From: Acidaminococcaceae bacterium
GTDB taxonomy: Bacteria > Bacillota > Negativicutes > Acidaminococcales > Acidaminococcaceae
Length of the DNA stretch: 61,764 bases
Assembly: GCA_017554485.1 (NCBI GenBank)
Contig: JAFZIG010000134.1
Location: forward strand, 1-61,764
Reading direction: 5' to 3'
Shown: positions 1 through 61,764 of the stretch, piece by piece
How positions within the stretch are numbered: position 1 is the first letter of the stretch
Layout: each line of letters begins with the position of its first letter
Program-made: the position numbers and the translations under genes
Notes under the pieces: model-generated
What the model was told of the DNA's origin: nothing
The model's database searches: none
Seen by the model: the letters and a program-made list of their open reading frames with translations, nothing else

Positions 1-1
1 A

Positions 2-136
2 CAGGAGATCAAGGAACTGCGTGAGCTTTTGGCGCAAACTGACGATCCCGAAAAGATCAAAACGCTGAAACGGGCGATTTCCGACAAGCAGACACATTAC
101 AATATCCTGGCAGACAGGGCAAGATTACAACGATAA
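2..136 (+). CDS. C-terminal fragment of an unrecognised protein
   Basis: The reading frame is open from the window edge to a TAA at 134-136 and encodes the last 44 residues of a protein whose start lies outside. The visible tail is highly charged and helical (it begins QEIKELRELL and ends ARLQR), as in a coiled-coil C-terminus. I do not recognise the family. It lies upstream of murA on the same strand, separated by about 290 bases that hold a strong hairpin and a promoter, so it is probably a separate transcription unit. Confidence 0.5.
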   Translation, partial: QEIKELRELLAQTDDPEKIKTLKRAISDKQTHYNILADRARLQR

Positions 137-243
137 CACAATATTCTTTGTTTATCGGGGGCGTATGCCGTTGGCATGGGCCTTGGCTTATTATGTCCGG
201 CTGCTTATGAAAAAACAGAATTATATTTGCAGATCAGAGAAAG

Positions 244-327
244 GCGTGGGTAATATCCCGGAAGGACTATCCCTTTGACGAGTCCGGCGAGGGGAAAGGG
301 GGATGTTACCCGTGCTTTTTTATTTAT
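244..327 (+). terminator. Long-stem structured RNA element with U-tract
   Basis: Bases 244-259 pair with 300-315 over 16 uninterrupted positions, three of them G-U. Six T follow at 316-321, then a T-rich stretch. The 40-base interior holds a second stem (GGACT 264-268 with AGTCC 281-285). An alternative pairing exists between CCCTTT 271-276 and AAAGGG 295-300. The simplest reading is the terminator of the upstream gene. The size and alternative pairings also allow an attenuator or small RNA 3' end. It matches no riboswitch that I know. Confidence 0.6.
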
Positions 328-331
328 CCCC

Positions 332-361
332 TTGCATAGACCCTTTAAAAAGTGATATCAT
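332..361 (+). promoter_or_regulatory. Candidate promoter for murA
   Basis: TTGCAT (332-337) is separated by 18 bases from TATCAT (356-361). A TGA just before the -10 gives an extended -10 form. It lies just after the U-tract of the hairpin and about 60 bases before murA. Assigned by eye. Confidence 0.45.
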
Positions 362-424
362 TATATAAATATAAAATTATTATGGATAATTGTTTCTATA
401 TACGCATTACAGGAGGTTATGACA

Positions 425-1693
425 GTGGATAAACTGATTGTACGCGGCGGAAACCGCCTGGTTGGCACAGTCAAGACCAGCGGGGCGAAAAATGCGGTTC
501 TGCCGATCATTGCGGCATCGATTTTAGGCGAGACGCCCAGTCATCTGGAAGAGATCCCCAAACTGGAAGATGTGCGCACCATTTGCGGCGTATTGAAATA
601 TTTAGGTGTAAAGATAGATGACAGCCAGGAACATGAGCTAACCCTGGACACGTCCCGTATCTCTGCCTATGAAGCCCCCTATGAGCTGGTCCGTACCATG
701 CGGGCTTCTTTTGTAGTGCTGGGGCCGCTGCTGGCCCGGAAAGGGCACGCCCGTATTTCCCAGCCGGGAGGCTGTGCTATCGGCAGCCGTCCTATCGATC
801 TGCATTTAAAAGGCTTTGAAGCGCTGGGCGCGAGGATTTCCCAGGATCACGGTTTTGTGGAAGCATATGCTCCCGACGGGCTGAAGGGAGCGGATATTTA
901 TCTGGATTTCCCCAGCGTGGGCGCTACGGAAAATATTATGATGGCTGCCTGCCTGGCTGAAGGGACTACCACACTGGAAAATCCCGCGGAGGAACCGGAA
1001 ATTGTCGATCTGGCCAACTATCTGAACCAGATGGGGGCACGTATCAGGGGAGCGGGAACGGATGTGATCCGTATTGAAGGCGTTAAACAAATGCATGGCG
1101 CGGAGCATATTGCCATTCCGGACCGTATTGAGGCGGGTACCTACATGATCGCGGCGGCCATGACCCATGGCGATGTGATCATCGAAAATGTACTGGCGGA
1201 GCATCAGAAGCCGCTGCTGGCCAAACTGCGTGAAGCTGGCGTAATGATTGAAGAGGATATTGACCGGATCCATGTAGCCTGTCCGGGAGAATTGAAAGGC
1301 GTAAATGTTAAGACACTGCCGTACCCCGGCTTCCCGACGGATATGCAGGCCCAGATCATGGCCATGATGACGATCTGTCAGGGCCGCAGCACGGTGATGG
1401 AGACAGTTTTTGAAAACCGTTTTATGCATGTGATTGAATTAAACCGTATGGGAGCGAATATTGCTACCACAGGGGCCCGGGGGGCCATTATTGAAGGGCC
1501 TGCCAAGCTCACAGGCTGTGAAGTGAGCGCTACGGATTTGCGGGCCGGCGCCGCCATGATCCTGGCAGGGCTGGTTGCGGAGGGCACGACTACCGTTGGC
1601 AATCTGCACCATATCGACCGGGGTTATGAAGATATTGTTGGAAAATTGCAGGGATTGGGCGCAGATATACAGCGCATTAGTGTGAAAGATTGA
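425..1693 (+). CDS. murA: UDP-N-acetylglucosamine 1-carboxyvinyltransferase MurA
   Basis: MurA transfers enolpyruvate from PEP to UDP-GlcNAc, the first committed step of peptidoglycan synthesis in the cytoplasm. The N-terminus shows the family's LxVxGG and SGAKNA patterns. The [10 protein letters not shown] loop near residue 117 carries the active-site cysteine, the fosfomycin target. At about 422 residues the length is normal. An ATG exists at 419, but AGGAGG (411-416) is only two bases from it and eight bases from the GTG at 425. The GTG start also gives the usual MurA beginning (MDKL), so I prefer it. mreB follows after about 100 bases, an order that recalls murAA...mbl in Bacillus. Confidence 0.95.
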
Positions 1694-1709
1694 ATATATT
1701 CAGACGTTA

Positions 1710-1754
1710 GCATCCCACATAGGGTTTGAGCGTATAATGACGTATGTGGAATGC
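1710..1754 (+). promoter_or_regulatory. Inverted repeat enclosing a TATAAT upstream of mreB
   Basis: GCATCCCACATA (1710-1721) and TATGTGGAATGC (1743-1754) are inverted copies with one mismatch. A perfect TATAAT sits between them at 1733-1738. I see no good -35 at 17 bases. The arrangement looks like an operator straddling a promoter, or a leader hairpin. Confidence 0.4.
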
Positions 1755-1792
1755 AGTAACTGTCATTATTTTGCTGTACTAGGAGAAAAAGC

Positions 1793-2815
1793 ATGTTTGG
1801 TGGACATACAGACATTGGCATTGATTTGGGAACGGCCAATATTTTGGTTTACGTAAAAGGCAAGGGGATCGTTCTGAACGAGCCTTCCGTAGTCGCGGTG
1901 GAAAAAGCCAGCAATAAGATCCTGGCAGTGGGGGCGGAAGCCCGGGATATGCTGGGACGTACACCCCAGGGAATCGTAGCGGTACGCCCGTTAAAAGAAG
2001 GTGTAATCGCTAACTATACAATTACCCAGAAGATGTTGGAATACATCGTGAACAAGGTGGCGGGGAAGAGTTTCTTCTTTAAGCCCCGTGTAATGACCTG
2101 CATTCCGGTACATATCACTTCCGTGGAAAAACGGGCCGTGCTGGAGGCGACGATCCAGGCCGGCGTATCCAAAACATATCTTATTGAAGAACCTTTGGCC
2201 GCCGCGTTAGGCGCGGGGCTGGATATTATGGTGCCTTCCGGGAAGATGGTGGTGGATATCGGCGGCGGGACTACGGATATTGCCATATTAAGCTTGGGCG
2301 GTGTGGTGGACAGTGATTCAGTCCGCATCGGCGGTGACAAATTCGATGAAAGCATCGTTCGTTTTGTAAAAAAGGAATACAATGTACTCATTGGAGACAC
2401 GACGGGTGAAAACATAAAGAAAGAAATCGGCAACGTGCATCCTGACGCGGAGGTTAAGAGCATGAATGTCCGGGGGCGGGACGGAATCAACGGTCTGCCT
2501 ACTACAGTTACGGTAACTTCCGAAGATGTCAGGAAGGCTTTGGAAGAACCGTTAGAGACCTTGATAGGGCGCATCCGCTCCGTGCTGGAAAAATGCCCGC
2601 CGGAATTGTCGGCGGATATTGTGGACAATGGGATTTATCTTACCGGCGGCGGCGCGCTGCTGGGCGGTCTGGCCAAGGTACTGGAAGAAGATACGGGAAT
2701 CCGCGTTTTTGTAGCGGAAAGCCCGTTAGACTGCGTAGCTATCGGTACCGGCAAGGCGCTGGATAACCTGGACAAACTGCGCCCCGGCACAATATACAGT
2801 AATGCTATGTTTTGA
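1793..2815 (+). CDS. mreB: Rod-shape determining protein, MreB/Mbl family
   Basis: Bacterial actin that polymerises under the inner membrane and guides lateral wall synthesis. The first phosphate-binding loop (GIDLGTANILVYVKGKGIV) and the second (VDIGGGTTDIA, about residue 155) of the actin ATPase fold are intact, and 340 residues is normal. AGGAG lies just before the ATG. No mreC or mreD follows, so this resembles the solitary mbl or mreB copies found beside murA in Firmicutes rather than the mreBCD operon. A weak 7-bp stem (AGGACGG/CCGTCCT, 2831-2878) lies in the following gap. Confidence 0.93.
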   Translation: MFGGHTDIGIDLGTANILVYVKGKGIVLNEPSVVAVEKASNKILAVGAEARDMLGRTPQGIVAVRPLKEGVIANYTITQKMLEYIVNKVAGKSFFFKPRVMTCIPVHITSVEKRAVLEATIQAGVSKTYLIEEPLAAALGAGLDIMVPSGKMVVDIGGGTTDIAILSLGGVVDSDSVRIGGDKFDESIVRFVKKEYNVLIGDTTGENIKKEIGNVHPDAEVKSMNVRGRDGINGLPTTVTVTSEDVRKALEEPLETLIGRIRSVLEKCPPELSADIVDNGIYLTGGGALLGGLAKVLEEDTGIRVFVAESPLDCVAIGTGKALDNLDKLRPGTIYSNAMF

Positions 2816-2903
2816 ATTGAAAAAGCTTCAGGACGGTTTTGGAAAGCTTTAGTAAGGCGCCCGGTTCCATGCCGTCCTAATTGATTTTACAGGAACATAA
2901 AAG

Positions 2904-4316
2904 ATGAAAAAAATTTTTAGTTGGATTTTGAGTGGAGCACGCAGGATCATTCTGCTGCTGACGGTGGTTCTATTGCTGCCGCAGTCTTCTGCGCTGGCGC
3001 AGATAGCAGGCATGCGGGTTGGCAGCGGTGCTGCCCGGATACGTATCGTGCTGGACATGGACAGCGCGGCAAAATTTAAAGACCGCAGCACACAGGATCG
3101 GATCATGCTGGAAATTGATACCGCTGCGAAAAACAGGATCCAGCGTAAATTAGATGATACCACGGTTTCGGAAGTTGTATTGGAAAAGGCCGGAAAGGCC
3201 TCAGCCAGTTTGCAGATCAATCTGAAGAAACCGGCGCAGCATAAGGTTCTTGTACTGAAGAATCCCAATCGGCTTGTTATCGACGTGTACCGCATCCAGA
3301 TTATTAAGATTAATAAAGATCTGGGGAAAGGCTTACAGTACACCTTCTGGCAGGATGACATGAACGGGCTGCCGGTGCGCTTATATGTGCTGAGCATGGC
3401 GCCGGACAGCGGGTATTATCTGAAACCGTTTCCCGGCGCCGTACATGCCAACGGCAGGGGAAAACTGCTGCGTACGGCTGTGGCAACCGGCGCCAGGGCA
3501 GCTGTGAATGCCTGCTATTTTGATACGGACGGCTGGGTAATCGGTAATTGTAAGTGGAATGACAGTTTCTACGGGGTAGAATCTTCCCCTCACAGCGCAC
3601 TGGTCGTAGACAGGGAAGGAAAGCCTTCGGTACAGAAGGATCTGGCTTACCAGGGGACGGCGACCCTGCCCGGCGGCAGGACCCTTACCATTTTGGGTAT
3701 GAATCGGCAGCGTATTGCCGACGACCTGGTACTGTTCAACGGGAATTTTGGCCGCGGAACCCGCACCAATGAACATGGCCGTGAGGTCCGAATCCGCCAG
3801 GGAAGGGCGGTGGAAATTGCTACCAAAGGCAATATGCCGCTGGACAGCGGCTCCCTCGTATTGTCCGGCCACGGAGTGAATGCTGCTGCGCTGGCAAATA
3901 TTAGAAAGGGAGACCGGGTGGCTGTAAACCAGACATTGGGCAGCCGTAAGGCAGACGAGGCTCGTGTCGTTGTGGGAGCAGGACCTCTCCTGCTGGAAAA
4001 CGGGCAGGTTAACGTCCGTATCCGGGAGGAAGCTATTGCGCCGGACATTGCCTTCGGGCGTGCGCCCCGGACCGGAGCCGGCGTTACGGCAGACGGAACG
4101 GTGTTGCTGATGGTCGTAGACGGCCGCAGCCAGCATTCTGCCGGTATGACGTTAAAAGAATTCGCGCAATACCTGAAGCGCTTTGGGGCTGTTTCTGCCG
4201 TAAATTTTGACGGCGGCGGTTCTTCTGAAATGGTACTGGACGGCAAGATTATGAACCGCCCTTCTGACGGTTCGGAGCGACCGATAGGCATTGGTCTGGG
4301 TATTTTCAGGAAATAG
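2904..4316 (+). CDS. Secreted AMIN-domain / phosphodiester glycosidase (NAGPA, DUF2233) protein
   Basis: A signal peptide occupies about residues 1-33. It is followed by an AMIN-like beta domain (about 35-130), a type often linked to cell-envelope localisation. The C-terminal domain (about 165-470) is NAGPA/DUF2233. Its hallmarks are VNACYFDTDG, the late VVDGRS and the FDGGGSSEMV motif near the end. The family includes N-acetylglucosamine-1-phosphodiester alpha-N-acetylglucosaminidase and is proposed to cleave sugar phosphodiesters. The substrate in this organism is unknown. Its position after mreB and before envelope genes suggests wall or envelope glycan turnover. Confidence 0.8.
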   Translation: MKKIFSWILSGARRIILLLTVVLLLPQSSALAQIAGMRVGSGAARIRIVLDMDSAAKFKDRSTQDRIMLEIDTAAKNRIQRKLDDTTVSEVVLEKAGKASASLQINLKKPAQHKVLVLKNPNRLVIDVYRIQIIKINKDLGKGLQYTFWQDDMNGLPVRLYVLSMAPDSGYYLKPFPGAVHANGRGKLLRTAVATGARAAVNACYFDTDGWVIGNCKWNDSFYGVESSPHSALVVDREGKPSVQKDLAYQGTATLPGGRTLTILGMNRQRIADDLVLFNGNFGRGTRTNEHGREVRIRQGRAVEIATKGNMPLDSGSLVLSGHGVNAAALANIRKGDRVAVNQTLGSRKADEARVVVGAGPLLLENGQVNVRIREEAIAPDIAFGRAPRTGAGVTADGTVLLMVVDGRSQHSAGMTLKEFAQYLKRFGAVSAVNFDGGGSSEMVLDGKIMNRPSDGSERPIGIGLGIFRK

Positions 4317-4384
4317 CGTACGGCAATCTGATGCGCTTTTCATGGTATCCTGTTATCCCTGCAACTGATTTGACACAAAGTACT

Positions 4385-4413
4385 TTGCCAAAATGACGTA
4401 TTCGTTGTATAAT
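4385..4413 (+). promoter_or_regulatory. Promoter upstream of the S55 peptidase gene
   Basis: TTGCCA (4385-4390), 17-base spacer, TATAAT (4408-4413). Exactly the same hexamers and spacing occur before the 16243 gene. Transcription would begin near 4420, about 90 bases before the ATG. Confidence 0.6.
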
Positions 4414-4509
4414 TAAATATTATAATAGGTGTATTATACATAAAAACGTTGTATTAAATTCTGGATAGAAAACTAAACCGTAAGGACTTTTTTGTAAAGG
4501 AATTCATTC

Positions 4510-6195
4510 ATGAAAAAAATATTCCTGTTGCTTTTGTTTTTGTCTGTCGCTGTCCAGGTTTTTGCCCGGACGCCGCTGATGCCGGTGGAAAACTTAAAGG
4601 CAGGAATGCGGGGCTATGCGAAGACCGTTATTTCCGGTGATACCATAGAGACCTTTCCGGTAGAGGTGCTGGGGGTCACGGGCAGCGATTCCATGGGGTA
4701 TCAGATACTGATCAGGGCCAGCGGCGACGTAATGGAACGCAGCGGCGGTATTGCCCAGGGGATGAGCGGCAGTCCGGTGTATATTGATGGCAGACTGGCA
4801 GGCGCCATTGCCTACGGTACGGCTTTTACCGATCCCCATTACTGTCTGCTGACACCGATTCAGGACATGCTGGATATCCTGGATAAACCGGAACCTCACA
4901 GGGCTGCTGCCAAGGCTTCTTTGTTGCCCAAAGGCACACCGCTGCTGGCAGGAGGTTTTTCGCCTGCAGGGGTTTCCGCATTGCAGGAAGGGCTGCAGCC
5001 TTTTGGCCTGACGGTTGCGGATACCGGAGCTTCCGGCAACACATCTTCTGCCAAAGATCTGGAACCGGGCAGTTCTGTGGGAGCTGCCCTGATACAGGGT
5101 GATTTGACGCTGGGGGCATTGGGTACGGTGACCTGGACTGATGAACAGGGCAGGATTCTGGCTTTCGGTCACCCTTTTATGAAACGGGGCGCTGCGGATT
5201 TTTTCCTGACCAAGACTTGGGTGCTGGCTTCTCTGCCCAATCTGCAGGCTGCCTATAAGGTTGGTAACATCGGCGCGGCGGCGGGTACATTCAACCAGGA
5301 CCGCAATGCGGGAATCGCAGGAAGAATCGGACGTTTGCCCGCTTATATTCCTTTATATGTATCTGTTACAGATTCCACTCGTTCCCGGAATGGCAGTGCC
5401 AGGGTGAAAATTGTCAATGACGAACAACTGGCCCCTGCGCTGGCAGCCTCTGTCCTGACAAGTCAGGCTGCCAAGGTTGCGGATCACGGAGCAGGGGGCA
5501 GCGCCCGTATCCTGTTTGATATAACAGCGATGGACAGCAAAGGGGAATTGTTGCATATTTCCCGGGAAAACATGTATTTTGACAAGGCGGCTCTGATTAA
5601 ACAACTGCCGGCCGAACTGCAGGAAACCGTGCAGGTACTGTTGCAGAACAAACTGGAGAAAGTCAGGATCTCAAATATTGATGTCAATGTAGACGCCAGC
5701 ACGGAAAGCCTGGTTGCTGAAATCAAAAAGGTTATGGTAGAAGAAAAGGAACCGAAATCGGGCGACACGATTCATCTGAAGGTTACGCTGAAGCCATACC
5801 GGGGACAGGAATTTGTCCGGACGGTAGGTTATAAGCTGCCCAAGGATGCGTCCGGCGAAGTACGGCTAAATGTCCGGGGCGGCGCTTCTATGGCCTGGAT
5901 CCAGGAACTGCTGCGCAAGCAGAAGGAAGGCGGAGAATCCCAGACTTCGGCTAAAAAGGAAGACAAGAAAAAGGATATTAAGCTTTCCGATTATGTCCGG
6001 GAAGTCAATCAGGCAGACCGCAACAATGATATTATTATTGAATACGCGCCGGATCAGAAACGGCAGACGGCCCGCAGCGAAGAAGAGGGAGAAGCTTCGC
6101 TGGCTTCCCTGTTGGCCGGCGGACGCAACAAGCAGTCCGTAGCCATTGACTATATTGTTGACGGTGAGCAGAAGGTCACGGTCAAACTGCCTTAA
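4510..6195 (+). CDS. SpoIVB-type S55 peptidase domain protein
   Basis: A signal peptide spans about residues 1-20. An S55 domain with the GMSGSPVYIDG serine motif (residues 85-95) and a GHPF motif near residue 220 follows. SpoIVB is the Firmicute serine peptidase that signals across the forespore membrane. Here the domain is joined to a long C-terminal part ending in a Lys/Glu-rich stretch (about 470-540), giving 561 residues, and no classical PDZ can be assigned by eye. No other sporulation gene is nearby, so it probably acts in the periplasm on envelope proteins. The gene starts its own unit and lies just before mlaEFD. Confidence 0.75.
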   Translation: MKKIFLLLLFLSVAVQVFARTPLMPVENLKAGMRGYAKTVISGDTIETFPVEVLGVTGSDSMGYQILIRASGDVMERSGGIAQGMSGSPVYIDGRLAGAIAYGTAFTDPHYCLLTPIQDMLDILDKPEPHRAAAKASLLPKGTPLLAGGFSPAGVSALQEGLQPFGLTVADTGASGNTSSAKDLEPGSSVGAALIQGDLTLGALGTVTWTDEQGRILAFGHPFMKRGAADFFLTKTWVLASLPNLQAAYKVGNIGAAAGTFNQDRNAGIAGRIGRLPAYIPLYVSVTDSTRSRNGSARVKIVNDEQLAPALAASVLTSQAAKVADHGAGGSARILFDITAMDSKGELLHISRENMYFDKAALIKQLPAELQETVQVLLQNKLEKVRISNIDVNVDASTESLVAEIKKVMVEEKEPKSGDTIHLKVTLKPYRGQEFVRTVGYKLPKDASGEVRLNVRGGASMAWIQELLRKQKEGGESQTSAKKEDKKKDIKLSDYVREVNQADRNNDIIIEYAPDQKRQTARSEEEGEASLASLLAGGRNKQSVAIDYIVDGEQKVTVKLP

Positions 6196-6256
6196 AATTG
6201 TCATAAGTTGTTAGTATTATACAGTTGGAATAGCAGATTTTCGCGTGTTGCTATTA

Positions 6257-6291
6257 CCGGAACCGTCTGTGATTAGAGGATCTGGTTCCGG
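6257..6291 (+). promoter_or_regulatory. Leader hairpin immediately before mlaE
   Basis: CCGGAACC (6257-6264) pairs perfectly with GGTTCCGG (6284-6291) across a 19-base loop. The GAAAGGAG ribosome-binding site starts at 6293, directly after the stem, so folding could affect initiation or mRNA stability. Confidence 0.4.
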
Positions 6292-6308
6292 GGAAAGGAG
6301 AGCAGTAT

Positions 6309-7085
6309 ATGCTTCAAGATATATGTACTTTCGTTGGCGCCGTTATCTTGAATTTTTGCCGGGCAACCGGACAGATGATGCTGCTCTTTTTGGAAACACT
6401 GTCCAGGATCAGGAAAGTCAGTATCAAAGAGATGCTGCGGCAGATGGCTCTCCTGGGAGCGGATTCTCTGCCCATCGTCCTGTTGACCATGCTGTGTACC
6501 GGTATGGTTTTCTCTGTACAGACGGCGAAAGAATTTGTGGCGCTAGGAGCGTCCGGTACCGTAGGCGGGATTGTGGCAATCGCCATGGGACGGGAATTGG
6601 TGCCGGTCCTGACGGGGGTTGTGGTTGCCGGCCGTATCGGCGCGGCCATCGCGGCAGAACTGGGGACGATGAAAGTAACGGAGCAGATAGATGCGCTGCG
6701 GGTGATGGCTACCAGTCCGGTACAGTATCTGGTGGTGCCTCGTTTTTTGGCCATAGCGCTGATGATGCCGGTACTGATTGTATTTGGGAATTTTATCGGT
6801 AACGCAGGTGGTTATTTTGTCGCCCACTATTACGCGGACATCGGTTCTATGACGTATCTGCATTCCATTAAGCAGTTTTGTGAGCCTTTTGACCTGTTCG
6901 GAGGTATGATAAAAGGCGTAGTCTTTGGCGCTATTATCAGCATCGTGGGCTGCTTCAAGGGCCTCAACGCAAAGCAGGGCGCGGAGGGTGTCGGGCTTGC
7001 CACTACGGCTTCGGTAGTCCTTTCCATTATATTGATTTTTATATTTGATTACTTTCTGACCGTACTGTTATATGTTGGTGAATAA
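6309..7085 (+). CDS. mlaE: Mla phospholipid transport permease MlaE
   Basis: Inner-membrane permease of the MlaFED-type ABC system, which moves phospholipids between inner membrane and the MCE ring. The 258 residues contain an amphipathic N-terminus and about five membrane segments. The conserved block with GRELVPVLTGVVVAGR and the following AAELGTMKVTEQIDALRVM is the signature of the MlaE/YrbE (DUF140) family. A good SD (AAAGGAG) precedes the ATG. mlaF follows after 10 bases and mlaD overlaps mlaF, so the three form one operon. Confidence 0.95.
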   Translation: MLQDICTFVGAVILNFCRATGQMMLLFLETLSRIRKVSIKEMLRQMALLGADSLPIVLLTMLCTGMVFSVQTAKEFVALGASGTVGGIVAIAMGRELVPVLTGVVVAGRIGAAIAAELGTMKVTEQIDALRVMATSPVQYLVVPRFLAIALMMPVLIVFGNFIGNAGGYFVAHYYADIGSMTYLHSIKQFCEPFDLFGGMIKGVVFGAIISIVGCFKGLNAKQGAEGVGLATTASVVLSIILIFIFDYFLTVLLYVGE

Positions 7086-7095
7086 GTGAGGCATT

Positions 7096-7860
7096 ATGGC
7101 TGAATCTGTAATATCCCTGCAGGGGCTGGAGCTTGCGTTTGGCGAAAAAAGGGTTCTGCAGGGGGTCGATCTGGAAGTAAAAAAAGGGGAGACCATGGCG
7201 GTCATCGGGCCTTCGGGTACAGGCAAGAGCACTATCCTGAAGGTGCTGATCGGCCTGCTGGCGCCAACAGGCGGTAAGGTTTTTATTGAAGGCCAGGACG
7301 TCTCCTCCCTGACGGAAGAAGAATGGAATGAAATCCGTAAGCATATAGGGATGGTATTCCAGTATTCTGCGTTGTTTGACTTTCTGGATGTGGGAGAAAA
7401 TGTCGCTTTCGGCTTGCGGCAGCATTTCCGGCTGCCGGAAGAAGAGGTGAGGCAGAAGGTGGACGACCTTTTGGAGGATGTAGGGATGTCAGATGCCAGG
7501 GCAATGTATCCGGTGGAACTTTCCGGTGGCATGAAAAAGCGGGTGAGTCTTGCGCGGGCCCTGGCAATCGAACCGCGTATCGTCCTCTATGACGAGCCCA
7601 CGGCAGGCCTTGACCCCATACGTATGATGAACATCAGCCGACTGATCCGGGAGACCCAGCGCAAACACAAAGTAACATCGATCCTGGTAACCCATGACAT
7701 GGACTCGGTATACGAGGCTGCCGACAGGGTAGCCCTGATCAACAACGGGAAAATCGTAGCGGTAGGAACACCGGAAGAATTCAGACACTCGGAGGATCCC
7801 CTGATCCGGGGCTTTATTACCGGGGAAGAGATTACAGGAGCAACGGAGGCATTTCGATGA
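7096..7860 (+). CDS. mlaF: Mla phospholipid transport ATPase MlaF
   Basis: Cytoplasmic ATPase driving the MlaE permease. Walker A is GPSGTGKST (about residue 37), the signature is LSGGMKKRV (about 141) and Walker B is IVLYDEPTAGLDP. The LSGGMKKR form, with Met-Lys-Lys rather than Gln-Gln-Gln, is typical of MlaF. At 254 residues it is a normal single nucleotide-binding domain. Its last four bases overlap the start of mlaD, which implies translational coupling. Confidence 0.95.
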   Translation: MAESVISLQGLELAFGEKRVLQGVDLEVKKGETMAVIGPSGTGKSTILKVLIGLLAPTGGKVFIEGQDVSSLTEEEWNEIRKHIGMVFQYSALFDFLDVGENVAFGLRQHFRLPEEEVRQKVDDLLEDVGMSDARAMYPVELSGGMKKRVSLARALAIEPRIVLYDEPTAGLDPIRMMNISRLIRETQRKHKVTSILVTHDMDSVYEAADRVALINNGKIVAVGTPEEFRHSEDPLIRGFITGEEITGATEAFR

Positions 7861-9137
7861 AAACAAGTGAGACAAAAGTTGGCGCGCTGACGCTGGGCGG
7901 GGCAGTGATCCTGGCGGGCATGATCAGCTTTTTAGGAGCTTTTAAACTGTTTGATGGCGGATATGACCTGCATGTGGCCTATCCCTCGGTGAATGGCCTC
8001 CAGGTTGGCAGTGCGGTGCGGTATGCAGGCGTTCCTATCGGTTCAGTCAAAGCTGCCAAGGTGGAGCCGGATCAGGTCGTGATCACCATGCATGTCAACA
8101 AAGATGTGAAGATACCTCAGGAAGCAGAATTCTCCATCGGTTCGGACGGCGTGATGGGGGAAAAATTCGTAGATGTGAGGCCGCCTAAAAAATACAGCGG
8201 TGTCTATGTGAAGCCCGGCAGCAGCCTGACAGGCCAGCCCGGCGGGGATATCAATGACTTTATGGCCAATTCCGGTAAGGTGCTGGAAAAAGTTGAAGGC
8301 ATTGCCGACGCCCTGAATAACGTATTTGGCGACAAAGAAGTCCAGAAATCCATGCGGGACGGGTTTATCAATGCCCGGGAAATCAGTAATAATCTTAATC
8401 AATTTACTAAAGTGATGGCTGAGTCTGCTAAAGAAAACCAGGCAGAAATCAAGAACATGATTGCCCAGTTCAACCAGATGAGCGTACGGATGAACAAAGC
8501 CATGGGACACTTGGAAAGCCTGATGGAAGGCGCGGACGCCAACGGACAGACTGGGAAAAATGTGGCTGTAATGGCTCAAAACCTGGCTGTTACCAGTAAA
8601 AATCTGGAAGATATTTCCAATACTCTGGCGGAGGTTGCCAGAGACCCCCAGACAAAAGAAGATTTACAGGCGACTATCCATAATGCCCGGGGCGTGACGG
8701 AACGAGCCAACAAGATCCTGGGCATGGGCGACGGGATGAAAGTCAAGACACATGTGGATGTATTCCATACTGTGGAAGGCGATAAATGGCGCAGCAACTT
8801 TGGGATGCAGTTTAACAAAACGAAAAAGGGAACGTACGGTTATCTGGGCGCTTCCAGTATCGGGGACGATACCAAGCTGGACCTGTATTTCGGCAAACGC
8901 TTCCGCAATCTTGACATCAGCACCGGCGCCATGCAGGGTAAATTCGGTGTAGGACTGGGGTATGATATTAACAGCAGGTTCCGTATCTATTCTCAATTGT
9001 ATGACTTCAGTGACAGCAAGCTGCGGTTAGGTGGGGAATATATGATTAAAGACAAGTTTTTCCTGGTAGGCGAAAGCCTGGACCTGCTCCACGGCAGCAG
9101 ACGGGATGTGTACGTGGGCTTGAGGGCTTATTTCTGA
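7857..9137 (+). CDS. mlaD: MCE-domain protein MlaD fused to a C-terminal beta-barrel
   Basis: One N-terminal membrane helix (about residues 10-32) is followed by a single MCE domain (about 38-115) with the PSVNGLQVGSAVRYAGV pattern. A long helical region follows (about 140-290). The last 130 residues alternate polar and hydrophobic or aromatic positions and end in Phe (GLRAYF), like outer-membrane beta-strands. E. coli MlaD has about 180 residues; this one has 426. I recall a similar architecture reported for Veillonella parvula MlaD as a bridge spanning the envelope. If so, this protein replaces the separate MlaC shuttle and MlaA, neither of which is present here. Confidence 0.92.
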   Translation: MKTSETKVGALTLGGAVILAGMISFLGAFKLFDGGYDLHVAYPSVNGLQVGSAVRYAGVPIGSVKAAKVEPDQVVITMHVNKDVKIPQEAEFSIGSDGVMGEKFVDVRPPKKYSGVYVKPGSSLTGQPGGDINDFMANSGKVLEKVEGIADALNNVFGDKEVQKSMRDGFINAREISNNLNQFTKVMAESAKENQAEIKNMIAQFNQMSVRMNKAMGHLESLMEGADANGQTGKNVAVMAQNLAVTSKNLEDISNTLAEVARDPQTKEDLQATIHNARGVTERANKILGMGDGMKVKTHVDVFHTVEGDKWRSNFGMQFNKTKKGTYGYLGASSIGDDTKLDLYFGKRFRNLDISTGAMQGKFGVGLGYDINSRFRIYSQLYDFSDSKLRLGGEYMIKDKFFLVGESLDLLHGSRRDVYVGLRAYF

Positions 9138-9226
9138 TAATTAGTTGAGATTATATAAGGAACGTGATGTTTTCATGAATGGATGTTCTGAATTGAACGG
9201 TTAGTAATGGCGCTGTTGCTATAAAG

Positions 9227-9256
9227 TTGACTTTTGTGTCAAAAACCATATATAAT
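9227..9256 (+). promoter_or_regulatory. Promoter of the TolC-like gene
   Basis: TTGACT (9227-9232), 18-base spacer, TATAAT (9251-9256). A 6-bp hairpin (GCTGGC 9263-9268 with GCCAGC 9275-9280) would open the short leader, just before GGAGG (9286-9290). Confidence 0.6.
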
Positions 9257-9297
9257 TATTTGGCTGGCTTATTTGCCAGCAAATTGGAGGTATGGAC

Positions 9298-10749
9298 ATG
9301 GAAATGAAAAAAACTGCACGTACAGCCTTGTTAAGTGCGTTATTTACCGCATTGCTGGTGCCTGCTGCTTTTGCGCAGGAAACGTTGCCTATTGATTTGC
9401 AAACGGCTATAGATAAGGCTTTTGCTACTCATGCGGATATAAAAAAAGCGGAATACAGCCTGGATGCGGCACGGGCGGATTATAACGCCGCCAGGGAAAG
9501 TTTCGGGCCGCAGATTTCCCTGACTCACAATACAAGCCGTGGCGGATATTGGGATGATGGCCAGACGATAAACAATAATTACAATAACTCAGTGGGGTTG
9601 TCAGTCCCGGTTTTTAATGCTTCATTAAATGCAGCGGAGAAACAGGCAAAAGCACGATACCAGAGCAGCGTATTAGGAGAAGAACAGGCGTTCATTACGC
9701 TGAAACATGAAGTTTCCAATGCCTATTACACCCTGCTGGCGGCCATAGACGCCCAACAGGTATGCGAACAGTCCGTAACGGCCCTGGAAGACCACCTGAA
9801 AAATGTACAGGCCCAGTATGATGTGGGAGTAGTGGCCAAGGTTGACCTGCTCCGCAGTGAAGTAGAACTGACCTCGGCCCAGCAGGACCTGATTAAAGCG
9901 GATAACCGCCATAGTATTGCAGAAGCCAGGCTGAATAATTTAATGGGGATCAATCAGGATACCAAGCTGGCCCCGGTAGAAGAATTGAAGTATACGGTTT
10001 ATGGAGAAACACTTCCACACTGTATTGACTATGCTATGCTCCATAGTTTGGAACTGCAGAGAAGCCGCCTGCAGGTAAAAGCGGCAGAAGCAGCCCTTAA
10101 TAGTGCTAAAGCAAACTGGATTCCGTCAGTGGCAGGTACTGTTTCCAATGGGTGGAATAATGGACATTGGCCGGGAGACGATAATTCAAATTGGAGTGCG
10201 GGCTTCAGGTTTACTATGAATAATATATTTGACAGCGGTGTTACGAAATCCAAGGTTGCATCTGCCAAAGCAGCTTTGATGAGTGCCAAGGAGTCTTACC
10301 GGCAGGATACGGATGCCCTGGAACTGGAAGTACGGAACTGCTATAATACCCTGCGAGAAGCAGAAAAACGAATCTCTACTACCCAGGTCGCCGTGGCCAA
10401 GGCAGAGGAAGATTACCATATCGCCCAGGTCCGTTACGAGGCCGGCGTCGGCACCAATACAGATGTACTGGATGCCCAGGTGGCGCTTCACCAGGCACGC
10501 AACAATTATAATACTGCCTTGTATGATTATAACCTTGCCATAGTTGCCTTGGATTCTGCTATGGGTATTGAAGCTCGGCCTGCCGATTATAAGTATCTGA
10601 CCTACGGTGAACGGTATAAAGCGACCAAGGCAGCATATGATGCAGCGGTAGAAACTACTGATTCCGACAAGGCGTTGAAAGAAACGGTAAAAACGCTGGA
10701 ACAGGCCCGGAAGGAACGCCGGAAGGCGGCATCGGCAGCTAAGAAATAA
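9298..10749 (+). CDS. tolC: TolC-family outer-membrane efflux protein
   Basis: Trimeric outer-membrane channel of efflux or type I secretion systems. A signal peptide (about residues 1-28, ending AFAQE) is followed by two OEP repeats (about 40-225 and 240-425) with long heptad-rich helices and the repeated GVG/GVV turn motifs (YDVGVVAKVDLL and YEAGVGTNTDVL). The ATG at 9298 is seven bases from GGAGG, while the ATG at 9292 is only one base away, so I chose 9298. It has its own promoter and a strong terminator. Its place between mlaD and tamB points to a general envelope role. Confidence 0.9.
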   Translation: MEMKKTARTALLSALFTALLVPAAFAQETLPIDLQTAIDKAFATHADIKKAEYSLDAARADYNAARESFGPQISLTHNTSRGGYWDDGQTINNNYNNSVGLSVPVFNASLNAAEKQAKARYQSSVLGEEQAFITLKHEVSNAYYTLLAAIDAQQVCEQSVTALEDHLKNVQAQYDVGVVAKVDLLRSEVELTSAQQDLIKADNRHSIAEARLNNLMGINQDTKLAPVEELKYTVYGETLPHCIDYAMLHSLELQRSRLQVKAAEAALNSAKANWIPSVAGTVSNGWNNGHWPGDDNSNWSAGFRFTMNNIFDSGVTKSKVASAKAALMSAKESYRQDTDALELEVRNCYNTLREAEKRISTTQVAVAKAEEDYHIAQVRYEAGVGTNTDVLDAQVALHQARNNYNTALYDYNLAIVALDSAMGIEARPADYKYLTYGERYKATKAAYDAAVETTDSDKALKETVKTLEQARKERRKAASAAKK

Positions 10750-10822
10750 AACCGAAAATATAGTTTAGCTGGTTTTGTAGTAGAAGTAGTTTTATATGGT
10801 TATTATATGATTAACTTGACTG

Positions 10823-10869
10823 TCAGCCGGAACATCGTTTCCCGATGATGATCCGGCTGATTGTTTTTT
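10823..10869 (+). terminator. Rho-independent terminator after the TolC-like gene
   Basis: TCAGCCGGA (10823-10831) pairs with TCCGGCTGA (10852-10860). An inner stem CATCG/CGATG sits inside, and TTGTTTTTT follows. Confidence 0.8.
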
Positions 10870-10956
10870 ATGGGCGTAGATTTTTACAGGCTGTTGGTTT
10901 TAACAATAAAATTCACAGATGTGATACAAAAAACAGCTGTATTTCTGCGGCTTTTT

Positions 10957-10965
10957 TGCTATAAT
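10957..10965 (+). promoter_or_regulatory. Extended -10 promoter candidate for tamB
   Basis: TGCTATAAT is a full extended -10 (TGN plus TATAAT) about 130 bases before tamB. There is no convincing -35. The 345-base gap between the TolC-like gene and tamB holds only this, the terminator and an AT-rich leader. Confidence 0.5.
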
Positions 10966-11094
10966 AATATTATTAATATGGGATATTAGTGTTATTTGTA
11001 ATATTATAGCGGATTAATAACCCGGAATACGGACAAGTATTTATATTAATGTTATCGTGGAAATCAGAAACCTGATGGGGGCTCGAATTATAAA

Positions 11095-14000
11095 ATGAAT
11101 TGGCTGGTAAAGTGGCTTACAGGTATCGTAGTGGTCTTTTGCGTCCTGTTTTTTGCTGTTACACAGCTGGTACTGCCGGATATGATGAAGCAGGCAGCCC
11201 CTTATGCGGAAAAACTGGCGGCCGATTACGTCAACGGTACGGTACAGATCGGTTCCGTAACCTGGTCCGGGAGTAACAGGCTTCTGGTACAGGATATTGT
11301 TGTTAAGGACCAAAAGCAGCAGGACGTCGCAATAGTGCCCAAGGCTAACATATCCGTTAATCCGTTTAAGGCGCTTTCCGGACTGGAAAAGGCTGTTTCT
11401 GTAATTGACCTGGAAAAACCGACAGTTTACATAAAGCAGGATAAAGACGAGAGATGGAATTATGAGAGCCTTTTGAAGCCATCCCAATCCGAAACCACTC
11501 CATTCTATGGGAAAATCAATGTACAGCAGGGAACTGCGGTGGTACAGCTTCCGGAAGGTACGTGGCAATATCAGATTGAAGGATTTGTGGACGGAAGTTA
11601 CAATCCGGCTTTTGACCTGAACTTTAAGGTAGATGCGCCCGGTATGGCAACGGCGAAAGTATTGGGCAGTATGGACAATAAAGGTGTGGGAAAGGTCGTG
11701 ATGAAATCAGACCGGGTGGATCTGGCGCCATACCATGCGCTTGCGCTCCGGTATGGACAGGTTAAAGAGGCCGCCGGTCAGGTTACGGATATTGACGGCG
11801 AATGGAGCAATGACGGCAAGAATACAGTATTAAGAGGAAAATGCGGCCTGCGGGATGTCAGGGGCCGTTATCAGATGAAGGAACAGGAAGTGTCGTTCCG
11901 AATTACCGGGGATGTTTCTTCGACGGATCATGTCATCACTGTAGATAAACTGCAGGTCAGCATCAATGAACAGGCTGCGATACTTTCCGGCGTGCTGGAT
12001 ATCCATGATCCGGATAATCCGGAAGGCCATCTTTCCCTGCAGTCTGACAAAGTAACATATGATGGCGAAACCTTTACGAATATAACGGCAGAAGCGGTAT
12101 TAGCGGGGAACAAGGCAGCTGTGAATTATTTATCTGCCGCGTACCGGGGCGGCCGGATCAGCGGTCAGGGTGTATATGAACTGGCATCCGGCAAACTGAC
12201 AGGAGCGGCTGATATCCGGAAAGTGACCCTGGATGGTGAAAAGGTCAACGGAGAGAGGTTTCTGCTGAATGCGGTGTTGGCCGGCAGCGGGACCTATGAC
12301 AGGGAAGAAGGAAGATTAAATGTAAACGTGGCCGCTGACACGATGAACCTGCAATGGCGGGACACCGTACTTAACGTCATGGATTTTGACGCTGATTTAA
12401 CCAATGACGGCGCAGAAATCCGCACATTTTCCGCGCTGACAGGAACCGGCGCGCTGCAGGCTGCAGGCAGAGTGTCTTTTGACGGCGGTTTTGACCTTGC
12501 CGGGCGGATGGCAAATATGCCATTGGCTCCTGTTCTGGCTGTGGCCGGGCAGGAAGGCAGCGGGTTTGTTTCTGCTTCTTCGTATCATGTATACGGCGGG
12601 GGAGGGCATTACAATTTTGAAGGACCGGTACAGTTGCAAGACGTCGCTTACAGGGACATGTTCCTGCAGGACGGTCAGGGCCTTGTTACGGTTCGTGACA
12701 ATGTTGCGGAATTAAAAGATTTCCAGCTTACTATGGATCGGGGAAGCCACACGGCAAACGGAACTGTCGATCTGCAGGGCGAAGAACCGCGGTTTGATCT
12801 GGCCTTGGAAACCGAAAAAGTCCGTATCGAGCCGTTGCTGGCAGTGGCGAAACTGCAGGATACAGTTACGGCTACAGGAAATCTGACAAACCGTATGCGT
12901 ATAACGGGTACATTATCTGACCTCGAAGTACAGGGTGAAGCGGATATGTCCGACGGCAGCGTGGAAGGTTATCTGGTGGATTCGGTGACCGGCAGGTATT
13001 TTTACCACGGGGGCACCTTGCGGCTGGATAATGTTGTAGTCAAAGCATTATCCGCTACCTTAAAACTGCACGGTGTTATGGACTCCGACCGGCATCTTGA
13101 TTTTCAGGCTGATGCAGCTGATGTGGATTTGAGCCGCTTGCCAATCCGTGAAGAGAGTATTGTCCTGGCAGGTTATGCATCCGCCCAGGGACACCTGTCC
13201 GGGACAATGGAAACCCCGCTGTTTGCCGGGAATGTCACCAGTGAAGAGTTTTTTGTTAATAAAGTGTCGGTGAAAAACCTGCAAGGCGTTCTGGTCAGTA
13301 ACGGAAAAGATATCAATTCGTTAAAAGGGACCTGTGAACAGACCAATACGGATGGGCTGACTTCTGCCTATATGATTGACCTGACTTTAAATATTCCCCA
13401 GCGGGATCTCCGGGGAAAAATGGGGATCATGTACGGGGATCTGCAAAATATCCTGAAAATGGCAAAAGTTGATTTTCCCATTAAGGGATTGGCGGCAGGT
13501 ACGCTGGAGTTTAACGGCCCCAATGCGGATACAGTGGCAGATTTTTGGGGATATAACCTGGATATTAACGGTGTAAAATACGACCAGATGGCGCTGAAAG
13601 CGCGGTTTAGAAAAGGTATTCTTACTGTTGACAGTATTAAGCTGCAGGAAGACAGGGATTTTTACCGGGAGGGCACAATAGCGCTTCGCGGTACGGTTGA
13701 TTTTCGCAGGAAAACGATGGATATGCGGGCCCGTGCGGTTGACGCGAACCCCGCCATCCTGACTGCTTTTATGCAGCGTCCGGTAACTCTGACCGGTTCG
13801 CTGAATATGACAGCGCGCCTGGAAGGGCCGTGGGACAAACTGAAGGGAAACGGTTCCGCGCAGTTGGTGCAGGGCAGTCTGGAAGAAGTGGCTTTTGATC
13901 GGGCTGCGGTTGAGTTTAAACTGGATAATAATGTAATTACGCTGGATCAATTCTCAGCCGAACAGGACATGTATAAACTGACGGCTGTCGGTGGGATTCC

Positions 14001-15414
14001 GGTAGATGTGTTCCGCGAAAAGGGAGCAAGGAAAAATCCGGATGCCCAGATGGATATCCAGGTTGATTTTAATCAGGCCAGCCTGGCTGTATTCGGAACA
14101 CATCCCAGAATAGACTGGGGCGTGGGCAGTACCAAAGGCCTGGTGAAGATAACGGGTACCTTGGAAGATCCGCGAATGTATGGAAATATCAAAGTGGAAG
14201 AGGGATGTCTGAAACTGAAAGATGTCCACACATTGTTAGATAAGGTTGCTATGAACGTTGTCTTCAATGGCAGCCGCATTATTGTTGAAACACTTGCGGC
14301 AGAATTGGGTAAAGGCACGTTGGAAGCTCACGGAAGCTATGATTTTAGGGCTCCGGACGAACAATCATACCTGTTTAACGCTGTTGCGAAAAACGCGGAG
14401 GTAGAATCGGCGATATTTAAAGGCCGTATTAACGGATCTTTTGCTGTGTCTCCGGAATATTATCGGATTCCGAAGCAACTATTACAAAACCAGACTTCTG
14501 AATCCGGAAACGCAGAGAAAAACACTGTATCGGTACCTGGCATGGAAGAAGGCTGGCGTCCAAAAATCGCTGCGGATATATTGTTGGATGACCTACTGAT
14601 AAATATGCCGACGATTCCATCCCTGGGGGAAGGAAACAGCAATCTGGGGATGGATGTATCCGTTAAACTGGGTTCCAAAGTACACCTGTATAATAAATAC
14701 TTATATGACTTGTGGCTGAAGGGCATGATACATGCTACCGGCAGTACGGTCTTTCCAAGGATTGACGGCAGTATCGATGCGGAAAAAGGGACTGTAACCT
14801 ATCTCCGGACACGTTTTAAAGTCGATAAAGGTTCAGTCAGGTGGCCCCAGCCGGGATCGTTCCTGCCTCATGTAAAACTGAACGCAAATACGAAGTTTAG
14901 CCGGTATCGGATAGCGCTTCAGATAGATGGTTCTTTGCGTAAAGATAATCTGGATATGAAACTGCAGTCGAATCCATACCTGTCACAGAACGCCATTGTC
15001 CGGATGCTGACGTTGCAGCGTACTTCTGCCGGCAGTGACGATATAACGAATGAAGATATGCAAAACCTGCTGATTGCCGGGTTGGAGACGGGTCTGCTGG
15101 GGGATGTGGAACAGTCCATCAGGAAGGCTTTGGGAATTGATGAATTTCGAATTTATGTCGGTAAGGTTGAGAACGGTGTTGATTTTGATAACCGGATCAT
15201 CCGGGAGCTGACAGAGGAAGAAAAAGAACAGTATAATTTCCTGATTGCCAAGAATTTGACGGATCGTTGGAAGATAGGCTATACAAGCAGCTTTGATGGA
15301 AGATATAATAATATCTATACGCAATATCAGCTTACGGAACACATGAATATCACGCTTTCCCAGAACGAAGACCATGACAGGCGATACAGCGTGGAATACC
15401 GCATAACATTCTGA
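11095..15414 (+). CDS. tamB: TamB / translocation and assembly module protein (DUF490)
   Basis: A very large periplasm-spanning protein (1439 residues) with one N-terminal membrane anchor (about residues 5-27). A long stretch of repeating beta-strands follows, as in the bridge-like AsmA/TamB lipid-transport group. The C-terminal 350 residues have the TamB/DUF490 features: a segment around VDKGSVRWPQPGSFLPH, then NPYLSQNAIVRML and a terminal strand run ending EYRITF. Members are thought to carry phospholipids to the outer membrane or help barrel assembly with BamA-type partners. The sigma-factor gene starts 16 bases after the stop, so the two are probably cotranscribed. Confidence 0.93.
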   Translation: MNWLVKWLTGIVVVFCVLFFAVTQLVLPDMMKQAAPYAEKLAADYVNGTVQIGSVTWSGSNRLLVQDIVVKDQKQQDVAIVPKANISVNPFKALSGLEKAVSVIDLEKPTVYIKQDKDERWNYESLLKPSQSETTPFYGKINVQQGTAVVQLPEGTWQYQIEGFVDGSYNPAFDLNFKVDAPGMATAKVLGSMDNKGVGKVVMKSDRVDLAPYHALALRYGQVKEAAGQVTDIDGEWSNDGKNTVLRGKCGLRDVRGRYQMKEQEVSFRITGDVSSTDHVITVDKLQVSINEQAAILSGVLDIHDPDNPEGHLSLQSDKVTYDGETFTNITAEAVLAGNKAAVNYLSAAYRGGRISGQGVYELASGKLTGAADIRKVTLDGEKVNGERFLLNAVLAGSGTYDREEGRLNVNVAADTMNLQWRDTVLNVMDFDADLTNDGAEIRTFSALTGTGALQAAGRVSFDGGFDLAGRMANMPLAPVLAVAGQEGSGFVSASSYHVYGGGGHYNFEGPVQLQDVAYRDMFLQDGQGLVTVRDNVAELKDFQLTMDRGSHTANGTVDLQGEEPRFDLALETEKVRIEPLLAVAKLQDTVTATGNLTNRMRITGTLSDLEVQGEADMSDGSVEGYLVDSVTGRYFYHGGTLRLDNVVVKALSATLKLHGVMDSDRHLDFQADAADVDLSRLPIREESIVLAGYASAQGHLSGTMETPLFAGNVTSEEFFVNKVSVKNLQGVLVSNGKDINSLKGTCEQTNTDGLTSAYMIDLTLNIPQRDLRGKMGIMYGDLQNILKMAKVDFPIKGLAAGTLEFNGPNADTVADFWGYNLDINGVKYDQMALKARFRKGILTVDSIKLQEDRDFYREGTIALRGTVDFRRKTMDMRARAVDANPAILTAFMQRPVTLTGSLNMTARLEGPWDKLKGNGSAQLVQGSLEEVAFDRAAVEFKLDNNVITLDQFSAEQDMYKLTAVGGIPVDVFREKGARKNPDAQMDIQVDFNQASLAVFGTHPRIDWGVGSTKGLVKITGTLEDPRMYGNIKVEEGCLKLKDVHTLLDKVAMNVVFNGSRIIVETLAAELGKGTLEAHGSYDFRAPDEQSYLFNAVAKNAEVESAIFKGRINGSFAVSPEYYRIPKQLLQNQTSESGNAEKNTVSVPGMEEGWRPKIAADILLDDLLINMPTIPSLGEGNSNLGMDVSVKLGSKVHLYNKYLYDLWLKGMIHATGSTVFPRIDGSIDAEKGTVTYLRTRFKVDKGSVRWPQPGSFLPHVKLNANTKFSRYRIALQIDGSLRKDNLDMKLQSNPYLSQNAIVRMLTLQRTSAGSDDITNEDMQNLLIAGLETGLLGDVEQSIRKALGIDEFRIYVGKVENGVDFDNRIIRELTEEEKEQYNFLIAKNLTDRWKIGYTSSFDGRYNNIYTQYQLTEHMNITLSQNEDHDRRYSVEYRITF

Positions 15415-15430
15415 TCAGAGGTGGAACATC

Positions 15431-16063
15431 GTGTTACAGCAATATCTGGAAGAACTGAAAAAAATCAAACTTCTTTCCCCGGAAGAGGAAAAATCTCTGT
15501 GGAGCCAGGAAGCGGAAGGAAGCGAGGCGGCTCATCAGAAACTGATCAGTGCCTATCAGCCCCTGGTCTTTAAAACCGCCGCGCAGTTCCATATGCCGGA
15601 AGAAGTTACATTGGAACTGATCCAGGAAGGTACAGTCGGTCTTCTGGAGGCCTCGGAAAATTACGATTATACAAAGGGCGTGGCATTCAGCCTGTATGCG
15701 GTTCATCGTATCCGGGGGAGGATGTGTGATTTTTTGGACCGGGAGTTTTCCCGTTATGAACTGTCCTTGGACAGGGAAACTGCGGAGGGATTGAGTCTGG
15801 TGGATTTTTTGCCTGATTCTCAGCTGCTTCCGGAAGAGGTGGCAGAACGCCATGCGGTCTCAGACCGGGTATCCTGGGCGGTCAATCGTCTGCCGCAAAA
15901 GGAAAAGCAGGTTCTGCAGGGGATTTTTTTGGAGAACAAGACGCCTTCCGATCTGGCTGCTGATATTCATGTAACACCGCACCATATATACCGGCTGGAA
16001 AAACAGGGGGTACGCAGGATACGGGGTATGTTATCCCGTTTTATGCGGGAGTTTAAAAGATAA
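15431..16063 (+). CDS. Small sigma-70 family RNA polymerase sigma factor
   Basis: A 210-residue sigma factor. Region 2 spans about residues 35-110, with ELIQEGTVGLLEASENYDY and the promoter-recognition part RIRGRMCDFLDRE. Region 4 is the C-terminal helix-turn-helix at about 150-205 (LPQKEKQVLQGIF...). It lacks region 1.1 and most of region 3, which suits an alternative sigma of the SigF/FliA-like or sporulation-derived type. AGAGGTGG precedes a GTG start. Lying between tamB and bamA with no visible anti-sigma gene, it may control envelope genes; that is inference. Confidence 0.85.
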   Translation: MLQQYLEELKKIKLLSPEEEKSLWSQEAEGSEAAHQKLISAYQPLVFKTAAQFHMPEEVTLELIQEGTVGLLEASENYDYTKGVAFSLYAVHRIRGRMCDFLDREFSRYELSLDRETAEGLSLVDFLPDSQLLPEEVAERHAVSDRVSWAVNRLPQKEKQVLQGIFLENKTPSDLAADIHVTPHHIYRLEKQGVRRIRGMLSRFMREFKR

Positions 16064-16187
16064 AAGAGCAGTACGGTCATTTTCGTACAATAACTAAAGA
16101 AAAGAAGCAGTATTGCTTTGTAAAACCGGGAGAAAGACAAATAATCTATTAAAATTAGCGTTTTTTGAGTTTTTTATGCAAGTTAAT

Positions 16188-16216
16188 TTGCCAAGTTTAT
16201 TCAGATTATATATAAT
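16188..16216 (+). promoter_or_regulatory. Promoter upstream of the single-pass membrane protein gene
   Basis: TTGCCA (16188-16193), 17-base spacer, TATAAT (16211-16216). These hexamers match those at 4385-4413. Transcription would begin about 20 bases before the ATG, leaving just enough leader for the GGAGGTG ribosome-binding site. Confidence 0.65.
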
Positions 16217-16242
16217 CATATGTGAGTTTGGAGGTGTAACCT

Positions 16243-16785
16243 ATGACTCAGAGCAGGTCTGTCTGCAGCCGTATCCGGAATGCCCGTGCCAGCCTGGATA
16301 GTGCGGAACGCAACTTTCGCAGCAATCAGGAGGTTCGCGGTGAACTGGACCTGATGCTGGCGGAGGCAGAACTGGATAATTTACGGCAAAAGCGTTCGCG
16401 TTTTTCCTGGACGCGCCATATGTTGGCGGCCTGTTTTGCTGTTCTGCTGCTGGCTTCGGGCTGTCTGGGCTGGTGGTGGGCTTCTGCGTCTGGCGGGAAC
16501 ACGATAAATGCGGCCGGGTTAGAGGGAATGCCAACTGTTGCGGAGCAGAAAGATACAGTAACAGTTACGCATAAACAGGCTGCTGTTTCGAGCCAGAATA
16601 GCACATATCCTGTTTCAGTAGCTGAAAAGAAACCTGTTGAAAAAGAAAAATCTGCTGCTGTAAAGCCTGTTGAGGCAGCAGGGATGCAAAAGATTGAAAA
16701 TAAAAGCGGAGGCGTCCGTCTTTCCGCTGTTGAGATGCGTAAGCTGATCCGTTCCGGCAAGCAGGAACTGGAAAATATGCGCTGA
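16243..16785 (+). CDS. Uncharacterised single-pass membrane protein upstream of bamA
   Basis: I do not recognise the family. Residues 1-55 are charged and helical and probably cytoplasmic. One membrane segment follows (about 57-78). The rest is a Lys/Glu/Pro/Val-rich low-complexity stretch (about 95-150), and the C-terminus is short and helical (about 155-180, VRLSAVEMRKLIRSGKQEL). The topology suggests an inner-membrane anchor with a periplasmic spacer. Its own consensus promoter and its place just before bamA point to an envelope role in these bacteria. Confidence 0.75.
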   Translation: MTQSRSVCSRIRNARASLDSAERNFRSNQEVRGELDLMLAEAELDNLRQKRSRFSWTRHMLAACFAVLLLASGCLGWWWASASGGNTINAAGLEGMPTVAEQKDTVTVTHKQAAVSSQNSTYPVSVAEKKPVEKEKSAAVKPVEAAGMQKIENKSGGVRLSAVEMRKLIRSGKQELENMR

Positions 16786-16886
16786 GCTTTGTTTTGTTTT
16801 TTAAAATCACCGTCAGGTGTTTAGATATAAGGGATTTTTACTGAAAAATTTTCTATTTCCAACAAACAGGGAGGTTTACTGGTATT

Positions 16887-18860
16887 ATGAAACATGCTTT
16901 TGGAAAGCAGATAACAATTGGTCTGATGGCTTCTTTGATAATTGCGGGTCCTGTATTTGCGGAGACTACTCCGACAGTATCAGAGTCTATCAGCAGGAAG
17001 AAGAAACCTGTCGCTACTACTCAGTCCCAGGAACCTGTACAGACACAGAAAAACGGAGCTGCGGGACCTGCCGTTTCCGGTGTGAACCGCTTAAATCTTC
17101 CGCCTATGCAAAGGCCCGCCCCGGCCCAGGATCTCAATGCACAGGAAGAAGGTCAGGAAAACCTGGCTCCTTATCTTGATAAAACCCTGACAAAAATCAG
17201 TATTGAAGGCAATGAAGAAATACCGGCAGAGGATATTTTAAAGCTTACTTTCAGTAAACCGGGGCTGCCTCTGACAGAAGAAGGAATTACCAGAGATTTG
17301 CAGGCTATTTACGGCATGGGCTGGTTTTATGATCTCTACCCGTCTTTCCAGCTGGTTCCGGAAGGGGTACAGGTAACCTATCATGTTCATGAAAATCCAA
17401 AATTTGATCATCTGGAAGTATCAGGGAATACCAAAGTTTCTACAGAAAAGATACGCGAGATAGTAAATCTGCCGAAGGGTAAGATTGTTAATATCAGGGA
17501 ATCTACCCGGAAACTGAATTTTGTGGAAGAGCAGTATAAGAGAGATGGCTATATCCTGGCCCGTATTACGGATGTCCGCTTTTTGCCTGACGGGGTTTTG
17601 GCTGTAGAAATCAACGAAGGCATTGTGGAAGATTTTAAAGTCAAAGGTAATGTCAAGACAAAAGATAAAGTAATTTTAAGGGAAATCCGCCTGAAAAAGG
17701 GAGAACCTTTTAATTCGGCACTGGCCCGCCGTTCTATGAACCGTATCCAGAATCTGGGCTTTTTTGAAGACGTCAATATGAAACTGAATCCCGGCCGTCA
17801 GCCTAATGCTGTAGAAATGGAAGTCAATGTTGTTGAGATGAATACCGGGACTTTCGGTATTGGCGCAGGTTACAGTGATGCAGATGGTTTTGTCGGCATG
17901 ATTTCTGTTGGTGATAAGAATTTGCGGGGTACCGGTGACAGTATTATGCTTCGCTGGGAATTTGGCGGTGAGGATAACAGAAACTACGAGCTTACGTATC
18001 GGAAACCCTGGCTGGATAAAAAGGAAACTTCCCTGGGGATCACCCTGTATGACTTAACCAATGAATATGCGGACTATGATCGCAACGGGGATGAAATTGC
18101 CCGTTATGACAAGAGGCGTGTAGGGCAGGAATTAACCCTTGGCCGTCCCCAGGGTGAGTTTGTGCGGCATTTTATTACCCTGAAGCACCGGGATGACAAA
18201 TATGTTGAGGCAATTGACGGATATACAGCGCAGTACTATGAAGATCCCTGGGGCCACAATTATTATAAAATGATGTACGGTAAAGATACGACCGCTGCCG
18301 AACGTCGGGCAGAGAATTTCGGTTCCACAAACAGCATTTCCTATTCCCGTGTCTATGACTCCCGGGATAACATCTATGATGCCCATGCCGGCAAACGGAA
18401 TTCCTATACCTTTGAATGGGCCGGTCTGGGCGGCGACTTCAAGTTCGAAAAGATCAGCGTAGATTACCGTTACTACATACCGCTGCGGAGAGAACGGGTG
18501 CTGGCCTTCAATCTGGCAGCCGGGTATGCCTGGGGTGATATGCCTTTATCCCAGCGTTTTACAGTAGGCGGTGCGGACACGCTGCGCGGTTACAAGGATG
18601 ACCAGTTCAGAGGTAACAGTATGCTGCGGGGTACGGCGGAGTATCGCTTCCCGATCCGAAAAAAGGTGCAGGGCGTAGTATTCTATGATATTGGTTATGC
18701 CTGGGATAAGCGGGATCAGAAGGACTTTGACCTCAGCCTAATGGAGTCCAGTTACGGCATCGGCCTGCGAATTAATTCACCGTTAGGGCCCATCAAGCTT
18801 GATTGGGGCAAAGGAAAGCAGCGCAGCCGTTTCCACTTCAGCTTTGGCGGACAGTTCTGA
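16887..18860 (+). CDS. bamA: Outer-membrane protein assembly factor BamA
   Basis: Omp85 barrel that inserts outer-membrane proteins. A signal peptide (about residues 1-25) and a Pro/Gln-rich linker precede three recognisable POTRA domains (about 92-165, 167-243 and 245-320) instead of the five in E. coli. The 16-strand barrel (about 325-657) carries the TLRGYKDDQF version of the VRGF/Y lid-lock motif and ends in Phe (FSFGGQF), the usual Omp signal. GGGAGG is 12 bases before the ATG, a long spacing. The next gene starts five bases after the stop. No BamD-like gene is in the window. Confidence 0.95.
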   Translation: MKHAFGKQITIGLMASLIIAGPVFAETTPTVSESISRKKKPVATTQSQEPVQTQKNGAAGPAVSGVNRLNLPPMQRPAPAQDLNAQEEGQENLAPYLDKTLTKISIEGNEEIPAEDILKLTFSKPGLPLTEEGITRDLQAIYGMGWFYDLYPSFQLVPEGVQVTYHVHENPKFDHLEVSGNTKVSTEKIREIVNLPKGKIVNIRESTRKLNFVEEQYKRDGYILARITDVRFLPDGVLAVEINEGIVEDFKVKGNVKTKDKVILREIRLKKGEPFNSALARRSMNRIQNLGFFEDVNMKLNPGRQPNAVEMEVNVVEMNTGTFGIGAGYSDADGFVGMISVGDKNLRGTGDSIMLRWEFGGEDNRNYELTYRKPWLDKKETSLGITLYDLTNEYADYDRNGDEIARYDKRRVGQELTLGRPQGEFVRHFITLKHRDDKYVEAIDGYTAQYYEDPWGHNYYKMMYGKDTTAAERRAENFGSTNSISYSRVYDSRDNIYDAHAGKRNSYTFEWAGLGGDFKFEKISVDYRYYIPLRRERVLAFNLAAGYAWGDMPLSQRFTVGGADTLRGYKDDQFRGNSMLRGTAEYRFPIRKKVQGVVFYDIGYAWDKRDQKDFDLSLMESSYGIGLRINSPLGPIKLDWGKGKQRSRFHFSFGGQF

Positions 18861-18865
18861 TTATC

Positions 18866-20143
18866 ATGTTTAAAAAAGCAGGTTTGTTGCTGGCATGTCT
18901 GCTGTGGATGGAAGCGGTCCTGGCGGCGCCGGTAACAATGGTGAATGTTAGTATCCGCGATGAGGCCGGTACAACCAGTCCTATCCTGCTCCGCAAGATG
19001 GAAGACAGTATGCAGGTAGTAGCTGCCCAATTGTTTAACGGCAGGGACTCGGATTTTATAGCGGCTGACAGATCGGACTATGAGCGTCTTCTGTCGGAAA
19101 TTTCCGACCGCGTCATTACCGGGTACCAGACGAACCGGGTTGTTCTTTCTACAGTAAAGGGGCAGGACGGGACAACTGTAAACCTGGCTTTTACCGTTGC
19201 GCCCTGGGCCCAGACGGTACAAAGGGTTGATGTGGACATACAGTTTTCCGGTATCAGTCCGTTTGCCGCTGCCGTATTGCAGGAAAAAATACCCGTATTG
19301 CGGGAACAGCTTCAGAAAACACTGCAGGGTGCTTCATTGGATGCTGCTGACTGGGCGGGCGGTATTTTGCGTGGCCAGGTGAAAAGCTGCGTGGAAGCAG
19401 TTTTGCCTGATTTTAAGGCGGCGGTGGACCTGACGACCCGGGATGACACGGCGGTCGTGCAGGTGATCATCTACCCGGTGGGGGAACTGGTGCGTACTGT
19501 CCAGTACAGTATGGTATCCAAATCCATACCTAACATATTGCTGATGAAGCTGAAATATAAATACGCGGACAAGGCCAAATCCCTGCAGGGACTGCCTGTT
19601 TCTTACATAGAAGCGGATCAGAAGATACTGGCTGACAGGCTGTTGCAAGATCTTTCTGAAGAGCCTCAGGTGGCAAGGCATCATCTGACGCCGCAGGTTG
19701 AAATCCGGCCCGGGGCGGAAACACAGCTGGATATTTCGCTGGAATCCCGTGCATATAAAATCTGGTTTGAAGGATATGGCGATGTGGGGCGCAAGGAACA
19801 CAATCTGTCCGGTCGTGCTCATTTTGGCAAATTTATTTCCCGCAGGGATGAATTTTTCGGTGAAGTTGGCCTGGACCTGAAAGATGTAAGATGGGATTTC
19901 AGTGCCGGTTATGCATACCACTGGGGAAAAACTACGCTGTCTTATATGCGCCGTATTCCGGCAGACGCGAACGTATATCGCCTGGAATATGACTTTACAC
20001 CAAAATGGCGTTTTCGTTATGAACACTTTGGCGATACGAAGGAAAACGAATATGCACTCCGATACCGTATTCATGAATTCTTAAGCGGGGAATATGTATA
20101 CTCCACAAATAAGTCCTATTTCCGGATTGTAGGCAACCTGTAA
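18866..20143 (+). CDS. Uncharacterised probable outer-membrane protein next to BamA
   Basis: I do not recognise the family. The ATG at 18866 gives a clear signal peptide (residues 1-21, ending VLAAP); longer starts lie inside bamA. Residues 22-300 are a mixed alpha/beta periplasmic part. The last 120 residues alternate hydrophobic and polar positions with many aromatic residues, like beta-strands of an outer-membrane barrel or a transmembrane sheet. Five bases separate it from bamA, so the two are cotranscribed and probably work together. A BAM accessory or a partner of TamB are the obvious possibilities. Confidence 0.7.
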   Translation: MFKKAGLLLACLLWMEAVLAAPVTMVNVSIRDEAGTTSPILLRKMEDSMQVVAAQLFNGRDSDFIAADRSDYERLLSEISDRVITGYQTNRVVLSTVKGQDGTTVNLAFTVAPWAQTVQRVDVDIQFSGISPFAAAVLQEKIPVLREQLQKTLQGASLDAADWAGGILRGQVKSCVEAVLPDFKAAVDLTTRDDTAVVQVIIYPVGELVRTVQYSMVSKSIPNILLMKLKYKYADKAKSLQGLPVSYIEADQKILADRLLQDLSEEPQVARHHLTPQVEIRPGAETQLDISLESRAYKIWFEGYGDVGRKEHNLSGRAHFGKFISRRDEFFGEVGLDLKDVRWDFSAGYAYHWGKTTLSYMRRIPADANVYRLEYDFTPKWRFRYEHFGDTKENEYALRYRIHEFLSGEYVYSTNKSYFRIVGNL

Positions 20144-20170
20144 AAAAATCTTGAAATATCCGGTGAAATG

Positions 20171-20199
20171 TTGAAAGTACCGGCATGGGCTGGTATAAT
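20171..20199 (+). promoter_or_regulatory. Strong promoter of the first Skp/OmpH gene
   Basis: TTGAAA (20171-20176), 17-base spacer, TATAAT (20194-20199), with TGG just before the -10 (extended -10 form). It rules out translation starts upstream of 20200 for the next gene. Confidence 0.75.
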
Positions 20200-20242
20200 A
20201 TACACGCAAAACTATTTTTTAAGAAAGCAGGTAAGTTTAATT

Positions 20243-20734
20243 ATGATGGAAAAATTGCGTAATCCAAAAAATGTAAAAACGATTTCTTTGATTGTGGCGG
20301 CAATCTTTGTCATCGGTTGCTTCACGCTGGCTATGAGTGCCGGCGGGTTTGGCAGCAGCATAGCTTCTGCCGCTGCCAGCGAATCAGCTATCGGCGTAGT
20401 AGATTATCAGATTCTGGTTTCCCAGTCCCCCAAGTTAGATCAGATTCGTTCTGATATGCAACGGACGATTGCTGAAACCCGCAGGGAATTTGATAATAAC
20501 AGCAAGAACATGAACGATGAAGAAAAAGAACGCTATTACAAACAGATGCAGGAACGTCTTGTCACTAAGGAAAAAGATTTAATGGAGCCGCTTCTGAAGG
20601 AAATCAATGATACGATAAAAAAGATCGCGGACAAAAAAGGTCTGAAGGTTGTAGTGGACAAGTCTACCGTAGTGTATGGCGGGACGGACATTACCGATGA
20701 AGTGGCCAAAGCACTGCAGAATCCGAAGAAATGA
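20243..20734 (+). CDS. OmpH/Skp-family periplasmic chaperone
   Basis: A 163-residue member of the OmpH/Skp family, trimeric chaperones that hold unfolded outer-membrane proteins in the periplasm. An N-terminal hydrophobic segment (about 13-35) acts as signal or anchor. The GVVDYQILVSQSPK start of the Skp core follows, then a long coiled coil (about 65-125) and the closing LKVVVDKSTVVYGG...DITDEV part. I start at ATG 20243 because the longer frame begins inside the promoter. First of three such genes in tandem after bamA, with its own hairpin terminator. Confidence 0.88.
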   Translation: MMEKLRNPKNVKTISLIVAAIFVIGCFTLAMSAGGFGSSIASAAASESAIGVVDYQILVSQSPKLDQIRSDMQRTIAETRREFDNNSKNMNDEEKERYYKQMQERLVTKEKDLMEPLLKEINDTIKKIADKKGLKVVVDKSTVVYGGTDITDEVAKALQNPKK

Positions 20735-20745
20735 TAACGCATGAG

Positions 20746-20772
20746 ATGAGGCTCTGCAGGAGCCTCATTTTC
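20746..20772 (+). terminator. Hairpin terminator or attenuator between Skp-like genes
   Basis: ATGAGGCTC (20746-20754) pairs with GAGCCTCAT (20760-20768), followed by a short T run (TTTTCC). The weak T run may allow partial read-through into the next gene. Confidence 0.6.
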
Positions 20773-20793
20773 CATTGCTGAAGGAGGAACGTG

Positions 20794-21759
20794 ATGCGCT
20801 GGCTTTTGATTATTTTCACGGGTCTGGCGCTGATGCTTTCTGCCTGCGGCAAAATCGGAAGCGGGGAAAGAATTGCGGTTGTGAACTGGGAAAGGGTCTT
20901 ACAGGAGCATCCGCAGCATGCCCGTTTACAAAAACTGAAGGATGAGTATAACCGGCTTCTGGACAAGCGCAGGGAACAGGAAATCATCGGTAAAACCAGG
21001 ATGAGCAGCCTGGCGCAATTATATCAGCTGAAGCGGAACAGCAAACAGAATTATCTGTCAGCGGAATTTTTAACCCGTATGACAGAAAAGCAGGCGGCAG
21101 AACAGAAAAAACTGAAAGAACTGAGCAGGCAGTTTGCAGACCAGGCAGACAAGGAACTGGCTGAAGAAGAAAAGAAAATGAATGAGTATTACCGTTTGCA
21201 GATATTTAACCTGCGCTTAAAGCTGGATACGGTCCGTATGATGCCGGAAGAACGGAAAAAGCTGGACGCGAAACTGAAAGCGGTAAAAGCAGCCAGAGAC
21301 CATGATCAGATGTTGCTGATGCAGCATAAGATCGGCTTGGTAAACCACTGGATGGAACCCCATGTAAATGCTATGCGGCAGCGGCTTGATGCCTATGCCC
21401 GCCAGCTGCAGGGACAGATGATGGCTGACATGGCAAAAGGCGAGGAAAAAGACAGTTCGTTGCTGCAAAAAGCTCCGGCAGCGTTGAAAGAGCTGCTGGG
21501 TACAGTGGATCAGGAGCTGGATAAACGGCAGCAGGGCATTGAAACGCTGGAAACTTCAATGAAAAAAGAAATGGAAAGCGTAGTTTTAAAACTCGCTAAA
21601 GAGCGGGGTTATTCTATCGTTTTTCATAAGTACCGTACCAATGTTTCCGCTGACGATATAACCGGGGACGTAATTTCCGGCTTAAAGAAACTGGAAACCC
21701 GCACAAAAGCAGCGGAAGCGTTAAATAAAAAGGTTTCTGGCAGCTCTGCGGGACAGTAA
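20794..21759 (+). CDS. Lipoprotein with OmpH-like coiled coil
   Basis: The signal ends in a lipobox (LMLSAC, Cys at residue 18), so the protein is lipid-anchored. The Skp-like opening VVNWERVLQEHPQ is followed by more than 200 residues of charged coiled coil. The C-terminus (SIVFHKYRTNVSADDITGDVI) again resembles the Skp family. At 321 residues it is about twice the usual Skp length. GGAGG lies six bases before the ATG at 20794; the in-frame GTG directly upstream is less likely. It is probably a membrane-tethered holdase working with BamA. Confidence 0.78.
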   Translation: MRWLLIIFTGLALMLSACGKIGSGERIAVVNWERVLQEHPQHARLQKLKDEYNRLLDKRREQEIIGKTRMSSLAQLYQLKRNSKQNYLSAEFLTRMTEKQAAEQKKLKELSRQFADQADKELAEEEKKMNEYYRLQIFNLRLKLDTVRMMPEERKKLDAKLKAVKAARDHDQMLLMQHKIGLVNHWMEPHVNAMRQRLDAYARQLQGQMMADMAKGEEKDSSLLQKAPAALKELLGTVDQELDKRQQGIETLETSMKKEMESVVLKLAKERGYSIVFHKYRTNVSADDITGDVISGLKKLETRTKAAEALNKKVSGSSAGQ

Positions 21760-21810
21760 AATAATAATTGTAATAAATAATTTATAATTCAGGAAGGACG
21801 ATGGAAGACG

Positions 21811-22218
21811 ATGAAAAAAGTATTGGCATGTCTTATGATTGCCTGCGCATTGCTGGCATTTGGCTGCAGCGGGCGTAATGCGGCCTTTGGTGTGGTGGAC
21901 ATCAAAAAAGTTGAGGCAGAGGCGCCGGCAGTAAAGACAATCAAGGAAGACCTGCAGAAGAAAGCAAAAGAACTGCAGGAACAGATGAAGAAAGAAACTG
22001 AAGGAAAATCACAGGCAGAAGCAGAAACAATTATAAACGATAAAAGAGCACAGATGCAGGTAGCTTCGTCCGAAGCGCAGAACAAACTGAAAGCGAGTCT
22101 AGAAACCGCGTTGGCAGAGATTTCGAAAGAGAAAAACCTCAGTGCCGTCCTGATTAAGGATGCCGTTCCTTCCGGCGGGGTAGATGTGACCGAAGAAGTA
22201 ATCAAAAAGATGAAATGA
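21811..22218 (+). CDS. Small OmpH/Skp-like lipoprotein
   Basis: A 135-residue protein with a lipoprotein signal (lipobox AFGC, Cys at about 19). It keeps a short Skp core: FGVVDIKKVEAEAP, a coiled coil (about 45-105), then LSAVLIKDAVPSGG and VDVTEEVIKKMK. The closing pattern matches the two upstream paralogues, so the three probably arose by duplication. A terminator follows at 22290. Confidence 0.8.
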   Translation: MKKVLACLMIACALLAFGCSGRNAAFGVVDIKKVEAEAPAVKTIKEDLQKKAKELQEQMKKETEGKSQAEAETIINDKRAQMQVASSEAQNKLKASLETALAEISKEKNLSAVLIKDAVPSGGVDVTEEVIKKMK

Positions 22219-22289
22219 TTCGGAAACGCATTAGTTTGGAATCTCTCCTGCATAAATACTCAGAAAACAGCATTTTTTGTATCACCCAT

Positions 22290-22320
22290 AGCGGGCGGAG
22301 TTTCGTCCGTCCGCTTTTTT
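22290..22320 (+). terminator. Rho-independent terminator closing the BamA-Skp block
   Basis: AGCGGGCGGA (22290-22299) pairs with TCCGTCCGCT (22306-22315) with one G-U pair, and six T follow. Confidence 0.85.
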
Positions 22321-22387
22321 CTTGGTTCAAAACCGATTGAATACGGGTTGAAGCGAAAACGATAAGGCGAACAGCAGAAGGGTTGCG

Positions 22388-23419
22388 ATGACAATGGAAA
22401 AGACGTTACAGGAATTGGCTGCTTTCCTGCACGGCACGCTGGAAAATGATGATCCTGCGTTACGTATTACCGGTGTAAACGGTTTGGCAGAAGCCGGACC
22501 GACAGATATTTCATTTGCTATACCTCCATATGTTGAATTCTGCCATAAGAGCCATGCCGGCGCTATGATACTGGCTCCTGAGGACAGGAAACTGGAACGT
22601 CCCGTCATCAGGGTAAGCAACCCGAAACAGGCTTTCGCAGAACTGCTGGAACTGTTCCGGCCTCAGGAAGAGGTAGAACGTATTATCAGTCCACTGGCCA
22701 GTGTAGCGGAAGATGCCAAAATCGGCGCGAACGTGGCGGTCCAGCCCTTTGCGGTAGTGGAAGCCGGGGCGGAGATCGGGGATAATACGGTGATTTACTC
22801 CCATGCCTATATCGGCCGCCATGTAAAGATGGGAAAGGATTGTGTCGTTTACCCTAATGTTACGGTGCGGGAAAACTGTGTCATCGGGAACCGGAATATA
22901 CTGCAGTCAGGCTGCATCATCGGCGGTGACGGTTTTGGTTTTGTTACCAATAACGGCAAACATAACAAAGTACAGCAGACAGGTAATGTAGTGCTTGGCG
23001 ATGATGTAGAAGTCGGGTGCAATACGTGTATCGACAGGGCTACTATAGGGAGCACTGTTGTTGGTAACGGCACTAAACTGGATAACCTGGTACACCTGGG
23101 ACATAACGATGTGGTAGGGGAAAACAACCTGTTCGTGGCTATGGTGGGAATACCCGGCAGCGTGACCATCGGCAACAACAATACCTTTGGCGGTCAGGCT
23201 GCTACCGTCGGCCATATTACCATCGGCAGCAATAACACGATGGCAGCCCGCTGCGGCGTCATTAGCAATGTGGGAGATAACCAGATACTGGCCGGTTTCC
23301 CGCATATGTCCCATGTGGAATGGCTGCGCCAGCAATCTAGGCTGCGCAAGATCAATGAACTGATGAAAACCGTCAAAGTGCTGGAAAAAGAAATTGCGGA
23401 ACTGAAAAAGGAACAATAA
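22388..23419 (+). CDS. lpxD: UDP-3-O-acylglucosamine N-acyltransferase LpxD
   Basis: Third enzyme of lipid A synthesis; it adds a hydroxyacyl chain from acyl-ACP to the 2-amino group. An N-terminal uridine-binding domain (about residues 1-100) is followed by the left-handed beta-helix of hexapeptide repeats (about 105-300). The catalytic-His region HLGHNDVVGENN and the GIPGSVTIGNN motif are present. A short C-terminal helix completes the 343 residues. It begins the lipid A gene run. Confidence 0.95.
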   Translation: MTMEKTLQELAAFLHGTLENDDPALRITGVNGLAEAGPTDISFAIPPYVEFCHKSHAGAMILAPEDRKLERPVIRVSNPKQAFAELLELFRPQEEVERIISPLASVAEDAKIGANVAVQPFAVVEAGAEIGDNTVIYSHAYIGRHVKMGKDCVVYPNVTVRENCVIGNRNILQSGCIIGGDGFGFVTNNGKHNKVQQTGNVVLGDDVEVGCNTCIDRATIGSTVVGNGTKLDNLVHLGHNDVVGENNLFVAMVGIPGSVTIGNNNTFGGQAATVGHITIGSNNTMAARCGVISNVGDNQILAGFPHMSHVEWLRQQSRLRKINELMKTVKVLEKEIAELKKEQ

Positions 23420-23461
23420 GGTAACACGGATTAATCAGTGGATCCCTGATCTGGAGAATAT

Positions 23462-24352
23462 ATGCTTGCTTATTATGTAATGAAGCTGATCAGTAAGGTT
23501 TTTTGTCTGCTTCCCTTGAGTGTAGGGATGTTCTTTGGCAATGGCCTGGGCAGGCTGGCGTTGATAATTGTTCCGGAATGGCGCATGCGAATGGCGGCAG
23601 CCAATGTGGAGGAATGCCTGCATGTTCCGCCGGAAGAAGCAAAGGCAATCGCAGAGCAAAGCGTGACCAAGCTTGGCCGTATGATTATTGAAGTACTGCG
23701 CTTCCCTCTGTTAAATCCGGAAAACATTGACGACTTGGTGAAAACGGAAGGCCTGGAGTATTTGGAAGAAGCTTACGCCAAAGGAAAAGGCGCTCTGATG
23801 TGTACAGGCCATTTCGGCAACTGGGAACTGCTGGGGGCCGATGTGGCTCTGCACGGTTATCCTATGCTGAGTATTGCCAGAAAACAGGATAACGAGGCTA
23901 TGGACCGGTTCATCAACGAATATCGGGAGCTTGTAGGACAGAAAGTTGCTTTCAACCGGGGCAAAGAAGGAGTGCTGGCTATGGGCCGGTACCTGAAAGA
24001 AAAACACCTGCTGGGGATTCTGTATGATCAGGATAGAAGTGATACCGGCGTAAAGACTTGCCTGTTTGGTAAAGAAGTAAACACACCGAGCGGCCCCGCC
24101 GTATTCAGCCGGACCTTTGGCTGTCCGATCCTGCCGATCTTCATGCACTGCGATGCGGATGGCAACTGCCGGGCGAAAATCTATCCGCCGATGTATACGG
24201 AAAGGACAAAGGACAAGGAGAGAGATATCTGTCAGATGACGGACAAGCTGATGGCGGTTCTGGAACAGGAAATACGAAGCGATCCGCCAATGTGGTTCTG
24301 GGTGCATGACCGGTGGAAAGATGGAAAGGAACGGTTTAAACCAAAAAAATAG
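23462..24352 (+). CDS. lpxL: Lipid A late acyltransferase (LpxL/HtrB family), copy 1
   Basis: Membrane-anchored acyltransferase that adds secondary acyl chains to Kdo-lipid A precursors. One N-terminal membrane segment is followed by the catalytic HX4E motif (GHFGNWELLG, about residue 118), the RKQDN segment and the LYDQDR...GPAVFSR region typical of LpxL/LpxM. At 296 residues it is close to E. coli LpxL (306). A second homologue sits at 39217, so two late acyl transfers can be encoded; which position each fills cannot be told from sequence. Confidence 0.9.
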   Translation: MLAYYVMKLISKVFCLLPLSVGMFFGNGLGRLALIIVPEWRMRMAAANVEECLHVPPEEAKAIAEQSVTKLGRMIIEVLRFPLLNPENIDDLVKTEGLEYLEEAYAKGKGALMCTGHFGNWELLGADVALHGYPMLSIARKQDNEAMDRFINEYRELVGQKVAFNRGKEGVLAMGRYLKEKHLLGILYDQDRSDTGVKTCLFGKEVNTPSGPAVFSRTFGCPILPIFMHCDADGNCRAKIYPPMYTERTKDKERDICQMTDKLMAVLEQEIRSDPPMWFWVHDRWKDGKERFKPKK

Positions 24353-24464
24353 GTTGTTAAGATTCCTGTATACCGTAGAAAGTAACAGAAGTTGACGATA
24401 TAAAACACATCAGGTAAAAATGGAATGCGCGATTTGCTTTTTTAACACCTAAACCATAGTTTTA

Positions 24465-24473
24465 TGTTATAAT
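24465..24473 (+). promoter_or_regulatory. Extended -10 promoter before the gnnA-like gene
   Basis: TGTTATAAT (TGN plus TATAAT) about 43 bases before the TTG start. A TTAACA (24442-24447) lies 20 bases upstream, which is too far to be convincing as a -35. Confidence 0.5.
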
Positions 24474-24515
24474 TATTAACGACAGTAAACCGGATCAGGA
24501 AAGGTGGTACAGTAA

Positions 24516-25496
24516 TTGCATCCTTTGAAAATTGGCGTTATCGGAACAGGCCATATGGGGCAGAACCATGTGAGAAATTTAGCTGCGGAAAAAAAGTTTG
24601 ATTTAGTTGGTATATATGACATTAATATTTCACAGGCTAAGCTAATAGCGGAAAAATACGGGACCGCGGTTTTTGATGATATTGACAAATTATTAGATTC
24701 GGTGGAGGCTGTAGTGATTGCTGTTCCTTCATCCTTACATAAAGAAGTAGCATTAAAAGCGGCGGCTCATGGTGTCCATGCTTTGGTGGAAAAACCGCTT
24801 GCTACTAATCTCGCAGACGCAGAGGCAATAGCAAAAGGTTTTTCGAGAAGAAACTTGAAATTATCAGTAGGACATATAGAGCGTTTTAATCCGGTCTTTA
24901 TGGAGCTTCAAAAATTAGTTCAGGGAAAAAAGATATTTTATATTGAAGCTTGCAGATACAGTCCGTTTAGCGGCAGCGGGCGTATTACTGATACAAGTGT
25001 TGTGGAAGATTTAATGATTCATGACATAGATTTGGTATGTTCCTTAATGAACGGTCACCCTGTAACGTCCATACATGGCAGGGGAGAAACAGTAATTTCC
25101 GGACAGACAGACTTTGCGACCTGTCTTCTGGATTGGGGAGGACAGGCTCATGCGATTATCAATGCCAGCCGCATCTCACAAAATAAAGAAAGAGTAATTA
25201 AGGTACATACGCCGGACTGTTACTTTGAAGCTGATCTTCTGAATAAAACCCTTAGCATAGCCAAGAGTACAAATATTACTATAGATATAACGAAAGATAC
25301 TTTTTATAAACAGGACAGTGTGATTCAAAAGGTTTATATTCCCATTGAAGAACCTTTAAAAGCAGAACTCCTATCCTTTTATGATGCTGTTATTAGTGAC
25401 ACGCCTATAGTAGTAACGGGAACAATGGGGATAGAAGCAATAAAAATATGTCAGGTTATTGCTGAAAGAGCCAAAAAGAATCAATGGACAGAATAG
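24516..25496 (+). CDS. gnnA: Gfo/Idh/MocA oxidoreductase, probable UDP-GlcNAc 3-dehydrogenase (GnnA-like)
   Basis: NAD-dependent sugar-nucleotide dehydrogenase. The Rossmann motif VIGTGHMGQNHVRN is at the N-terminus, the catalytic-Lys motif VEKPLA near residue 93 and the MIHDIDLV histidine motif near 170. In Acidithiobacillus, GnnA oxidises UDP-GlcNAc at C3 and GnnB then aminates it, giving lipid A with N-linked acyl chains; those genes also lie among lpx genes. The location between lpxL and lpxC supports this role. An NDP-sugar dehydrogenase for surface glycans is the alternative. The start is TTG with AAAGGTGG upstream. The gene is more AT-rich than its neighbours (18 G+C in 24601-24660). 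Confidence 0.75.
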   Translation: MHPLKIGVIGTGHMGQNHVRNLAAEKKFDLVGIYDINISQAKLIAEKYGTAVFDDIDKLLDSVEAVVIAVPSSLHKEVALKAAAHGVHALVEKPLATNLADAEAIAKGFSRRNLKLSVGHIERFNPVFMELQKLVQGKKIFYIEACRYSPFSGSGRITDTSVVEDLMIHDIDLVCSLMNGHPVTSIHGRGETVISGQTDFATCLLDWGGQAHAIINASRISQNKERVIKVHTPDCYFEADLLNKTLSIAKSTNITIDITKDTFYKQDSVIQKVYIPIEEPLKAELLSFYDAVISDTPIVVTGTMGIEAIKICQVIAERAKKNQWTE

Positions 25497-25532
25497 CAAT
25501 AAAATGGAATTTATTAAGGGGGGCAAACACAG

Positions 25533-26732
25533 ATGAAAGTACCGTTTTTAGATTTAAAGACTCAATATCAAATGATTAAGTCAGAGGTTGAACCTGCGGT
25601 GATGAATATTCTTGAAGAGTGTTCATTTATCGGAGGAAAGTATGTAACTGACTTCGAAAAATCCATGGAGGCTTATCTTAATGTCAAACATGTTGCCGGT
25701 TGTTCAAATGGCACTGACGCACTGGTACTCGGACTTAAAGCCTGCAATATCAAGCCGGGGGACGAAGTGATAACTACACCGTTCACTTTTTTTGCTACCG
25801 CTGAGGCGATTGCTTCTGTGGGAGCGATCCCGGTTTTTGTTGATGTAAAACAGTCGGACTATAATATTGATCCTGATAAAATTGAAGAGGCTGTTACTGA
25901 GAAAACAAAAGCAATTATGCCTGTACATATTTTTGGCGCTCCCTGTGATATGGACAGGATAAATACAATTGCCAAAAAGTACAACTTAAAAGTAATTGAA
26001 GATGACGCACAGGCTATTGGAAGTGAGTATAAAGGGAAAAAAGCGGGAACACTGGGGGATATAGGCTGTTTCTCTTTTTATCCGACTAAAAACCTGGGCG
26101 GAGCCGGGGACGGCGGTATGGTAACAACGAACAGCGATGAACTGGATACCATAGTAAGGGCCTATAAAGAACACGGAGCTGCGCAGATCGGTGCTGAGGC
26201 CCTGACGTTACTGGGTGGAAAGACGGAGGAAATTTCCACGAACGAAAAGGTTACCGAACTGTACAATCCGTTTAAGTATTACAACTACCTGATAGGTTAT
26301 AATTCCCGTTTGGACGCCATTCAGGCCGCAGTGCTGTCGGTTAAGCTCAAATATCTTGATAAATATAATAACCGGCGCAGCCAGATTGCGGCAATGTATT
26401 TTGAAGGATTGACATCCAAATTACGTAAACCGGAATACTCAAATGAAGTAAAACCTTGCTGGCATCAGTTTGTAGTACGTTCTGATTACAAGGGAAAGCT
26501 CTGTGAATATTTGTCTGAGCATGGTGTTGGGAATGGCACGTTTTACCCGGTACCGCTCCACAAGCAAAAAGCTTTTAATGCATTAAATTGTAAAAATCCG
26601 GGAGCCAGTCTTCCTGTTGCGGAAGAAATCGCTTCCCAAACGGTGTGCCTGCCTATTTTTCCAGAAATGACAGACAGTCAGGTTCAATATGTGATTGAAA
26701 CAGTCAATAAGTTTTATGAGGCTTGTATATGA
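25533..26732 (+). CDS. gnnB: DegT/DnrJ/EryC1/StrS aminotransferase, probable GnnB-like
   Basis: PLP-dependent sugar aminotransferase of 399 residues. The PLP-binding lysine lies in FSFYPTKNLGGAGDGG (about residue 190), with the VIEDDAQAIGS motif upstream and GYNSRLDAIQAA downstream, all typical of the family. It would convert UDP-3-keto-GlcNAc to UDP-GlcNAc3N, using glutamate as amino donor in characterised relatives. It follows the gnnA-like gene by 36 bases with a strong GGGGGG-type SD, and its TGA overlaps the lpxC ATG. This ties the pair to lipid A synthesis. Confidence 0.75.
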   Translation: MKVPFLDLKTQYQMIKSEVEPAVMNILEECSFIGGKYVTDFEKSMEAYLNVKHVAGCSNGTDALVLGLKACNIKPGDEVITTPFTFFATAEAIASVGAIPVFVDVKQSDYNIDPDKIEEAVTEKTKAIMPVHIFGAPCDMDRINTIAKKYNLKVIEDDAQAIGSEYKGKKAGTLGDIGCFSFYPTKNLGGAGDGGMVTTNSDELDTIVRAYKEHGAAQIGAEALTLLGGKTEEISTNEKVTELYNPFKYYNYLIGYNSRLDAIQAAVLSVKLKYLDKYNNRRSQIAAMYFEGLTSKLRKPEYSNEVKPCWHQFVVRSDYKGKLCEYLSEHGVGNGTFYPVPLHKQKAFNALNCKNPGASLPVAEEIASQTVCLPIFPEMTDSQVQYVIETVNKFYEACI

Positions 26733-27559
26733 AAAAACAGGTGACACTGGCAGCTGAGGCAGGTTATTCAGGTGCAGGGCTCCATTCCGGGAAGGATGTA
26801 GTTATGCTGTTGAAACCCGGGGCGCCGGATACTGGGATCGTCTTTGTGCGAACCGACTTGCCTGGGAAACCGGAGATTCATGCCCGGGCAGAACTTGTAA
26901 CTTCCACGCTGAAAGCGACTACCCTGAGTGAAAACGGCGCTCAGGTCTTTACTGTAGAGCATCTGCTGGGAGCGTTATATGCCATGGGGGTCGACAACTG
27001 CCGCATAGAGATGGATTCACCGGAGCCGCCGGTAACGGACGGCAGCGGCCTTGTGTTTGCAAAACTGGTTCAGGAGGCCGGGCGCAGGGAACAGGACGCG
27101 GAAAATAAAGTGTATGCAGTGGACAGGGTGTTCTCTGTGTATGACGGGGATAAATTCATTGCTATGCTGCCCTATGACGGGAGGCGTATTTCCTTTACCT
27201 CGGTCAATGCCCACCCGCTGCTGGGAACTCAGTATTATGATGTGGTTTTGGATGAGGAAACTTTTTTGAAAGACATTGCGCCGGCCCGGACCATCGGTTT
27301 TATGCGGGAAGTGGAGCAGATGCGGAAGATGGGCCTGGGATTGGGCGGCAATCTGGAAAACGCATTGGTATATGATGATACAAAATGCCTTTCCGTGCCC
27401 CGTTTTCCGGATGAACTGGTACGGCATAAGATTTTGGATGTAGTAGGGGATTTATCCCTTATCGGGCCTTGGAAAGGGCATGTGATCGCAGTGAAATCGG
27501 GACATTCCTATAATTCGCAGTTGGCTAAACAGATTATTGCATACAGGGAGGGAAAATAA
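26729..27559 (+). CDS. lpxC: UDP-3-O-acyl-N-acetylglucosamine deacetylase LpxC
   Basis: Zinc deacetylase, the committed step of lipid A synthesis. The zinc ligands are in FTVEHLLGAL (about residue 74) and HKILDVVGDL (about 232-236), and PPVTDGSG is conserved. At 276 residues it is slightly shorter than E. coli LpxC (305), as in other Negativicutes, where it is not fused to FabZ. I use ATG 26729, which overlaps the stop of the upstream aminotransferase (ATGA). The stop overlaps the fabZ ATG by one base. Confidence 0.95.
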   Translation: MKKQVTLAAEAGYSGAGLHSGKDVVMLLKPGAPDTGIVFVRTDLPGKPEIHARAELVTSTLKATTLSENGAQVFTVEHLLGALYAMGVDNCRIEMDSPEPPVTDGSGLVFAKLVQEAGRREQDAENKVYAVDRVFSVYDGDKFIAMLPYDGRRISFTSVNAHPLLGTQYYDVVLDEETFLKDIAPARTIGFMREVEQMRKMGLGLGGNLENALVYDDTKCLSVPRFPDELVRHKILDVVGDLSLIGPWKGHVIAVKSGHSYNSQLAKQIIAYREGK

Positions 27560-27996
27560 TGGCTATTACACTGGATGTTACTGAAATAAAAAAAATACTG
27601 CCCCACCGGTTTCCTATGCTGCTGGTAGATCGCATCCTGGATCTGGAACCCATGAAATGGGCGGTAGGAATCAAAAATATTACTGTGAATGAAATGCAGT
27701 TCCTGGGACATTTTCCGGATAATCCCATTATGCCGGGCGTATTGCTGATTGAAGCCATGGCCCAGGTAGGCGGGGTGGCCATGCTGTATCCGCCGGAAAA
27801 CCGTGGTAAGATTGCCGTATTTGCCAAGATCGACAAGGTTCGGTTCCACAGGCAGATCGTACCGGGAGACCAACTGGTCACTCGTGCGGAAGTAACAAAG
27901 ATTCACGGCAATATGGGCGTGATCCACTGTGCCGGTAAGGTAGACGGGGAGCTGGCCTGCGAGTGTGATTGCTTTTTTGCGATTCAGGACAAATAA
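27559..27996 (+). CDS. fabZ: 3-hydroxyacyl-ACP dehydratase FabZ
   Basis: Dehydrates 3-hydroxyacyl-ACP in fatty acid elongation and competes with LpxA and LpxD for the same substrates. The hot-dog fold motif is complete, with catalytic His in FLGHFPDNPIMPG (about residue 55) and Glu in LLIEAMAQVGG. At 145 residues it has normal length. It is translationally coupled to lpxC, a common way of balancing membrane and lipid A synthesis. Confidence 0.95.
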   Translation: MAITLDVTEIKKILPHRFPMLLVDRILDLEPMKWAVGIKNITVNEMQFLGHFPDNPIMPGVLLIEAMAQVGGVAMLYPPENRGKIAVFAKIDKVRFHRQIVPGDQLVTRAEVTKIHGNMGVIHCAGKVDGELACECDCFFAIQDK

Positions 27997-28305
27997 AAGG
28001 TTTTAAACAGAAATTGTGTTAACCGCAGGAAATGATAAGTAACAGGTGCCTTTATGTTAAGAAAAAACAGAAAAATAAAGAAAAACAGTGATATTGTTTA
28101 TTAAATTCGTTTTTTTTTAAAATAAATGATAAATAGAGCTGAATATACTAAAAAACAGGAAATGAAAAATCTTTTTTTTCAGGGATTATATATCAGACAT
28201 AGAAGGTTGAAGGATTTTAATGTTATCCCGTTTGAATGCAGTACAGAAAAATTTATGATACAGCATAAAGGATAAAAAATAGTATAGTTGCAGGGGAGTG
28301 AGAGA
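27997..28305. other. AT-rich gap between fabZ and lpxA without a recognisable gene
   Basis: About 310 bases, very AT-rich, with T8-T9 tracts near 28110 and 28170. I see no intact frame with a ribosome-binding site, no clear terminator and no confident promoter, although TATAGT at 28284-28289 could be a weak -10 for lpxA. Confidence 0.4.
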
Positions 28306-29109
28306 ATGGCGACGGCAGTAACTCCGTTACGGAAGATACACGAGACCGCGATTATTGAAAAGGGTGCGGAAATCGGCAAAAATGTAGTAATTGGCCCGTA
28401 CACGGTAATTAAGCATGACGTAGTAGTGGGGGATGGCTGCATTATTGGTCCGCATGTGGTGATCCATCCGTATACGACAATTGGTAAAGACTGCAGATTT
28501 TTCCCGGGAGCTTCTATCGGCAGCGTTCCGCAAGATCTGAAATTTAAGGGTGAGCGTACCTACACAGTCATTGGCGACCGCGGTATTTTCCGTGAATGCG
28601 TTACTGTCAGCCGTGCCAGTGGGGAAGGCACTGAGACCCGTATCGGCAACGATGTCCTGATGATGGCCTATTCCCATATCGCCCATAACTGTGTCGTGGG
28701 TAACAATGTGACCATGGCTAATGTGGCCACTTTGGCAGGTCATGTAGTAGTGGAAGACCGGGTAATTATCGGCGGTTTGGCTGCAGTCCACCAGTTTTGC
28801 CGTATCGGGCGGAATGCCATGGCCGGTGGAATGAGCCGGATATCTCAGGATATTCCTCCTTTTATGCTGGTTGCGGGGGATCCTGCTTTCGTGGCAGGTC
28901 TGAACAGCGTAGGCCTGGCCCGGGCGGGGATGCCTCTGGAAATCCGTACCCAGCTTAAAAAAGCTTTCCGTATCCTGTACCGCAGCGGGCTTTCCCTGGA
29001 AGAAGCCATTGCCACAATGGAGCAGGAATTGGACAGCAGCGAGCCGGTTGAACACCTGATGAGTTTCCTGCGCAATGCGGAACGGGGCATCATCCACACG
29101 CGGAAATAA
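28306..29109 (+). CDS. lpxA: UDP-N-acetylglucosamine acyltransferase LpxA
   Basis: First enzyme of lipid A synthesis, a trimer of left-handed beta-helices. The catalytic-His motif HIAHNC and the AAVHQFCRIG and QDIPPFM segments are conserved. The residue equivalent to E. coli Gly173 (chain-length ruler, in AMAGGMS) is Gly, which would allow a long acyl chain. It has 267 residues from ATG 28306, seven bases after GGGGAG. Whether it accepts UDP-GlcNAc or the 3-amino sugar made by the GnnA/GnnB-like pair cannot be read directly. Confidence 0.95.
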   Translation: MATAVTPLRKIHETAIIEKGAEIGKNVVIGPYTVIKHDVVVGDGCIIGPHVVIHPYTTIGKDCRFFPGASIGSVPQDLKFKGERTYTVIGDRGIFRECVTVSRASGEGTETRIGNDVLMMAYSHIAHNCVVGNNVTMANVATLAGHVVVEDRVIIGGLAAVHQFCRIGRNAMAGGMSRISQDIPPFMLVAGDPAFVAGLNSVGLARAGMPLEIRTQLKKAFRILYRSGLSLEEAIATMEQELDSSEPVEHLMSFLRNAERGIIHTRK

Positions 29110-29143
29110 TCACAAGCAGGTGCTTGGAAAACAGTAAGCAGAG

Positions 29144-29178
29144 AGGCAGCGTGAAGTTCCGCTGCCTTTACGTTTTTT
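29144..29178 (+). terminator. Rho-independent terminator after lpxA
   Basis: AGGCAGCG (29144-29151) pairs with CGCTGCCT (29160-29167), followed by TTACGTTTTTT. Confidence 0.75.
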
Positions 29179-29234
29179 AATAGGCTGGTGTAAAAACGGC
29201 TGCGTGCAGTAAAATAATACCTAAAAGGTAGTAC

Positions 29235-29264
29235 TTGATTTTAAGACAAAAAGTGTGATATAAG
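29235..29264 (+). promoter_or_regulatory. Promoter of lpxI
   Basis: TTGATT (29235-29240), 18-base spacer ending in TGA, TATAAG (29259-29264). The extended -10 form matches several other promoters in the window. Confidence 0.55.
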
Positions 29265-29279
29265 CAGGCGGTATGTATT

Positions 29280-30104
29280 ATGGAAACCTTGGGTTTACTG
29301 GCCGGAATCGGCCACTTGCCGGTAGATGTGGCGCATTCTGCCAAAGAAATGGGCTATAAGGTTGTTGCTATTGCGGTAGTGGCGGATACGGATCCGGAAC
29401 TGCCGGAGATCGCGGATGTGTTCTACACTATCAATGTGGGCAAAGTGGGCAGGATACTGCAGACGCTGCAACAGCACGGCGTGAAAAACGTAACCATGAT
29501 CGGTAAGGTTACAAAGGAAGTATTGTATAAAAACGGGGCAATCATTCCGGACCTGATAGCGATCCGGCTGCTTGCGTCTCTTCCGGACCGCAAGGACGAT
29601 ACTGTTATGAATGCCCTTGTAAAGCTCATTGAGGACAACGGAATGCATGTGATGGACCAGACGGTGCTGGTCCAGCCGCTCTTGCCTGAACCGGGCGTAC
29701 TGACCAGACGGAAACCGACGGAGCAGGAATGGAAGGATATGCAGTTTGGGTTTCGTATGGCTAAAGAGTTGGGACGCTTAGACATCGGACAGACTGTGGT
29801 GGTGAAGAACCAGGCGGTTATGGCGCTGGAAGCTATTGAAGGGACCGACGCCTGCATTTTACGCGGAGGTTTTCTTGGCAAAGGCGGCGTGATTGTTGCC
29901 AAAACAGCCAAGCCTGCCCAGGATAACCGCTTTGATATGCCCAGCGTGGGTACTACTACGCTGACCTCCATGGCCTATGCGGGAGCTACCGGTATTGTCA
30001 TTGAAGCTGGCAGGACCTTGCTGGTGGACCGTAAACATACCCTTGCCATGGCAGAGGAAAAGGGCATAACTATTGTCTCTATGACTGAAAGTGATTTGGA
30101 ATAG
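29280..30104 (+). CDS. lpxI: UDP-2,3-diacylglucosamine diphosphatase LpxI
   Basis: DUF1009/LpxI family; it hydrolyses UDP-2,3-diacylglucosamine to lipid X and UMP and replaces the unrelated LpxH of enterobacteria. The N-terminal half opens with LGLLAGIGHLPV. The C-terminal half has the RGGFLGKGGVIVAK and QDNRFDMPSVG motifs, the latter carrying the conserved catalytic Asp region. At 274 residues it is typical. It has its own promoter 15 bases upstream, so its leader is very short. Confidence 0.94.
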   Translation: METLGLLAGIGHLPVDVAHSAKEMGYKVVAIAVVADTDPELPEIADVFYTINVGKVGRILQTLQQHGVKNVTMIGKVTKEVLYKNGAIIPDLIAIRLLASLPDRKDDTVMNALVKLIEDNGMHVMDQTVLVQPLLPEPGVLTRRKPTEQEWKDMQFGFRMAKELGRLDIGQTVVVKNQAVMALEAIEGTDACILRGGFLGKGGVIVAKTAKPAQDNRFDMPSVGTTTLTSMAYAGATGIVIEAGRTLLVDRKHTLAMAEEKGITIVSMTESDLE

Positions 30105-30127
30105 TTTAATTTATGAAATATTTGCGG

Positions 30128-30168
30128 AAAGGACAGCTGAAAAAGGTTTATTCAGCTGTCCTTTTGTG
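30128..30168 (+). terminator. Terminator after lpxI
   Basis: AAAGGACAGCTG (30128-30139) pairs perfectly with CAGCTGTCCTTT (30153-30164). The T run is short and leads straight into the -10 of the next promoter. Confidence 0.7.
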
Positions 30169-30175
30169 TTATAAT
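30167..30175 (+). promoter_or_regulatory. Extended -10 promoter of lpxB
   Basis: TGTTATAAT directly downstream of the terminator stem; the stem's right arm occupies the -35 region. About 70 bases before the lpxB start. Confidence 0.55.
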
Positions 30176-30244
30176 AAGATGATTTAGTATAACTAAAATG
30201 AGGCAGTGTGTCAGTAAATGCTGAAGGATTGCTTCGGAGGTAAC

Positions 30245-31414
30245 ATGATAAAGGTCTTGGTTTCTGCGGGCGAAGCTTCCGGTGATTTACATGCCGGCGC
30301 CGTGACCCGCGCCATTAAACAACTGGATCCGGAGGCGGAAGTCTTTGGTATGGGCGGCGACCGCCTGCGTGAAGCAGGTGGCGAAGTGCTGTTCGATATC
30401 AAAGATCACAGCTTGATGGGCTTTGTGGAAGTACTGAAAAAACTTCCGGACGTCTGGAAACTGCGCAATGCATTCATTGACCTGATGGAAGAGCGTAAGC
30501 CGGATGTGCTGCTGACTATTGATTATCCCGGTTTTAATATGCGCCTGGCTAAGCTGGCGAAAGAACGGGGGATCAACGTAGTTTACTTTATCGCTCCGCA
30601 AGTCTGGGCCTGGAGGCCCGGTCGGGCTGCCGGTGTGGCAAGGGTAACGGATAAAATTGCATGCATCTTTCCCTTTGAATATGATTTGTATAAATCCTAC
30701 GGGGCCGATATCGAGTTTATAGGTCATCCTCTGGTCGACACGGTAAAACCGTCGCTGCCGCGCAAAGAAGCAGAGAAGCTGGCGGGGAAACGTACCGGGC
30801 ATCCTCTCATCCTGTTGATGCCAGGCAGCCGGGAGATGGAAATACAGCGGCTGCTGCCGGTGATGCTGGGTGCGGCAAAAATCCTGAAACAGAAACGGCC
30901 GGAGCTCGATTTTGCCATACCCCGGGCCGTAACCATTGCCAGGGAAAGGCTGGAAGAACCTGCCAGACAGGCCGGTCTGGATATTAAACTGACAGAAGGT
31001 CATAATTACGACGTAATGAGTGTGGCCGATTTAGCTATTGCCACCAGCGGCACGGTGACACTTGAAGCGGCGTTATGCGGGCTGGGTTGCGAGATTTTGT
31101 ACAAATCTTCCCCTGTAAGTTTTTGGATTGCCAAACGGGTAGTGGAGATTCCCAACATCGGTCTGCCTAATATTGTTGCAGGGAGGCAGATTGAGCCGGA
31201 ACTGCTGCAGGATGACTGCACTCCGGAAAAGATAGCGGCCACAGCCTTGGAACTGTTGGAACCGGAACGGTTTGCCCAACTGCAGCTTGATTTGCAGGAA
31301 GTCAAGGAAAAACTGGGAGAGCCTGGCGCCGTCAAACGGGTAGCCGAACTGGTGCTGCGTATGGCCAGGCAGAACCAGGAGGAGCATTTCCTGTCGGCTA
31401 AAAACAGCCGATAA
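30245..31414 (+). CDS. lpxB: Lipid-A-disaccharide synthase LpxB
   Basis: GT19 glycosyltransferase joining UDP-diacylglucosamine and lipid X into the lipid A disaccharide at the inner membrane. It begins with VSAGEASGDLHAG and has APQVWAWRPGR (about residue 120), LLMPGSREMEI and ATSGTVTLEAAL, all family hallmarks. At 389 residues the length is normal. CGGAGG lies before ATG 30245, so I reject the longer frame from 30218. msbA follows after 16 bases. Confidence 0.95.
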   Translation: MIKVLVSAGEASGDLHAGAVTRAIKQLDPEAEVFGMGGDRLREAGGEVLFDIKDHSLMGFVEVLKKLPDVWKLRNAFIDLMEERKPDVLLTIDYPGFNMRLAKLAKERGINVVYFIAPQVWAWRPGRAAGVARVTDKIACIFPFEYDLYKSYGADIEFIGHPLVDTVKPSLPRKEAEKLAGKRTGHPLILLMPGSREMEIQRLLPVMLGAAKILKQKRPELDFAIPRAVTIARERLEEPARQAGLDIKLTEGHNYDVMSVADLAIATSGTVTLEAALCGLGCEILYKSSPVSFWIAKRVVEIPNIGLPNIVAGRQIEPELLQDDCTPEKIAATALELLEPERFAQLQLDLQEVKEKLGEPGAVKRVAELVLRMARQNQEEHFLSAKNSR

Positions 31415-31430
31415 TCTGTAAGGAGTTCAG

Positions 31431-33167
31431 ATGGATTTATATAAACGTATCTTAAGTTACATCAAACCATATCTTCATGTGTTGTTTGCCGCGCTTTTAT
31501 GCACAATGTTGGCAGCGGCGGGCAACCTGTACCTGCCCTGGATCTTCCGGGACATGATCGATAAAGTGCTTTCCGCAAAAGACGCATATATGCTGAATGT
31601 AATCTCGGCCAGCATCGTGGTGATCTTCTTTCTCCGGGGCATTTTCTTGTACGGGCAGAATTACCTTATGAGTTGGGTAGGACAGCACGTCATTATTGAT
31701 ATCCGAAGTGAAGTGTTCCGTAAACTGCAGCGGCTATCCATGTCCTTTTATGATAAAAACAAGACGGGCACGATTATGAGCTATGTGACCAACGATGTCA
31801 ATGCTCTGCAGGGTGCCATGGTCGACAACACGATTGAACTGGTTACGGAAAGTATTATCCTGATTGGGTCTGTTTTTGCTATGCTGTATCTGGACTGGAA
31901 GCTTACCCTTTTTACGGTTCTGACCTTTCCGATTGTCCTTTATGTTATGAACTATTTTGGGAAAAAAATACGCAGGTCCGGCGGGCAGATTCAGGAAGCT
32001 ACGGCAGATATTACGTCTGTATTGCAGGAATCGGTGTCTTCGGTCCGGGTGGTCAAATCTTTCGTGAGGGAGCAATATGAGATTGACCGTTTTGATAAAG
32101 AGAATGTGGCAAATTTAAAAGCGAATCTGAAGAACGCGAAATACATGGCAACCCTTACGCCTACTATTGAATTTGTGGCGGCGTTGGGAGTGACCATGAT
32201 CCTCTGGTTTGGTGGTCACAACGTAATTGACGGGGATACTACCGCCGGTTCTTTGGTTGCGTTTCTGGCCTATGCGGTGAATATTTCCAATCCTATCAAG
32301 CGGATCACCCGGGTGAGCGGCAATATCCAAAGAGCGCTGGCAGCGGCCCAGCGCGTCTTTGACGTGTTGGACCTCCCGGAAGAAGTGCGGGATCTGCCGG
32401 ATGCCAGAGCGCTTCCTGCAGTGGCGGGCAGTGTTAGTTTTGAGCATGTAACTTTTTCTTATAACGAAGGGGATGAGATTCTCCAGGACCTTTCTTTTGC
32501 GGTAAAGCCCGGACAGGCCATTGGACTGGTGGGGCCGTCCGGTGCCGGCAAATCGACGATCGCCAGCCTGTTGCCCCGGTTTTATGACTGTGATGCGGGT
32601 ACGATTCGAATCGACGGAACAGATATCAAACATGTTACATTGGACTCCCTGCGCCAGCAGGTAGGCATTGTGCCGCAGGAAACCATCCTGTTTAACGGCA
32701 CGGTCTATGATAATATACTGTACGGACGGCTGGACGCCACAAAAGAAGAAATCGAGGCGGCTGCCAAAGCGGCTAATGCACATGACTTCATCATGGAGTT
32801 GCCGGAAGGTTACAATACAAATCTGGGCGACCGGGGCGTCAATATTTCCGGTGGTCAGCGGCAGCGCATCGCTATAGCCAGGGCGATCCTGAAAGATCCG
32901 CGCATCCTGGTTTTGGACGAAGCTACATCGGCTCTTGATACGGAGAGCGAGCGACTGGTCCAGGATGCCCTAAACCGCTTGATGGTAGGACGTACTTCAA
33001 TTATTATTGCCCACCGTCTATCCACAATTAAAAATGCTGACAGGATTTTGGTCCTGGATAAAGGGAGATTAACAGAAGACGGAACTCATGACGAACTGAT
33101 GGAAAAGAACGGGCTGTATGCACACTTGTATCAGATTCAATATCGTCACAACACGGAAGAGGGCTGA
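31431..33167 (+). CDS. msbA: Lipid A export ABC transporter MsbA
   Basis: Half-transporter of 578 residues: six membrane helices (about residues 15-310) and a nucleotide-binding domain with Walker A (GPSGAGKST, about 366), signature (NISGGQRQRIA) and Walker B (ILVLDEATSALD). The homodimer flips lipid A-core to the outer leaflet of the inner membrane. The position between lpxB and waaA-lpxK supports MsbA over a drug exporter of the same fold. Confidence 0.93.
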   Translation: MDLYKRILSYIKPYLHVLFAALLCTMLAAAGNLYLPWIFRDMIDKVLSAKDAYMLNVISASIVVIFFLRGIFLYGQNYLMSWVGQHVIIDIRSEVFRKLQRLSMSFYDKNKTGTIMSYVTNDVNALQGAMVDNTIELVTESIILIGSVFAMLYLDWKLTLFTVLTFPIVLYVMNYFGKKIRRSGGQIQEATADITSVLQESVSSVRVVKSFVREQYEIDRFDKENVANLKANLKNAKYMATLTPTIEFVAALGVTMILWFGGHNVIDGDTTAGSLVAFLAYAVNISNPIKRITRVSGNIQRALAAAQRVFDVLDLPEEVRDLPDARALPAVAGSVSFEHVTFSYNEGDEILQDLSFAVKPGQAIGLVGPSGAGKSTIASLLPRFYDCDAGTIRIDGTDIKHVTLDSLRQQVGIVPQETILFNGTVYDNILYGRLDATKEEIEAAAKAANAHDFIMELPEGYNTNLGDRGVNISGGQRQRIAIARAILKDPRILVLDEATSALDTESERLVQDALNRLMVGRTSIIIAHRLSTIKNADRILVLDKGRLTEDGTHDELMEKNGLYAHLYQIQYRHNTEEG

Positions 33168-33176
33168 TTATAAACT

Positions 33177-35768
33177 ATGATGTATTTTCTTTACGATACT
33201 TTGGGCCTGCTGGTTTTTTTCATCCTGATGCTTCCTTTTTATATTTATGGCCTACTTACGGAAAAAGGATTTGCAACCCGGTTCAGGCAGAGTATCGGCC
33301 TGATAAAGCAGGCAGAGATTGAGAATGTGGTCAATACTAACTGCATTTGGATCCACGGCGCCGATGTGGGTGAAATCGTTGCTACCAGCCCGTTGGTAAA
33401 AGAAATTAAAAAGATTATGCCGGATCGGAAAGTTTTGGTATCTGTTTTTACCGTGGGCGGTTTCAATATGGCAAAGCAGATATTACCGGAGGCAGATTCT
33501 ATCATTTATTTCCCTCTGGATCTTGTCTGGGTGGCAGAATCGGTGGTACGCCGCGTGCACCCCGGCATCTTCATGCCGGTAGAAACGGAATTGTGGCCAA
33601 ACTTCCTGCGGGCTATTCGGGAACGCAACATCCCGGTGATGATGGTCAATGGCCGTATTTCTAAAAGATCCGTAAAGAACTACCGTTATCTGTTCAGTAT
33701 CTGGTGGGATATGCTGAGTACTGTAAGCAGGTTCTGCATGCAATCCAGCATTGATGCGAATAACATTATCGATTTGGGCGCGGATCCCCAAAAGGTATTT
33801 GTAACCGGCAATACAAAATTCGACCAGACCTATGCGGAAGTGACGCCGGAAGATCTGGCAGCCTATAGGATGGAACTGGGATTAGGGGCGGACGCATTCC
33901 CTGTGATTGTGGCAGGTTCAACCCATTCTCCGGAAGAGGAAGATGTACTGGCTTCCTTTACCGAACTGCGCAAACAGTATCCCAAAGCAAGACTGGTTAT
34001 TGCGCCCCGTCAGACCCGCCGGGTAGAGGAGATCAAACGGCTGAACAGCAAATTTGGTTATGAAACCGGTTTCCGTTCCAAATTGAAAAAGCTCAGCGGA
34101 ATCCGTCCGGAATATCCGGTGGTACTGATTGATACTATCGGTGAACTGGGACGTATTTACGCAGTAGCTGATATCGTCTTTATCGGTGGCAGCCTGATGC
34201 CTCATGGCGGTGGTCACAATGTGCTGGAACCGGCAGCCCATGCCAAGCCGATCCTGGTGGGACCCGGTATGGAAAACTTCAAGGATTCCTACAAGCTGTT
34301 GACCAAAGCAGGTGCCTGCCGCACAGTACAAAATGCTGACGGTCTTGCCAAAGCGTTTCTGGAAATTGCAGGCGACGATGCTCTGCGCAGAAAGATGGGT
34401 GAAGCGTCTGTTCAGGTCTTCCGGGAAAACCGGGGTGCAGCCGTCAATACTATGCACTACCTGAGGGATCTTCTGGAAAAAGCAGCTGTGCCCCGCGCAT
34501 ACACGAGAGAATATCCTGTCAACACACGTAACTTTAATGATGCCGGCGGCGGCGGTCTGAAGTACAGCGTGTCTATCATTCAGTACATCTTCAACATGGC
34601 TCATTCTCCGGCACGTCCCTGGTATACTTTTATCCTGTCTGGTTTTCTGCAAGGTCTATCCTATATTTTCGGTTTTGGCGCCTGGGTGAATCAGTGGCTG
34701 TATGAAGCAGGCATCCTGCCAAGACGGAAACTGGACTGCTGCGTTATTTCCATCGGCAACATCACTGTAGGCGGTACCGGCAAGACTCCTACTGCTCAGC
34801 GGGTAGCCATGATGATCAAAAGTATGGGTTACCGGGTGGTAATCCTGAACCGCGGCTACCATTCCCACTGGGATAAGCCTGTGGGTGTGGTATCCGACGG
34901 CGATACGGTATATATGACCAGTTATGAAGCCGGAGACGAAGCCTATCTGATGGCCAGGATGACGCCTGGTGTTCCAGTGGTTATTGGCAGGAACCGGGAT
35001 GTAACCGGCAGCTATGCAGTGGAAAAATTGCAATCAGAAGTAATTATTTTGGACGACGGTTACCAGCACTGGCAACTGAAACGGGATCTGGACATCGTCC
35101 TTGTGGATACTCTGAACCTGTTTGGCAACGGGCACCTGCTGCCCATGGGCATCTTGCGTGAACCCCTGAGCCATCTGAACCGGGCAGGCATGTTCCTGCT
35201 CACAAAATCGGACCAGAGCTCCCGGCTGACCCGGGACAGCCTGACGGAAACGATCCGGCGGTATAATACGGAAGCTCCCATAATTGAAAGCATCCACCAT
35301 GCCAAAGAGTTTGTGGAGATTGCGGACTGGTATAAGGGGATTCAGCAAAACCCGATTCCGCTGGAAGAACTGAAAGGCAAGAAGGTCATAGTGTTCTCGG
35401 CCATCGGCAACCCCTCTTCCTTTGAACAGAATGTTTCCGGCTGCGGTCTGGAAATCGTGGAAGCAGTCCGTTATCCAGACCATCATGATTACGGCATGCT
35501 GGAGATGCAGTATATCGACGAACGAGCCAGCGAACTGAACGCAGACGCCATGATCACTACCGGCAAGGATGCGGTGAAGATTCCTACGGATTTCATTTAC
35601 TTCAACCGTGAAATTCCGCTGTATGTCATGAACATGGAGATTATGATCATCCGGGATGAAGATGCTTTCACCAGCAAGCTGGCAGATACGGTAAGAGAAG
35701 TGGTAGGACAGAGTAAACGTAAAGATTCGCAGAAAAACGAAAACATAGACAGCGCCAAACAGGTATAA
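33177..35768 (+). CDS. waaA-lpxK: Fusion of Kdo transferase WaaA and lipid A 4'-kinase LpxK
   Basis: A single 863-residue frame. Residues 1-430 are WaaA/KdtA: an N-terminal membrane anchor, ADVGEIVAT with the catalytic Glu, PVETELWPNFLRA, and the CMP-Kdo-binding end IGGSLMPHGGGHNVLEPAAHAKP. Residues about 455-840 are LpxK, with Walker A in GNITVGGTGKTPTAQ, HYHS-like RGYHS, and LDDGYQHWQLKRDLDIVL. LpxK phosphorylates the disaccharide at 4' and WaaA then adds Kdo, so the fusion joins consecutive steps. No stop or internal start separates the domains. The SD is weak and the msbA stop is nine bases away. Confidence 0.94.
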   Translation: MMYFLYDTLGLLVFFILMLPFYIYGLLTEKGFATRFRQSIGLIKQAEIENVVNTNCIWIHGADVGEIVATSPLVKEIKKIMPDRKVLVSVFTVGGFNMAKQILPEADSIIYFPLDLVWVAESVVRRVHPGIFMPVETELWPNFLRAIRERNIPVMMVNGRISKRSVKNYRYLFSIWWDMLSTVSRFCMQSSIDANNIIDLGADPQKVFVTGNTKFDQTYAEVTPEDLAAYRMELGLGADAFPVIVAGSTHSPEEEDVLASFTELRKQYPKARLVIAPRQTRRVEEIKRLNSKFGYETGFRSKLKKLSGIRPEYPVVLIDTIGELGRIYAVADIVFIGGSLMPHGGGHNVLEPAAHAKPILVGPGMENFKDSYKLLTKAGACRTVQNADGLAKAFLEIAGDDALRRKMGEASVQVFRENRGAAVNTMHYLRDLLEKAAVPRAYTREYPVNTRNFNDAGGGGLKYSVSIIQYIFNMAHSPARPWYTFILSGFLQGLSYIFGFGAWVNQWLYEAGILPRRKLDCCVISIGNITVGGTGKTPTAQRVAMMIKSMGYRVVILNRGYHSHWDKPVGVVSDGDTVYMTSYEAGDEAYLMARMTPGVPVVIGRNRDVTGSYAVEKLQSEVIILDDGYQHWQLKRDLDIVLVDTLNLFGNGHLLPMGILREPLSHLNRAGMFLLTKSDQSSRLTRDSLTETIRRYNTEAPIIESIHHAKEFVEIADWYKGIQQNPIPLEELKGKKVIVFSAIGNPSSFEQNVSGCGLEIVEAVRYPDHHDYGMLEMQYIDERASELNADAMITTGKDAVKIPTDFIYFNREIPLYVMNMEIMIIRDEDAFTSKLADTVREVVGQSKRKDSQKNENIDSAKQV

Positions 35769-35836
35769 AACGCTTAAAGATTGTCAGGCAAATAAACAGA
35801 TGGTTTTATTGAAATCAATGCAAAGGAGATGCCTTC

Positions 35837-36571
35837 ATGAAAGTAATCTGTGTAATTCCGGCCCGGTACGCCTCAACCCGGTTACCTGGTAAGCCACTGA
35901 AGCTGATTGCGGGTAAGCCCATGATCCGGCGTGTGTATGAGCAGGCAAAAAAAGCGAAGAGGCCGGCAGAGGTCATTGTGGCAACAGATGATAAACGGGT
36001 TTATGACACTGTGCTTGCCTTCGGGGGTAATGCCTGCATGACCCGGGAGGATCATCCCAACGGAACCAGCCGCCTGGCAGAAGTAGCGGAAAAATATCCT
36101 GATGCGGACGTCATCGTTAACGTCCAGGGAGACGAGCCCATGATACCGCCGGAAATCATTGACCGGCTGGCAGGGGCTTTTGCGGATGAACCGGATTTGA
36201 AGATGGCTACCATGGTGACCCGTATGGAGGAAAGCGAATTCGGCGATTCCTCCGCGGTGAAAGTGGTTATGGATAAAAACGGGTACGCCCTGTTTTTTTC
36301 CCGCAGTCTGATTCCCTATCCCCGCAACAGGACAGAATTATTCAAAGTGTATAAACACGTAGGCATCTATGCGTACACGCGGACATTCCTGATGCAGTAC
36401 GCGGCCATGGCTTCTACCCCGCTGGAGCAGGTGGAAAGTCTGGAACAACTGCGTGTGCTGGAAAACGGTTATAAGATCAAAGTGCTGGAAAGCGATTTCC
36501 GGGGTATCGGTGTGGATACCCAGGAAGATCTGGACGCTGTGAACAGGTTTTTTGCGGAACAAGAAGCATAA
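35837..36571 (+). CDS. kdsB: CMP-Kdo synthetase KdsB
   Basis: Activates Kdo with CTP for WaaA. The N-terminal VIPARYASTRLPGKPL nucleotide-binding motif, NVQGDEPMI and the HVGIYAYTR segment are all conserved, and 244 residues is normal. AAGGAG precedes the ATG. kdsA follows after 22 bases; together with kdsD and kdsC the full Kdo pathway is present. Confidence 0.96.
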   Translation: MKVICVIPARYASTRLPGKPLKLIAGKPMIRRVYEQAKKAKRPAEVIVATDDKRVYDTVLAFGGNACMTREDHPNGTSRLAEVAEKYPDADVIVNVQGDEPMIPPEIIDRLAGAFADEPDLKMATMVTRMEESEFGDSSAVKVVMDKNGYALFFSRSLIPYPRNRTELFKVYKHVGIYAYTRTFLMQYAAMASTPLEQVESLEQLRVLENGYKIKVLESDFRGIGVDTQEDLDAVNRFFAEQEA

Positions 36572-36593
36572 GAGACAATGAACGGAGGACATA

Positions 36594-37412
36594 ATGCACA
36601 TCATCAATGTTGGACCCTACAAGGTGGGACCCGGGCAGCCTATGCTGCTGTTGGCCGGTCCCTGCGTGCTGGAAGGCTATGAGCACAGTCTGGCAATCGG
36701 GCAGGAAGTTAAACGGATCTGTGAAAAATTAGGCATGCCTTACGTTTTTAAAGCATCTTTTGATAAAGCCAACCGTTCTTCCTACGATTCGTTCCGGGGA
36801 CCCGGACTGGAGGAAGGGCTGAAACAGTTGGCGGCCATCAAAAAGGAACTGGGTGTTCCTGTTGTCAGCGATATACATGAAACATATCAGGTGGAAAAAG
36901 CGGCAGAAGTACTGGATGTTCTCCAGATTCCCGCATTCCTCTGCCGGCAGACGGATCTGGTTTACGCGGCAGGTAAGACTGGCAAGTGCGTCAATGTAAA
37001 GAAAGGACAGTTCCTGGCACCCTGGGATATGAAGAACGTCATCTCCAAACTGGAAGCGGCAGGAAATCGGGATATTCTGTTGACAGAGCGCGGCTCCAGC
37101 TTCGGTTACAATACACTGGTCACCGATATGCGGGGTCTGGCCATCATGCGGGAGCTGGGCTATCCTGTAGTAATGGACGCAACCCATAGCGTGCAGATCC
37201 CTGGCGGGAAAGGTACCAGCAGCGGCGGGCAGAGCCAGTACGTGCCCCATATGGCGCGGGCAGCGGCGGCCGTAGGCATCGACGCCCTGTTCCTGGAAGT
37301 GCACGATGATCCATCCAAAGCCCTGAGCGACGGCCCCAACATGGTGCGGCTGGATCAACTGGAAGCCCTGCTGGCAGATGTGCTGGCCATTGATAAGATA
37401 GCGCGCAAGTAA
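36594..37412 (+). CDS. kdsA: Kdo-8-phosphate synthase KdsA
   Basis: Condenses arabinose-5-phosphate with PEP to Kdo-8-phosphate. A TIM-barrel enzyme of 272 residues with [10 protein letters not shown] near the start, [22 protein letters not shown] and DATHSVQ, the typical KdsA signatures. The LLAGPCV cysteine is the position that is a metal ligand in metal-dependent KdsA. GGAGG lies before the ATG. Confidence 0.96.
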
Positions 37413-37505
37413 TCAGTGCGCATATAATAGAATCGTGTGCCGGGACGCATAAAAAGCGTTTCGCGCGGAACGAAACCAAACCGATTTGAAAGGATTCGAT
37501 ACACC

Positions 37506-38480
37506 ATGAACGAGATGGAGACAGACGCGCAGAAAGTACTGCAGATGGAAGCAGAAGCCATTCTGGACCTGATTCCCCGTGTGGATGCGCATTTTGATGC
37601 GGCAGTGGAAATGATTCTGGCATGTCGGGGGCGCGTTGTCATGACGGGCATGGGGAAATCCGGAATCATCGCCCACAAAATTTCCGCAACCCTGGCCAGT
37701 ACCGGCACTCCTTCTTTTTATCTGCATCCGGCAGAGGGGTTTCACGGTGATCTGGGCATGGTGACGGCAGATGATGTGGTGATTGCCATGTCAAACAGCG
37801 GGGAGACCGGGGAAGTTCTGAACATATTGCCATCCCTGCGGCGAATCGGCGCTAAGCTGATCGCCATGGTGGGGAATCCTGATTCCATGCTGGCGAAAAA
37901 CGCTGATGTGGTTTTGAACGTGGGCGTTAAAAAAGAAGCCTGTCCCCTGGGATTAGCTCCCACCTCCAGCACCACGGCGGCGCTGGCCTTTGGGGACGCG
38001 CTGGCTATGGCGCTCATGGGAAAACATCATTTTACTTCAAAACAGTTTGCCGTGTTCCATCCTGGCGGCAGTCTGGGCCGGAAGCTTTTGCTGACGGTCG
38101 GCGATATCATGCATGGCGGCAATGAGAACCCGGTTGTGCATGGCAGTGCTACTGTAACGGAAGCCCTGTTCATCATTACCGACAAGGGACTGGGCGCCGT
38201 TTCCGTAGTGGATAAGGATGACATCATGATCGGTCTCCTGACGGACGGCGATATCCGCCGGGGACTGTCCAAAGGCATGGACTTCCTGCAAAGGCCTGTT
38301 ACGGAATTGATGACTAAAAATCCCAAATATATTACTCGCGAAAAACTGGCCGCTCAGGCACTTCACATTATGGAAAGCCATGCGCCGAAACCCATTACAG
38401 TGCTGCCGGTTATAGATGAAGACCGTCACGTAATCGGCCTGCTGCACATGACAGACCTGGTCAGACAGGGTGTGGTGTAG
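37506..38480 (+). CDS. kdsD: Arabinose-5-phosphate isomerase KdsD
   Basis: Converts ribulose-5-phosphate to arabinose-5-phosphate for KdsA. A SIS domain (about residues 30-190, with TGMGKSGIIAHKISATLASTG and HGDLGM) is followed by two CBS repeats (about 205-320). At 324 residues it matches KpsF/GutQ. I use ATG 37506 after AAAGGA rather than the longer GTG frame. The upstream gap holds a TATAAT at 37423-37428 without a -35 and a small stem (GTTTCG/CGAAAC). Confidence 0.94.
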   Translation: MNEMETDAQKVLQMEAEAILDLIPRVDAHFDAAVEMILACRGRVVMTGMGKSGIIAHKISATLASTGTPSFYLHPAEGFHGDLGMVTADDVVIAMSNSGETGEVLNILPSLRRIGAKLIAMVGNPDSMLAKNADVVLNVGVKKEACPLGLAPTSSTTAALAFGDALAMALMGKHHFTSKQFAVFHPGGSLGRKLLLTVGDIMHGGNENPVVHGSATVTEALFIITDKGLGAVSVVDKDDIMIGLLTDGDIRRGLSKGMDFLQRPVTELMTKNPKYITREKLAAQALHIMESHAPKPITVLPVIDEDRHVIGLLHMTDLVRQGVV

Positions 38481-38486
38481 TCGCTC

Positions 38487-38582
38487 GGTTTTATCCCTCC
38501 CTCCCCGCCTTGCTGTGCCGTGCTTGCTGCGCTGTGCACGGCTTCATGTCGGCGATGGGGCAAACCCTTCCGGGATAAAACC
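38487..38582. repeat. Nested inverted repeat between kdsD and kdsC
   Basis: Perfect 11-bp outer arms GGTTTTATCCC (38487-38497) and GGGATAAAACC (38572-38582) enclose perfect 7-bp arms GCCGTGC (38517-38523) and GCACGGC (38536-38542). There is no T run, so it is not a simple terminator. It occupies most of the 167-base gap inside an otherwise compact operon and looks like an inserted intergenic element or mRNA-processing site. Confidence 0.6.
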
Positions 38583-38647
38583 CTCGCTCAATAGACAATT
38601 GCGGTCACAACTTTCCGGCGGTACCGGTGGGAGAGCAGGAGTGATTT

Positions 38648-39217
38648 ATGAACAATGATATCTTATTTTCGCAAGAGCTTATAAATAAAGCTGCCCGCAT
38701 CCGCCTCGTCGCCCTGGACATGGACGGTACCCTCACCGATGGCAGCATCAACATCAGTGCTGAGGGGGAACTGTTCAAACGGTTCAACGCCAAAGACGGA
38801 TTGGGTATCACTGCGGCCAGACGGCACGGTCTGATAATTTCCATCATTACCGGACGCAGGGGTCCGATTATTCAGCGGCGCGCTGAAGAACTGGGTATCG
38901 GATCAGACGTAATGAGCGGCATTTCGAATAAAAGGCAGGCTGTCCTGGTACTGGCTGAAAAATACGAACTGCCCTTGGAGTCTATCGCCTTCATGGGGGA
39001 TGACCTGAACGATCTGCCGGCGCTATTGACGGCAGGACTGTCTGCCGCCCCCGCTGATGCAGCGGGAGACGTAAAACAGTGTGTGGACTACATTGCGCCT
39101 CATAACGGAGGACAGGGTGCCGTGCGGGATTTGCTGGAACTGATTCTGAAAGCCGGAGGAATCTGGCAGATGGTCGTGGAAGAATATAGCGAAGAAGGAA
39201 AAGAGGACGTACAGTAA
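38648..39217 (+). CDS. kdsC: Kdo-8-phosphate phosphatase KdsC
   Basis: HAD-family phosphatase (C0 type, tetrameric) releasing Kdo. Motif I is LDMDGTLTDG (about residue 24), followed by FNAKDGLG, the SIITGR motif II and GDDLNDLPAL as the metal-binding motif. At 189 residues it has normal length. An AGGAG SD lies 8-12 bases upstream. The TAA overlaps the next gene's ATG by one base. Confidence 0.95.
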   Translation: MNNDILFSQELINKAARIRLVALDMDGTLTDGSINISAEGELFKRFNAKDGLGITAARRHGLIISIITGRRGPIIQRRAEELGIGSDVMSGISNKRQAVLVLAEKYELPLESIAFMGDDLNDLPALLTAGLSAAPADAAGDVKQCVDYIAPHNGGQGAVRDLLELILKAGGIWQMVVEEYSEEGKEDVQ

Positions 39218-40119
39218 TGTTGTATGCGTTATTGAAAACGCTTAGCTGGCTTGCTTCCCATACCCCTTATAAACTGCTGGTTAAACTTGGCAAAGGTTTG
39301 GGATACATCCTGTGGCGCTTGCTGAAAAAGCAGCGTGTCCGGGCTGAGAATACCATATGTGAACGGTTGGGGTACAACCGTCAGCAGTCTGGGGAAATTA
39401 TAAAAGGGATGTTTGTCAATATGGGCATCTCCATTCTGGAAATGCTGTACATGCCTGCTCTGAACAAAGATAATATCCGGGGGCTGGTCGCCTTTGACCA
39501 TCCGGAGATTCTGTGGGAGGCCCTGCAGCAGAAAAAAGGCGTGGTTTTGCTGGCCTGCCATTTTGATAACTGGGAATGGCTGGGCGCTGCCCTGGCTTTG
39601 AACGGTTTTCCCCTCAGCGCTGTGGAAAAGCCGCAACCAAACAGAGTCTATTCTGATTTTATGAATGAACTGCGCAGAGGCGCAGGGCAAGAAATTTTTG
39701 CACGGGGCAGCAGTGAAATATTAGGATGCGCCCGGGCCATGAAAAAGGGCCGTATGTTAGGGCTGATAGCTGACCAGGACGGCGGCTATGACGGCATCTT
39801 CGTACCCTTTTTAGGAAAAATGGCATCCACTCCTGCCGGCCCTGCTTACTTTGCCCGCAAGTTCAAGGCTCCCTGTATTCCTATCTACATCGTCCGGAAA
39901 CCGTATGGATACGGGCATCAGGTAATCGTAGAAGAACCTTTTTACTATGAAGATACCGGCGACAAGAAAGCCGATGACTATAATCTGACCTTAAAGATGA
40001 CACAGTCTGTGGAGAGGATCATAAAAAAGTATCCGGACAATTGGCTGTGGTTCCAGCACCGCTGGAATACCCCTTATGAAGAAGTGAAGGCAAGGGAGCA
40101 GGATGGCAGTGAAAAATAA
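39217..40119 (+). CDS. Lipid A late acyltransferase (LpxL/LpxM family), copy 2
   Basis: A second LpxL-type acyltransferase, 300 residues, with one N-terminal hydrophobic segment, HX4E in CHFDNWEWLG (about residue 111), ADQDGGYDG and a C-terminal WFQHRWNTP segment like LpxL. It is only moderately similar to the copy at 23462, so it probably adds a different secondary acyl chain. It is coupled to kdsC by a one-base overlap and its 3' end overlaps lptC by 17 bases. Confidence 0.88.
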   Translation: MLYALLKTLSWLASHTPYKLLVKLGKGLGYILWRLLKKQRVRAENTICERLGYNRQQSGEIIKGMFVNMGISILEMLYMPALNKDNIRGLVAFDHPEILWEALQQKKGVVLLACHFDNWEWLGAALALNGFPLSAVEKPQPNRVYSDFMNELRRGAGQEIFARGSSEILGCARAMKKGRMLGLIADQDGGYDGIFVPFLGKMASTPAGPAYFARKFKAPCIPIYIVRKPYGYGHQVIVEEPFYYEDTGDKKADDYNLTLKMTQSVERIIKKYPDNWLWFQHRWNTPYEEVKAREQDGSEK

Positions 40120-40675
40120 AAACACGATACTAGCCGTTGCTGCCGGTCTGGGATGTTTATTTTTGGTGTTTGCCTGGCTGTTTTGGGGCAGTACGGTTCC
40201 TGAACCGACAGATAAAACAAAAAAAGCTACAGACAATACGGTTAAAGCAACAGTGCGTGATACGGTGCTGAACCGTGATGAGGGCGGTAAAAGGAAATGG
40301 AGCCTGAAGGTAGGGGAAGCTGATCAGGAAAGCAATGGGATGATTACCGCTAAAAAACTTGACGGAATCATCTACCTCAATAATGGCGACGAAATGTACG
40401 TGACAGCGGAAGCTGGGAAAATCAGCAATAAGCAAAATCAGTTTGAACTGTCCGGTAAGGTTATGGCCCGGTTGAAACAGGGAGGCTTCCTCAAAGCGGA
40501 CAAAGTGGAATGGAATCAGGCGAAAGACATTTTAACCGCAACCGGAGCCGTTAAAGTCATCAAGGACGATATGCTGGCCCAGGCAGAAAAAATCATTACT
40601 TCCAGTAAATTTAATCATTTCAGATTGATTGGAAAAGCCCATGTTGAAAGAGGTGGCCAATATGAAGAGAAATAA
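40103..40675 (+). CDS. lptC: LPS export protein LptC
   Basis: Bitopic inner-membrane protein that passes LPS from LptB-F/G to LptA. A single N-terminal membrane helix (about residues 8-28) is followed by a beta-jellyroll (about 45-190) with the NGMITAKKLDG and KADKVEWNQ patterns of the LptC/OstA fold. At 190 residues it equals E. coli LptC (191). It overlaps the genes on both sides, inside the lpt operon. Confidence 0.88.
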   Translation: MAVKNKNTILAVAAGLGCLFLVFAWLFWGSTVPEPTDKTKKATDNTVKATVRDTVLNRDEGGKRKWSLKVGEADQESNGMITAKKLDGIIYLNNGDEMYVTAEAGKISNKQNQFELSGKVMARLKQGGFLKADKVEWNQAKDILTATGAVKVIKDDMLAQAEKIITSSKFNHFRLIGKAHVERGGQYEEK

Positions 40676-41543
40676 AATGTTATTGCTGATGCTGCTTTGT
40701 TTTCTGACATGGTTTGCCGTGAACAGCAGCTTGGTATATTCCGCCCCGGCAAAAGACGCAAAGTACAGCGTGGATGCGCAGGAAATTGAATATGATATGG
40801 CAAGCGGTGATGGAACCACTAAGGGGAAAACCACTATCAAACATGACGGCGGTACAGCGGTAGGGCAGAAAGGCTCTACATTCAACAGCAAAAAGCGTAC
40901 AGGGCATCTGTACGGAGGCGTGGTGGCAGATAAAGAAGATCAGCATCTTCGCAGCCAGGAACTGATCATCTATACAGATAAGTATGTTTCTGCCGTTGGG
41001 GATGCCGTGATAATAAAAGGGGGCAGGAAACTGGAAGCCCCCCGTGTGGATTATCACGATGACACCAGTTTCGCAGAAACTCTGGGAGGCTCGGCGCGCA
41101 TTACGGAAACGGACGGAAGCTGGCTCAGTGCCGGTAAGATTACGTACGATATGAAAGCGGGGCTGGCTAATGCCACAGGCGGCGTGAATTTGGAAAGCAA
41201 GCCGCGCAACATGACCGGGACAAGCGACACTGCGATTTATAATACGAACGAGACCGGATATATAGAATTAATCGGCAATGCAGTTGCAGTACAGGATGGA
41301 AACACAATAAGAGGAGACAAGCTGCGGATTACCAATGTATCCGATAAGAACAGTAAGTCCCATGCGCAGGGAAACGTCAGGATAGTATTTGTGCCGAAAG
41401 AAGACAATGAACAAGTCGATAATCCTGCATTCGGGGAAGGAGCAGTCCTGATGGCAAATGGGCAGACCAATTTTAATCCGGAATCCAACTTGTTGGATCG
41501 CGTAAAGGGAACGGATTTTGCTACGGAGGATAAAAAAGCTTGA
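40662..41543 (+). CDS. lptA: LPS periplasmic bridge protein LptA (OstA-like)
   Basis: A periplasmic jellyroll protein that forms the LPS bridge. ATG 40662 follows AGAGGTGG and gives a signal peptide (about residues 1-28), so I reject the longer frame from 40629. The repeated pattern of D-strand pairs (AQEIEYDMASGDG, GHLYGGVVADKED, AGLANATGGVNL) is typical of OstA domains. At 293 residues it is longer than E. coli LptA (185) and may hold extra jellyroll turns. It overlaps lptC and lptB. Confidence 0.9.
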   Translation: MKRNKMLLLMLLCFLTWFAVNSSLVYSAPAKDAKYSVDAQEIEYDMASGDGTTKGKTTIKHDGGTAVGQKGSTFNSKKRTGHLYGGVVADKEDQHLRSQELIIYTDKYVSAVGDAVIIKGGRKLEAPRVDYHDDTSFAETLGGSARITETDGSWLSAGKITYDMKAGLANATGGVNLESKPRNMTGTSDTAIYNTNETGYIELIGNAVAVQDGNTIRGDKLRITNVSDKNSKSHAQGNVRIVFVPKEDNEQVDNPAFGEGAVLMANGQTNFNPESNLLDRVKGTDFATEDKKA

Positions 41544-42259
41544 TTATCGAGACAAAGAATCTGGTTAAGATTTACGGACAGCGGAAAGTGGTGAATAATG
41601 TAAGCCTTCAGGTAGAGCAGGGAACCATCGTAGGACTGCTGGGTCCTAATGGGGCCGGTAAAACAACAACCTTTTATATGGTGGTAGGAATCGCAAAGCC
41701 TGACTCCGGAACGGTGACCCTGGACGGGGAGGATATCAGTCAGTATTCCATGTACCAGCGGGCCCGGCTGGGTATCGGCTATCTCCCGCAGGAAGCGTCT
41801 ATCTTCCGGAAAATGACAGTAGAAGAAAATCTCATGTCGATTCTGGAGACAACCTCTTTACCCCATGAAATGCAACTAAAAAAAATGGAGGACCTTCTTG
41901 AAGAGTTCGACATTGGTCATGTAAGGAACAGTGTGGGAACAGCGCTCTCCGGCGGCGAGCGAAGGCGTGTGGAGATTGCCCGTTCCTTGGCTACAGACCC
42001 GGCTTTTATACTGCTGGACGAACCCTTTGCGGGAATTGATCCCATCGCAGTGGCAGACATCCAGGACATGATTGCCCATTTGGCAAAGCGGGGTATCGGG
42101 ATATTAATTACCGATCATAATGTGCGGGAAACACTCAGTATTGTGGACAGAGCTTATATCCTGGCAAGCGGTGAGGTACTGCTCCATGGCGACAGCAAAA
42201 GTATTGCCAACGATCCAGTAGCCAGAAAATATTACCTGGGTGAGAATTTTAAGATGTAG
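41540..42259 (+). CDS. lptB: LPS export ATPase LptB
   Basis: ATPase powering LPS extraction. Walker A is GPNGAGKTT (about residue 38), the signature LSGGERRRVE, Walker B FILLDEPFAGIDP and the H-loop TDHNVRETL, the last two typical of LptB. At 239 residues it matches E. coli (241). The start is TTG, overlapping the lptA stop, with GGAGGA 11 bases before. Confidence 0.96.
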   Translation: MIIETKNLVKIYGQRKVVNNVSLQVEQGTIVGLLGPNGAGKTTTFYMVVGIAKPDSGTVTLDGEDISQYSMYQRARLGIGYLPQEASIFRKMTVEENLMSILETTSLPHEMQLKKMEDLLEEFDIGHVRNSVGTALSGGERRRVEIARSLATDPAFILLDEPFAGIDPIAVADIQDMIAHLAKRGIGILITDHNVRETLSIVDRAYILASGEVLLHGDSKSIANDPVARKYYLGENFKM

Positions 42260-42269
42260 GGGGATAGCA

Positions 42270-43361
42270 ATGCATTTACGGTTATTGGATAAATATGTGC
42301 TGAAAGAATTGCTGTATCCTTTTATCTTCGGTGTAGCATCTTTTTCCAGTATCTTTATTGCCAGCAGCTTGCTGTTTAAAATGGTACAGTACATCACGAC
42401 GTATGGGGCGCCGATTCCGACAGTGGGCCGGCTGTTTCTGTACAGCCTTCCGGAAATTGTCAATTATACATTTCCCATGGCGGTGTTGCTGGCGACGCTG
42501 ATGGCTTTTGGAAAACTTTCCGGCAACAGCGAGATTGTGGCCATGAAATCTGGTGGCGTCAGTTATTACCGGATTGTAGCACCGGTCATCATTGTCGGTT
42601 TTGTAGTCAGTATTTTTTCCATGATCTGGGCGGAAAAAGTGGTGCCGCCTTCCAAGCATGAAGCCAAACGGATCCTGGCTGTGGAAATCCGCGGTAATGT
42701 AAAACCTAAAACGCAGGATCACGTAGTCATCAAGACCCTCAGCGGGGATATCCAGCGCATTACGTATGCCCGGACCTTTGACGAAAGCACGGGAATCATG
42801 AGTAAAGTTACCATTGAAGAATTCAAGAATGAAAAATTGTTCCGTGTGCAGACCGCGAAAAAGGCTACCTGGAAAGACGACTCCTGGGTATTGGAGAATG
42901 GCAATGTTTTTACCGTGAATGACCGGGAGGGTGTTACTGACAAGGCGGCTTTCAACAAGCAGGTGATCCCGCTGAACATAACACCCAGGGAAATCAGCTG
43001 GGAACAAAAGAGTATAAACGAAATGACATTGGGGGAACTGCGGGGCTATGTCAAGGTTCTGGAACGCCAGAAACTGCCCAGTTCCGATTTATGGACGGAA
43101 ATTTATATGCGCTTTGCGATCCCTCTTGCAAGCTTTGTGTTCGCGCTGCTGGGAGCGCCCCTGGGAACCCAGCGGCAGCGCAGCGGTTCTTCTATCGGCA
43201 TGGGGATCAGCGTAATCGTCATCTTTGTGTATTACGGGATCATGGCTTTTGCCACCGGTCTGGGCAAAGGAGGAGTCATTCCTCCGCTGCTGGCGGCTAT
43301 GCTGCCGAATATCATCTGCTTTATCGCAGGTATCTTCATGCTGCGCAGAGCAGATTTTTGA
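42270..43361 (+). CDS. LPS export permease, LptF/LptG (YjgP/YjgQ) family
   Basis: Membrane permease with three N-terminal helices, a periplasmic jellyroll (about residues 140-265) and three C-terminal helices; 363 residues from ATG 42270 after GGGGGAT. Early motifs LLDKYVLKELLYPFIFG and FGKLSGNSEIVAMKSGG define the family. E. coli uses an LptF-LptG heterodimer, but only one gene is present here, so a homodimer or an unlinked partner is implied. It lies directly after lptB. Confidence 0.93.
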   Translation: MHLRLLDKYVLKELLYPFIFGVASFSSIFIASSLLFKMVQYITTYGAPIPTVGRLFLYSLPEIVNYTFPMAVLLATLMAFGKLSGNSEIVAMKSGGVSYYRIVAPVIIVGFVVSIFSMIWAEKVVPPSKHEAKRILAVEIRGNVKPKTQDHVVIKTLSGDIQRITYARTFDESTGIMSKVTIEEFKNEKLFRVQTAKKATWKDDSWVLENGNVFTVNDREGVTDKAAFNKQVIPLNITPREISWEQKSINEMTLGELRGYVKVLERQKLPSSDLWTEIYMRFAIPLASFVFALLGAPLGTQRQRSGSSIGMGISVIVIFVYYGIMAFATGLGKGGVIPPLLAAMLPNIICFIAGIFMLRRADF

Positions 43362-43437
43362 GCGGACTGTTTAAATATATTCTTACAGGCTGTTCGGCAA
43401 TTATTTTTCTATAAAAATTCAGGGAAGGGAACCTCAT

Positions 43438-44637
43438 ATGTTTGGTATTCGCTTAATGTTTCTGCTGGCAGTGATGGGAGGCATCATTGCCTTTATTGCA
43501 GATAAACTGGGAAGCAAAATAGGAAAAAAGAAACTGAGTGTGTTCGGCCTGCGTCCTCATGACACATCGGTGTTGCTGACTGTCTTGTCCGGCGTGCTGA
43601 TTTCCCTGTTTTCCGTGGGTATTTTGGCCGTTTCTTCCGAAAGCGCGCGCACGGCGCTGTTCGGTATGGAAAAGCTGCAGAAGGAGTTATTCCGTCTTAC
43701 GGCAGAAAAAAATAGTGCGGAAGAAGAATACAATAAAGCCATGGTTTCGCTGAAAGAAAAAAACGCGGCTATTGCGGAACTGGATAAAGAGATTCAAAAA
43801 GTCAATGAGGATAAAGCGACTGCAGAAGGGAACCTGGCTGCTGCCAACAACAGCCTTAATGAAGTACGGGGACAGTATGAGGCAACACAGGGAGCGTTGG
43901 TGAACGCTAAAAATGAAGTGCAGTCCCTGACCGAAGCCCGGAACAAGTTAAATGAGGAGATTAAAGGCCTGAAACAGGAAACGAAAGCGCTGGAGCAGGG
44001 CCTGGCTGTTATGCGGGGCGGCCAGATGATGTACGGAAGCGGAGAAATCGTTTTCGTGGGAATACTCCAGGGAGGCCGTTCGGAAGAAGAAAATCTGAAA
44101 CAGATGAAATGGCTTTTTGAAAGCGCCAATACGTCTGCTATGAACCGCATTGGCCTGGATCCCGGTTCCAAAGCCAGCCTGGTCTGGGTGCCTGAAGAAG
44201 AATCTGTTCGGCTCCTGCGTATTTTGGAAAAAGCGAAGGGAAACGTGCTGGTACGCATGCGGTCGCTGGCCAACACCGTGATTGGACAGCCTGTCCTCTG
44301 TGCCATGGAAGTGATTCCCAACCGTCTCATCTTCAAAGACGGGGAAAAAATACACCAGAAAGTCATTGATATGAACGGAAAAGAAATGACTCCGGATCAG
44401 TCTTTCATGACATTCCTCAAGGAAGTTAATGAGCGTTCGGTAAAGGCAGGGGTACTGCCGGATCCCATGACCGGGAAAGTGGGCAACATGAGTGCGGTCA
44501 CCATGGTAGAGACCGTTACAAAGATGCAACGTATGGGTGGGAAAATTCTGCTGACGGCTTATGCGGACGGGAACATTACCACGGCCGGTCCGGTACAGTT
44601 GCGTCTGCATCTCGCAAGGGCCGCTCATTTGCCGTAA
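43438..44637 (+). CDS. DUF3084 coiled-coil membrane protein
   Basis: Two N-terminal membrane segments (about residues 4-22 and 42-64) followed by a long coiled coil (about 75-200) and a C-terminal globular part (about 205-399). This matches DUF3084, a family of unknown function. The second helix is followed by heptads rich in Glu, Lys and Asn. It lies 76 bases after the LPS permease, and an envelope role is suggested only by location. Confidence 0.8.
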   Translation: MFGIRLMFLLAVMGGIIAFIADKLGSKIGKKKLSVFGLRPHDTSVLLTVLSGVLISLFSVGILAVSSESARTALFGMEKLQKELFRLTAEKNSAEEEYNKAMVSLKEKNAAIAELDKEIQKVNEDKATAEGNLAAANNSLNEVRGQYEATQGALVNAKNEVQSLTEARNKLNEEIKGLKQETKALEQGLAVMRGGQMMYGSGEIVFVGILQGGRSEEENLKQMKWLFESANTSAMNRIGLDPGSKASLVWVPEEESVRLLRILEKAKGNVLVRMRSLANTVIGQPVLCAMEVIPNRLIFKDGEKIHQKVIDMNGKEMTPDQSFMTFLKEVNERSVKAGVLPDPMTGKVGNMSAVTMVETVTKMQRMGGKILLTAYADGNITTAGPVQLRLHLARAAHLP

Positions 44638-44662
44638 GGGGCTTACATTAAAATTGGACAGG

Positions 44663-45154
44663 ATGCGTGTTTTATACGGTGATAAGCAGAAAGAAGGATA
44701 TTATCTGGGGATTGATCCGGGGCGGGACAAGACAGGTCTTGCGCTGGTTGACAGGACCGGGGGGATTGTTGCTGTGCAGATAGCCCGCAGCCGGGGCTTC
44801 TCCGAGATTTTACCTGTGTTTTTGTTTGACAAACTGCAGGTGACCAATTTCTGGGCCCTGCGCCAAAAATTGCAGGCAGTCGTGCTGGGGAACGGAACCG
44901 CCAGTAAAGAGCATAAGCAACAGATAGAGAAGGTTTTGCCGGGGTTTCCTGTGCATGTGGTGGATGAAAAATATTCTACGGAGGAAGCCAGGGCATTGTA
45001 TTGGGAGCTATTCCCGCCTAAAGGTTGGCGTCGCCTGATCCCTTTAGGACTGCAGGTACCGTCAGAACCGCTGGACGGGTATGCTGCCGTGGTGCAGGTG
45101 AGACGATTCCTGCAGCAGGAACAGACAGGCTCTGGCGGAGAGAATACCGTTTAG
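44663..45154 (+). CDS. YqgF/RuvX-like RNase H-fold protein
   Basis: A 163-residue protein with the RNase H-like fold of YqgF, the pre-16S rRNA processing nuclease, or of Holliday-junction resolvase-like relatives. Acidic positions are visible in GIDPGRDKTGLA, VVDEKYSTEEAR and LDGYAAV, as in the family. The insert around LGNGTASKEH is typical. I use ATG 44663; TTG 44654 is an alternative, and both have poor SDs. A standard RuvX may exist elsewhere, so this could be a divergent paralogue. Confidence 0.7.
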   Translation: MRVLYGDKQKEGYYLGIDPGRDKTGLALVDRTGGIVAVQIARSRGFSEILPVFLFDKLQVTNFWALRQKLQAVVLGNGTASKEHKQQIEKVLPGFPVHVVDEKYSTEEARALYWELFPPKGWRRLIPLGLQVPSEPLDGYAAVVQVRRFLQQEQTGSGGENTV

Positions 45155-45204
45155 AAAACAGGTTTCAACAGGTTTGTACGGTAATGATACAGGGGAATGA
45201 TCGT

Positions 45205-45837
45205 ATGGAGATGGATTTTGCGAAACACTCAATCGAGTCTTTTGTACAGGACCTCAATTCCACGAAACCCATGCCGGGGGGCGGCAGTGCCGCTGCCATC
45301 TGCGGGGCAATGGCTGCGGCGCTGGCAGGCATGTCGGCCCACATGACCGCAGGCAAAAAAAAGTATGAGGCCGTGGAAGAAAAGATGCAGGAGATCATCA
45401 CAGCCACAAAAATACTACAGGAAGAAATGCTGGCCATGGCCCGGGAAGATGCGGACATGTACTCTCTGGTGCTGCAGGCTTATAAGTTGCCAAAAGCTAC
45501 GGAAGAAGAAGCTGCACAGCGGGCAAAGGCCATTGAAGGAGCCAGTAAGACGGCGGTTGTGGCGTCCTTAAAAGTGACAGGTGCCTGCATCCGGATTATG
45601 AAACTGGCTTATACCACTGTAACAGAAGGCAACCAGATGATGGTGACAGACGGTTCGGCTTCGGCATTGCTTGCCCGGGCCTGCCAGCAGGTGGCAGCCT
45701 ATAACGTACGGATTAACCTGGGAGGCGTAAAAGACAAAACTGTTGTGGCAGAAGCGGAACGGCTACTGAAGAGCCATTTGGCCGAAGGGGACAGGCTGCT
45801 GGAAGATGTGCTGAGAGAGGTGGAGGCTCGTTTATAA
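45205..45837 (+). CDS. Cyclodeaminase/cyclohydrolase family protein (FTCD C-terminal type)
   Basis: A 210-residue all-helical protein resembling the formiminotetrahydrofolate cyclodeaminase domain (FTCD_C). The PMPGGGSAAAICGAMAAALAGM motif near the N-terminus and the DGSASALLARA segment near residue 155 mark the family. Relatives act in one-carbon folate metabolism, but no folate or histidine gene is adjacent. ATG 45205 lies seven bases after AGGGGAAT. It ends the long + strand run. Confidence 0.8.
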   Translation: MEMDFAKHSIESFVQDLNSTKPMPGGGSAAAICGAMAAALAGMSAHMTAGKKKYEAVEEKMQEIITATKILQEEMLAMAREDADMYSLVLQAYKLPKATEEEAAQRAKAIEGASKTAVVASLKVTGACIRIMKLAYTTVTEGNQMMVTDGSASALLARACQQVAAYNVRINLGGVKDKTVVAEAERLLKSHLAEGDRLLEDVLREVEARL

Positions 45838-46022
45838 ATTCACATTACAAGCAGGAGAGGTAATGTCTTCATAGCGCTCCGCTAACGCTTCGGGCGTGTT
45901 CCGATTCGCATAGCTATGTGTAAAGTACTGTTGCGCAAATTGTTAAATCTTTTTAAAGAACAGTTCCTCGCGCCCCTGCGGGGTGCACGCTTCGCTTAAT
46001 CAGACGTCCCCGACCCCGGCGG

Positions 46023-46051
46023 TTGACAGAAACTTAAATTTTTATTATAAT
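46023..46051 (+). promoter_or_regulatory. Consensus promoter of tRNA-Ser
   Basis: TTGACA (46023-46028), 17-base spacer, TATAAT (46046-46051): a perfect vegetative promoter ending 16 bases before the tRNA. The region before it (45838-46022) has only small palindromes. Confidence 0.92.
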
Positions 46052-46067
46052 TTTTGCTGTACATTAC

Positions 46068-46155
46068 GGAGAGGTGGTCGAGTGGTTTAAGGCTCTGGTC
46101 TTGAAAACCAGCGAGGTGCAAGCCTCCGTGGGTTCGAATCCCACCCTCTCCGCCA
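46068..46155 (+). tRNA. tRNA-Ser (anticodon UGA)
   Basis: The cloverleaf is complete: acceptor GGAGAGG/CCTCTCC, anticodon stem CTGGT/ACCAG with loop CTTGAAA (anticodon TGA, reading UCA), a long variable arm as expected for serine, TTCGAAT loop and encoded CCA. Serine acetyltransferase cysE follows, but a terminator separates them. Confidence 0.97.
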
Positions 46156-46161
46156 TAACTG

Positions 46162-46207
46162 AACATAAAAATGCCCCGGCGTGCTTATGCCTGGGGCATT
46201 TATGTTA
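46162..46207 (+). terminator. Terminator after tRNA-Ser
   Basis: AACATAAAAATGCCCC pairs with GGGGCATTTATGTT around a short loop, with an inner GGC/GCC pair. T-rich sequence follows. Confidence 0.75.
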
Positions 46208-46284
46208 TATTGCTTTTATCAGCTCTTCTTTGCTATAATATATGTACTATATATACTAAATTCAAATCTTTTCAGGAGGTATCC

Positions 46285-47241
46285 ATGAAAAATCTGGAAC
46301 CGAAGATTAAAAAGCTGACTGCGGACATACTGAAGGACTACAGCCAGGGCCGTACCATCGACAAGATGAACACCTTTACAAGTCCTGACATGGATATTGT
46401 AGTGGACATTCTGGATAAGCTGCAGAAAATCCTGTTCCCCGGTTACTACCGCAACAAAAATTATCATTTTTATACAGCGGAGAACAACCTGCAGACGCTG
46501 ATTGAGGACGTGCTCTTCAACCTGACCAAACAGATTTCCATGTACCTGCGTTACCTGCCGGAATTCAGCAACGCTGACTACCGCACCAGTATGGACAGGG
46601 CCCAGGAACTTGCTTTGGAGTTTCTGTCCCGCATACCTAAAATCCGGGACCTGGTGGAAACTTCCGTGCAGGCTGAGTTCGACGGGGACCCGGCTGCATT
46701 CAATAAAGATGAGATCATTTTCTGCTACCCGGGCATGTACGCTATCATGGTGTTCCGGCTGGCCCATGAGTTTTATAATTTAGGCGTGCCCATGCTGCCC
46801 CGCATCATGTCTGAATATGCCCACAGCAAGACCGGCATCGACATCCACCCCGGTGCCACCATCGGACGTTATTTTTTCATTGATCACGGCACCGGCATCG
46901 TGGTGGGCGAGACCACCGTCATCGGCGACAACGTGAAGATCTACCAGGGTGTCACCATCGGCGCGCTGTCTACCCGGGGCGGCCAGAACCTGCGCAGCAA
47001 GAAGCGTCACCCGACAATTGAGGACAACGTGACCATCTACTCCGGCGCCTCTATTCTGGGCGGCGAAACAATCATTGGTCACGATTCCGTTATCGGCGGC
47101 AACACTTTTATCACCATGTCCGTGCCTCCCGGCTCCAACGTGAGCATCAAGAGCCAGGAACTCCACATCAGCAGCAAGGGCAGGCCGGACACCGAAGCAA
47201 AGGACCTGGACCAGAGCGCAACTTGGTTTTATACGATATAA
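46285..47241 (+). CDS. cysE: Serine O-acetyltransferase CysE
   Basis: Makes O-acetylserine from serine and acetyl-CoA for cysteine synthesis. An N-terminal helical domain (about residues 1-180) is followed by a left-handed beta-helix (about 185-300) with [19 protein letters not shown] and the GASILGG loop. At 318 residues it is longer than E. coli CysE (273) and fits the longer SAT type of anaerobes. AGGAGG precedes ATG 46285; the longer frame from 46171 would start inside the tRNA terminator and is rejected. Confidence 0.94.
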
Positions 47242-47267
47242 ACACAATAAACACAATAAACACAACG
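47241..47267. repeat. Three tandem copies of a 9-base unit
   Basis: AAACACAAT-like units repeat three times directly after the cysE stop, the last with a variant end. It is probably a slippage repeat without function. Confidence 0.5.
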
Positions 47268-47294
47268 ATTTGAATACAATTTAAAAAAGCAAAA

Positions 47295-48254
47295 ATGAAA
47301 TCAAAGCTATTTTCTTTCATTTCATCTATACTGGTTTGTACGGTTCTTTTGTTTGGCATTTACTCAAATACCGGATTTACCGAACCGCTGCCTGTAGGCA
47401 AAAGCAGCTATCTGTTTGAGGAAAAAACCGGCGTGACCGGTGAACCGATAAAAATCTATACCTACCGGCCTGCAGGATGGCAGCCGGGAAAAGTTATCGT
47501 TTTTGTCTTTCACGGTTCGAAGCGGAAAGCGCATAATTATCGTTCCGGGTGGATCAGCCTTGCAGATGAAAACAACCTGCTGATCATCTGCCCGGAGTTT
47601 ACAAAGATTAAATACCCTGGGTCAACTTACTATAATACAGGTAATGTGATGCACAGGAAAAAGGGCCGCGAAAAACTGCAGCCTAAAGACAGATGGGTTT
47701 TCCCGGCGATAGACCGCATCATTCGCGACGTAAAATCAAAAATGGATGCTTATGAAAGTCCGGCAGTAGTTTTTGGTCATTCGGCAGGGGCCCAGTTGCT
47801 TCACCGTTATGCGCTTTTGGGCGGAAATACGGATGCCAGCCTGATTATGCCGGCCAATGCCGGTCTGTATACTATGCCGAAGAAGAACATCCCTTTCCCT
47901 TACGGTCTTGGCGGAGTTCCTATAAAGAATGCGGAACTGGCGGAAGCTTTTGCGAAACCGGTAGTTGTTTTGCTGGGTGAAGCAGATGTGAAGCCTATCC
48001 CTAATCCGCGCAGGATACCCGAGGCAGACAGTCAGGGCCTGAATCGTCTGGCACGAGGTAAGAAATTTTATAGAACAGCAAGAAAAAAGGCGGAAAAATC
48101 GGGCGTCCCATTTAACTGGCAAATTATAACAGTACCGGGCGTCGGGCATCAGGGAGCGAAAATGGCCAACACCGCTGTGCAGGTGATCAATGCATATTTT
48201 GATTCAAAAACAAAGAAGGACTGGGGTTTTAATACCTCAGTCCTTTTAATATGA
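47295..48254 (+). CDS. Secreted or membrane-anchored alpha/beta hydrolase
   Basis: An N-terminal signal or anchor (about residues 5-24) is followed by an alpha/beta hydrolase domain. The nucleophile elbow is GHSAG (about residue 155), with a candidate acid in LLGEADVKP and the histidine in GVGHQG. The oxyanion region is VFHGS. The fold resembles poly(3-hydroxybutyrate)-depolymerase or esterase-like secreted hydrolases; the substrate is unknown. There is no SD before the ATG. The last dozen codons (KKDWGFNTSVLLI) are also the stem of a terminator. Confidence 0.75.
   Translation: MKSKLFSFISSILVCTVLLFGIYSNTGFTEPLPVGKSSYLFEEKTGVTGEPIKIYTYRPAGWQPGKVIVFVFHGSKRKAHNYRSGWISLADENNLLIICPEFTKIKYPGSTYYNTGNVMHRKKGREKLQPKDRWVFPAIDRIIRDVKSKMDAYESPAVVFGHSAGAQLLHRYALLGGNTDASLIMPANAGLYTMPKKNIPFPYGLGGVPIKNAELAEAFAKPVVVLLGEADVKPIPNPRRIPEADSQGLNRLARGKKFYRTARKKAEKSGVPFNWQIITVPGVGHQGAKMANTAVQVINAYFDSKTKKDWGFNTSVLLI
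48216..48250 (+). terminator. Terminator overlapping the end of the hydrolase gene
   Basis: AAGGACTGGGG pairs with CCTCAGTCCTT over 11 bp (one G-U) with an eight-base loop and TT after it. The stem is inside the coding sequence. Confidence 0.75.
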
Positions 48255-48275
48255 AGTAAGGTACCGATTTTAAAG

Positions 48276-48304
48276 TTGACATCCCCATTTCTTTGTGATA
48301 TTAT
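48276..48304 (+). promoter_or_regulatory. rplUp: Promoter of the rplU-prp-rpmA operon
   Basis: TTGACA (48276-48281), 17-base spacer, TATTAT (48299-48304). Confidence 0.85.
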
Positions 48305-48311
48305 ACTTAAG

Positions 48312-48410
48312 TCTGGACGATTCCGTCCGTCCCCAACCGCGCAAGAAGGTCCCGTAAACCGTCACAGCGCGTGACGTACCGTAATTGGCGAGTCTATGAT
48401 AAGGGAGGTG
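48312..48410 (+). ncRNA. Structured leader of rplU (L21-leader-like)
   Basis: About 100 bases between the promoter and GGAGGTG contain GGACG/CGTCC and several GC-rich stems (for example GCGCGTGACG). The position matches the known L21 leader, a ribosomal-protein autoregulatory element of Firmicutes. I have not matched its consensus base by base. Confidence 0.5.
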
Positions 48411-48416
48411 CAATGC

Positions 48417-48728
48417 ATGTACGCAATTATCAAAACCGGCGGCAAACAGTACAAAGTAGCGGAAGGCGATGTTCTGAACGTAGAAAAGCTGGACGCGGAA
48501 AAAGGTGCTGAAGTCGTATTTGATGAAGTTCTGGCTATCGTTAACGATGGCGAAGTAACCGTTGGCAAGCCGTTCATCGACGGCGCTAAAGTTACCGCTA
48601 CCGTTGAAGAGCAGGGCAAAGGCGAAAAGATTCTGGTTTTCAAATACAGAGCCAAAGTCAACTATCGCAAACGCATGGGTCATCGTCAGCCGTACACTGC
48701 TGTTAAGATCAGCGGTATCCAGGGCTAA
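48417..48728 (+). CDS. rplU: 50S ribosomal protein L21
   Basis: A 103-residue ribosomal protein with [14 protein letters not shown] at the start and [15 protein letters not shown] near the end, which define L21. ATG 48417 is six bases after GGAGGTG. First gene of the L21-Prp-L27 operon. Confidence 0.97.
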
Positions 48729-48758
48729 ACGGCAGGGAATGTTCCCGGCGTAACAAAG

Positions 48759-49097
48759 ATGATTACCATTGATTTATACAGGAACCATAAGGGAGAGATC
48801 ACAGGTTTCCGGTCTCAGGGTCACGCCAGTGACGCGCCGGCCGGGGAAAGCGTGATTTGCGCCTGGGTCTCCGCGGCGACGCAGATGGCTCTTGTAGGTT
48901 TGGAACAGCAACTGAAGTATCCCGTGGACTATCAGGTGGATATGGAAAAAGGCGTATTGCAGGTAACGCTGCAGCGAACGCCTGACATAAAAAGCCAGAC
49001 CCTGCTGGGCAGTATGGAGACCGTACTGTACCAGCTGGCTGAGCAGTGTCCGCAAGATGTTCGAATTCGCGAACATGGAGGTGAAATGAATGTTTAA
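48759..49097 (+). CDS. prp: Ribosomal-processing cysteine protease Prp
   Basis: A small cysteine protease (DUF464, 112 residues) that removes the N-terminal extension of L27 in Firmicutes. The catalytic pair is visible as the His in [10 protein letters not shown] and the Cys in [10 protein letters not shown]. It lies between rplU and rpmA, the normal place, and overlaps the rpmA start by eight bases. Confidence 0.94.
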
Positions 49098-49386
49098 ACT
49101 AATTCTGCAATTACATGCACATAAAAAGGGTACCGGTTCTTCCCACAACGGTCGTGACTCCAACGCCCAGCGCCTGGGCACCAAAGCACATGACGGTCAG
49201 ATCGTAACTGCCGGCAGCATCATCGTGCGCCAGCATGGTACCCGGTTCCATACGGGCAAAAATGTTGGCATCGGCCGTGATTACACCATCTATGCCAAGA
49301 TCGACGGAAAAGTTCGTTTCGGTCGTCATGGCCGTACCGAGCGCATCATCAGCATCGAGCCCCTGGAAGAAGCTAAAGAAGCGTAA
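49090..49386 (+). CDS. rpmA: 50S ribosomal protein L27
   Basis: A 98-residue ribosomal protein whose mature part begins [20 protein letters not shown] and carries [15 protein letters not shown]. The first ten residues ([10 protein letters not shown]) are the extension that Prp removes; the usual QFFA before the cut is QLHA here. GGAGGTG lies just before the ATG. Confidence 0.96.
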
Positions 49387-49394
49387 GAAAAGCA

Positions 49395-49426
49395 GAACCC
49401 CGTTCCGGCAGGAGCGGGGTTTTTTG
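49395..49426. terminator. Terminator of the rplU operon, usable from both sides
   Basis: AACCCCG..CGGGGTT stem with T6 on the + strand; on the minus strand it lies just after the acyltransferase gene. Confidence 0.85.
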
Positions 49427-49435
49427 TATCTATTT

Positions 49436-50698
49436 CTACTTTGGTTGTCTTCCAAGCAACAGCAATCCTATCGGTCTGAATCGTTTTGCCAGTTTGTGAA
49501 TCACTACTCCTGCAATAAACGATGTCGCCAGTACCAGTAAGTAGAACACCACTACCGGCACCTGGGCAATGGAAAAGCCCATCAGTTCAAACCACTGCAG
49601 CCAATAGTACAGGAACAGGGGATGGATCAGGTAGACGATCATAGAGTATTCAGAGAGCACGTCCAGCAACATAGGCCTGTGCTCTGGTTTTATTTCTGTC
49701 AGATCAGTATTCTGATTGTAGCATTCTTTTGCAATTTCAGAGGATTGTTCATTCCCTGAGGTGTTAAAATTCTGATTGAAGTTTTCTTCTGCTTCGGCTT
49801 CATGACAATCTTCCAGTTTTTCCAGCGCCGCGCTGAAGAACAGCAGCCAGCATACGGTGTAAAGCAATCCTTCCGGTGTCAGTTGCGTCATATATTTGGC
49901 AGGGATGTCTTCCAACGGGATGCCTGCCAGTACGTACTGCCTGAACTTCCAAACCAGCACAGCACAGGATAAAAGAAACACACCCAGGCTGGAGGTGAAA
50001 TGACATTGCAGCCAGCTGCGAAATTTTTTTTCGTGAATGGCGCAGACGCCGCCCAGTACGAAAATGAAACCGTAGAACAAGGGAAGGTAATTCATCCGCT
50101 CGTTTAAAAGACGGATGATCATGGCGTGACCCTGGGTCCAGGGTGGATAGTTCCAATAGGTGGCGCTCCATTGGTATAACAGAACTTGCAGGGCTGCAAG
50201 AACAGCCAGCGAAGCAGTAATTCCTGCAAAAGACTTTTCGCTTACCCATTTTACCAGCCAGCGCCAGAAGGGCATAGAGAAATAAAAATACAGCAGGATC
50301 ACCATAAAATAAATGTGGTAACAGCCCTCGCCCAGCAAAAATTTTACAATTAGTACGGAAACGGAAAAACTCCGGTCCGGCCGGTACATATCCTCCCATT
50401 GCCACATGGCAATGTAAAAGAACGACCAGACGAAATAGGGCAGGCCTACCGTGACCAGGTGTTTTTTTATGAAATCGAAGTAATGGAAGGATTTGTGTAG
50501 CGCGTCATTGCAGAATTGCCCGTAACCGGAAATGAAAAAGAAAACTGGAACGGCAAAGCGGCTGAAGACCTGGAACAGGAGAAACAAGTCCAGGCGCGGC
50601 GTAGAGGAGGCAAACACAAAGGGCCCGATGTGGATACCGATGACTCCCAGCATAGCCAGGGCGCGCAGACGGTCGACTACAGTATTGCGGTTTGACAT
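49436..50698 (-). CDS. Membrane acyltransferase, acyltransferase-3 family
   Basis: About ten membrane segments and the start RLRALAMLGVIGIHI, with the conserved His, mark the Acyltransferase_3 (OafA/NodX-like) family. These enzymes add acetyl or other acyl groups to O-antigen, wall or exopolysaccharide sugars. A Glu/Asn-rich cytoplasmic insert lies at about residues 305-345. The ATG at 50698 follows AGAGG; an upstream ATG gives a nine-residue extension. It is transcribed on the minus strand toward the rplU operon, with a terminator behind its promoter side. Confidence 0.85.
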   Translation of the reverse strand: MSNRNTVVDRLRALAMLGVIGIHIGPFVFASSTPRLDLFLLFQVFSRFAVPVFFFISGYGQFCNDALHKSFHYFDFIKKHLVTVGLPYFVWSFFYIAMWQWEDMYRPDRSFSVSVLIVKFLLGEGCYHIYFMVILLYFYFSMPFWRWLVKWVSEKSFAGITASLAVLAALQVLLYQWSATYWNYPPWTQGHAMIIRLLNERMNYLPLFYGFIFVLGGVCAIHEKKFRSWLQCHFTSSLGVFLLSCAVLVWKFRQYVLAGIPLEDIPAKYMTQLTPEGLLYTVCWLLFFSAALEKLEDCHEAEAEENFNQNFNTSGNEQSSEIAKECYNQNTDLTEIKPEHRPMLLDVLSEYSMIVYLIHPLFLYYWLQWFELMGFSIAQVPVVVFYLLVLATSFIAGVVIHKLAKRFRPIGLLLLGRQPK

Positions 50699-50762
50699 AA
50701 GAAACCTCTGAAATATAGTATACATTTATCATACCATTGCTGTTGGAAGTAATCAAGACACA

Positions 50763-50796
50763 AAAAAGTAACCGTCCAAAGGCAGCGGTTACTTTT
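50763..50796. terminator. Bidirectional-type hairpin between hsp20 and the acyltransferase gene
   Basis: AAAGTAACCG pairs with CGGTTACTTT, flanked by A on one side and T on the other, so it can act on either strand. Confidence 0.7.
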
Positions 50797-50823
50797 AAAA
50801 ATATAGCCTTTCAATAAATGAAA

Positions 50824-50848
50824 CAGCCCCGGCCGCATGACCGGGGCT
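50824..50848 (-). terminator. Terminator after hsp20
   Basis: Read on the minus strand, AGCCCCGG pairs with CCGGGGCT, followed by GTTT. Confidence 0.65.
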
Positions 50849-50873
50849 TAAATCTTTATTCAGGGTTGCGTTT

Positions 50874-51335
50874 TTATCCCTCAATTGCAATATACTTCTT
50901 GCTCTCCACAGCGTTAGGATCCTTTTTGGGGATATTCAGCTTCAGTACGCCATCTTCGAACTTCGCCTTAATATCCTCCTCTCTAACCGTATTGCCTACA
51001 TAGAAGCTGCGGGTGCAGGAGCCGCTGTAACGCTCCTGACGGATGTATTTGCCCTCTTCGTTCTTTTCGTCCTTATCGAGGGATTTGCTGGCAGTAATGG
51101 ACAGATATCCGTTGTCCAGCTGTACCTGGATGCCTTCCTTCTTGAAGCCCGGCAGGTCGATGATCACATCGAAGCTGTCTTTGTTTTCTTTGATGTCGGT
51201 CTTCATGATGTGGGATGCATGCTTGCCATACAGCGGTGAACGGTTTTTGCCGAAGAAAGCAGTCGGGTTCATCAGCCCGCTGTCATTCATCCAGTCGTCA
51301 AATAAGTTTTCTCCAAAAATGCTCGGTAACATCAT
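50874..51335 (-). CDS. hsp20: Hsp20/alpha-crystallin small heat-shock protein
   Basis: An ATP-independent holdase of 153 residues. The alpha-crystallin domain covers about residues 43-135, starting KTDIKENKDSFDVIIDLPG and including the conserved G-x-L near FEDGVLKLNIPK. The C-terminal tail has an IAIEG-like end. The gene is preceded by a CIRCE operator and promoter about 220 bases upstream, and a terminator follows. Confidence 0.95.
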   Translation of the reverse strand: MMLPSIFGENLFDDWMNDSGLMNPTAFFGKNRSPLYGKHASHIMKTDIKENKDSFDVIIDLPGFKKEGIQVQLDNGYLSITASKSLDKDEKNEEGKYIRQERYSGSCTRSFYVGNTVREEDIKAKFEDGVLKLNIPKKDPNAVESKKYIAIEG

Positions 51336-51550
51336 AACTCATTCCTCCATTCGTTAAGGAAGCGGCGGTTGTGCCGCAACCTTATTATAATAATTAAAAT
51401 GTTGATCAGGTTGGGAAACAACGGAATTAATTACTGACTTTTTGACTTTTAGTTCTTAAATAAAAGGCCTTGCGGCCGGATCATTTTTGAACCAAAGTCT
51501 TCTGGAAAAGGCCTTGCAGCCAGTTCCTCAATAGTTCCTTCCTTGTTTCT
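51336..51550 (-). promoter_or_regulatory. Long structured 5' leader of hsp20
   Basis: The predicted transcript has about 215 untranslated bases. It holds two direct repeats, at 51462-51477 and 51506-51521. On the transcript these fold as GGCC-GCAA-GGCC type stems with GNRA loops, each followed by a U-rich stretch. Nearer the start, TTCCT can pair with AGGAA at the ribosome-binding site, which could work as a thermometer. Confidence 0.45.
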
Positions 51551-51556
51551 GTACAT

Positions 51557-51599
51557 ACTATACCACATTTTGTTAGCACTGTCAATAGTCGAGTGCTAA
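51557..51599 (-). promoter_or_regulatory. hsp20 promoter with overlapping CIRCE (HrcA) operator
   Basis: On the minus strand, TTGACA (51580-51585), 17-base spacer, TATAGT (51557-51562). CIRCE lies at 51573-51599: TTAGCACTG, nine bases, GAGTGCTAA, one base off the consensus. It covers the -35, so HrcA binding would block RNA polymerase. Confidence 0.9.
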
Positions 51600-51701
51600 T
51601 ATTTTAAAAATTTTTTACTTAACTTACTGCAATACTCATTTTCTTTTTAAAAATCGTATAAATAAATAGGAAAAGAGTGTGGCTTTTATTTTAATTTGGT
51701 G

Positions 51702-51998
51702 TATAATATAAAATTGAACAAGTATAAGTTTCATTTGCCTATACCGCGTTCAGCTGACAAGATGGGAAAACGCTTCCATTCGGCTGCTTCCCTATCTATT
51801 ATTCGTTTTCCGGTGCCATCATGTATGAAACTTTCATCAGGGGACATACAGGAGCGGTTCGGAACAGGGCAGGACGGCTTTCATCAGGCTGTTGGCTGCC
51901 CTCTGCGGAACTCCGTCCGTCCGGTCTGCTGTGGGATAAAAACAGCAGGCGACAGGTCGGTTCGGCGTTTCCTTATGTTTTATATATGAGGTGTACCT
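51702..51998 (+). promoter_or_regulatory. Candidate promoter and long leader of the activase fusion gene
   Basis: TATAAT at 51702-51707, without a clear -35, would give a leader of about 285 bases. The leader contains a CTGCTG/CAGCAG hairpin near 51927-51950 and GC-rich stems around 51850-51920 (such as CGGAAC/GTTCCG-like pairings). I see no known riboswitch and no supported gene. Confidence 0.35.
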
Positions 51999-54900
51999 AT
52001 GACTGACAATGTAACCCTGCGACCCGGCGGCGCCGCGCAGGGCCTGTCATCCGTTACGGATGGGGCGAACGCGGCCTCCGGTTACAAAGTGGGGATCGAC
52101 ATCGGTTCTACTACGATCAAGGTCGTAGTACTGGACGCGGAGGAAAAACCGGTGTACAAGAAATACGCCAGGCATTTTTCCGATATTCCCACGGCCCTGG
52201 TCACCAACCTGACCGAACTGCGGGATGTTCTGGTTTCCCTGAACGGCGTCCCGGCGGAGGACCCCCTCCGCAACGTGCGTTTCCGCTTCGCCCTGACGGG
52301 CTCGGCGGGCATGGGCATCGCCCAGCGGCTGCAGCTGCCTTTCGTACAGGAAGTCATCGCGGCGGCTACGGCGGTGAAGAAGCTGATCCCCCAGACCGAC
52401 ACCATGGTGGAGCTGGGCGGGGAAGACGCCAAGATCATGTACTTCGGCTCCGCACCGGAAGAACGGATGAACGGCGTCTGCGCCGGCGGCACCGGCGCCT
52501 TCATCGACCACATGGCGGCTCTCCTGAACACAGACGCCAAGGGCCTCAACGACATGGCGGCCAACGCGAAACGCATCTATACCATCGCCTCCCGCTGCGG
52601 CGTGTTTGCCAAAACGGACATCCAGGCTTTGATGAACGACGGCGCGTCCAAGGAGGACATCGCCAAGTCCATCCTCCAGGCGGTGGTGAACCAGACCATC
52701 GGCAACCTGGCCCAGGGCCGGGAGATCGCCGGTAACGTAGCCTTTCTGGGCGGCCCCCTGTACTTTCTGCCCGAACTGAAAAAACGCTTTGTGGAAACCC
52801 TGAAGATGGATCCGGAAAAAGTGGTCAGCGTGGAAGACGCGGCCTATTTCGTAGCTATCGGCGCGGCCCTTTCCGAAGAGGCCAAGGAACTGGAATTCAA
52901 GGACCTCATCGCCAACCTGGACAAGGCGGAAGCCGGTCACGGCATCACCCGGGACGAACGGCTGGCCCTCTTCCGCAGCTCGGGGGAATACGAAGCTTTC
53001 CTGGCACGCCACGACAAGGACAAAGTGAAGCGGGGAGACCTGGCTTCCTATAAGGGCCCAATTTATGTGGGCATCGACGCCGGTTCCACCACAACCAAGA
53101 TCGTGGCCATCGGCAGCGACAAGGAAATCTTATACACGGATTACGGCAGCAACCAGGGCTCGCCCCTGAAGATCATCATCAAAGAACTCACCGGCCTCTA
53201 CGACGCCATGCCGGAGACTGCCTGGATCGCCGGCAGCCTCACCACCGGCTACGGGGAGAACATCGTGAAGGCGGCCATGCACGCCGACGCGGGGGAAGTG
53301 GAGACTTTCGCCCATTACCGGGCGGCCTACGAATTCTGCCCGGAGGTCACCTGCGTGCTGGACATCGGCGGCCAGGACATGAAGTGCTTCCAGATCCATA
53401 ACGGCAACATCGGAAAAATTACATTGAACGAAGCCTGTTCCGCAGGCTGCGGCTCTTTTATCGAAAACTTTGCCCAGGGCCTGGGCATGACCGCGGCGGA
53501 ATTCGCGGACAAGGCCATGGACAGCAAGACCCCGGTGGACCTGGGTACCCGCTGCACTGTGTTCATGAACTCCCGGGTGAAGCAGGCCCAGAAGGAAGGG
53601 GCGCCCCTGGCGGACATCTCCGCGGGCATCGGCCTTTCTGTCATTAAAAACGCCCTGTTCAAGGTCATGCAGTTAAAAGATACCAACGAACTGGGCGACC
53701 ATATCGTGGTGCAGGGCGGCACGTTCTATAACAACGCCGTGCTACGGAACATGGAAAAGCTGTTGAACAAGGACGTTATCCGTCCGGACATCGCCGGCCT
53801 CATGGGGGCTTACGGAGCCGCCATCCTTTCGCTGGAACAGAGGTCAAAAGAACTGGCGGAGGAAGCCGCGGCAGCCAAAAACGACGGCGCGCTGTCAAAT
53901 GCAACGCCCATCCGCCGTTCCACCCTGCTGCCCAAAGAACAGCTGGAAAAATTCACCGTCACCACCAAGTCCTACCGCTGCAACGGCTGCGGCAACCACT
54001 GTCTGGTGACCATGCAGACCTTCCCCGACGGGGGCCGCTATTTTACTGGCAACCGCTGCGAACGGGGCGAGGGCAAACCGAAAAACACCAACAAAGCGCC
54101 TAACATTTACGAATATAAATACCAGCGGCTCTTCAATTACCCCAACGTGATCGAGGCCGCTGCTGCCCGGTACGCCGCAACGCAGAAGGCCAACACCCCG
54201 GCGGCTGCCCAAAACCAAAAGACAGCTGCCCCAAGCGGCGCCAAAACCGCTGCCCGGAAACCGCGGCCGGCAGCTCCCCGGGGCCGCATCGGCATCCCCC
54301 GGGTGCTGAACATGTACGAGGACTTCCCCTTCTGGGCCGTCTTTTTCGGCAAACTGGGCTACGAAGTGGTGATCTCGGGGAAATCCACCCCCATGATCTA
54401 CTACAAAGGCATGTCCACCATTCCCTCGGACTCCCTGTGCTACCCGGCCAAGCTGGTCCACGGCCACATCATGGACCTGGTAGAAACGGGCGTGAAGAAG
54501 ATTTTCTACCCCTGCATGCCCTACAACATGGAAGACGACGTGAACCGCACCGGCAACCATTACAACTGCCCGGTGGTGGCTTCCTACGCGGAGAATATCC
54601 GCAACAACATGGACGTGCTCCGCAACGAGAACATCAAGTTTATGGAGCCCTTCCTGCCTATCAACGACCCGAAGAAGATGCTGCAGCGCCTGACGGAAGC
54701 CTTTGCCTCCGAAGGCATTAAGCAGAGCGAGCTGAAAGAGGCCATGGAAGCCGGATACAAGGAACTGGAGCAGTACCGGGAAGACGTGCGGCAAAAAGGC
54801 AAGGAAATTTTAGAGACCGCGAAAGAAAAGAATCTGCCGGTGATCCTGCTGGTGGGCCGTCCCTACCATCTGGACCCGGAGATCAACCACGGCATCCCGG

Positions 54901-56537
54901 AGATGATCCAGTCCTACAACCTGGCCATCGTCTCGGAAGATTCCGTCTACCATATGGACACGCCCAAAGACGAGCTGTCCATCGTGAACCAGTGGAGCTA
55001 CCACGCCCGGCTGTACCATGCGGCCAGCTTCGCGGCGGCCCATCGGTCGATCAATCTGATCCAGCTCAGCTCTTTCGGCTGCGGACTGGACGCCATCACC
55101 ACCAACCAGGTGCGGGAGATCACGGAAGGCCACCAGCGCCTCTACACCATGATCAAGCTGGATGAAGTCAGCAACCTGGGCGCGGCGCGGATCAGATTAC
55201 GTTCCTTATTGGCGGTGCTGAGCCGGCGGCATGTACCGGACTACCAGCCCATCATCATGGCGGAGCGTCCGCATTTTACCCACGACTGCAAAGAGACCCA
55301 TACCATTTTGGCTCCCCAGATGGCGCCCATCCACTTCAACCTGGTCAGCCACGTGCTGAACCGCTACGGCTACAAAGTGGTGATCCCGGAAACTCCCAAG
55401 GAAGATTCCATCAACCTGGGCCTCCAGTACGTGCAGAACGATATGTGCTATCCGGCCATCGTGGTCATCGGCCAGATGCTGCAGGCCCTCAAGAGCGGAA
55501 AATACGACCCCAACAACACCAGCATCGTGCTGTTCCAGACCTGCGGCGCCTGCCGGGCCACCAACTACCTGAACCTGATGCGGCGCGCCCTGCGGAACGC
55601 GGGCTATCCCCAGGTGCCGGCCTTTGCCTGCTGGGGCCTGGAGCAGGACGCTTTCCGGCTGAACCCGGGCGGTTTTAAGGACGTGGCGAAAGCCGTCGTC
55701 TACGGAGACCTGCTGCAGAATGTCACTAACCGGATGCGCCCCTATGAGCTGATTCCCGGTTCCACGGACAAACTTTTTGAAAAATGGATGAAACGGGTGA
55801 AGGATGAGCTGGATCACGGCAACTTCCTGAAATACCGCCAGACCATTCAGGAACTGGTGAAAGAATTCGATGCCATCCCCCTGATCCCCAACCTGTGGAA
55901 GCCCAGGGTGGGCGTAGTGGGCGAAATTCTGGTGGAATACCATCCGGTGGCCAACAACCACCTGGAAGAAGTGTTGGCCCGGGAAGGGGCGGAAGTGGTC
56001 ATGCCGGAACTGGCGAACTTCCTGTTGTACATGGCCTTCGACGGCATCACACGGCACGATATTCTGGACGGCAGCTGGCTGAACAAGGTGGGCGCCCAGA
56101 TGTTCATCAGGGTGGCGGACTTCTTTATGGATCCTATGCGCAAGGCTTTGGCCCGTTCCAAACATTTTACGGCACCCATGTCCATTTATAAGGTGGCAGA
56201 ACTGGCGGCGCAGCATGTATCCCTGGGCAATATGGCCGGGGAAGGCTGGCTGCTTCCCGGCGAAATGACCAAGCTCATGGAAGAGGGCGTGCGGAACGTG
56301 GTATGCCTGCAGCCCTGGGCCTGCCTGCCCAACCATATTTTAGGCAAGGGCGTGTTCCGGGAGATCCGGCGCACCTATGAGGATGCCAACCTGGTGGCCA
56401 TGGACTGCGACGCCGGCGCTTCTGAAGTGAATCAGTTGAACCGGCTGAAGCTGATGCTGAGCGTGGCAAAGGAGAAGTGTCCGGAAGGGATGAACTTAGC
56501 GGTGCCGGCGGAAACGGCGGAAAATAATTTGGCGTAA
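51999..56537 (+). CDS. Giant fusion of two BadF/HgdC-type activases and a 2-hydroxyacyl-CoA dehydratase-like part
   Basis: A single 1512-residue frame. Residues about 28-310 and 350-630 are two BadF/BadG/HgdC ASKHA ATPase domains, starting GIDIGSTTIKVV and GIDAGSTTTKIV. Each keeps the two cysteines that bind [4Fe-4S] in HgdC: CAGGTG with RCGVFAKT in the first, CSAGCG with RCTVFMNS in the second. A Cys-rich segment CNGCGNHC (about 655) and an Ala/Pro/Lys linker (about 725-770) lead to DUF2229 and an HgdB-like region (about 775-1500) with conserved Cys. Such proteins use ATP-driven electron transfer for difficult reductions; the substrate is unknown. Codon use is more C-ending and GC-rich than in the envelope genes. 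Confidence 0.85.
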   Translation: MTDNVTLRPGGAAQGLSSVTDGANAASGYKVGIDIGSTTIKVVVLDAEEKPVYKKYARHFSDIPTALVTNLTELRDVLVSLNGVPAEDPLRNVRFRFALTGSAGMGIAQRLQLPFVQEVIAAATAVKKLIPQTDTMVELGGEDAKIMYFGSAPEERMNGVCAGGTGAFIDHMAALLNTDAKGLNDMAANAKRIYTIASRCGVFAKTDIQALMNDGASKEDIAKSILQAVVNQTIGNLAQGREIAGNVAFLGGPLYFLPELKKRFVETLKMDPEKVVSVEDAAYFVAIGAALSEEAKELEFKDLIANLDKAEAGHGITRDERLALFRSSGEYEAFLARHDKDKVKRGDLASYKGPIYVGIDAGSTTTKIVAIGSDKEILYTDYGSNQGSPLKIIIKELTGLYDAMPETAWIAGSLTTGYGENIVKAAMHADAGEVETFAHYRAAYEFCPEVTCVLDIGGQDMKCFQIHNGNIGKITLNEACSAGCGSFIENFAQGLGMTAAEFADKAMDSKTPVDLGTRCTVFMNSRVKQAQKEGAPLADISAGIGLSVIKNALFKVMQLKDTNELGDHIVVQGGTFYNNAVLRNMEKLLNKDVIRPDIAGLMGAYGAAILSLEQRSKELAEEAAAAKNDGALSNATPIRRSTLLPKEQLEKFTVTTKSYRCNGCGNHCLVTMQTFPDGGRYFTGNRCERGEGKPKNTNKAPNIYEYKYQRLFNYPNVIEAAAARYAATQKANTPAAAQNQKTAAPSGAKTAARKPRPAAPRGRIGIPRVLNMYEDFPFWAVFFGKLGYEVVISGKSTPMIYYKGMSTIPSDSLCYPAKLVHGHIMDLVETGVKKIFYPCMPYNMEDDVNRTGNHYNCPVVASYAENIRNNMDVLRNENIKFMEPFLPINDPKKMLQRLTEAFASEGIKQSELKEAMEAGYKELEQYREDVRQKGKEILETAKEKNLPVILLVGRPYHLDPEINHGIPEMIQSYNLAIVSEDSVYHMDTPKDELSIVNQWSYHARLYHAASFAAAHRSINLIQLSSFGCGLDAITTNQVREITEGHQRLYTMIKLDEVSNLGAARIRLRSLLAVLSRRHVPDYQPIIMAERPHFTHDCKETHTILAPQMAPIHFNLVSHVLNRYGYKVVIPETPKEDSINLGLQYVQNDMCYPAIVVIGQMLQALKSGKYDPNNTSIVLFQTCGACRATNYLNLMRRALRNAGYPQVPAFACWGLEQDAFRLNPGGFKDVAKAVVYGDLLQNVTNRMRPYELIPGSTDKLFEKWMKRVKDELDHGNFLKYRQTIQELVKEFDAIPLIPNLWKPRVGVVGEILVEYHPVANNHLEEVLAREGAEVVMPELANFLLYMAFDGITRHDILDGSWLNKVGAQMFIRVADFFMDPMRKALARSKHFTAPMSIYKVAELAAQHVSLGNMAGEGWLLPGEMTKLMEEGVRNVVCLQPWACLPNHILGKGVFREIRRTYEDANLVAMDCDAGASEVNQLNRLKLMLSVAKEKCPEGMNLAVPAETAENNLA

Positions 56538-56679
56538 AGTTATCACTTCTGCCACGGGAATGTCATAGTTTTCGAGTAATCTCTATACAAGTCAAAGTGA
56601 TCATTTTCTTTTACAGTTAAATGCCTGCGTCGCTTTGCGGCGCGGTGCTTATACAGGTTTTGAGACAGGAGGGATTACC

Positions 56680-57143
56680 ATGAAGAAGACAGCGATGGCT
56701 ACTGTGGCGTTACTTTTGATGGGCGCGGCGTTCAGCGCGGCGGCGCTGGCGGCGCCTGTGGGTACCACGCCGGGGGTCAGGATGACGGAGAGCCACCGCG
56801 TCCATGTGAACCCCGGAGCGCGGTTGCAGACGCCGGTTCATAACCGGGTGCACATGACGCCTATACACAGTGTGTCCGGTCCTGCGGGCGGGCGTATGTC
56901 CTCGTACCGCCCGGCTCCCGTGTCCGGCAGGGTAATCGTGCGGCCTTCGTTACCGTTGCCCCGCCCCGTTGGCGCCGGGCCGGTTACTACAGTGGCCACT
57001 ACTGGCGGCCTTACGGTTACGGCACCATCGTGGTCGGCTATCCGGCTGGTTATTATGGTTATTCTGTAGCTTATCCCGTGGCCTATTGCGGGTATCCTTA
57101 CTACGGGTATGGGCCGGCGGTACGGATCAGTGTGCGGTTATAA
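56680..57143 (+). pseudogene. Secreted Pro/Gly/Tyr-rich protein with an apparent frameshift
   Basis: An ATG at 56680 after AGGAGGG starts a signal peptide (about residues 1-25, ending ALAAP), followed by a Pro/Val/His/Arg-rich part. The frame that starts there ends at 57069 with an unlikely tail. From about 56955 the -1 frame (stop 57141-57143) encodes a convincing Gly/Tyr-rich ending (AGYYSGHYWRPYGYG, then GYPAGYYGYS). A one-base indel in the C-rich run near 56955-56970 would join them. So it is either a real broken gene or a sequencing error. Confidence 0.6.
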
Positions 57144-57214
57144 ATAAGTATTAATCTGAGGAAATAGTAATCATAAAAAGCTGCATAAATACAATGCCAT
57201 AAATAATTGATAAC

Positions 57215-57288
57215 AAACGGCAGGAACAACCTATAATGGGAGCATATTGATATGTTCCCATTATCACAAAATCCTGCTGTTTTTTCTT
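57215..57288 (+). terminator. Nested-stem terminator-like structure
   Basis: AAACGGCAGGA (57215-57225) pairs with TCCTGCTGTTT (57272-57282), with T run after. Inside, ATAATGGGAGCATAT (57233-57247) pairs with ATATGTTCCCATTAT (57250-57264), one G-U. A TATAAT in the left arm is probably coincidental. Confidence 0.6.
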
Positions 57289-57391
57289 TACTTTTTGCCA
57301 CTTACCCTTTACAATAGGAAAAAGTACTGGTTTAATGTTATTGGATATAGAGGTAAATGCCGATTTGGCAATGCCGGGTTTGAAAGGGAAT

Positions 57392-58081
57392 ATGATGGAA
57401 TTGACTGTGTTTATGAAACATCTGCAAATATACCGTGCCCCCCGGGTTTTTAATCCCTGGCGGGAATATGAACCGGGGCTGGACATTGGGCCGGAGGCGC
57501 CGGAAATCCGCTACCAGAATCTGCAACGCTATTTAGAACTTCGTTTACAGGCTCACTATCTGTTTATTGCGGAAGGGCTGGGCTATCAGGGAGGCCGTTT
57601 TTCCGGAATGGCCATGACCAGCGAGCGTATTCTGCTGGGTCATCATCCCGAGGTGCGTCCGGAAGAGGTGCTGGGGGAGTGGCATTACCGACGCACCAGC
57701 AACCCGGATTCCCCCTTGTTGAAGGGAACGCAAAAGACCCTGGGCTTCAACGAACCAACGGCGACAGTCATGTGGGGCAGTCTGCACCGCCATCATCTGG
57801 GCACCTTTGACGCAGTGCTGTGGAACATCTTTCCCTTTCACCCCCACAAAGAGGAAGGCCTGCTTACCAACCGTACCCCCGACGGCAACGAACTAAATGT
57901 AGGCATCGTGTACGCCAAACAGCTGTTGGAACTGCTGCCCAACGCACAGGTGGTGGCCATCGGGCAAAAGTCAGCATGTACCCTGCAGAAATTCGGTGTC
58001 CCCTGCCGCTGCGTACCGCACCCCTCCATGGGCGGAGCGAATCGTTTTAAGGCGGCGATAGCGGAGTTGTTTAATTGTTGA
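57392..58081 (+). CDS. Uracil-DNA glycosylase-like protein
   Basis: A UDG-superfamily protein of about 229 residues. A catalytic-loop-like motif (FIAEGLGYQGGRFSG, about residue 60), the WNIFPFHP segment and a late PHPSMGG motif match the family 4/5-like or 'UDG-like' group. A role in removing uracil from DNA is possible, but catalytic assignments are uncertain. ATG 57392 (or 57395) follows AAAGGG, while ATG 57335 has no SD; the longer form is possible. It is followed by the first copy of the intergenic repeat. Confidence 0.7.
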   Translation: MMELTVFMKHLQIYRAPRVFNPWREYEPGLDIGPEAPEIRYQNLQRYLELRLQAHYLFIAEGLGYQGGRFSGMAMTSERILLGHHPEVRPEEVLGEWHYRRTSNPDSPLLKGTQKTLGFNEPTATVMWGSLHRHHLGTFDAVLWNIFPFHPHKEEGLLTNRTPDGNELNVGIVYAKQLLELLPNAQVVAIGQKSACTLQKFGVPCRCVPHPSMGGANRFKAAIAELFNC

Positions 58082-58116
58082 GAGTAAAGCATAATACATG
58101 CAGTAAACTATACAGG

Positions 58117-58280
58117 CAGGAAAAGACAAGAGCAAACTGTAGGAAACGATTGCGAAATTTTATGAGATGAAATGAGCCGTAATGGCGAGACTGTCTGAGG
58201 GCGGAGCCCGAGTTTCGAAGCCATAGGCGAATGAATCCATAAAATAGCAATCGTTGACGTGTTTGCGATGTCTTTTCCTG
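58117..58280. repeat. Intergenic repeat with terminal inverted repeats, copy A
   Basis: The ends CAGGAAAAGACA (58117-58128) and TGTCTTTTCCTG (58269-58280) are perfect 12-bp inverted repeats. Pairing continues inward with gaps (GCAAAC, CGATTGC). A 45-base block (58209-58253) is 44/45 identical to copy B (59828-59872). It ends 30 bases before the exporter gene. Confidence 0.85.
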
Positions 58281-58309
58281 ACAGTATAATTCCTGTTGGG
58301 AGAAGTAAC

Positions 58310-59131
58310 ATGATAAAAAACACTAACAGTGAAATACAACAACAAAATGCGATGTCGCTGCCCCCCATGACCAAAAACCAGGTCATGGACCTTGCCATGG
58401 ACATGGGCAAGATCCTGCTGAAGAGCGGCGCTGAAACCAGCCGGGTGGAAGACACCATGATGCGCTTCTGCCGCAGCTACGGCTACTACGACCTGAACGT
58501 CTTCTGCACCCCCACCGTCATCATCCTGGGGGACGAAAGCCCCCGAGGCAAAAGCCGTGTCTTCCGGGTGCGCTGGAGAGCCACGGATCTGGGGCTGATT
58601 ATGGACGTTAATCAGCTTTCTTACAATTTCCGTAACTGGAATATGGGTTATGTGGAAATCAAACGCTGGCTGCAGGAACGCCTCGCGCAGTCGCATCCCT
58701 ACGGCAACGGGGTAGTCTGCGTGGCTTCCGGTTTAGGCAGCGCCTGCTTTGCCATGCTGCTGGGCTCGGCCAGCATCTACAATTTTGCGGCAGCCTTTCT
58801 CACCGGTTTCATTGCCATGACCCTGCTGAAGATGGTGAATAACTTCCACCCCACGCCCTTCTGGGAAAACTTTCTTGCCGGCTTTGCCATCGGCATCGTG
58901 GCCCAGACCTGCTGCCTGGTAAGTCCCTACTGTACCATGGAAAACATAACGGTAGGTGCGCTGATGCCCTTTCTGCCGGGGCTGGCCTTTACCAACGGTG
59001 TCCGGGACTACATGGCGGGGGACCTGCTCAGCGGCAACAGCCGCATTGCGGAAGCAGGCCTGTTCGCCCTGTCCATCGCCATCGGGCTGGCGTTTGCGTT
59101 GAAGGTCTGGACCTGGGGAGGCCTGCCATGA
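58310..59131 (+). CDS. Threonine/serine exporter family protein, ThrE N-terminal part
   Basis: ThrE_1/DUF1212 family. A cytoplasmic N-terminal domain (about residues 1-125, with LLKSGAETSRVEDTMMR) is followed by five or so membrane segments. Together with the next gene it makes a split ThrE that exports threonine and serine or short peptides. ATG 58310 follows GGGAGAAG; the longer GTG frame lies inside the repeat. Its last four bases overlap the next gene. Confidence 0.9.
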   Translation: MIKNTNSEIQQQNAMSLPPMTKNQVMDLAMDMGKILLKSGAETSRVEDTMMRFCRSYGYYDLNVFCTPTVIILGDESPRGKSRVFRVRWRATDLGLIMDVNQLSYNFRNWNMGYVEIKRWLQERLAQSHPYGNGVVCVASGLGSACFAMLLGSASIYNFAAAFLTGFIAMTLLKMVNNFHPTPFWENFLAGFAIGIVAQTCCLVSPYCTMENITVGALMPFLPGLAFTNGVRDYMAGDLLSGNSRIAEAGLFALSIAIGLAFALKVWTWGGLP

Positions 59132-59649
59132 TGATGCACTATTTGCAGGCCTTTGTCTTTGCCTTTTTGGCTACGGTGGCTTTCGGCGTCCTGTTCCAGG
59201 GGCCGAAACGGATCTTGTGGCGCAGCGGCCTCATCGGCGGTTTGGGCTGGGTGGTCTTTATCGGCCTGAAAGAGCTTTTTTCCGTTCATTCCTTCTCCGC
59301 CAACTTCCTGGCCACAGTGCTCATTGCCCTGGTCAGCGAAATCTTTGCCCGTATCTGGAAAGAGCCGGTGACGGTCTTCGAGATCCCCGCCATCATCCCA
59401 CTGGTGCCCGGCTTTGGCATGTACAGAGGCATGAATTACATTTTACAGAATTATGTCAGCTACGGCAACGAAGTACTGCTGGGAGCGGCAGTGGACGCCT
59501 GCGCCATTGCCCTGGGTATCATGATGGTGTCCGGCGTCTTCCGGGCCCTGAAGACCGGCAGCGATATGGCCAGCCAGCGCCAGCAGGATTTACTGGGGAC
59601 TGACATAGCCTCGGATTTGTATGTATCAGATCCGGAGGACGAGGACTAA
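59128..59649 (+). CDS. Threonine/serine exporter family protein, ThrE C-terminal part
   Basis: ThrE_2/DUF3815 family, 173 residues with about five membrane segments and the PAIIPLVPGFGMYRGM motif. It is the partner of the upstream gene (four-base overlap). A ribosome-binding site (GGGGAGG) lies inside the upstream gene. Confidence 0.9.
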   Translation: MMMHYLQAFVFAFLATVAFGVLFQGPKRILWRSGLIGGLGWVVFIGLKELFSVHSFSANFLATVLIALVSEIFARIWKEPVTVFEIPAIIPLVPGFGMYRGMNYILQNYVSYGNEVLLGAAVDACAIALGIMMVSGVFRALKTGSDMASQRQQDLLGTDIASDLYVSDPEDED

Positions 59650-59663
59650 AGTTCAAATGAAAG

Positions 59664-59902
59664 GTTCAGGGAAAGACAAAAGCAAACTATAGGAAACGAT
59701 TGCGAGATTTAATTGAGCGTTGACCGGGCAACCCGTGAGGGTCCCAGTCTGACGATATCGAGCAACGCGAAGCTTGCTGAGCGTGCGCAGTGAGGAAGTG
59801 GGAGGCGGGTTGCCCGCAACGCGACTTCGAGTTTCGAAGCCACAGGCGAATGAATCCATAAAATAGCAATCGGTTCCGTGTTTGCGATGTCTTTTTCTGA
59901 AC
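59664..59902. repeat. Intergenic repeat with terminal inverted repeats, copy B
   Basis: GTTCAGGGAAAGACA (59664-59678) and TGTCTTTTTCTGAAC (59888-59902) are inverted with two mismatches. The interior is longer than in copy A (GGGCAACCC/GGGTTGCCC arms near 59730 and 59807). It ends next to the terminator of the convergent lipoprotein gene. Confidence 0.85.
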
Positions 59903-59917
59903 TTCTACTTATTACAT

Positions 59918-59949
59918 AAAAAAACTCCGGCAACTGCCGGAGTTTTTTT
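59918..59949. terminator. Terminator of the first PotD-like gene
   Basis: AAAAAACTCCGGCA pairs with TGCCGGAGTTTTTT around a short loop, symmetrical and usable on both strands. The same sequence recurs at 61271-61302. Confidence 0.9.
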
Positions 59950-59955
59950 GCAATA

Positions 59956-61071
59956 TTATTTTCCCGTCTTCAACTCGGTCCAGCAACGGTCATACAGCTC
60001 GATAGCGTCACCCACATCATCCGTCCACTCGGAATTGCCGATGTAATCCTTGGCGGTCTTCAGGATGGGATCATTCTTGAACTCCTCGCTGTGGAAAGGA
60101 ATCGCTGCCAGATTCGGGTCATTGTAACCGATGTACTCGTAATTCTTGGCACTGACCTTGGGCTCATACAGATAGTTGATGAACTGTTGTGCCAGTTCCT
60201 TGTTTTTGGCCCCCTTGGGAATCGCGAAGCAGTCCGCCCAGATGCCGGTGCCTTCCTTGGGAACGATAAAGTCAATATTCTTGTTTTCCTTATTGCTGAA
60301 GTAAGCGTCGCCGCTCCACATGGTGCCGATCCAGGCCTCTTCCGCGATGAACTTCTGCTTGATGGTGTCCGTGTCATAAGCCAGCAGGTTGGGAGAAAGG
60401 GCCTTCAGGTCTTTCATGCAGACTGCCAGGTGGTTTTTGTCCACACTGTTCAGGGGATAACCGTTCATCTTCATGGCAAAGCTGATGACCTCCCGTACGT
60501 CGTTCAGCAGCACCACGCGGCCCTTGTAAGCCGGGTTCCACAGGTCACGCCAGGAAGTAGGCGGCGTCTTCACATATTTTTTATTGTAAGCGATGCCGGT
60601 GATGCCCCAGGAATACACAACAGAATGGGTTCCGGTGGGATCATAGGCAGGCGCCTGTAAATCTTTGATCAGGTTTTTGGTATTGGGCATCTTGCTCAGG
60701 TCCAGTTCTTCCAGCAGCTTGAGCTTCAGCATGGTAGTCACCATGTAATCGCTCGGCTGGATCACGTCATAGCGTGAGCCGCCGGCCTGAATCTTGGCCA
60801 GGAGTTCTTCGTTGTTGGCGAATACGTCATAATTGATCTTGCAGTTAAATTTCTTTTCGAAATCTGCCAGAACCTCGGGGTCAAAATTGTCAGCCCAGCT
60901 GAACAGGTTAAGTATCTGCTTCCCGTCTGCGGTTTTTGCAGGTTCGGCCGGCTTGGCGGGCTGTTCCTTTTTCGCAGGCTCCGCCGGTTTTTCAGTTTTC
61001 TTTTCCGGTCCGCCGCAGGCAGTCAGGATCAGTACCAGTGAACAGAACAACAGAACAAGAATTTTTTTCAT
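59956..61071 (-). CDS. potD: PotD-like polyamine ABC transporter substrate-binding lipoprotein
   Basis: Lipobox LTAC (Cys at about residue 19), followed by a Lys/Pro/Ala-repeat linker (about 24-48) and a PotD-type periplasmic binding protein (about 53-371). LNLFSWADNFDPEV and the polyamine-site segments (SDYMVTTM, YSWGITGIAYN, WSGDAYF, EGTGIWADCF) are typical of spermidine/putrescine binding proteins. ATG 61071 follows GGAGGAG; an upstream ATG is less likely. No permease is in view, but the second copy beyond it suggests that the transporter genes lie further along the minus strand. Confidence 0.9.
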   Translation of the reverse strand: MKKILVLLFCSLVLILTACGGPEKKTEKPAEPAKKEQPAKPAEPAKTADGKQILNLFSWADNFDPEVLADFEKKFNCKINYDVFANNEELLAKIQAGGSRYDVIQPSDYMVTTMLKLKLLEELDLSKMPNTKNLIKDLQAPAYDPTGTHSVVYSWGITGIAYNKKYVKTPPTSWRDLWNPAYKGRVVLLNDVREVISFAMKMNGYPLNSVDKNHLAVCMKDLKALSPNLLAYDTDTIKQKFIAEEAWIGTMWSGDAYFSNKENKNIDFIVPKEGTGIWADCFAIPKGAKNKELAQQFINYLYEPKVSAKNYEYIGYNDPNLAAIPFHSEEFKNDPILKTAKDYIGNSEWTDDVGDAIELYDRCWTELKTGK

Positions 61072-61148
61072 TTTATAAAAACTCCTCCTTTTCTCCATAC
61101 TGGCAGCCTGAACCGCACCACCAGTAAGCCAGTTTACATACCTAATAT

Positions 61149-61177
61149 ATTATAACATACTTTACCTTTACTGTGAA
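61149..61177 (-). promoter_or_regulatory. Promoter of the first PotD-like gene
   Basis: On the minus strand TTCACA (61172-61177), 17-base spacer ending in TGT, TATAAT (61149-61154): an extended -10 promoter. Confidence 0.7.
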
Positions 61178-61197
61178 AATTTTTTCTTGTTAAGTAT

Positions 61198-61258
61198 GAG
61201 GTTTGGAAAAAGGCATGAGCAATCGTTGACGTGTTTGCGATGCCTTTTCCCGAACCTC
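61198..61258. repeat. Short repeat copy C
   Basis: GAGGTTTGGAAAAAGGCAT (61198-61216) pairs with ATGCCTTTTCCCGAACCTC (61240-61258), two wobble or mismatch positions. The loop is a 24-base match to the right inner part of copy A. The inner left arm of copies A and B is missing. Confidence 0.8.
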
Positions 61259-61270
61259 TACTTATTACAT

Positions 61271-61302
61271 AAAAAAACTCCGGCAACTGCCGGAGTTTTT
61301 TT
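61271..61302. terminator. Terminator of the second PotD-like gene
   Basis: Identical hairpin to 59918-59949, with the flanking 50 or so bases also nearly identical, reflecting duplication. Confidence 0.9.
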
Positions 61303-61308
61303 GCAATA

Positions 61309-61764
61309 TTATTTACCTGTCTTCAATTCTGTCCAGTACTTATCGTACATAGTGATTGCATTCCCGATGTCATGCAGCCATTCGCCCTTGTCGCTCTGGG
61401 CGTTGGCATTCTTCAGGATCGGGTTCTCCACGATTTCTTTTTTCTGCATGGGGATCGCCTTGGCATTGGCGTTCGGCACACGGATGTAGTCGAAGTTCCG
61501 GGCGCTTACTTTCGGATCATAGATGTAGTTCAGGAACTTCATGGCCAGTTCCTTGTTCTTGGCGCCTTTAGGAATAGCCATGTTGTCGGCCCAGATCAGG
61601 GTGCCTTCCTTGGGCACGCAGAACTGGATGTTGGGATTATCAAAGTTGCAGAAAGAGGCGTCGCCGCTCCACATGTGGGCGATCCAGGCTTCTTCCGCGA
61701 TCATCTTCTGCTTGTTGTTTTCCGTGTCGTAGGCCAGCACGTTGGTGTTCAGTTTCTTCAGCTC
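61309..61764 (-). CDS. potD: Second PotD-like substrate-binding protein (partial)
   Basis: C-terminal 151 residues of a paralogue of the neighbouring gene, cut by the window edge (frame open at 61764). Shared segments include EEAWIAHMWSGDASF, GAKNKELAMKFLNYIYDPKVS and the end WTELKTGK. Its binding-site residues differ (for example EGTLIWADNM for EGTGIWADCF), so ligand preference may differ. The pair is a tandem duplication that also copied the terminator and repeat. Confidence 0.92.
   Translation of the reverse strand, partial: ELKKLNTNVLAYDTENNKQKMIAEEAWIAHMWSGDASFCNFDNPNIQFCVPKEGTLIWADNMAIPKGAKNKELAMKFLNYIYDPKVSARNFDYIRVPNANAKAIPMQKKEIVENPILKNANAQSDKGEWLHDIGNAITMYDKYWTELKTGK

Follow-up and report, generated by a model that had tools for sequence, protein, structure and literature searches.

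The three related intergenic elements in the window (the whole stretch of 61,764 nucleotides analyzed here) belong to a single dispersed hairpin family, each in a different state: A is complete, B is complete except that a second hairpin repeat has taken the place of its loop, and C is what remains after collapse. Taking the evidence jointly, we think that this is probably a non-coding, MITE-like hairpin family found only in the rumen-bacterium genus Succiniclasticum, which sits at gene 3' ends, would serve there as a bidirectional intrinsic terminator, and would pass through a four-step life cycle. In short, we favor as the likely reading a MITE-like dispersed element that would work as, and decay into, bidirectional intrinsic terminators. 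The family is apparently undescribed so far; a literature search, mostly outside subscription journals, found no earlier description in Succiniclasticum or Acidaminococcus. All three elements lie where the original prediction placed them (58117-58280, 59664-59902, and 61198-61258), and the arms are indeed imperfect inverted repeats (I2, 58106-58128/58269-58291; I4, 61198-61216/61240-61258). The features are as follows.

58109-58288, plus strand: copy A, full element forming one long hairpin, between a UDG-like gene and thrE
58117-58128, plus strand: 5' outer arm of A, CAGGAAAAGACA, pairing with 58269-58280 (from sequence)
58269-58280, plus strand: 3' outer arm of A, TGTCTTTTCCTG (from sequence)
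58145-58164, plus strand: 5' conserved inner stems of A, AACGATTGC / AAATTTTATG, near-invariant in the alignment
58238-58255, plus strand: 3' conserved inner stems of A, CATAAAAT / AGCAATCGTT, near-invariant in the alignment
58197-58209, plus strand: apical hairpin of A, GAGGGCGGAGCCC, whose GGG/CCC pairs covary in the family (helix 9)
59663-59903, plus strand: copy B, composite element, located at the 3' ends of both thrE2 and the first potD-like gene
59664-59678, plus strand: 5' outer arm of B, GTTCAGGGAAAGACA (sequence and fold)
59888-59902, plus strand: 3' outer arm of B, TGTCTTTTTCTGAAC (sequence and fold)
59713-59830 (core 59739-59808), plus strand: interior of B, a different, second hairpin repeat (own-genome search)
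61198-61258 (arms 61198-61216 / 61240-61258), plus strand: copy C, collapsed remnant (covariance model)
59918-59949, no strand assigned: ordinary bidirectional intrinsic terminator (I9) adjoining B, outside the element (inverted-repeat and terminator scan)
61271-61302, no strand assigned: identical paralogous terminator (I10) adjoining C, outside the element (inverted-repeat and terminator scan)

Two blocks are common to copies A and B, one on the left (58117-58163 / 59667-59713, 89% identity) and one on the right (58209-58281 / 59828-59900, 93% identity), and C retains the outer arms and the right block, as had been proposed. The covariance model matches A at 58113-58284 with 188.6 bits, B with 83.8 bits, and C with 29.6 bits (E 3.9e-5); their folds have energies of -77, -102.8, and -36.4 kcal/mol, respectively. 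The second hairpin repeat inside B has its best other place in the own genome at C164:2501-2577 (87% over the core), where it stands alone and has a different outer stem of its own. The short form of C would have arisen through an internal deletion at AGCAA, a short direct repeat (junction ~61217-61222), and in G005, G010, and G012 a C-like short form occupies the site orthologous to that of B. The 3' ends at which B and C lie belong to two tandem potD-like paralogs (repeats D1/D2), so that the sites are paralogous and do not represent independent insertions.

The element is ~165-250 nt long, typically ~170 nt, and is present in dozens of copies per genome in the genus. With copy A as the query, matches were found at ~40 places in its own genome (best non-self match, E 1.7e-53), and a covariance model trained on 20 copies returned, per genome, 37-80 matches in four congeners. 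The family is therefore genuinely dispersed, and the proviso of the original prediction, that only three copies genome-wide would mean a local duplication, does not hold in either search. Local duplication alone would fit the association of B and C with the tandem potD duplication, but these copy numbers refute it, leaving it a negligible chance as the explanation of all three copies. The element is present in 10 of the 13 other Succiniclasticum genomes; the three without it, G004, G008, and G009, each represent their species by a single genome. It was not found in 47 genomes of other genera, and no match was seen in phages, plasmids, or IMG/VR viral contigs. Scanning the window against Rfam at the gathering score returned only a tRNA elsewhere, and below threshold only weak matches appeared, none of them to A or B.

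Across the 143 distinct copies analyzed, the element is a short, non-coding dispersed repeat with terminal inverted repeats, the arms of each copy being complementary, as in a DDE-type MITE. The outcome of MITE-like spread, one of the routes originally suggested, is visible: the site of A is empty in 12 congeners, clean full/empty site pairs occur, and near-identical copies occupy unrelated loci, such as the six copies L271-L276 of G006, which are ~90-95% identical over roughly 200-250 nt. In the G001 subfamily, the copies have both the arms and the core in common. The empty site and the near-identical copies support the view that the element has dispersed as a unit. The expected signature of insertion is lacking, in that direct flank repeats are no commoner than with a swapped-flank control; the 9-10 bp direct repeats at L180, L182, and L220 were accordingly rejected as target-site duplications, because over the whole family such repeats are as frequent as in the control. 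Nor is REPIN-like spread through a Y1/RAYT transposase supported. PF01797 (Y1) was not found in the copy-bearing genomes G001, G003, G013, and G002, three of which are copy-rich, and is present in copy-free G008. The presence of Y1/RAYT across genomes does not track the repeat, nor does that of IS110, and screening of Y1 and IS110 across genomes yielded no consistent transposase family. A search for an autonomous partner, using one terminal-repeat pattern in two genomes, matched only copies or half a copy.

The position of the copies points to gene 3' ends. Convergent gene pairs hold 40.4% of copies, compared to a background of 16.3% (p 1.4e-8), and divergent pairs hold 9.6% versus 18.1%. A T-tract, scored as a 7-base window with at least 5 T just outside the covariance-model ends, follows the stem in 65% of copies on the right and 67% on the left, versus a background of 22%. 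T content beyond the whole extended stem was not enriched, as the extension itself takes in the A/T tracts. Family-wide, the copies at gene 3' ends thus show a U-tract after a G+C-containing stem, and at two loci (L121/L016/L191 versus L240; L183 versus L243) S. ruminis has an ordinary terminator where relatives have the element instead. From sequence, we infer that the element would act as a bidirectional intrinsic transcription terminator. Speaking against this role, an ordinary strong terminator adjoins B and another adjoins C, so that neither copy is needed as a terminator there; the consensus terminator scan calls none of A, B, and C; and the T-rich tracts could be A-T-rich termini of the mobile unit instead of U-tracts under selection. 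A palindromic MITE that is purely selfish, plays no part for the host, and lies at 3' ends merely where insertions are tolerated is a doubtful alternative. It would suit the convergent intergenic regions, which lack promoters and tolerate insertions, and the intact terminators adjoining B and C. It is harder to reconcile with T-tracts flanking the stem on either side, with the two loci at which the element stands in for a native terminator, and with the persistence of copies as short terminator-like hairpins. We regard as less probable still that a mobile core inserts into the loops of host terminator hairpins, with the outer arms and T-tracts being host sequence. Cores ~95% identical within unrelated arms (L129/L145, L015/L016, L197/L075), nested insertions in the loops of B, L061, and L065, and, in G005, short hairpins sharing the stem at the L207 and L158 sites are in its favor. 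However, short hairpins bearing element-end remnants occur in 5 element-bearing genomes and in 0 of 3 element-free congeners, which also lack such arms, so that the short hairpins look like collapsed copies (C, the short forms at the B site, L207/L255, and L158/L258). Moreover, empty sites without any hairpin exist (L180, L182/L188, L146), and in the G001 and G006 subfamilies core and arms move together.

In the anatomy of the element, a conserved inner hairpin core lies inside hypervariable, self-complementary outer arms, with T-tracts beyond them on both strands. The A-T pair in AAAAGACA/TGTCTTTT of A, which is G-C in C, is a true covarying column of the family (columns 14/170 in 83 sequences: GC, 38; AU, 35; GU, 3; UA, 2; CG, 1; unpaired, 4). 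The change from A to C should not be read as a single evolutionary step, given that GGC/GCC and GAC/GTC variants both occur family-wide. Both sides changed in 38 of 54 stem pairs, with 520 double-change cells observed versus 130 in shuffles, and the paired fraction is 96.4% in register versus 33-49% when slid. The outer arms are 90% paired, have double changes in 14 of 14 outer pairs, and score 18.9 against their own partners versus 6.9 against partners taken from other copies. The claim that such joint changes imply maintained pairing is thus sound as far as pairing itself goes, but maintenance by selection is not a safe inference, given that a G-U preference on the transcribed strand is lacking and the interior is inverted at seven orthologous loci.

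On the transcribed strand, mismatches in the element comprise 73 G-U and 68 C-A, whereas native one-mismatch terminators of the genus have 52 and 17 (Fisher p 0.001, the mismatch counts not being phylogenetically independent). G-U is slightly ahead in the outer arms alone (43:32), where some RNA-level selection may therefore act. Among ortholog pairs with conserved arms, 7 of 28 have the interior inverted, at 7 separate loci. Template switching is known to yield arm homogenization, multi-base compensation, and inversion of spacers or loops (PMC8604942, PMC8794818), and the near equality of G-U and C-A together with the inversions fits template switching between arms better than RNA selection. 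It seems to be largely through errors in DNA copying between the two arms that the stems continue to match. It is markedly improbable that the element is a transcribed functional sRNA or cis-regulator whose stems are held by selection on RNA. Such an RNA would suit the very stable folds (-76 to -111 kcal/mol, except for the truncated copy L018), the strong covariation in the stem alignment, a mild G-U excess when read in element orientation, and the bias of tandem copies (42 sense versus 26 antisense). It fits poorly with the mismatch balance, unlike that of native terminators, and with orientation flips between orthologous copies, hypervariable arms, loops swapped for other repeats, collapse of copies into short hairpins, most orthologous sites lacking a copy, and the absence of an Rfam match at the gathering score.

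Several known systems resemble the element in part. ERIC/IRU is likewise a ~100-250 nt, non-coding, intergenic imperfect palindrome with tens of copies and no transposase of its own. Stem-loop repeat families, including RU-1/RU-2, have the same size, non-coding intergenic palindromic nature, and tens of copies per genome without their own transposase (PMC2267715; PMC2759123; PMC2229807). Unlike these families and ERIC/IRU, the element has a different sequence and lineage (Negativicutes), has arms that are hypervariable yet self-complementary, and has an interior that is often inverted between orthologs, and it collapses to short terminator-like hairpins. REPINs/REP are also extragenic palindromic dispersed repeats without a target-site duplication signal, but REP units are ~20-60 bp and tied to a RAYT gene (PMC3116915), whereas the element is a single nested ~170-nt hairpin with no Y1 transposase in several copy-rich genomes; a pair of ~20-bp REP palindromes in inverted order was not found in its folds or alignment. 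Intrinsic terminators (PMC5381666) share the location at gene 3' ends, the G+C-containing stem followed by a T-tract, and the paired stem substitutions, and many copies of the element are, by sequence, similarly bidirectional. The element stem is far longer (~170-250 nt) and dispersed as a sequence family, and on the transcribed strand it lacks the G-U preference of B. cereus terminators, in which G-U is the most frequent compensatory intermediate (PMC5381666). Template-switch hairpins (PMC8794818, PMC8604942) share arm homogenization, multi-base compensation, and loop/spacer inversion, but those cases are single loci, rRNA/miRNA genes, or spacers of a few bases, whereas here the inversion involves an interior of >100 nt and recurs at several loci within one repeat family.

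We propose that the favored MITE-like element would spread as a unit and settle at gene 3' ends, where it would provide bidirectional intrinsic termination. During residence, template switching between the arms in replication would re-homogenize the stem, producing covariation, and would also invert the interior; both footprints are seen, and the mechanism is suggested by published work. In a third step, the core or the arms would be altered by conversion, or alternatively a new insertion would occur at the same site or another hairpin would nest in the loop, as in copy B. Finally, internal deletion would collapse the element to a short terminator-like hairpin, as in copy C.

Our tentative broader view, somewhat less assured than the reading above, is of a mobile two-way terminator family whose complementarity is kept mainly by template switching and that replaces, and then seeds, ordinary terminators genus-wide. 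If true, it would offer a natural, replicated system of compensatory base changes without evident selection on RNA, with tens of copies in each of at least 10 species, including the type strain S. ruminis DSM 9236. It would bear directly on the use of covariation for calling functional RNAs, with the warning that a functional RNA is not necessarily behind "covariation." It would also suggest a route of terminator birth in which a mobile hairpin inserts at a gene end and collapses to a short stem-loop.

Three related hairpin elements (A, B, and C) had been proposed from the sequence, and their positions were confirmed. A covariance model of the family to which they belong, built from 20 copies, matches the window at these three places only. 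The copies and the terminators beside them are as follows:

58113-58284, copy A (covariance-model match), full element
59663-59903, copy B, outer and middle parts as in A, interior (59713-59830) a different hairpin
59918-59949, ordinary strong terminator adjoining B
61198-61258, copy C, short form of the element
61271-61302, ordinary strong terminator adjoining C

Each of two tandem paralogous potD-like genes (repeats D1 and D2) has one of B and C at its 3' end; the two copies thus occupy paralogous sites, at which the adjoining terminators make the element redundant. The potD-like solute-binding protein gene is tandemly duplicated together with its terminator (59956-61098 and from 61309, minus strand; ~73% DNA identity). 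In our reading of the sequence, an internal deletion at AGCAA would explain copy C; full copies carry these bases as ...GAGCAA... on the left side and ...TAGCAA... on the right.

The copies fold into a single long hairpin interrupted by small internal loops, with energies of -76 to -111 kcal/mol in all but one truncated copy. From the outside inward, the hairpin consists of hypervariable outer arms, a constant stem (AGCAAAAC/GTTTTGCG), the stems CGATTGC/GCAATCG and ATTTCATG/CATGAAAT, and an irregular tip with GGGC/GCCC. Across 83 copies, 96.4% of pair cells are paired, versus 33-49% when slid by 1-3 columns; both sides have changed in 38 of 54 pairs, and there are 520 double-change cells, compared with 130 after shuffling. 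These counts are biased towards the structure, given that the alignment was fitted to it. Double changes are already present in 25 of 54 pairs in an unfitted 20-copy alignment. The pairing score of the outer arms is 18.9 within their own copy, versus 6.9 with arms from other copies.

About 40 distinct places in the source genome (2.57 Mb, 177 contigs) match A or B as queries. A survey of 61 genomes (the source genome and 60 relatives) found the element in the source genome and 10 of the 13 other Succiniclasticum genomes. It was not detected in the remaining congeners (G004, G008, and G009) or in any of 47 genomes from other genera, families, and orders. The covariance model matched 55, 80, 37, and 41 times in the congeners G001, G003, G010, and G012, respectively. 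When 84,980 species genomes were scanned with an exact pattern, every match was an Acidaminococcaceae/Selenomonadales record from rumen or ruminant gut, and several carriers are labelled Succiniclasticum, S. ruminis DSM 9236 among them. Searches of phages, plasmids, and viral contigs gave no match, and Rfam gave none at gathering score. The element is of the broad kind of the bacterial stem-loop repeat families (PMC2267715); we found no earlier description of it in a literature search with thin coverage of subscription journals.

Dispersal of the family, which spreads as a MITE does, is supported by several comparisons. Copy A is flanked by a UDG-like gene and thrE, and the 12 congeners in which synteny is kept all have an empty site there. 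When 143 copies were compared with one another and with ~800 kb of S. ruminis, further full/empty pairs emerged whose flanks are >90% identical (e.g., loci L182 and L188, full, versus L249). Six copies beside unrelated genes in G006 are ~90-95% identical over ~200-250 nt, extending beyond the model, and a subfamily in G001 has both arms and core in common.

In G013, the UDG-ThrE intergenic region (L091), orthologous to the copy A site, is occupied by another hairpin element, whose stem is GGTCCTGCGGG/CCCGCAGGACC. The family does not belong to REPIN/REP sequences, having neither a RAYT nor a REP doublet. Target-site duplication, the criterion tested for a DDE-type MITE, was not found above a swapped-flank control, and the presence of Y1 and IS110 transposase families does not track the element. 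S. ruminis DSM 9236 has 31 Y1_Tnp matches (e.g., at L248 and at contig ends), many of them truncated at a contig end, a pattern that suggests an IS200-like element in multiple copies at which the assembly breaks.

Arms were unrelated (<0.6) in 22 of 67 ortholog pairs, and in some of these, such as L182/L188, the cores are 95% identical. Near-identical cores in unrelated arms were also found between non-orthologous copies (L129/L145 and L197/L075). To produce such mixing, cores must have been converted between copies, elements re-inserted at a favoured site, or whole arms replaced. In the source genome, cores of the family are nested inside other copies of it at L061, L062, and L065, at the position of the insert in B (boundaries GTTGAGCGTTGA ... 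CAACGCGAC). B carries in this loop position a second structured repeat, with a core GGGTCCCAGTCTGACGATATCGAGCAACGCGAA...GTGCGCAGTGAGGAAGTGGGAGGCGG and variable, self-complementary outer stems, that is found either on its own or nested within the first family (59713-59830 in the window; L072, positions 2501-2577 of source-genome contig C164; and L156 in G003).

Selection on RNA and correction at the DNA level, as means of keeping the stems paired, were set apart by two tests, on mismatch types and on the orientation of orthologous copies. The transcribed strand is known for copies between same-orientation genes, and counts were summed over helices with antisense copies turned round. Mismatches on this strand were 73 G-U and 68 C-A in the element. 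Native one-mismatch terminators, taken from the window and ~770 kb of S. ruminis in a scan that gave G-U no preference, had 52 G-U and 17 C-A (p 0.001 for the difference, with non-independent cells). When the outer arms are counted alone, G-U is mildly in excess (43:32). For Bacillus cereus terminators, G-U has been reported as the commonest intermediate (PMC5381666). Both orientations occurred among orthologous copies at 20 of 38 loci. Given that some orientation differences represent different insertions, the inversion test was limited to 28 ortholog pairs with arms ≥75% identical, and the interior was inverted in 7 of these, at seven separate loci (core identity, 0.82-0.95). Template switching between inverted-repeat arms has been described as producing both arm homogenisation and spacer inversion (PMC8604942, PMC8794818); the interior could likewise be inverted by homologous recombination between the arms.

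Both flanking genes could be called for 136 copies; of these, 55 lie between convergent, 68 between tandem, and 13 between divergent genes, against a background of 16%, 66%, and 18% from the same crude ORF caller. Directly outside the model, the frequency of T climbs to 0.5-0.66 on each strand, and a T-rich 7-mer is present there in 65-67% of copies, versus 22% further out. Two loci carry an ordinary terminator in S. ruminis and, in relatives, the element without such a terminator (GCGCCG-AAA-CGGCGC-TTTTT at L240 versus the element at L121, L016, and L191; a GGAAGTGCTGA-hairpin at L243 versus the element at L183). Five element-bearing genomes contain short hairpins of the GCGTGCAGGG-ATTGAACAAA-CCCTGCACGC type, whose loops consist of element-end remnants; none were found in G004, G008, and G009. 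Given the convergent excess, the flanking T-tracts, the terminator replacement at two loci, and the short remnant hairpins, we infer from anatomy and location that the element works as an intrinsic terminator does, and that the family would consist of mobile hairpins serving as, and decaying into, bidirectional terminators.
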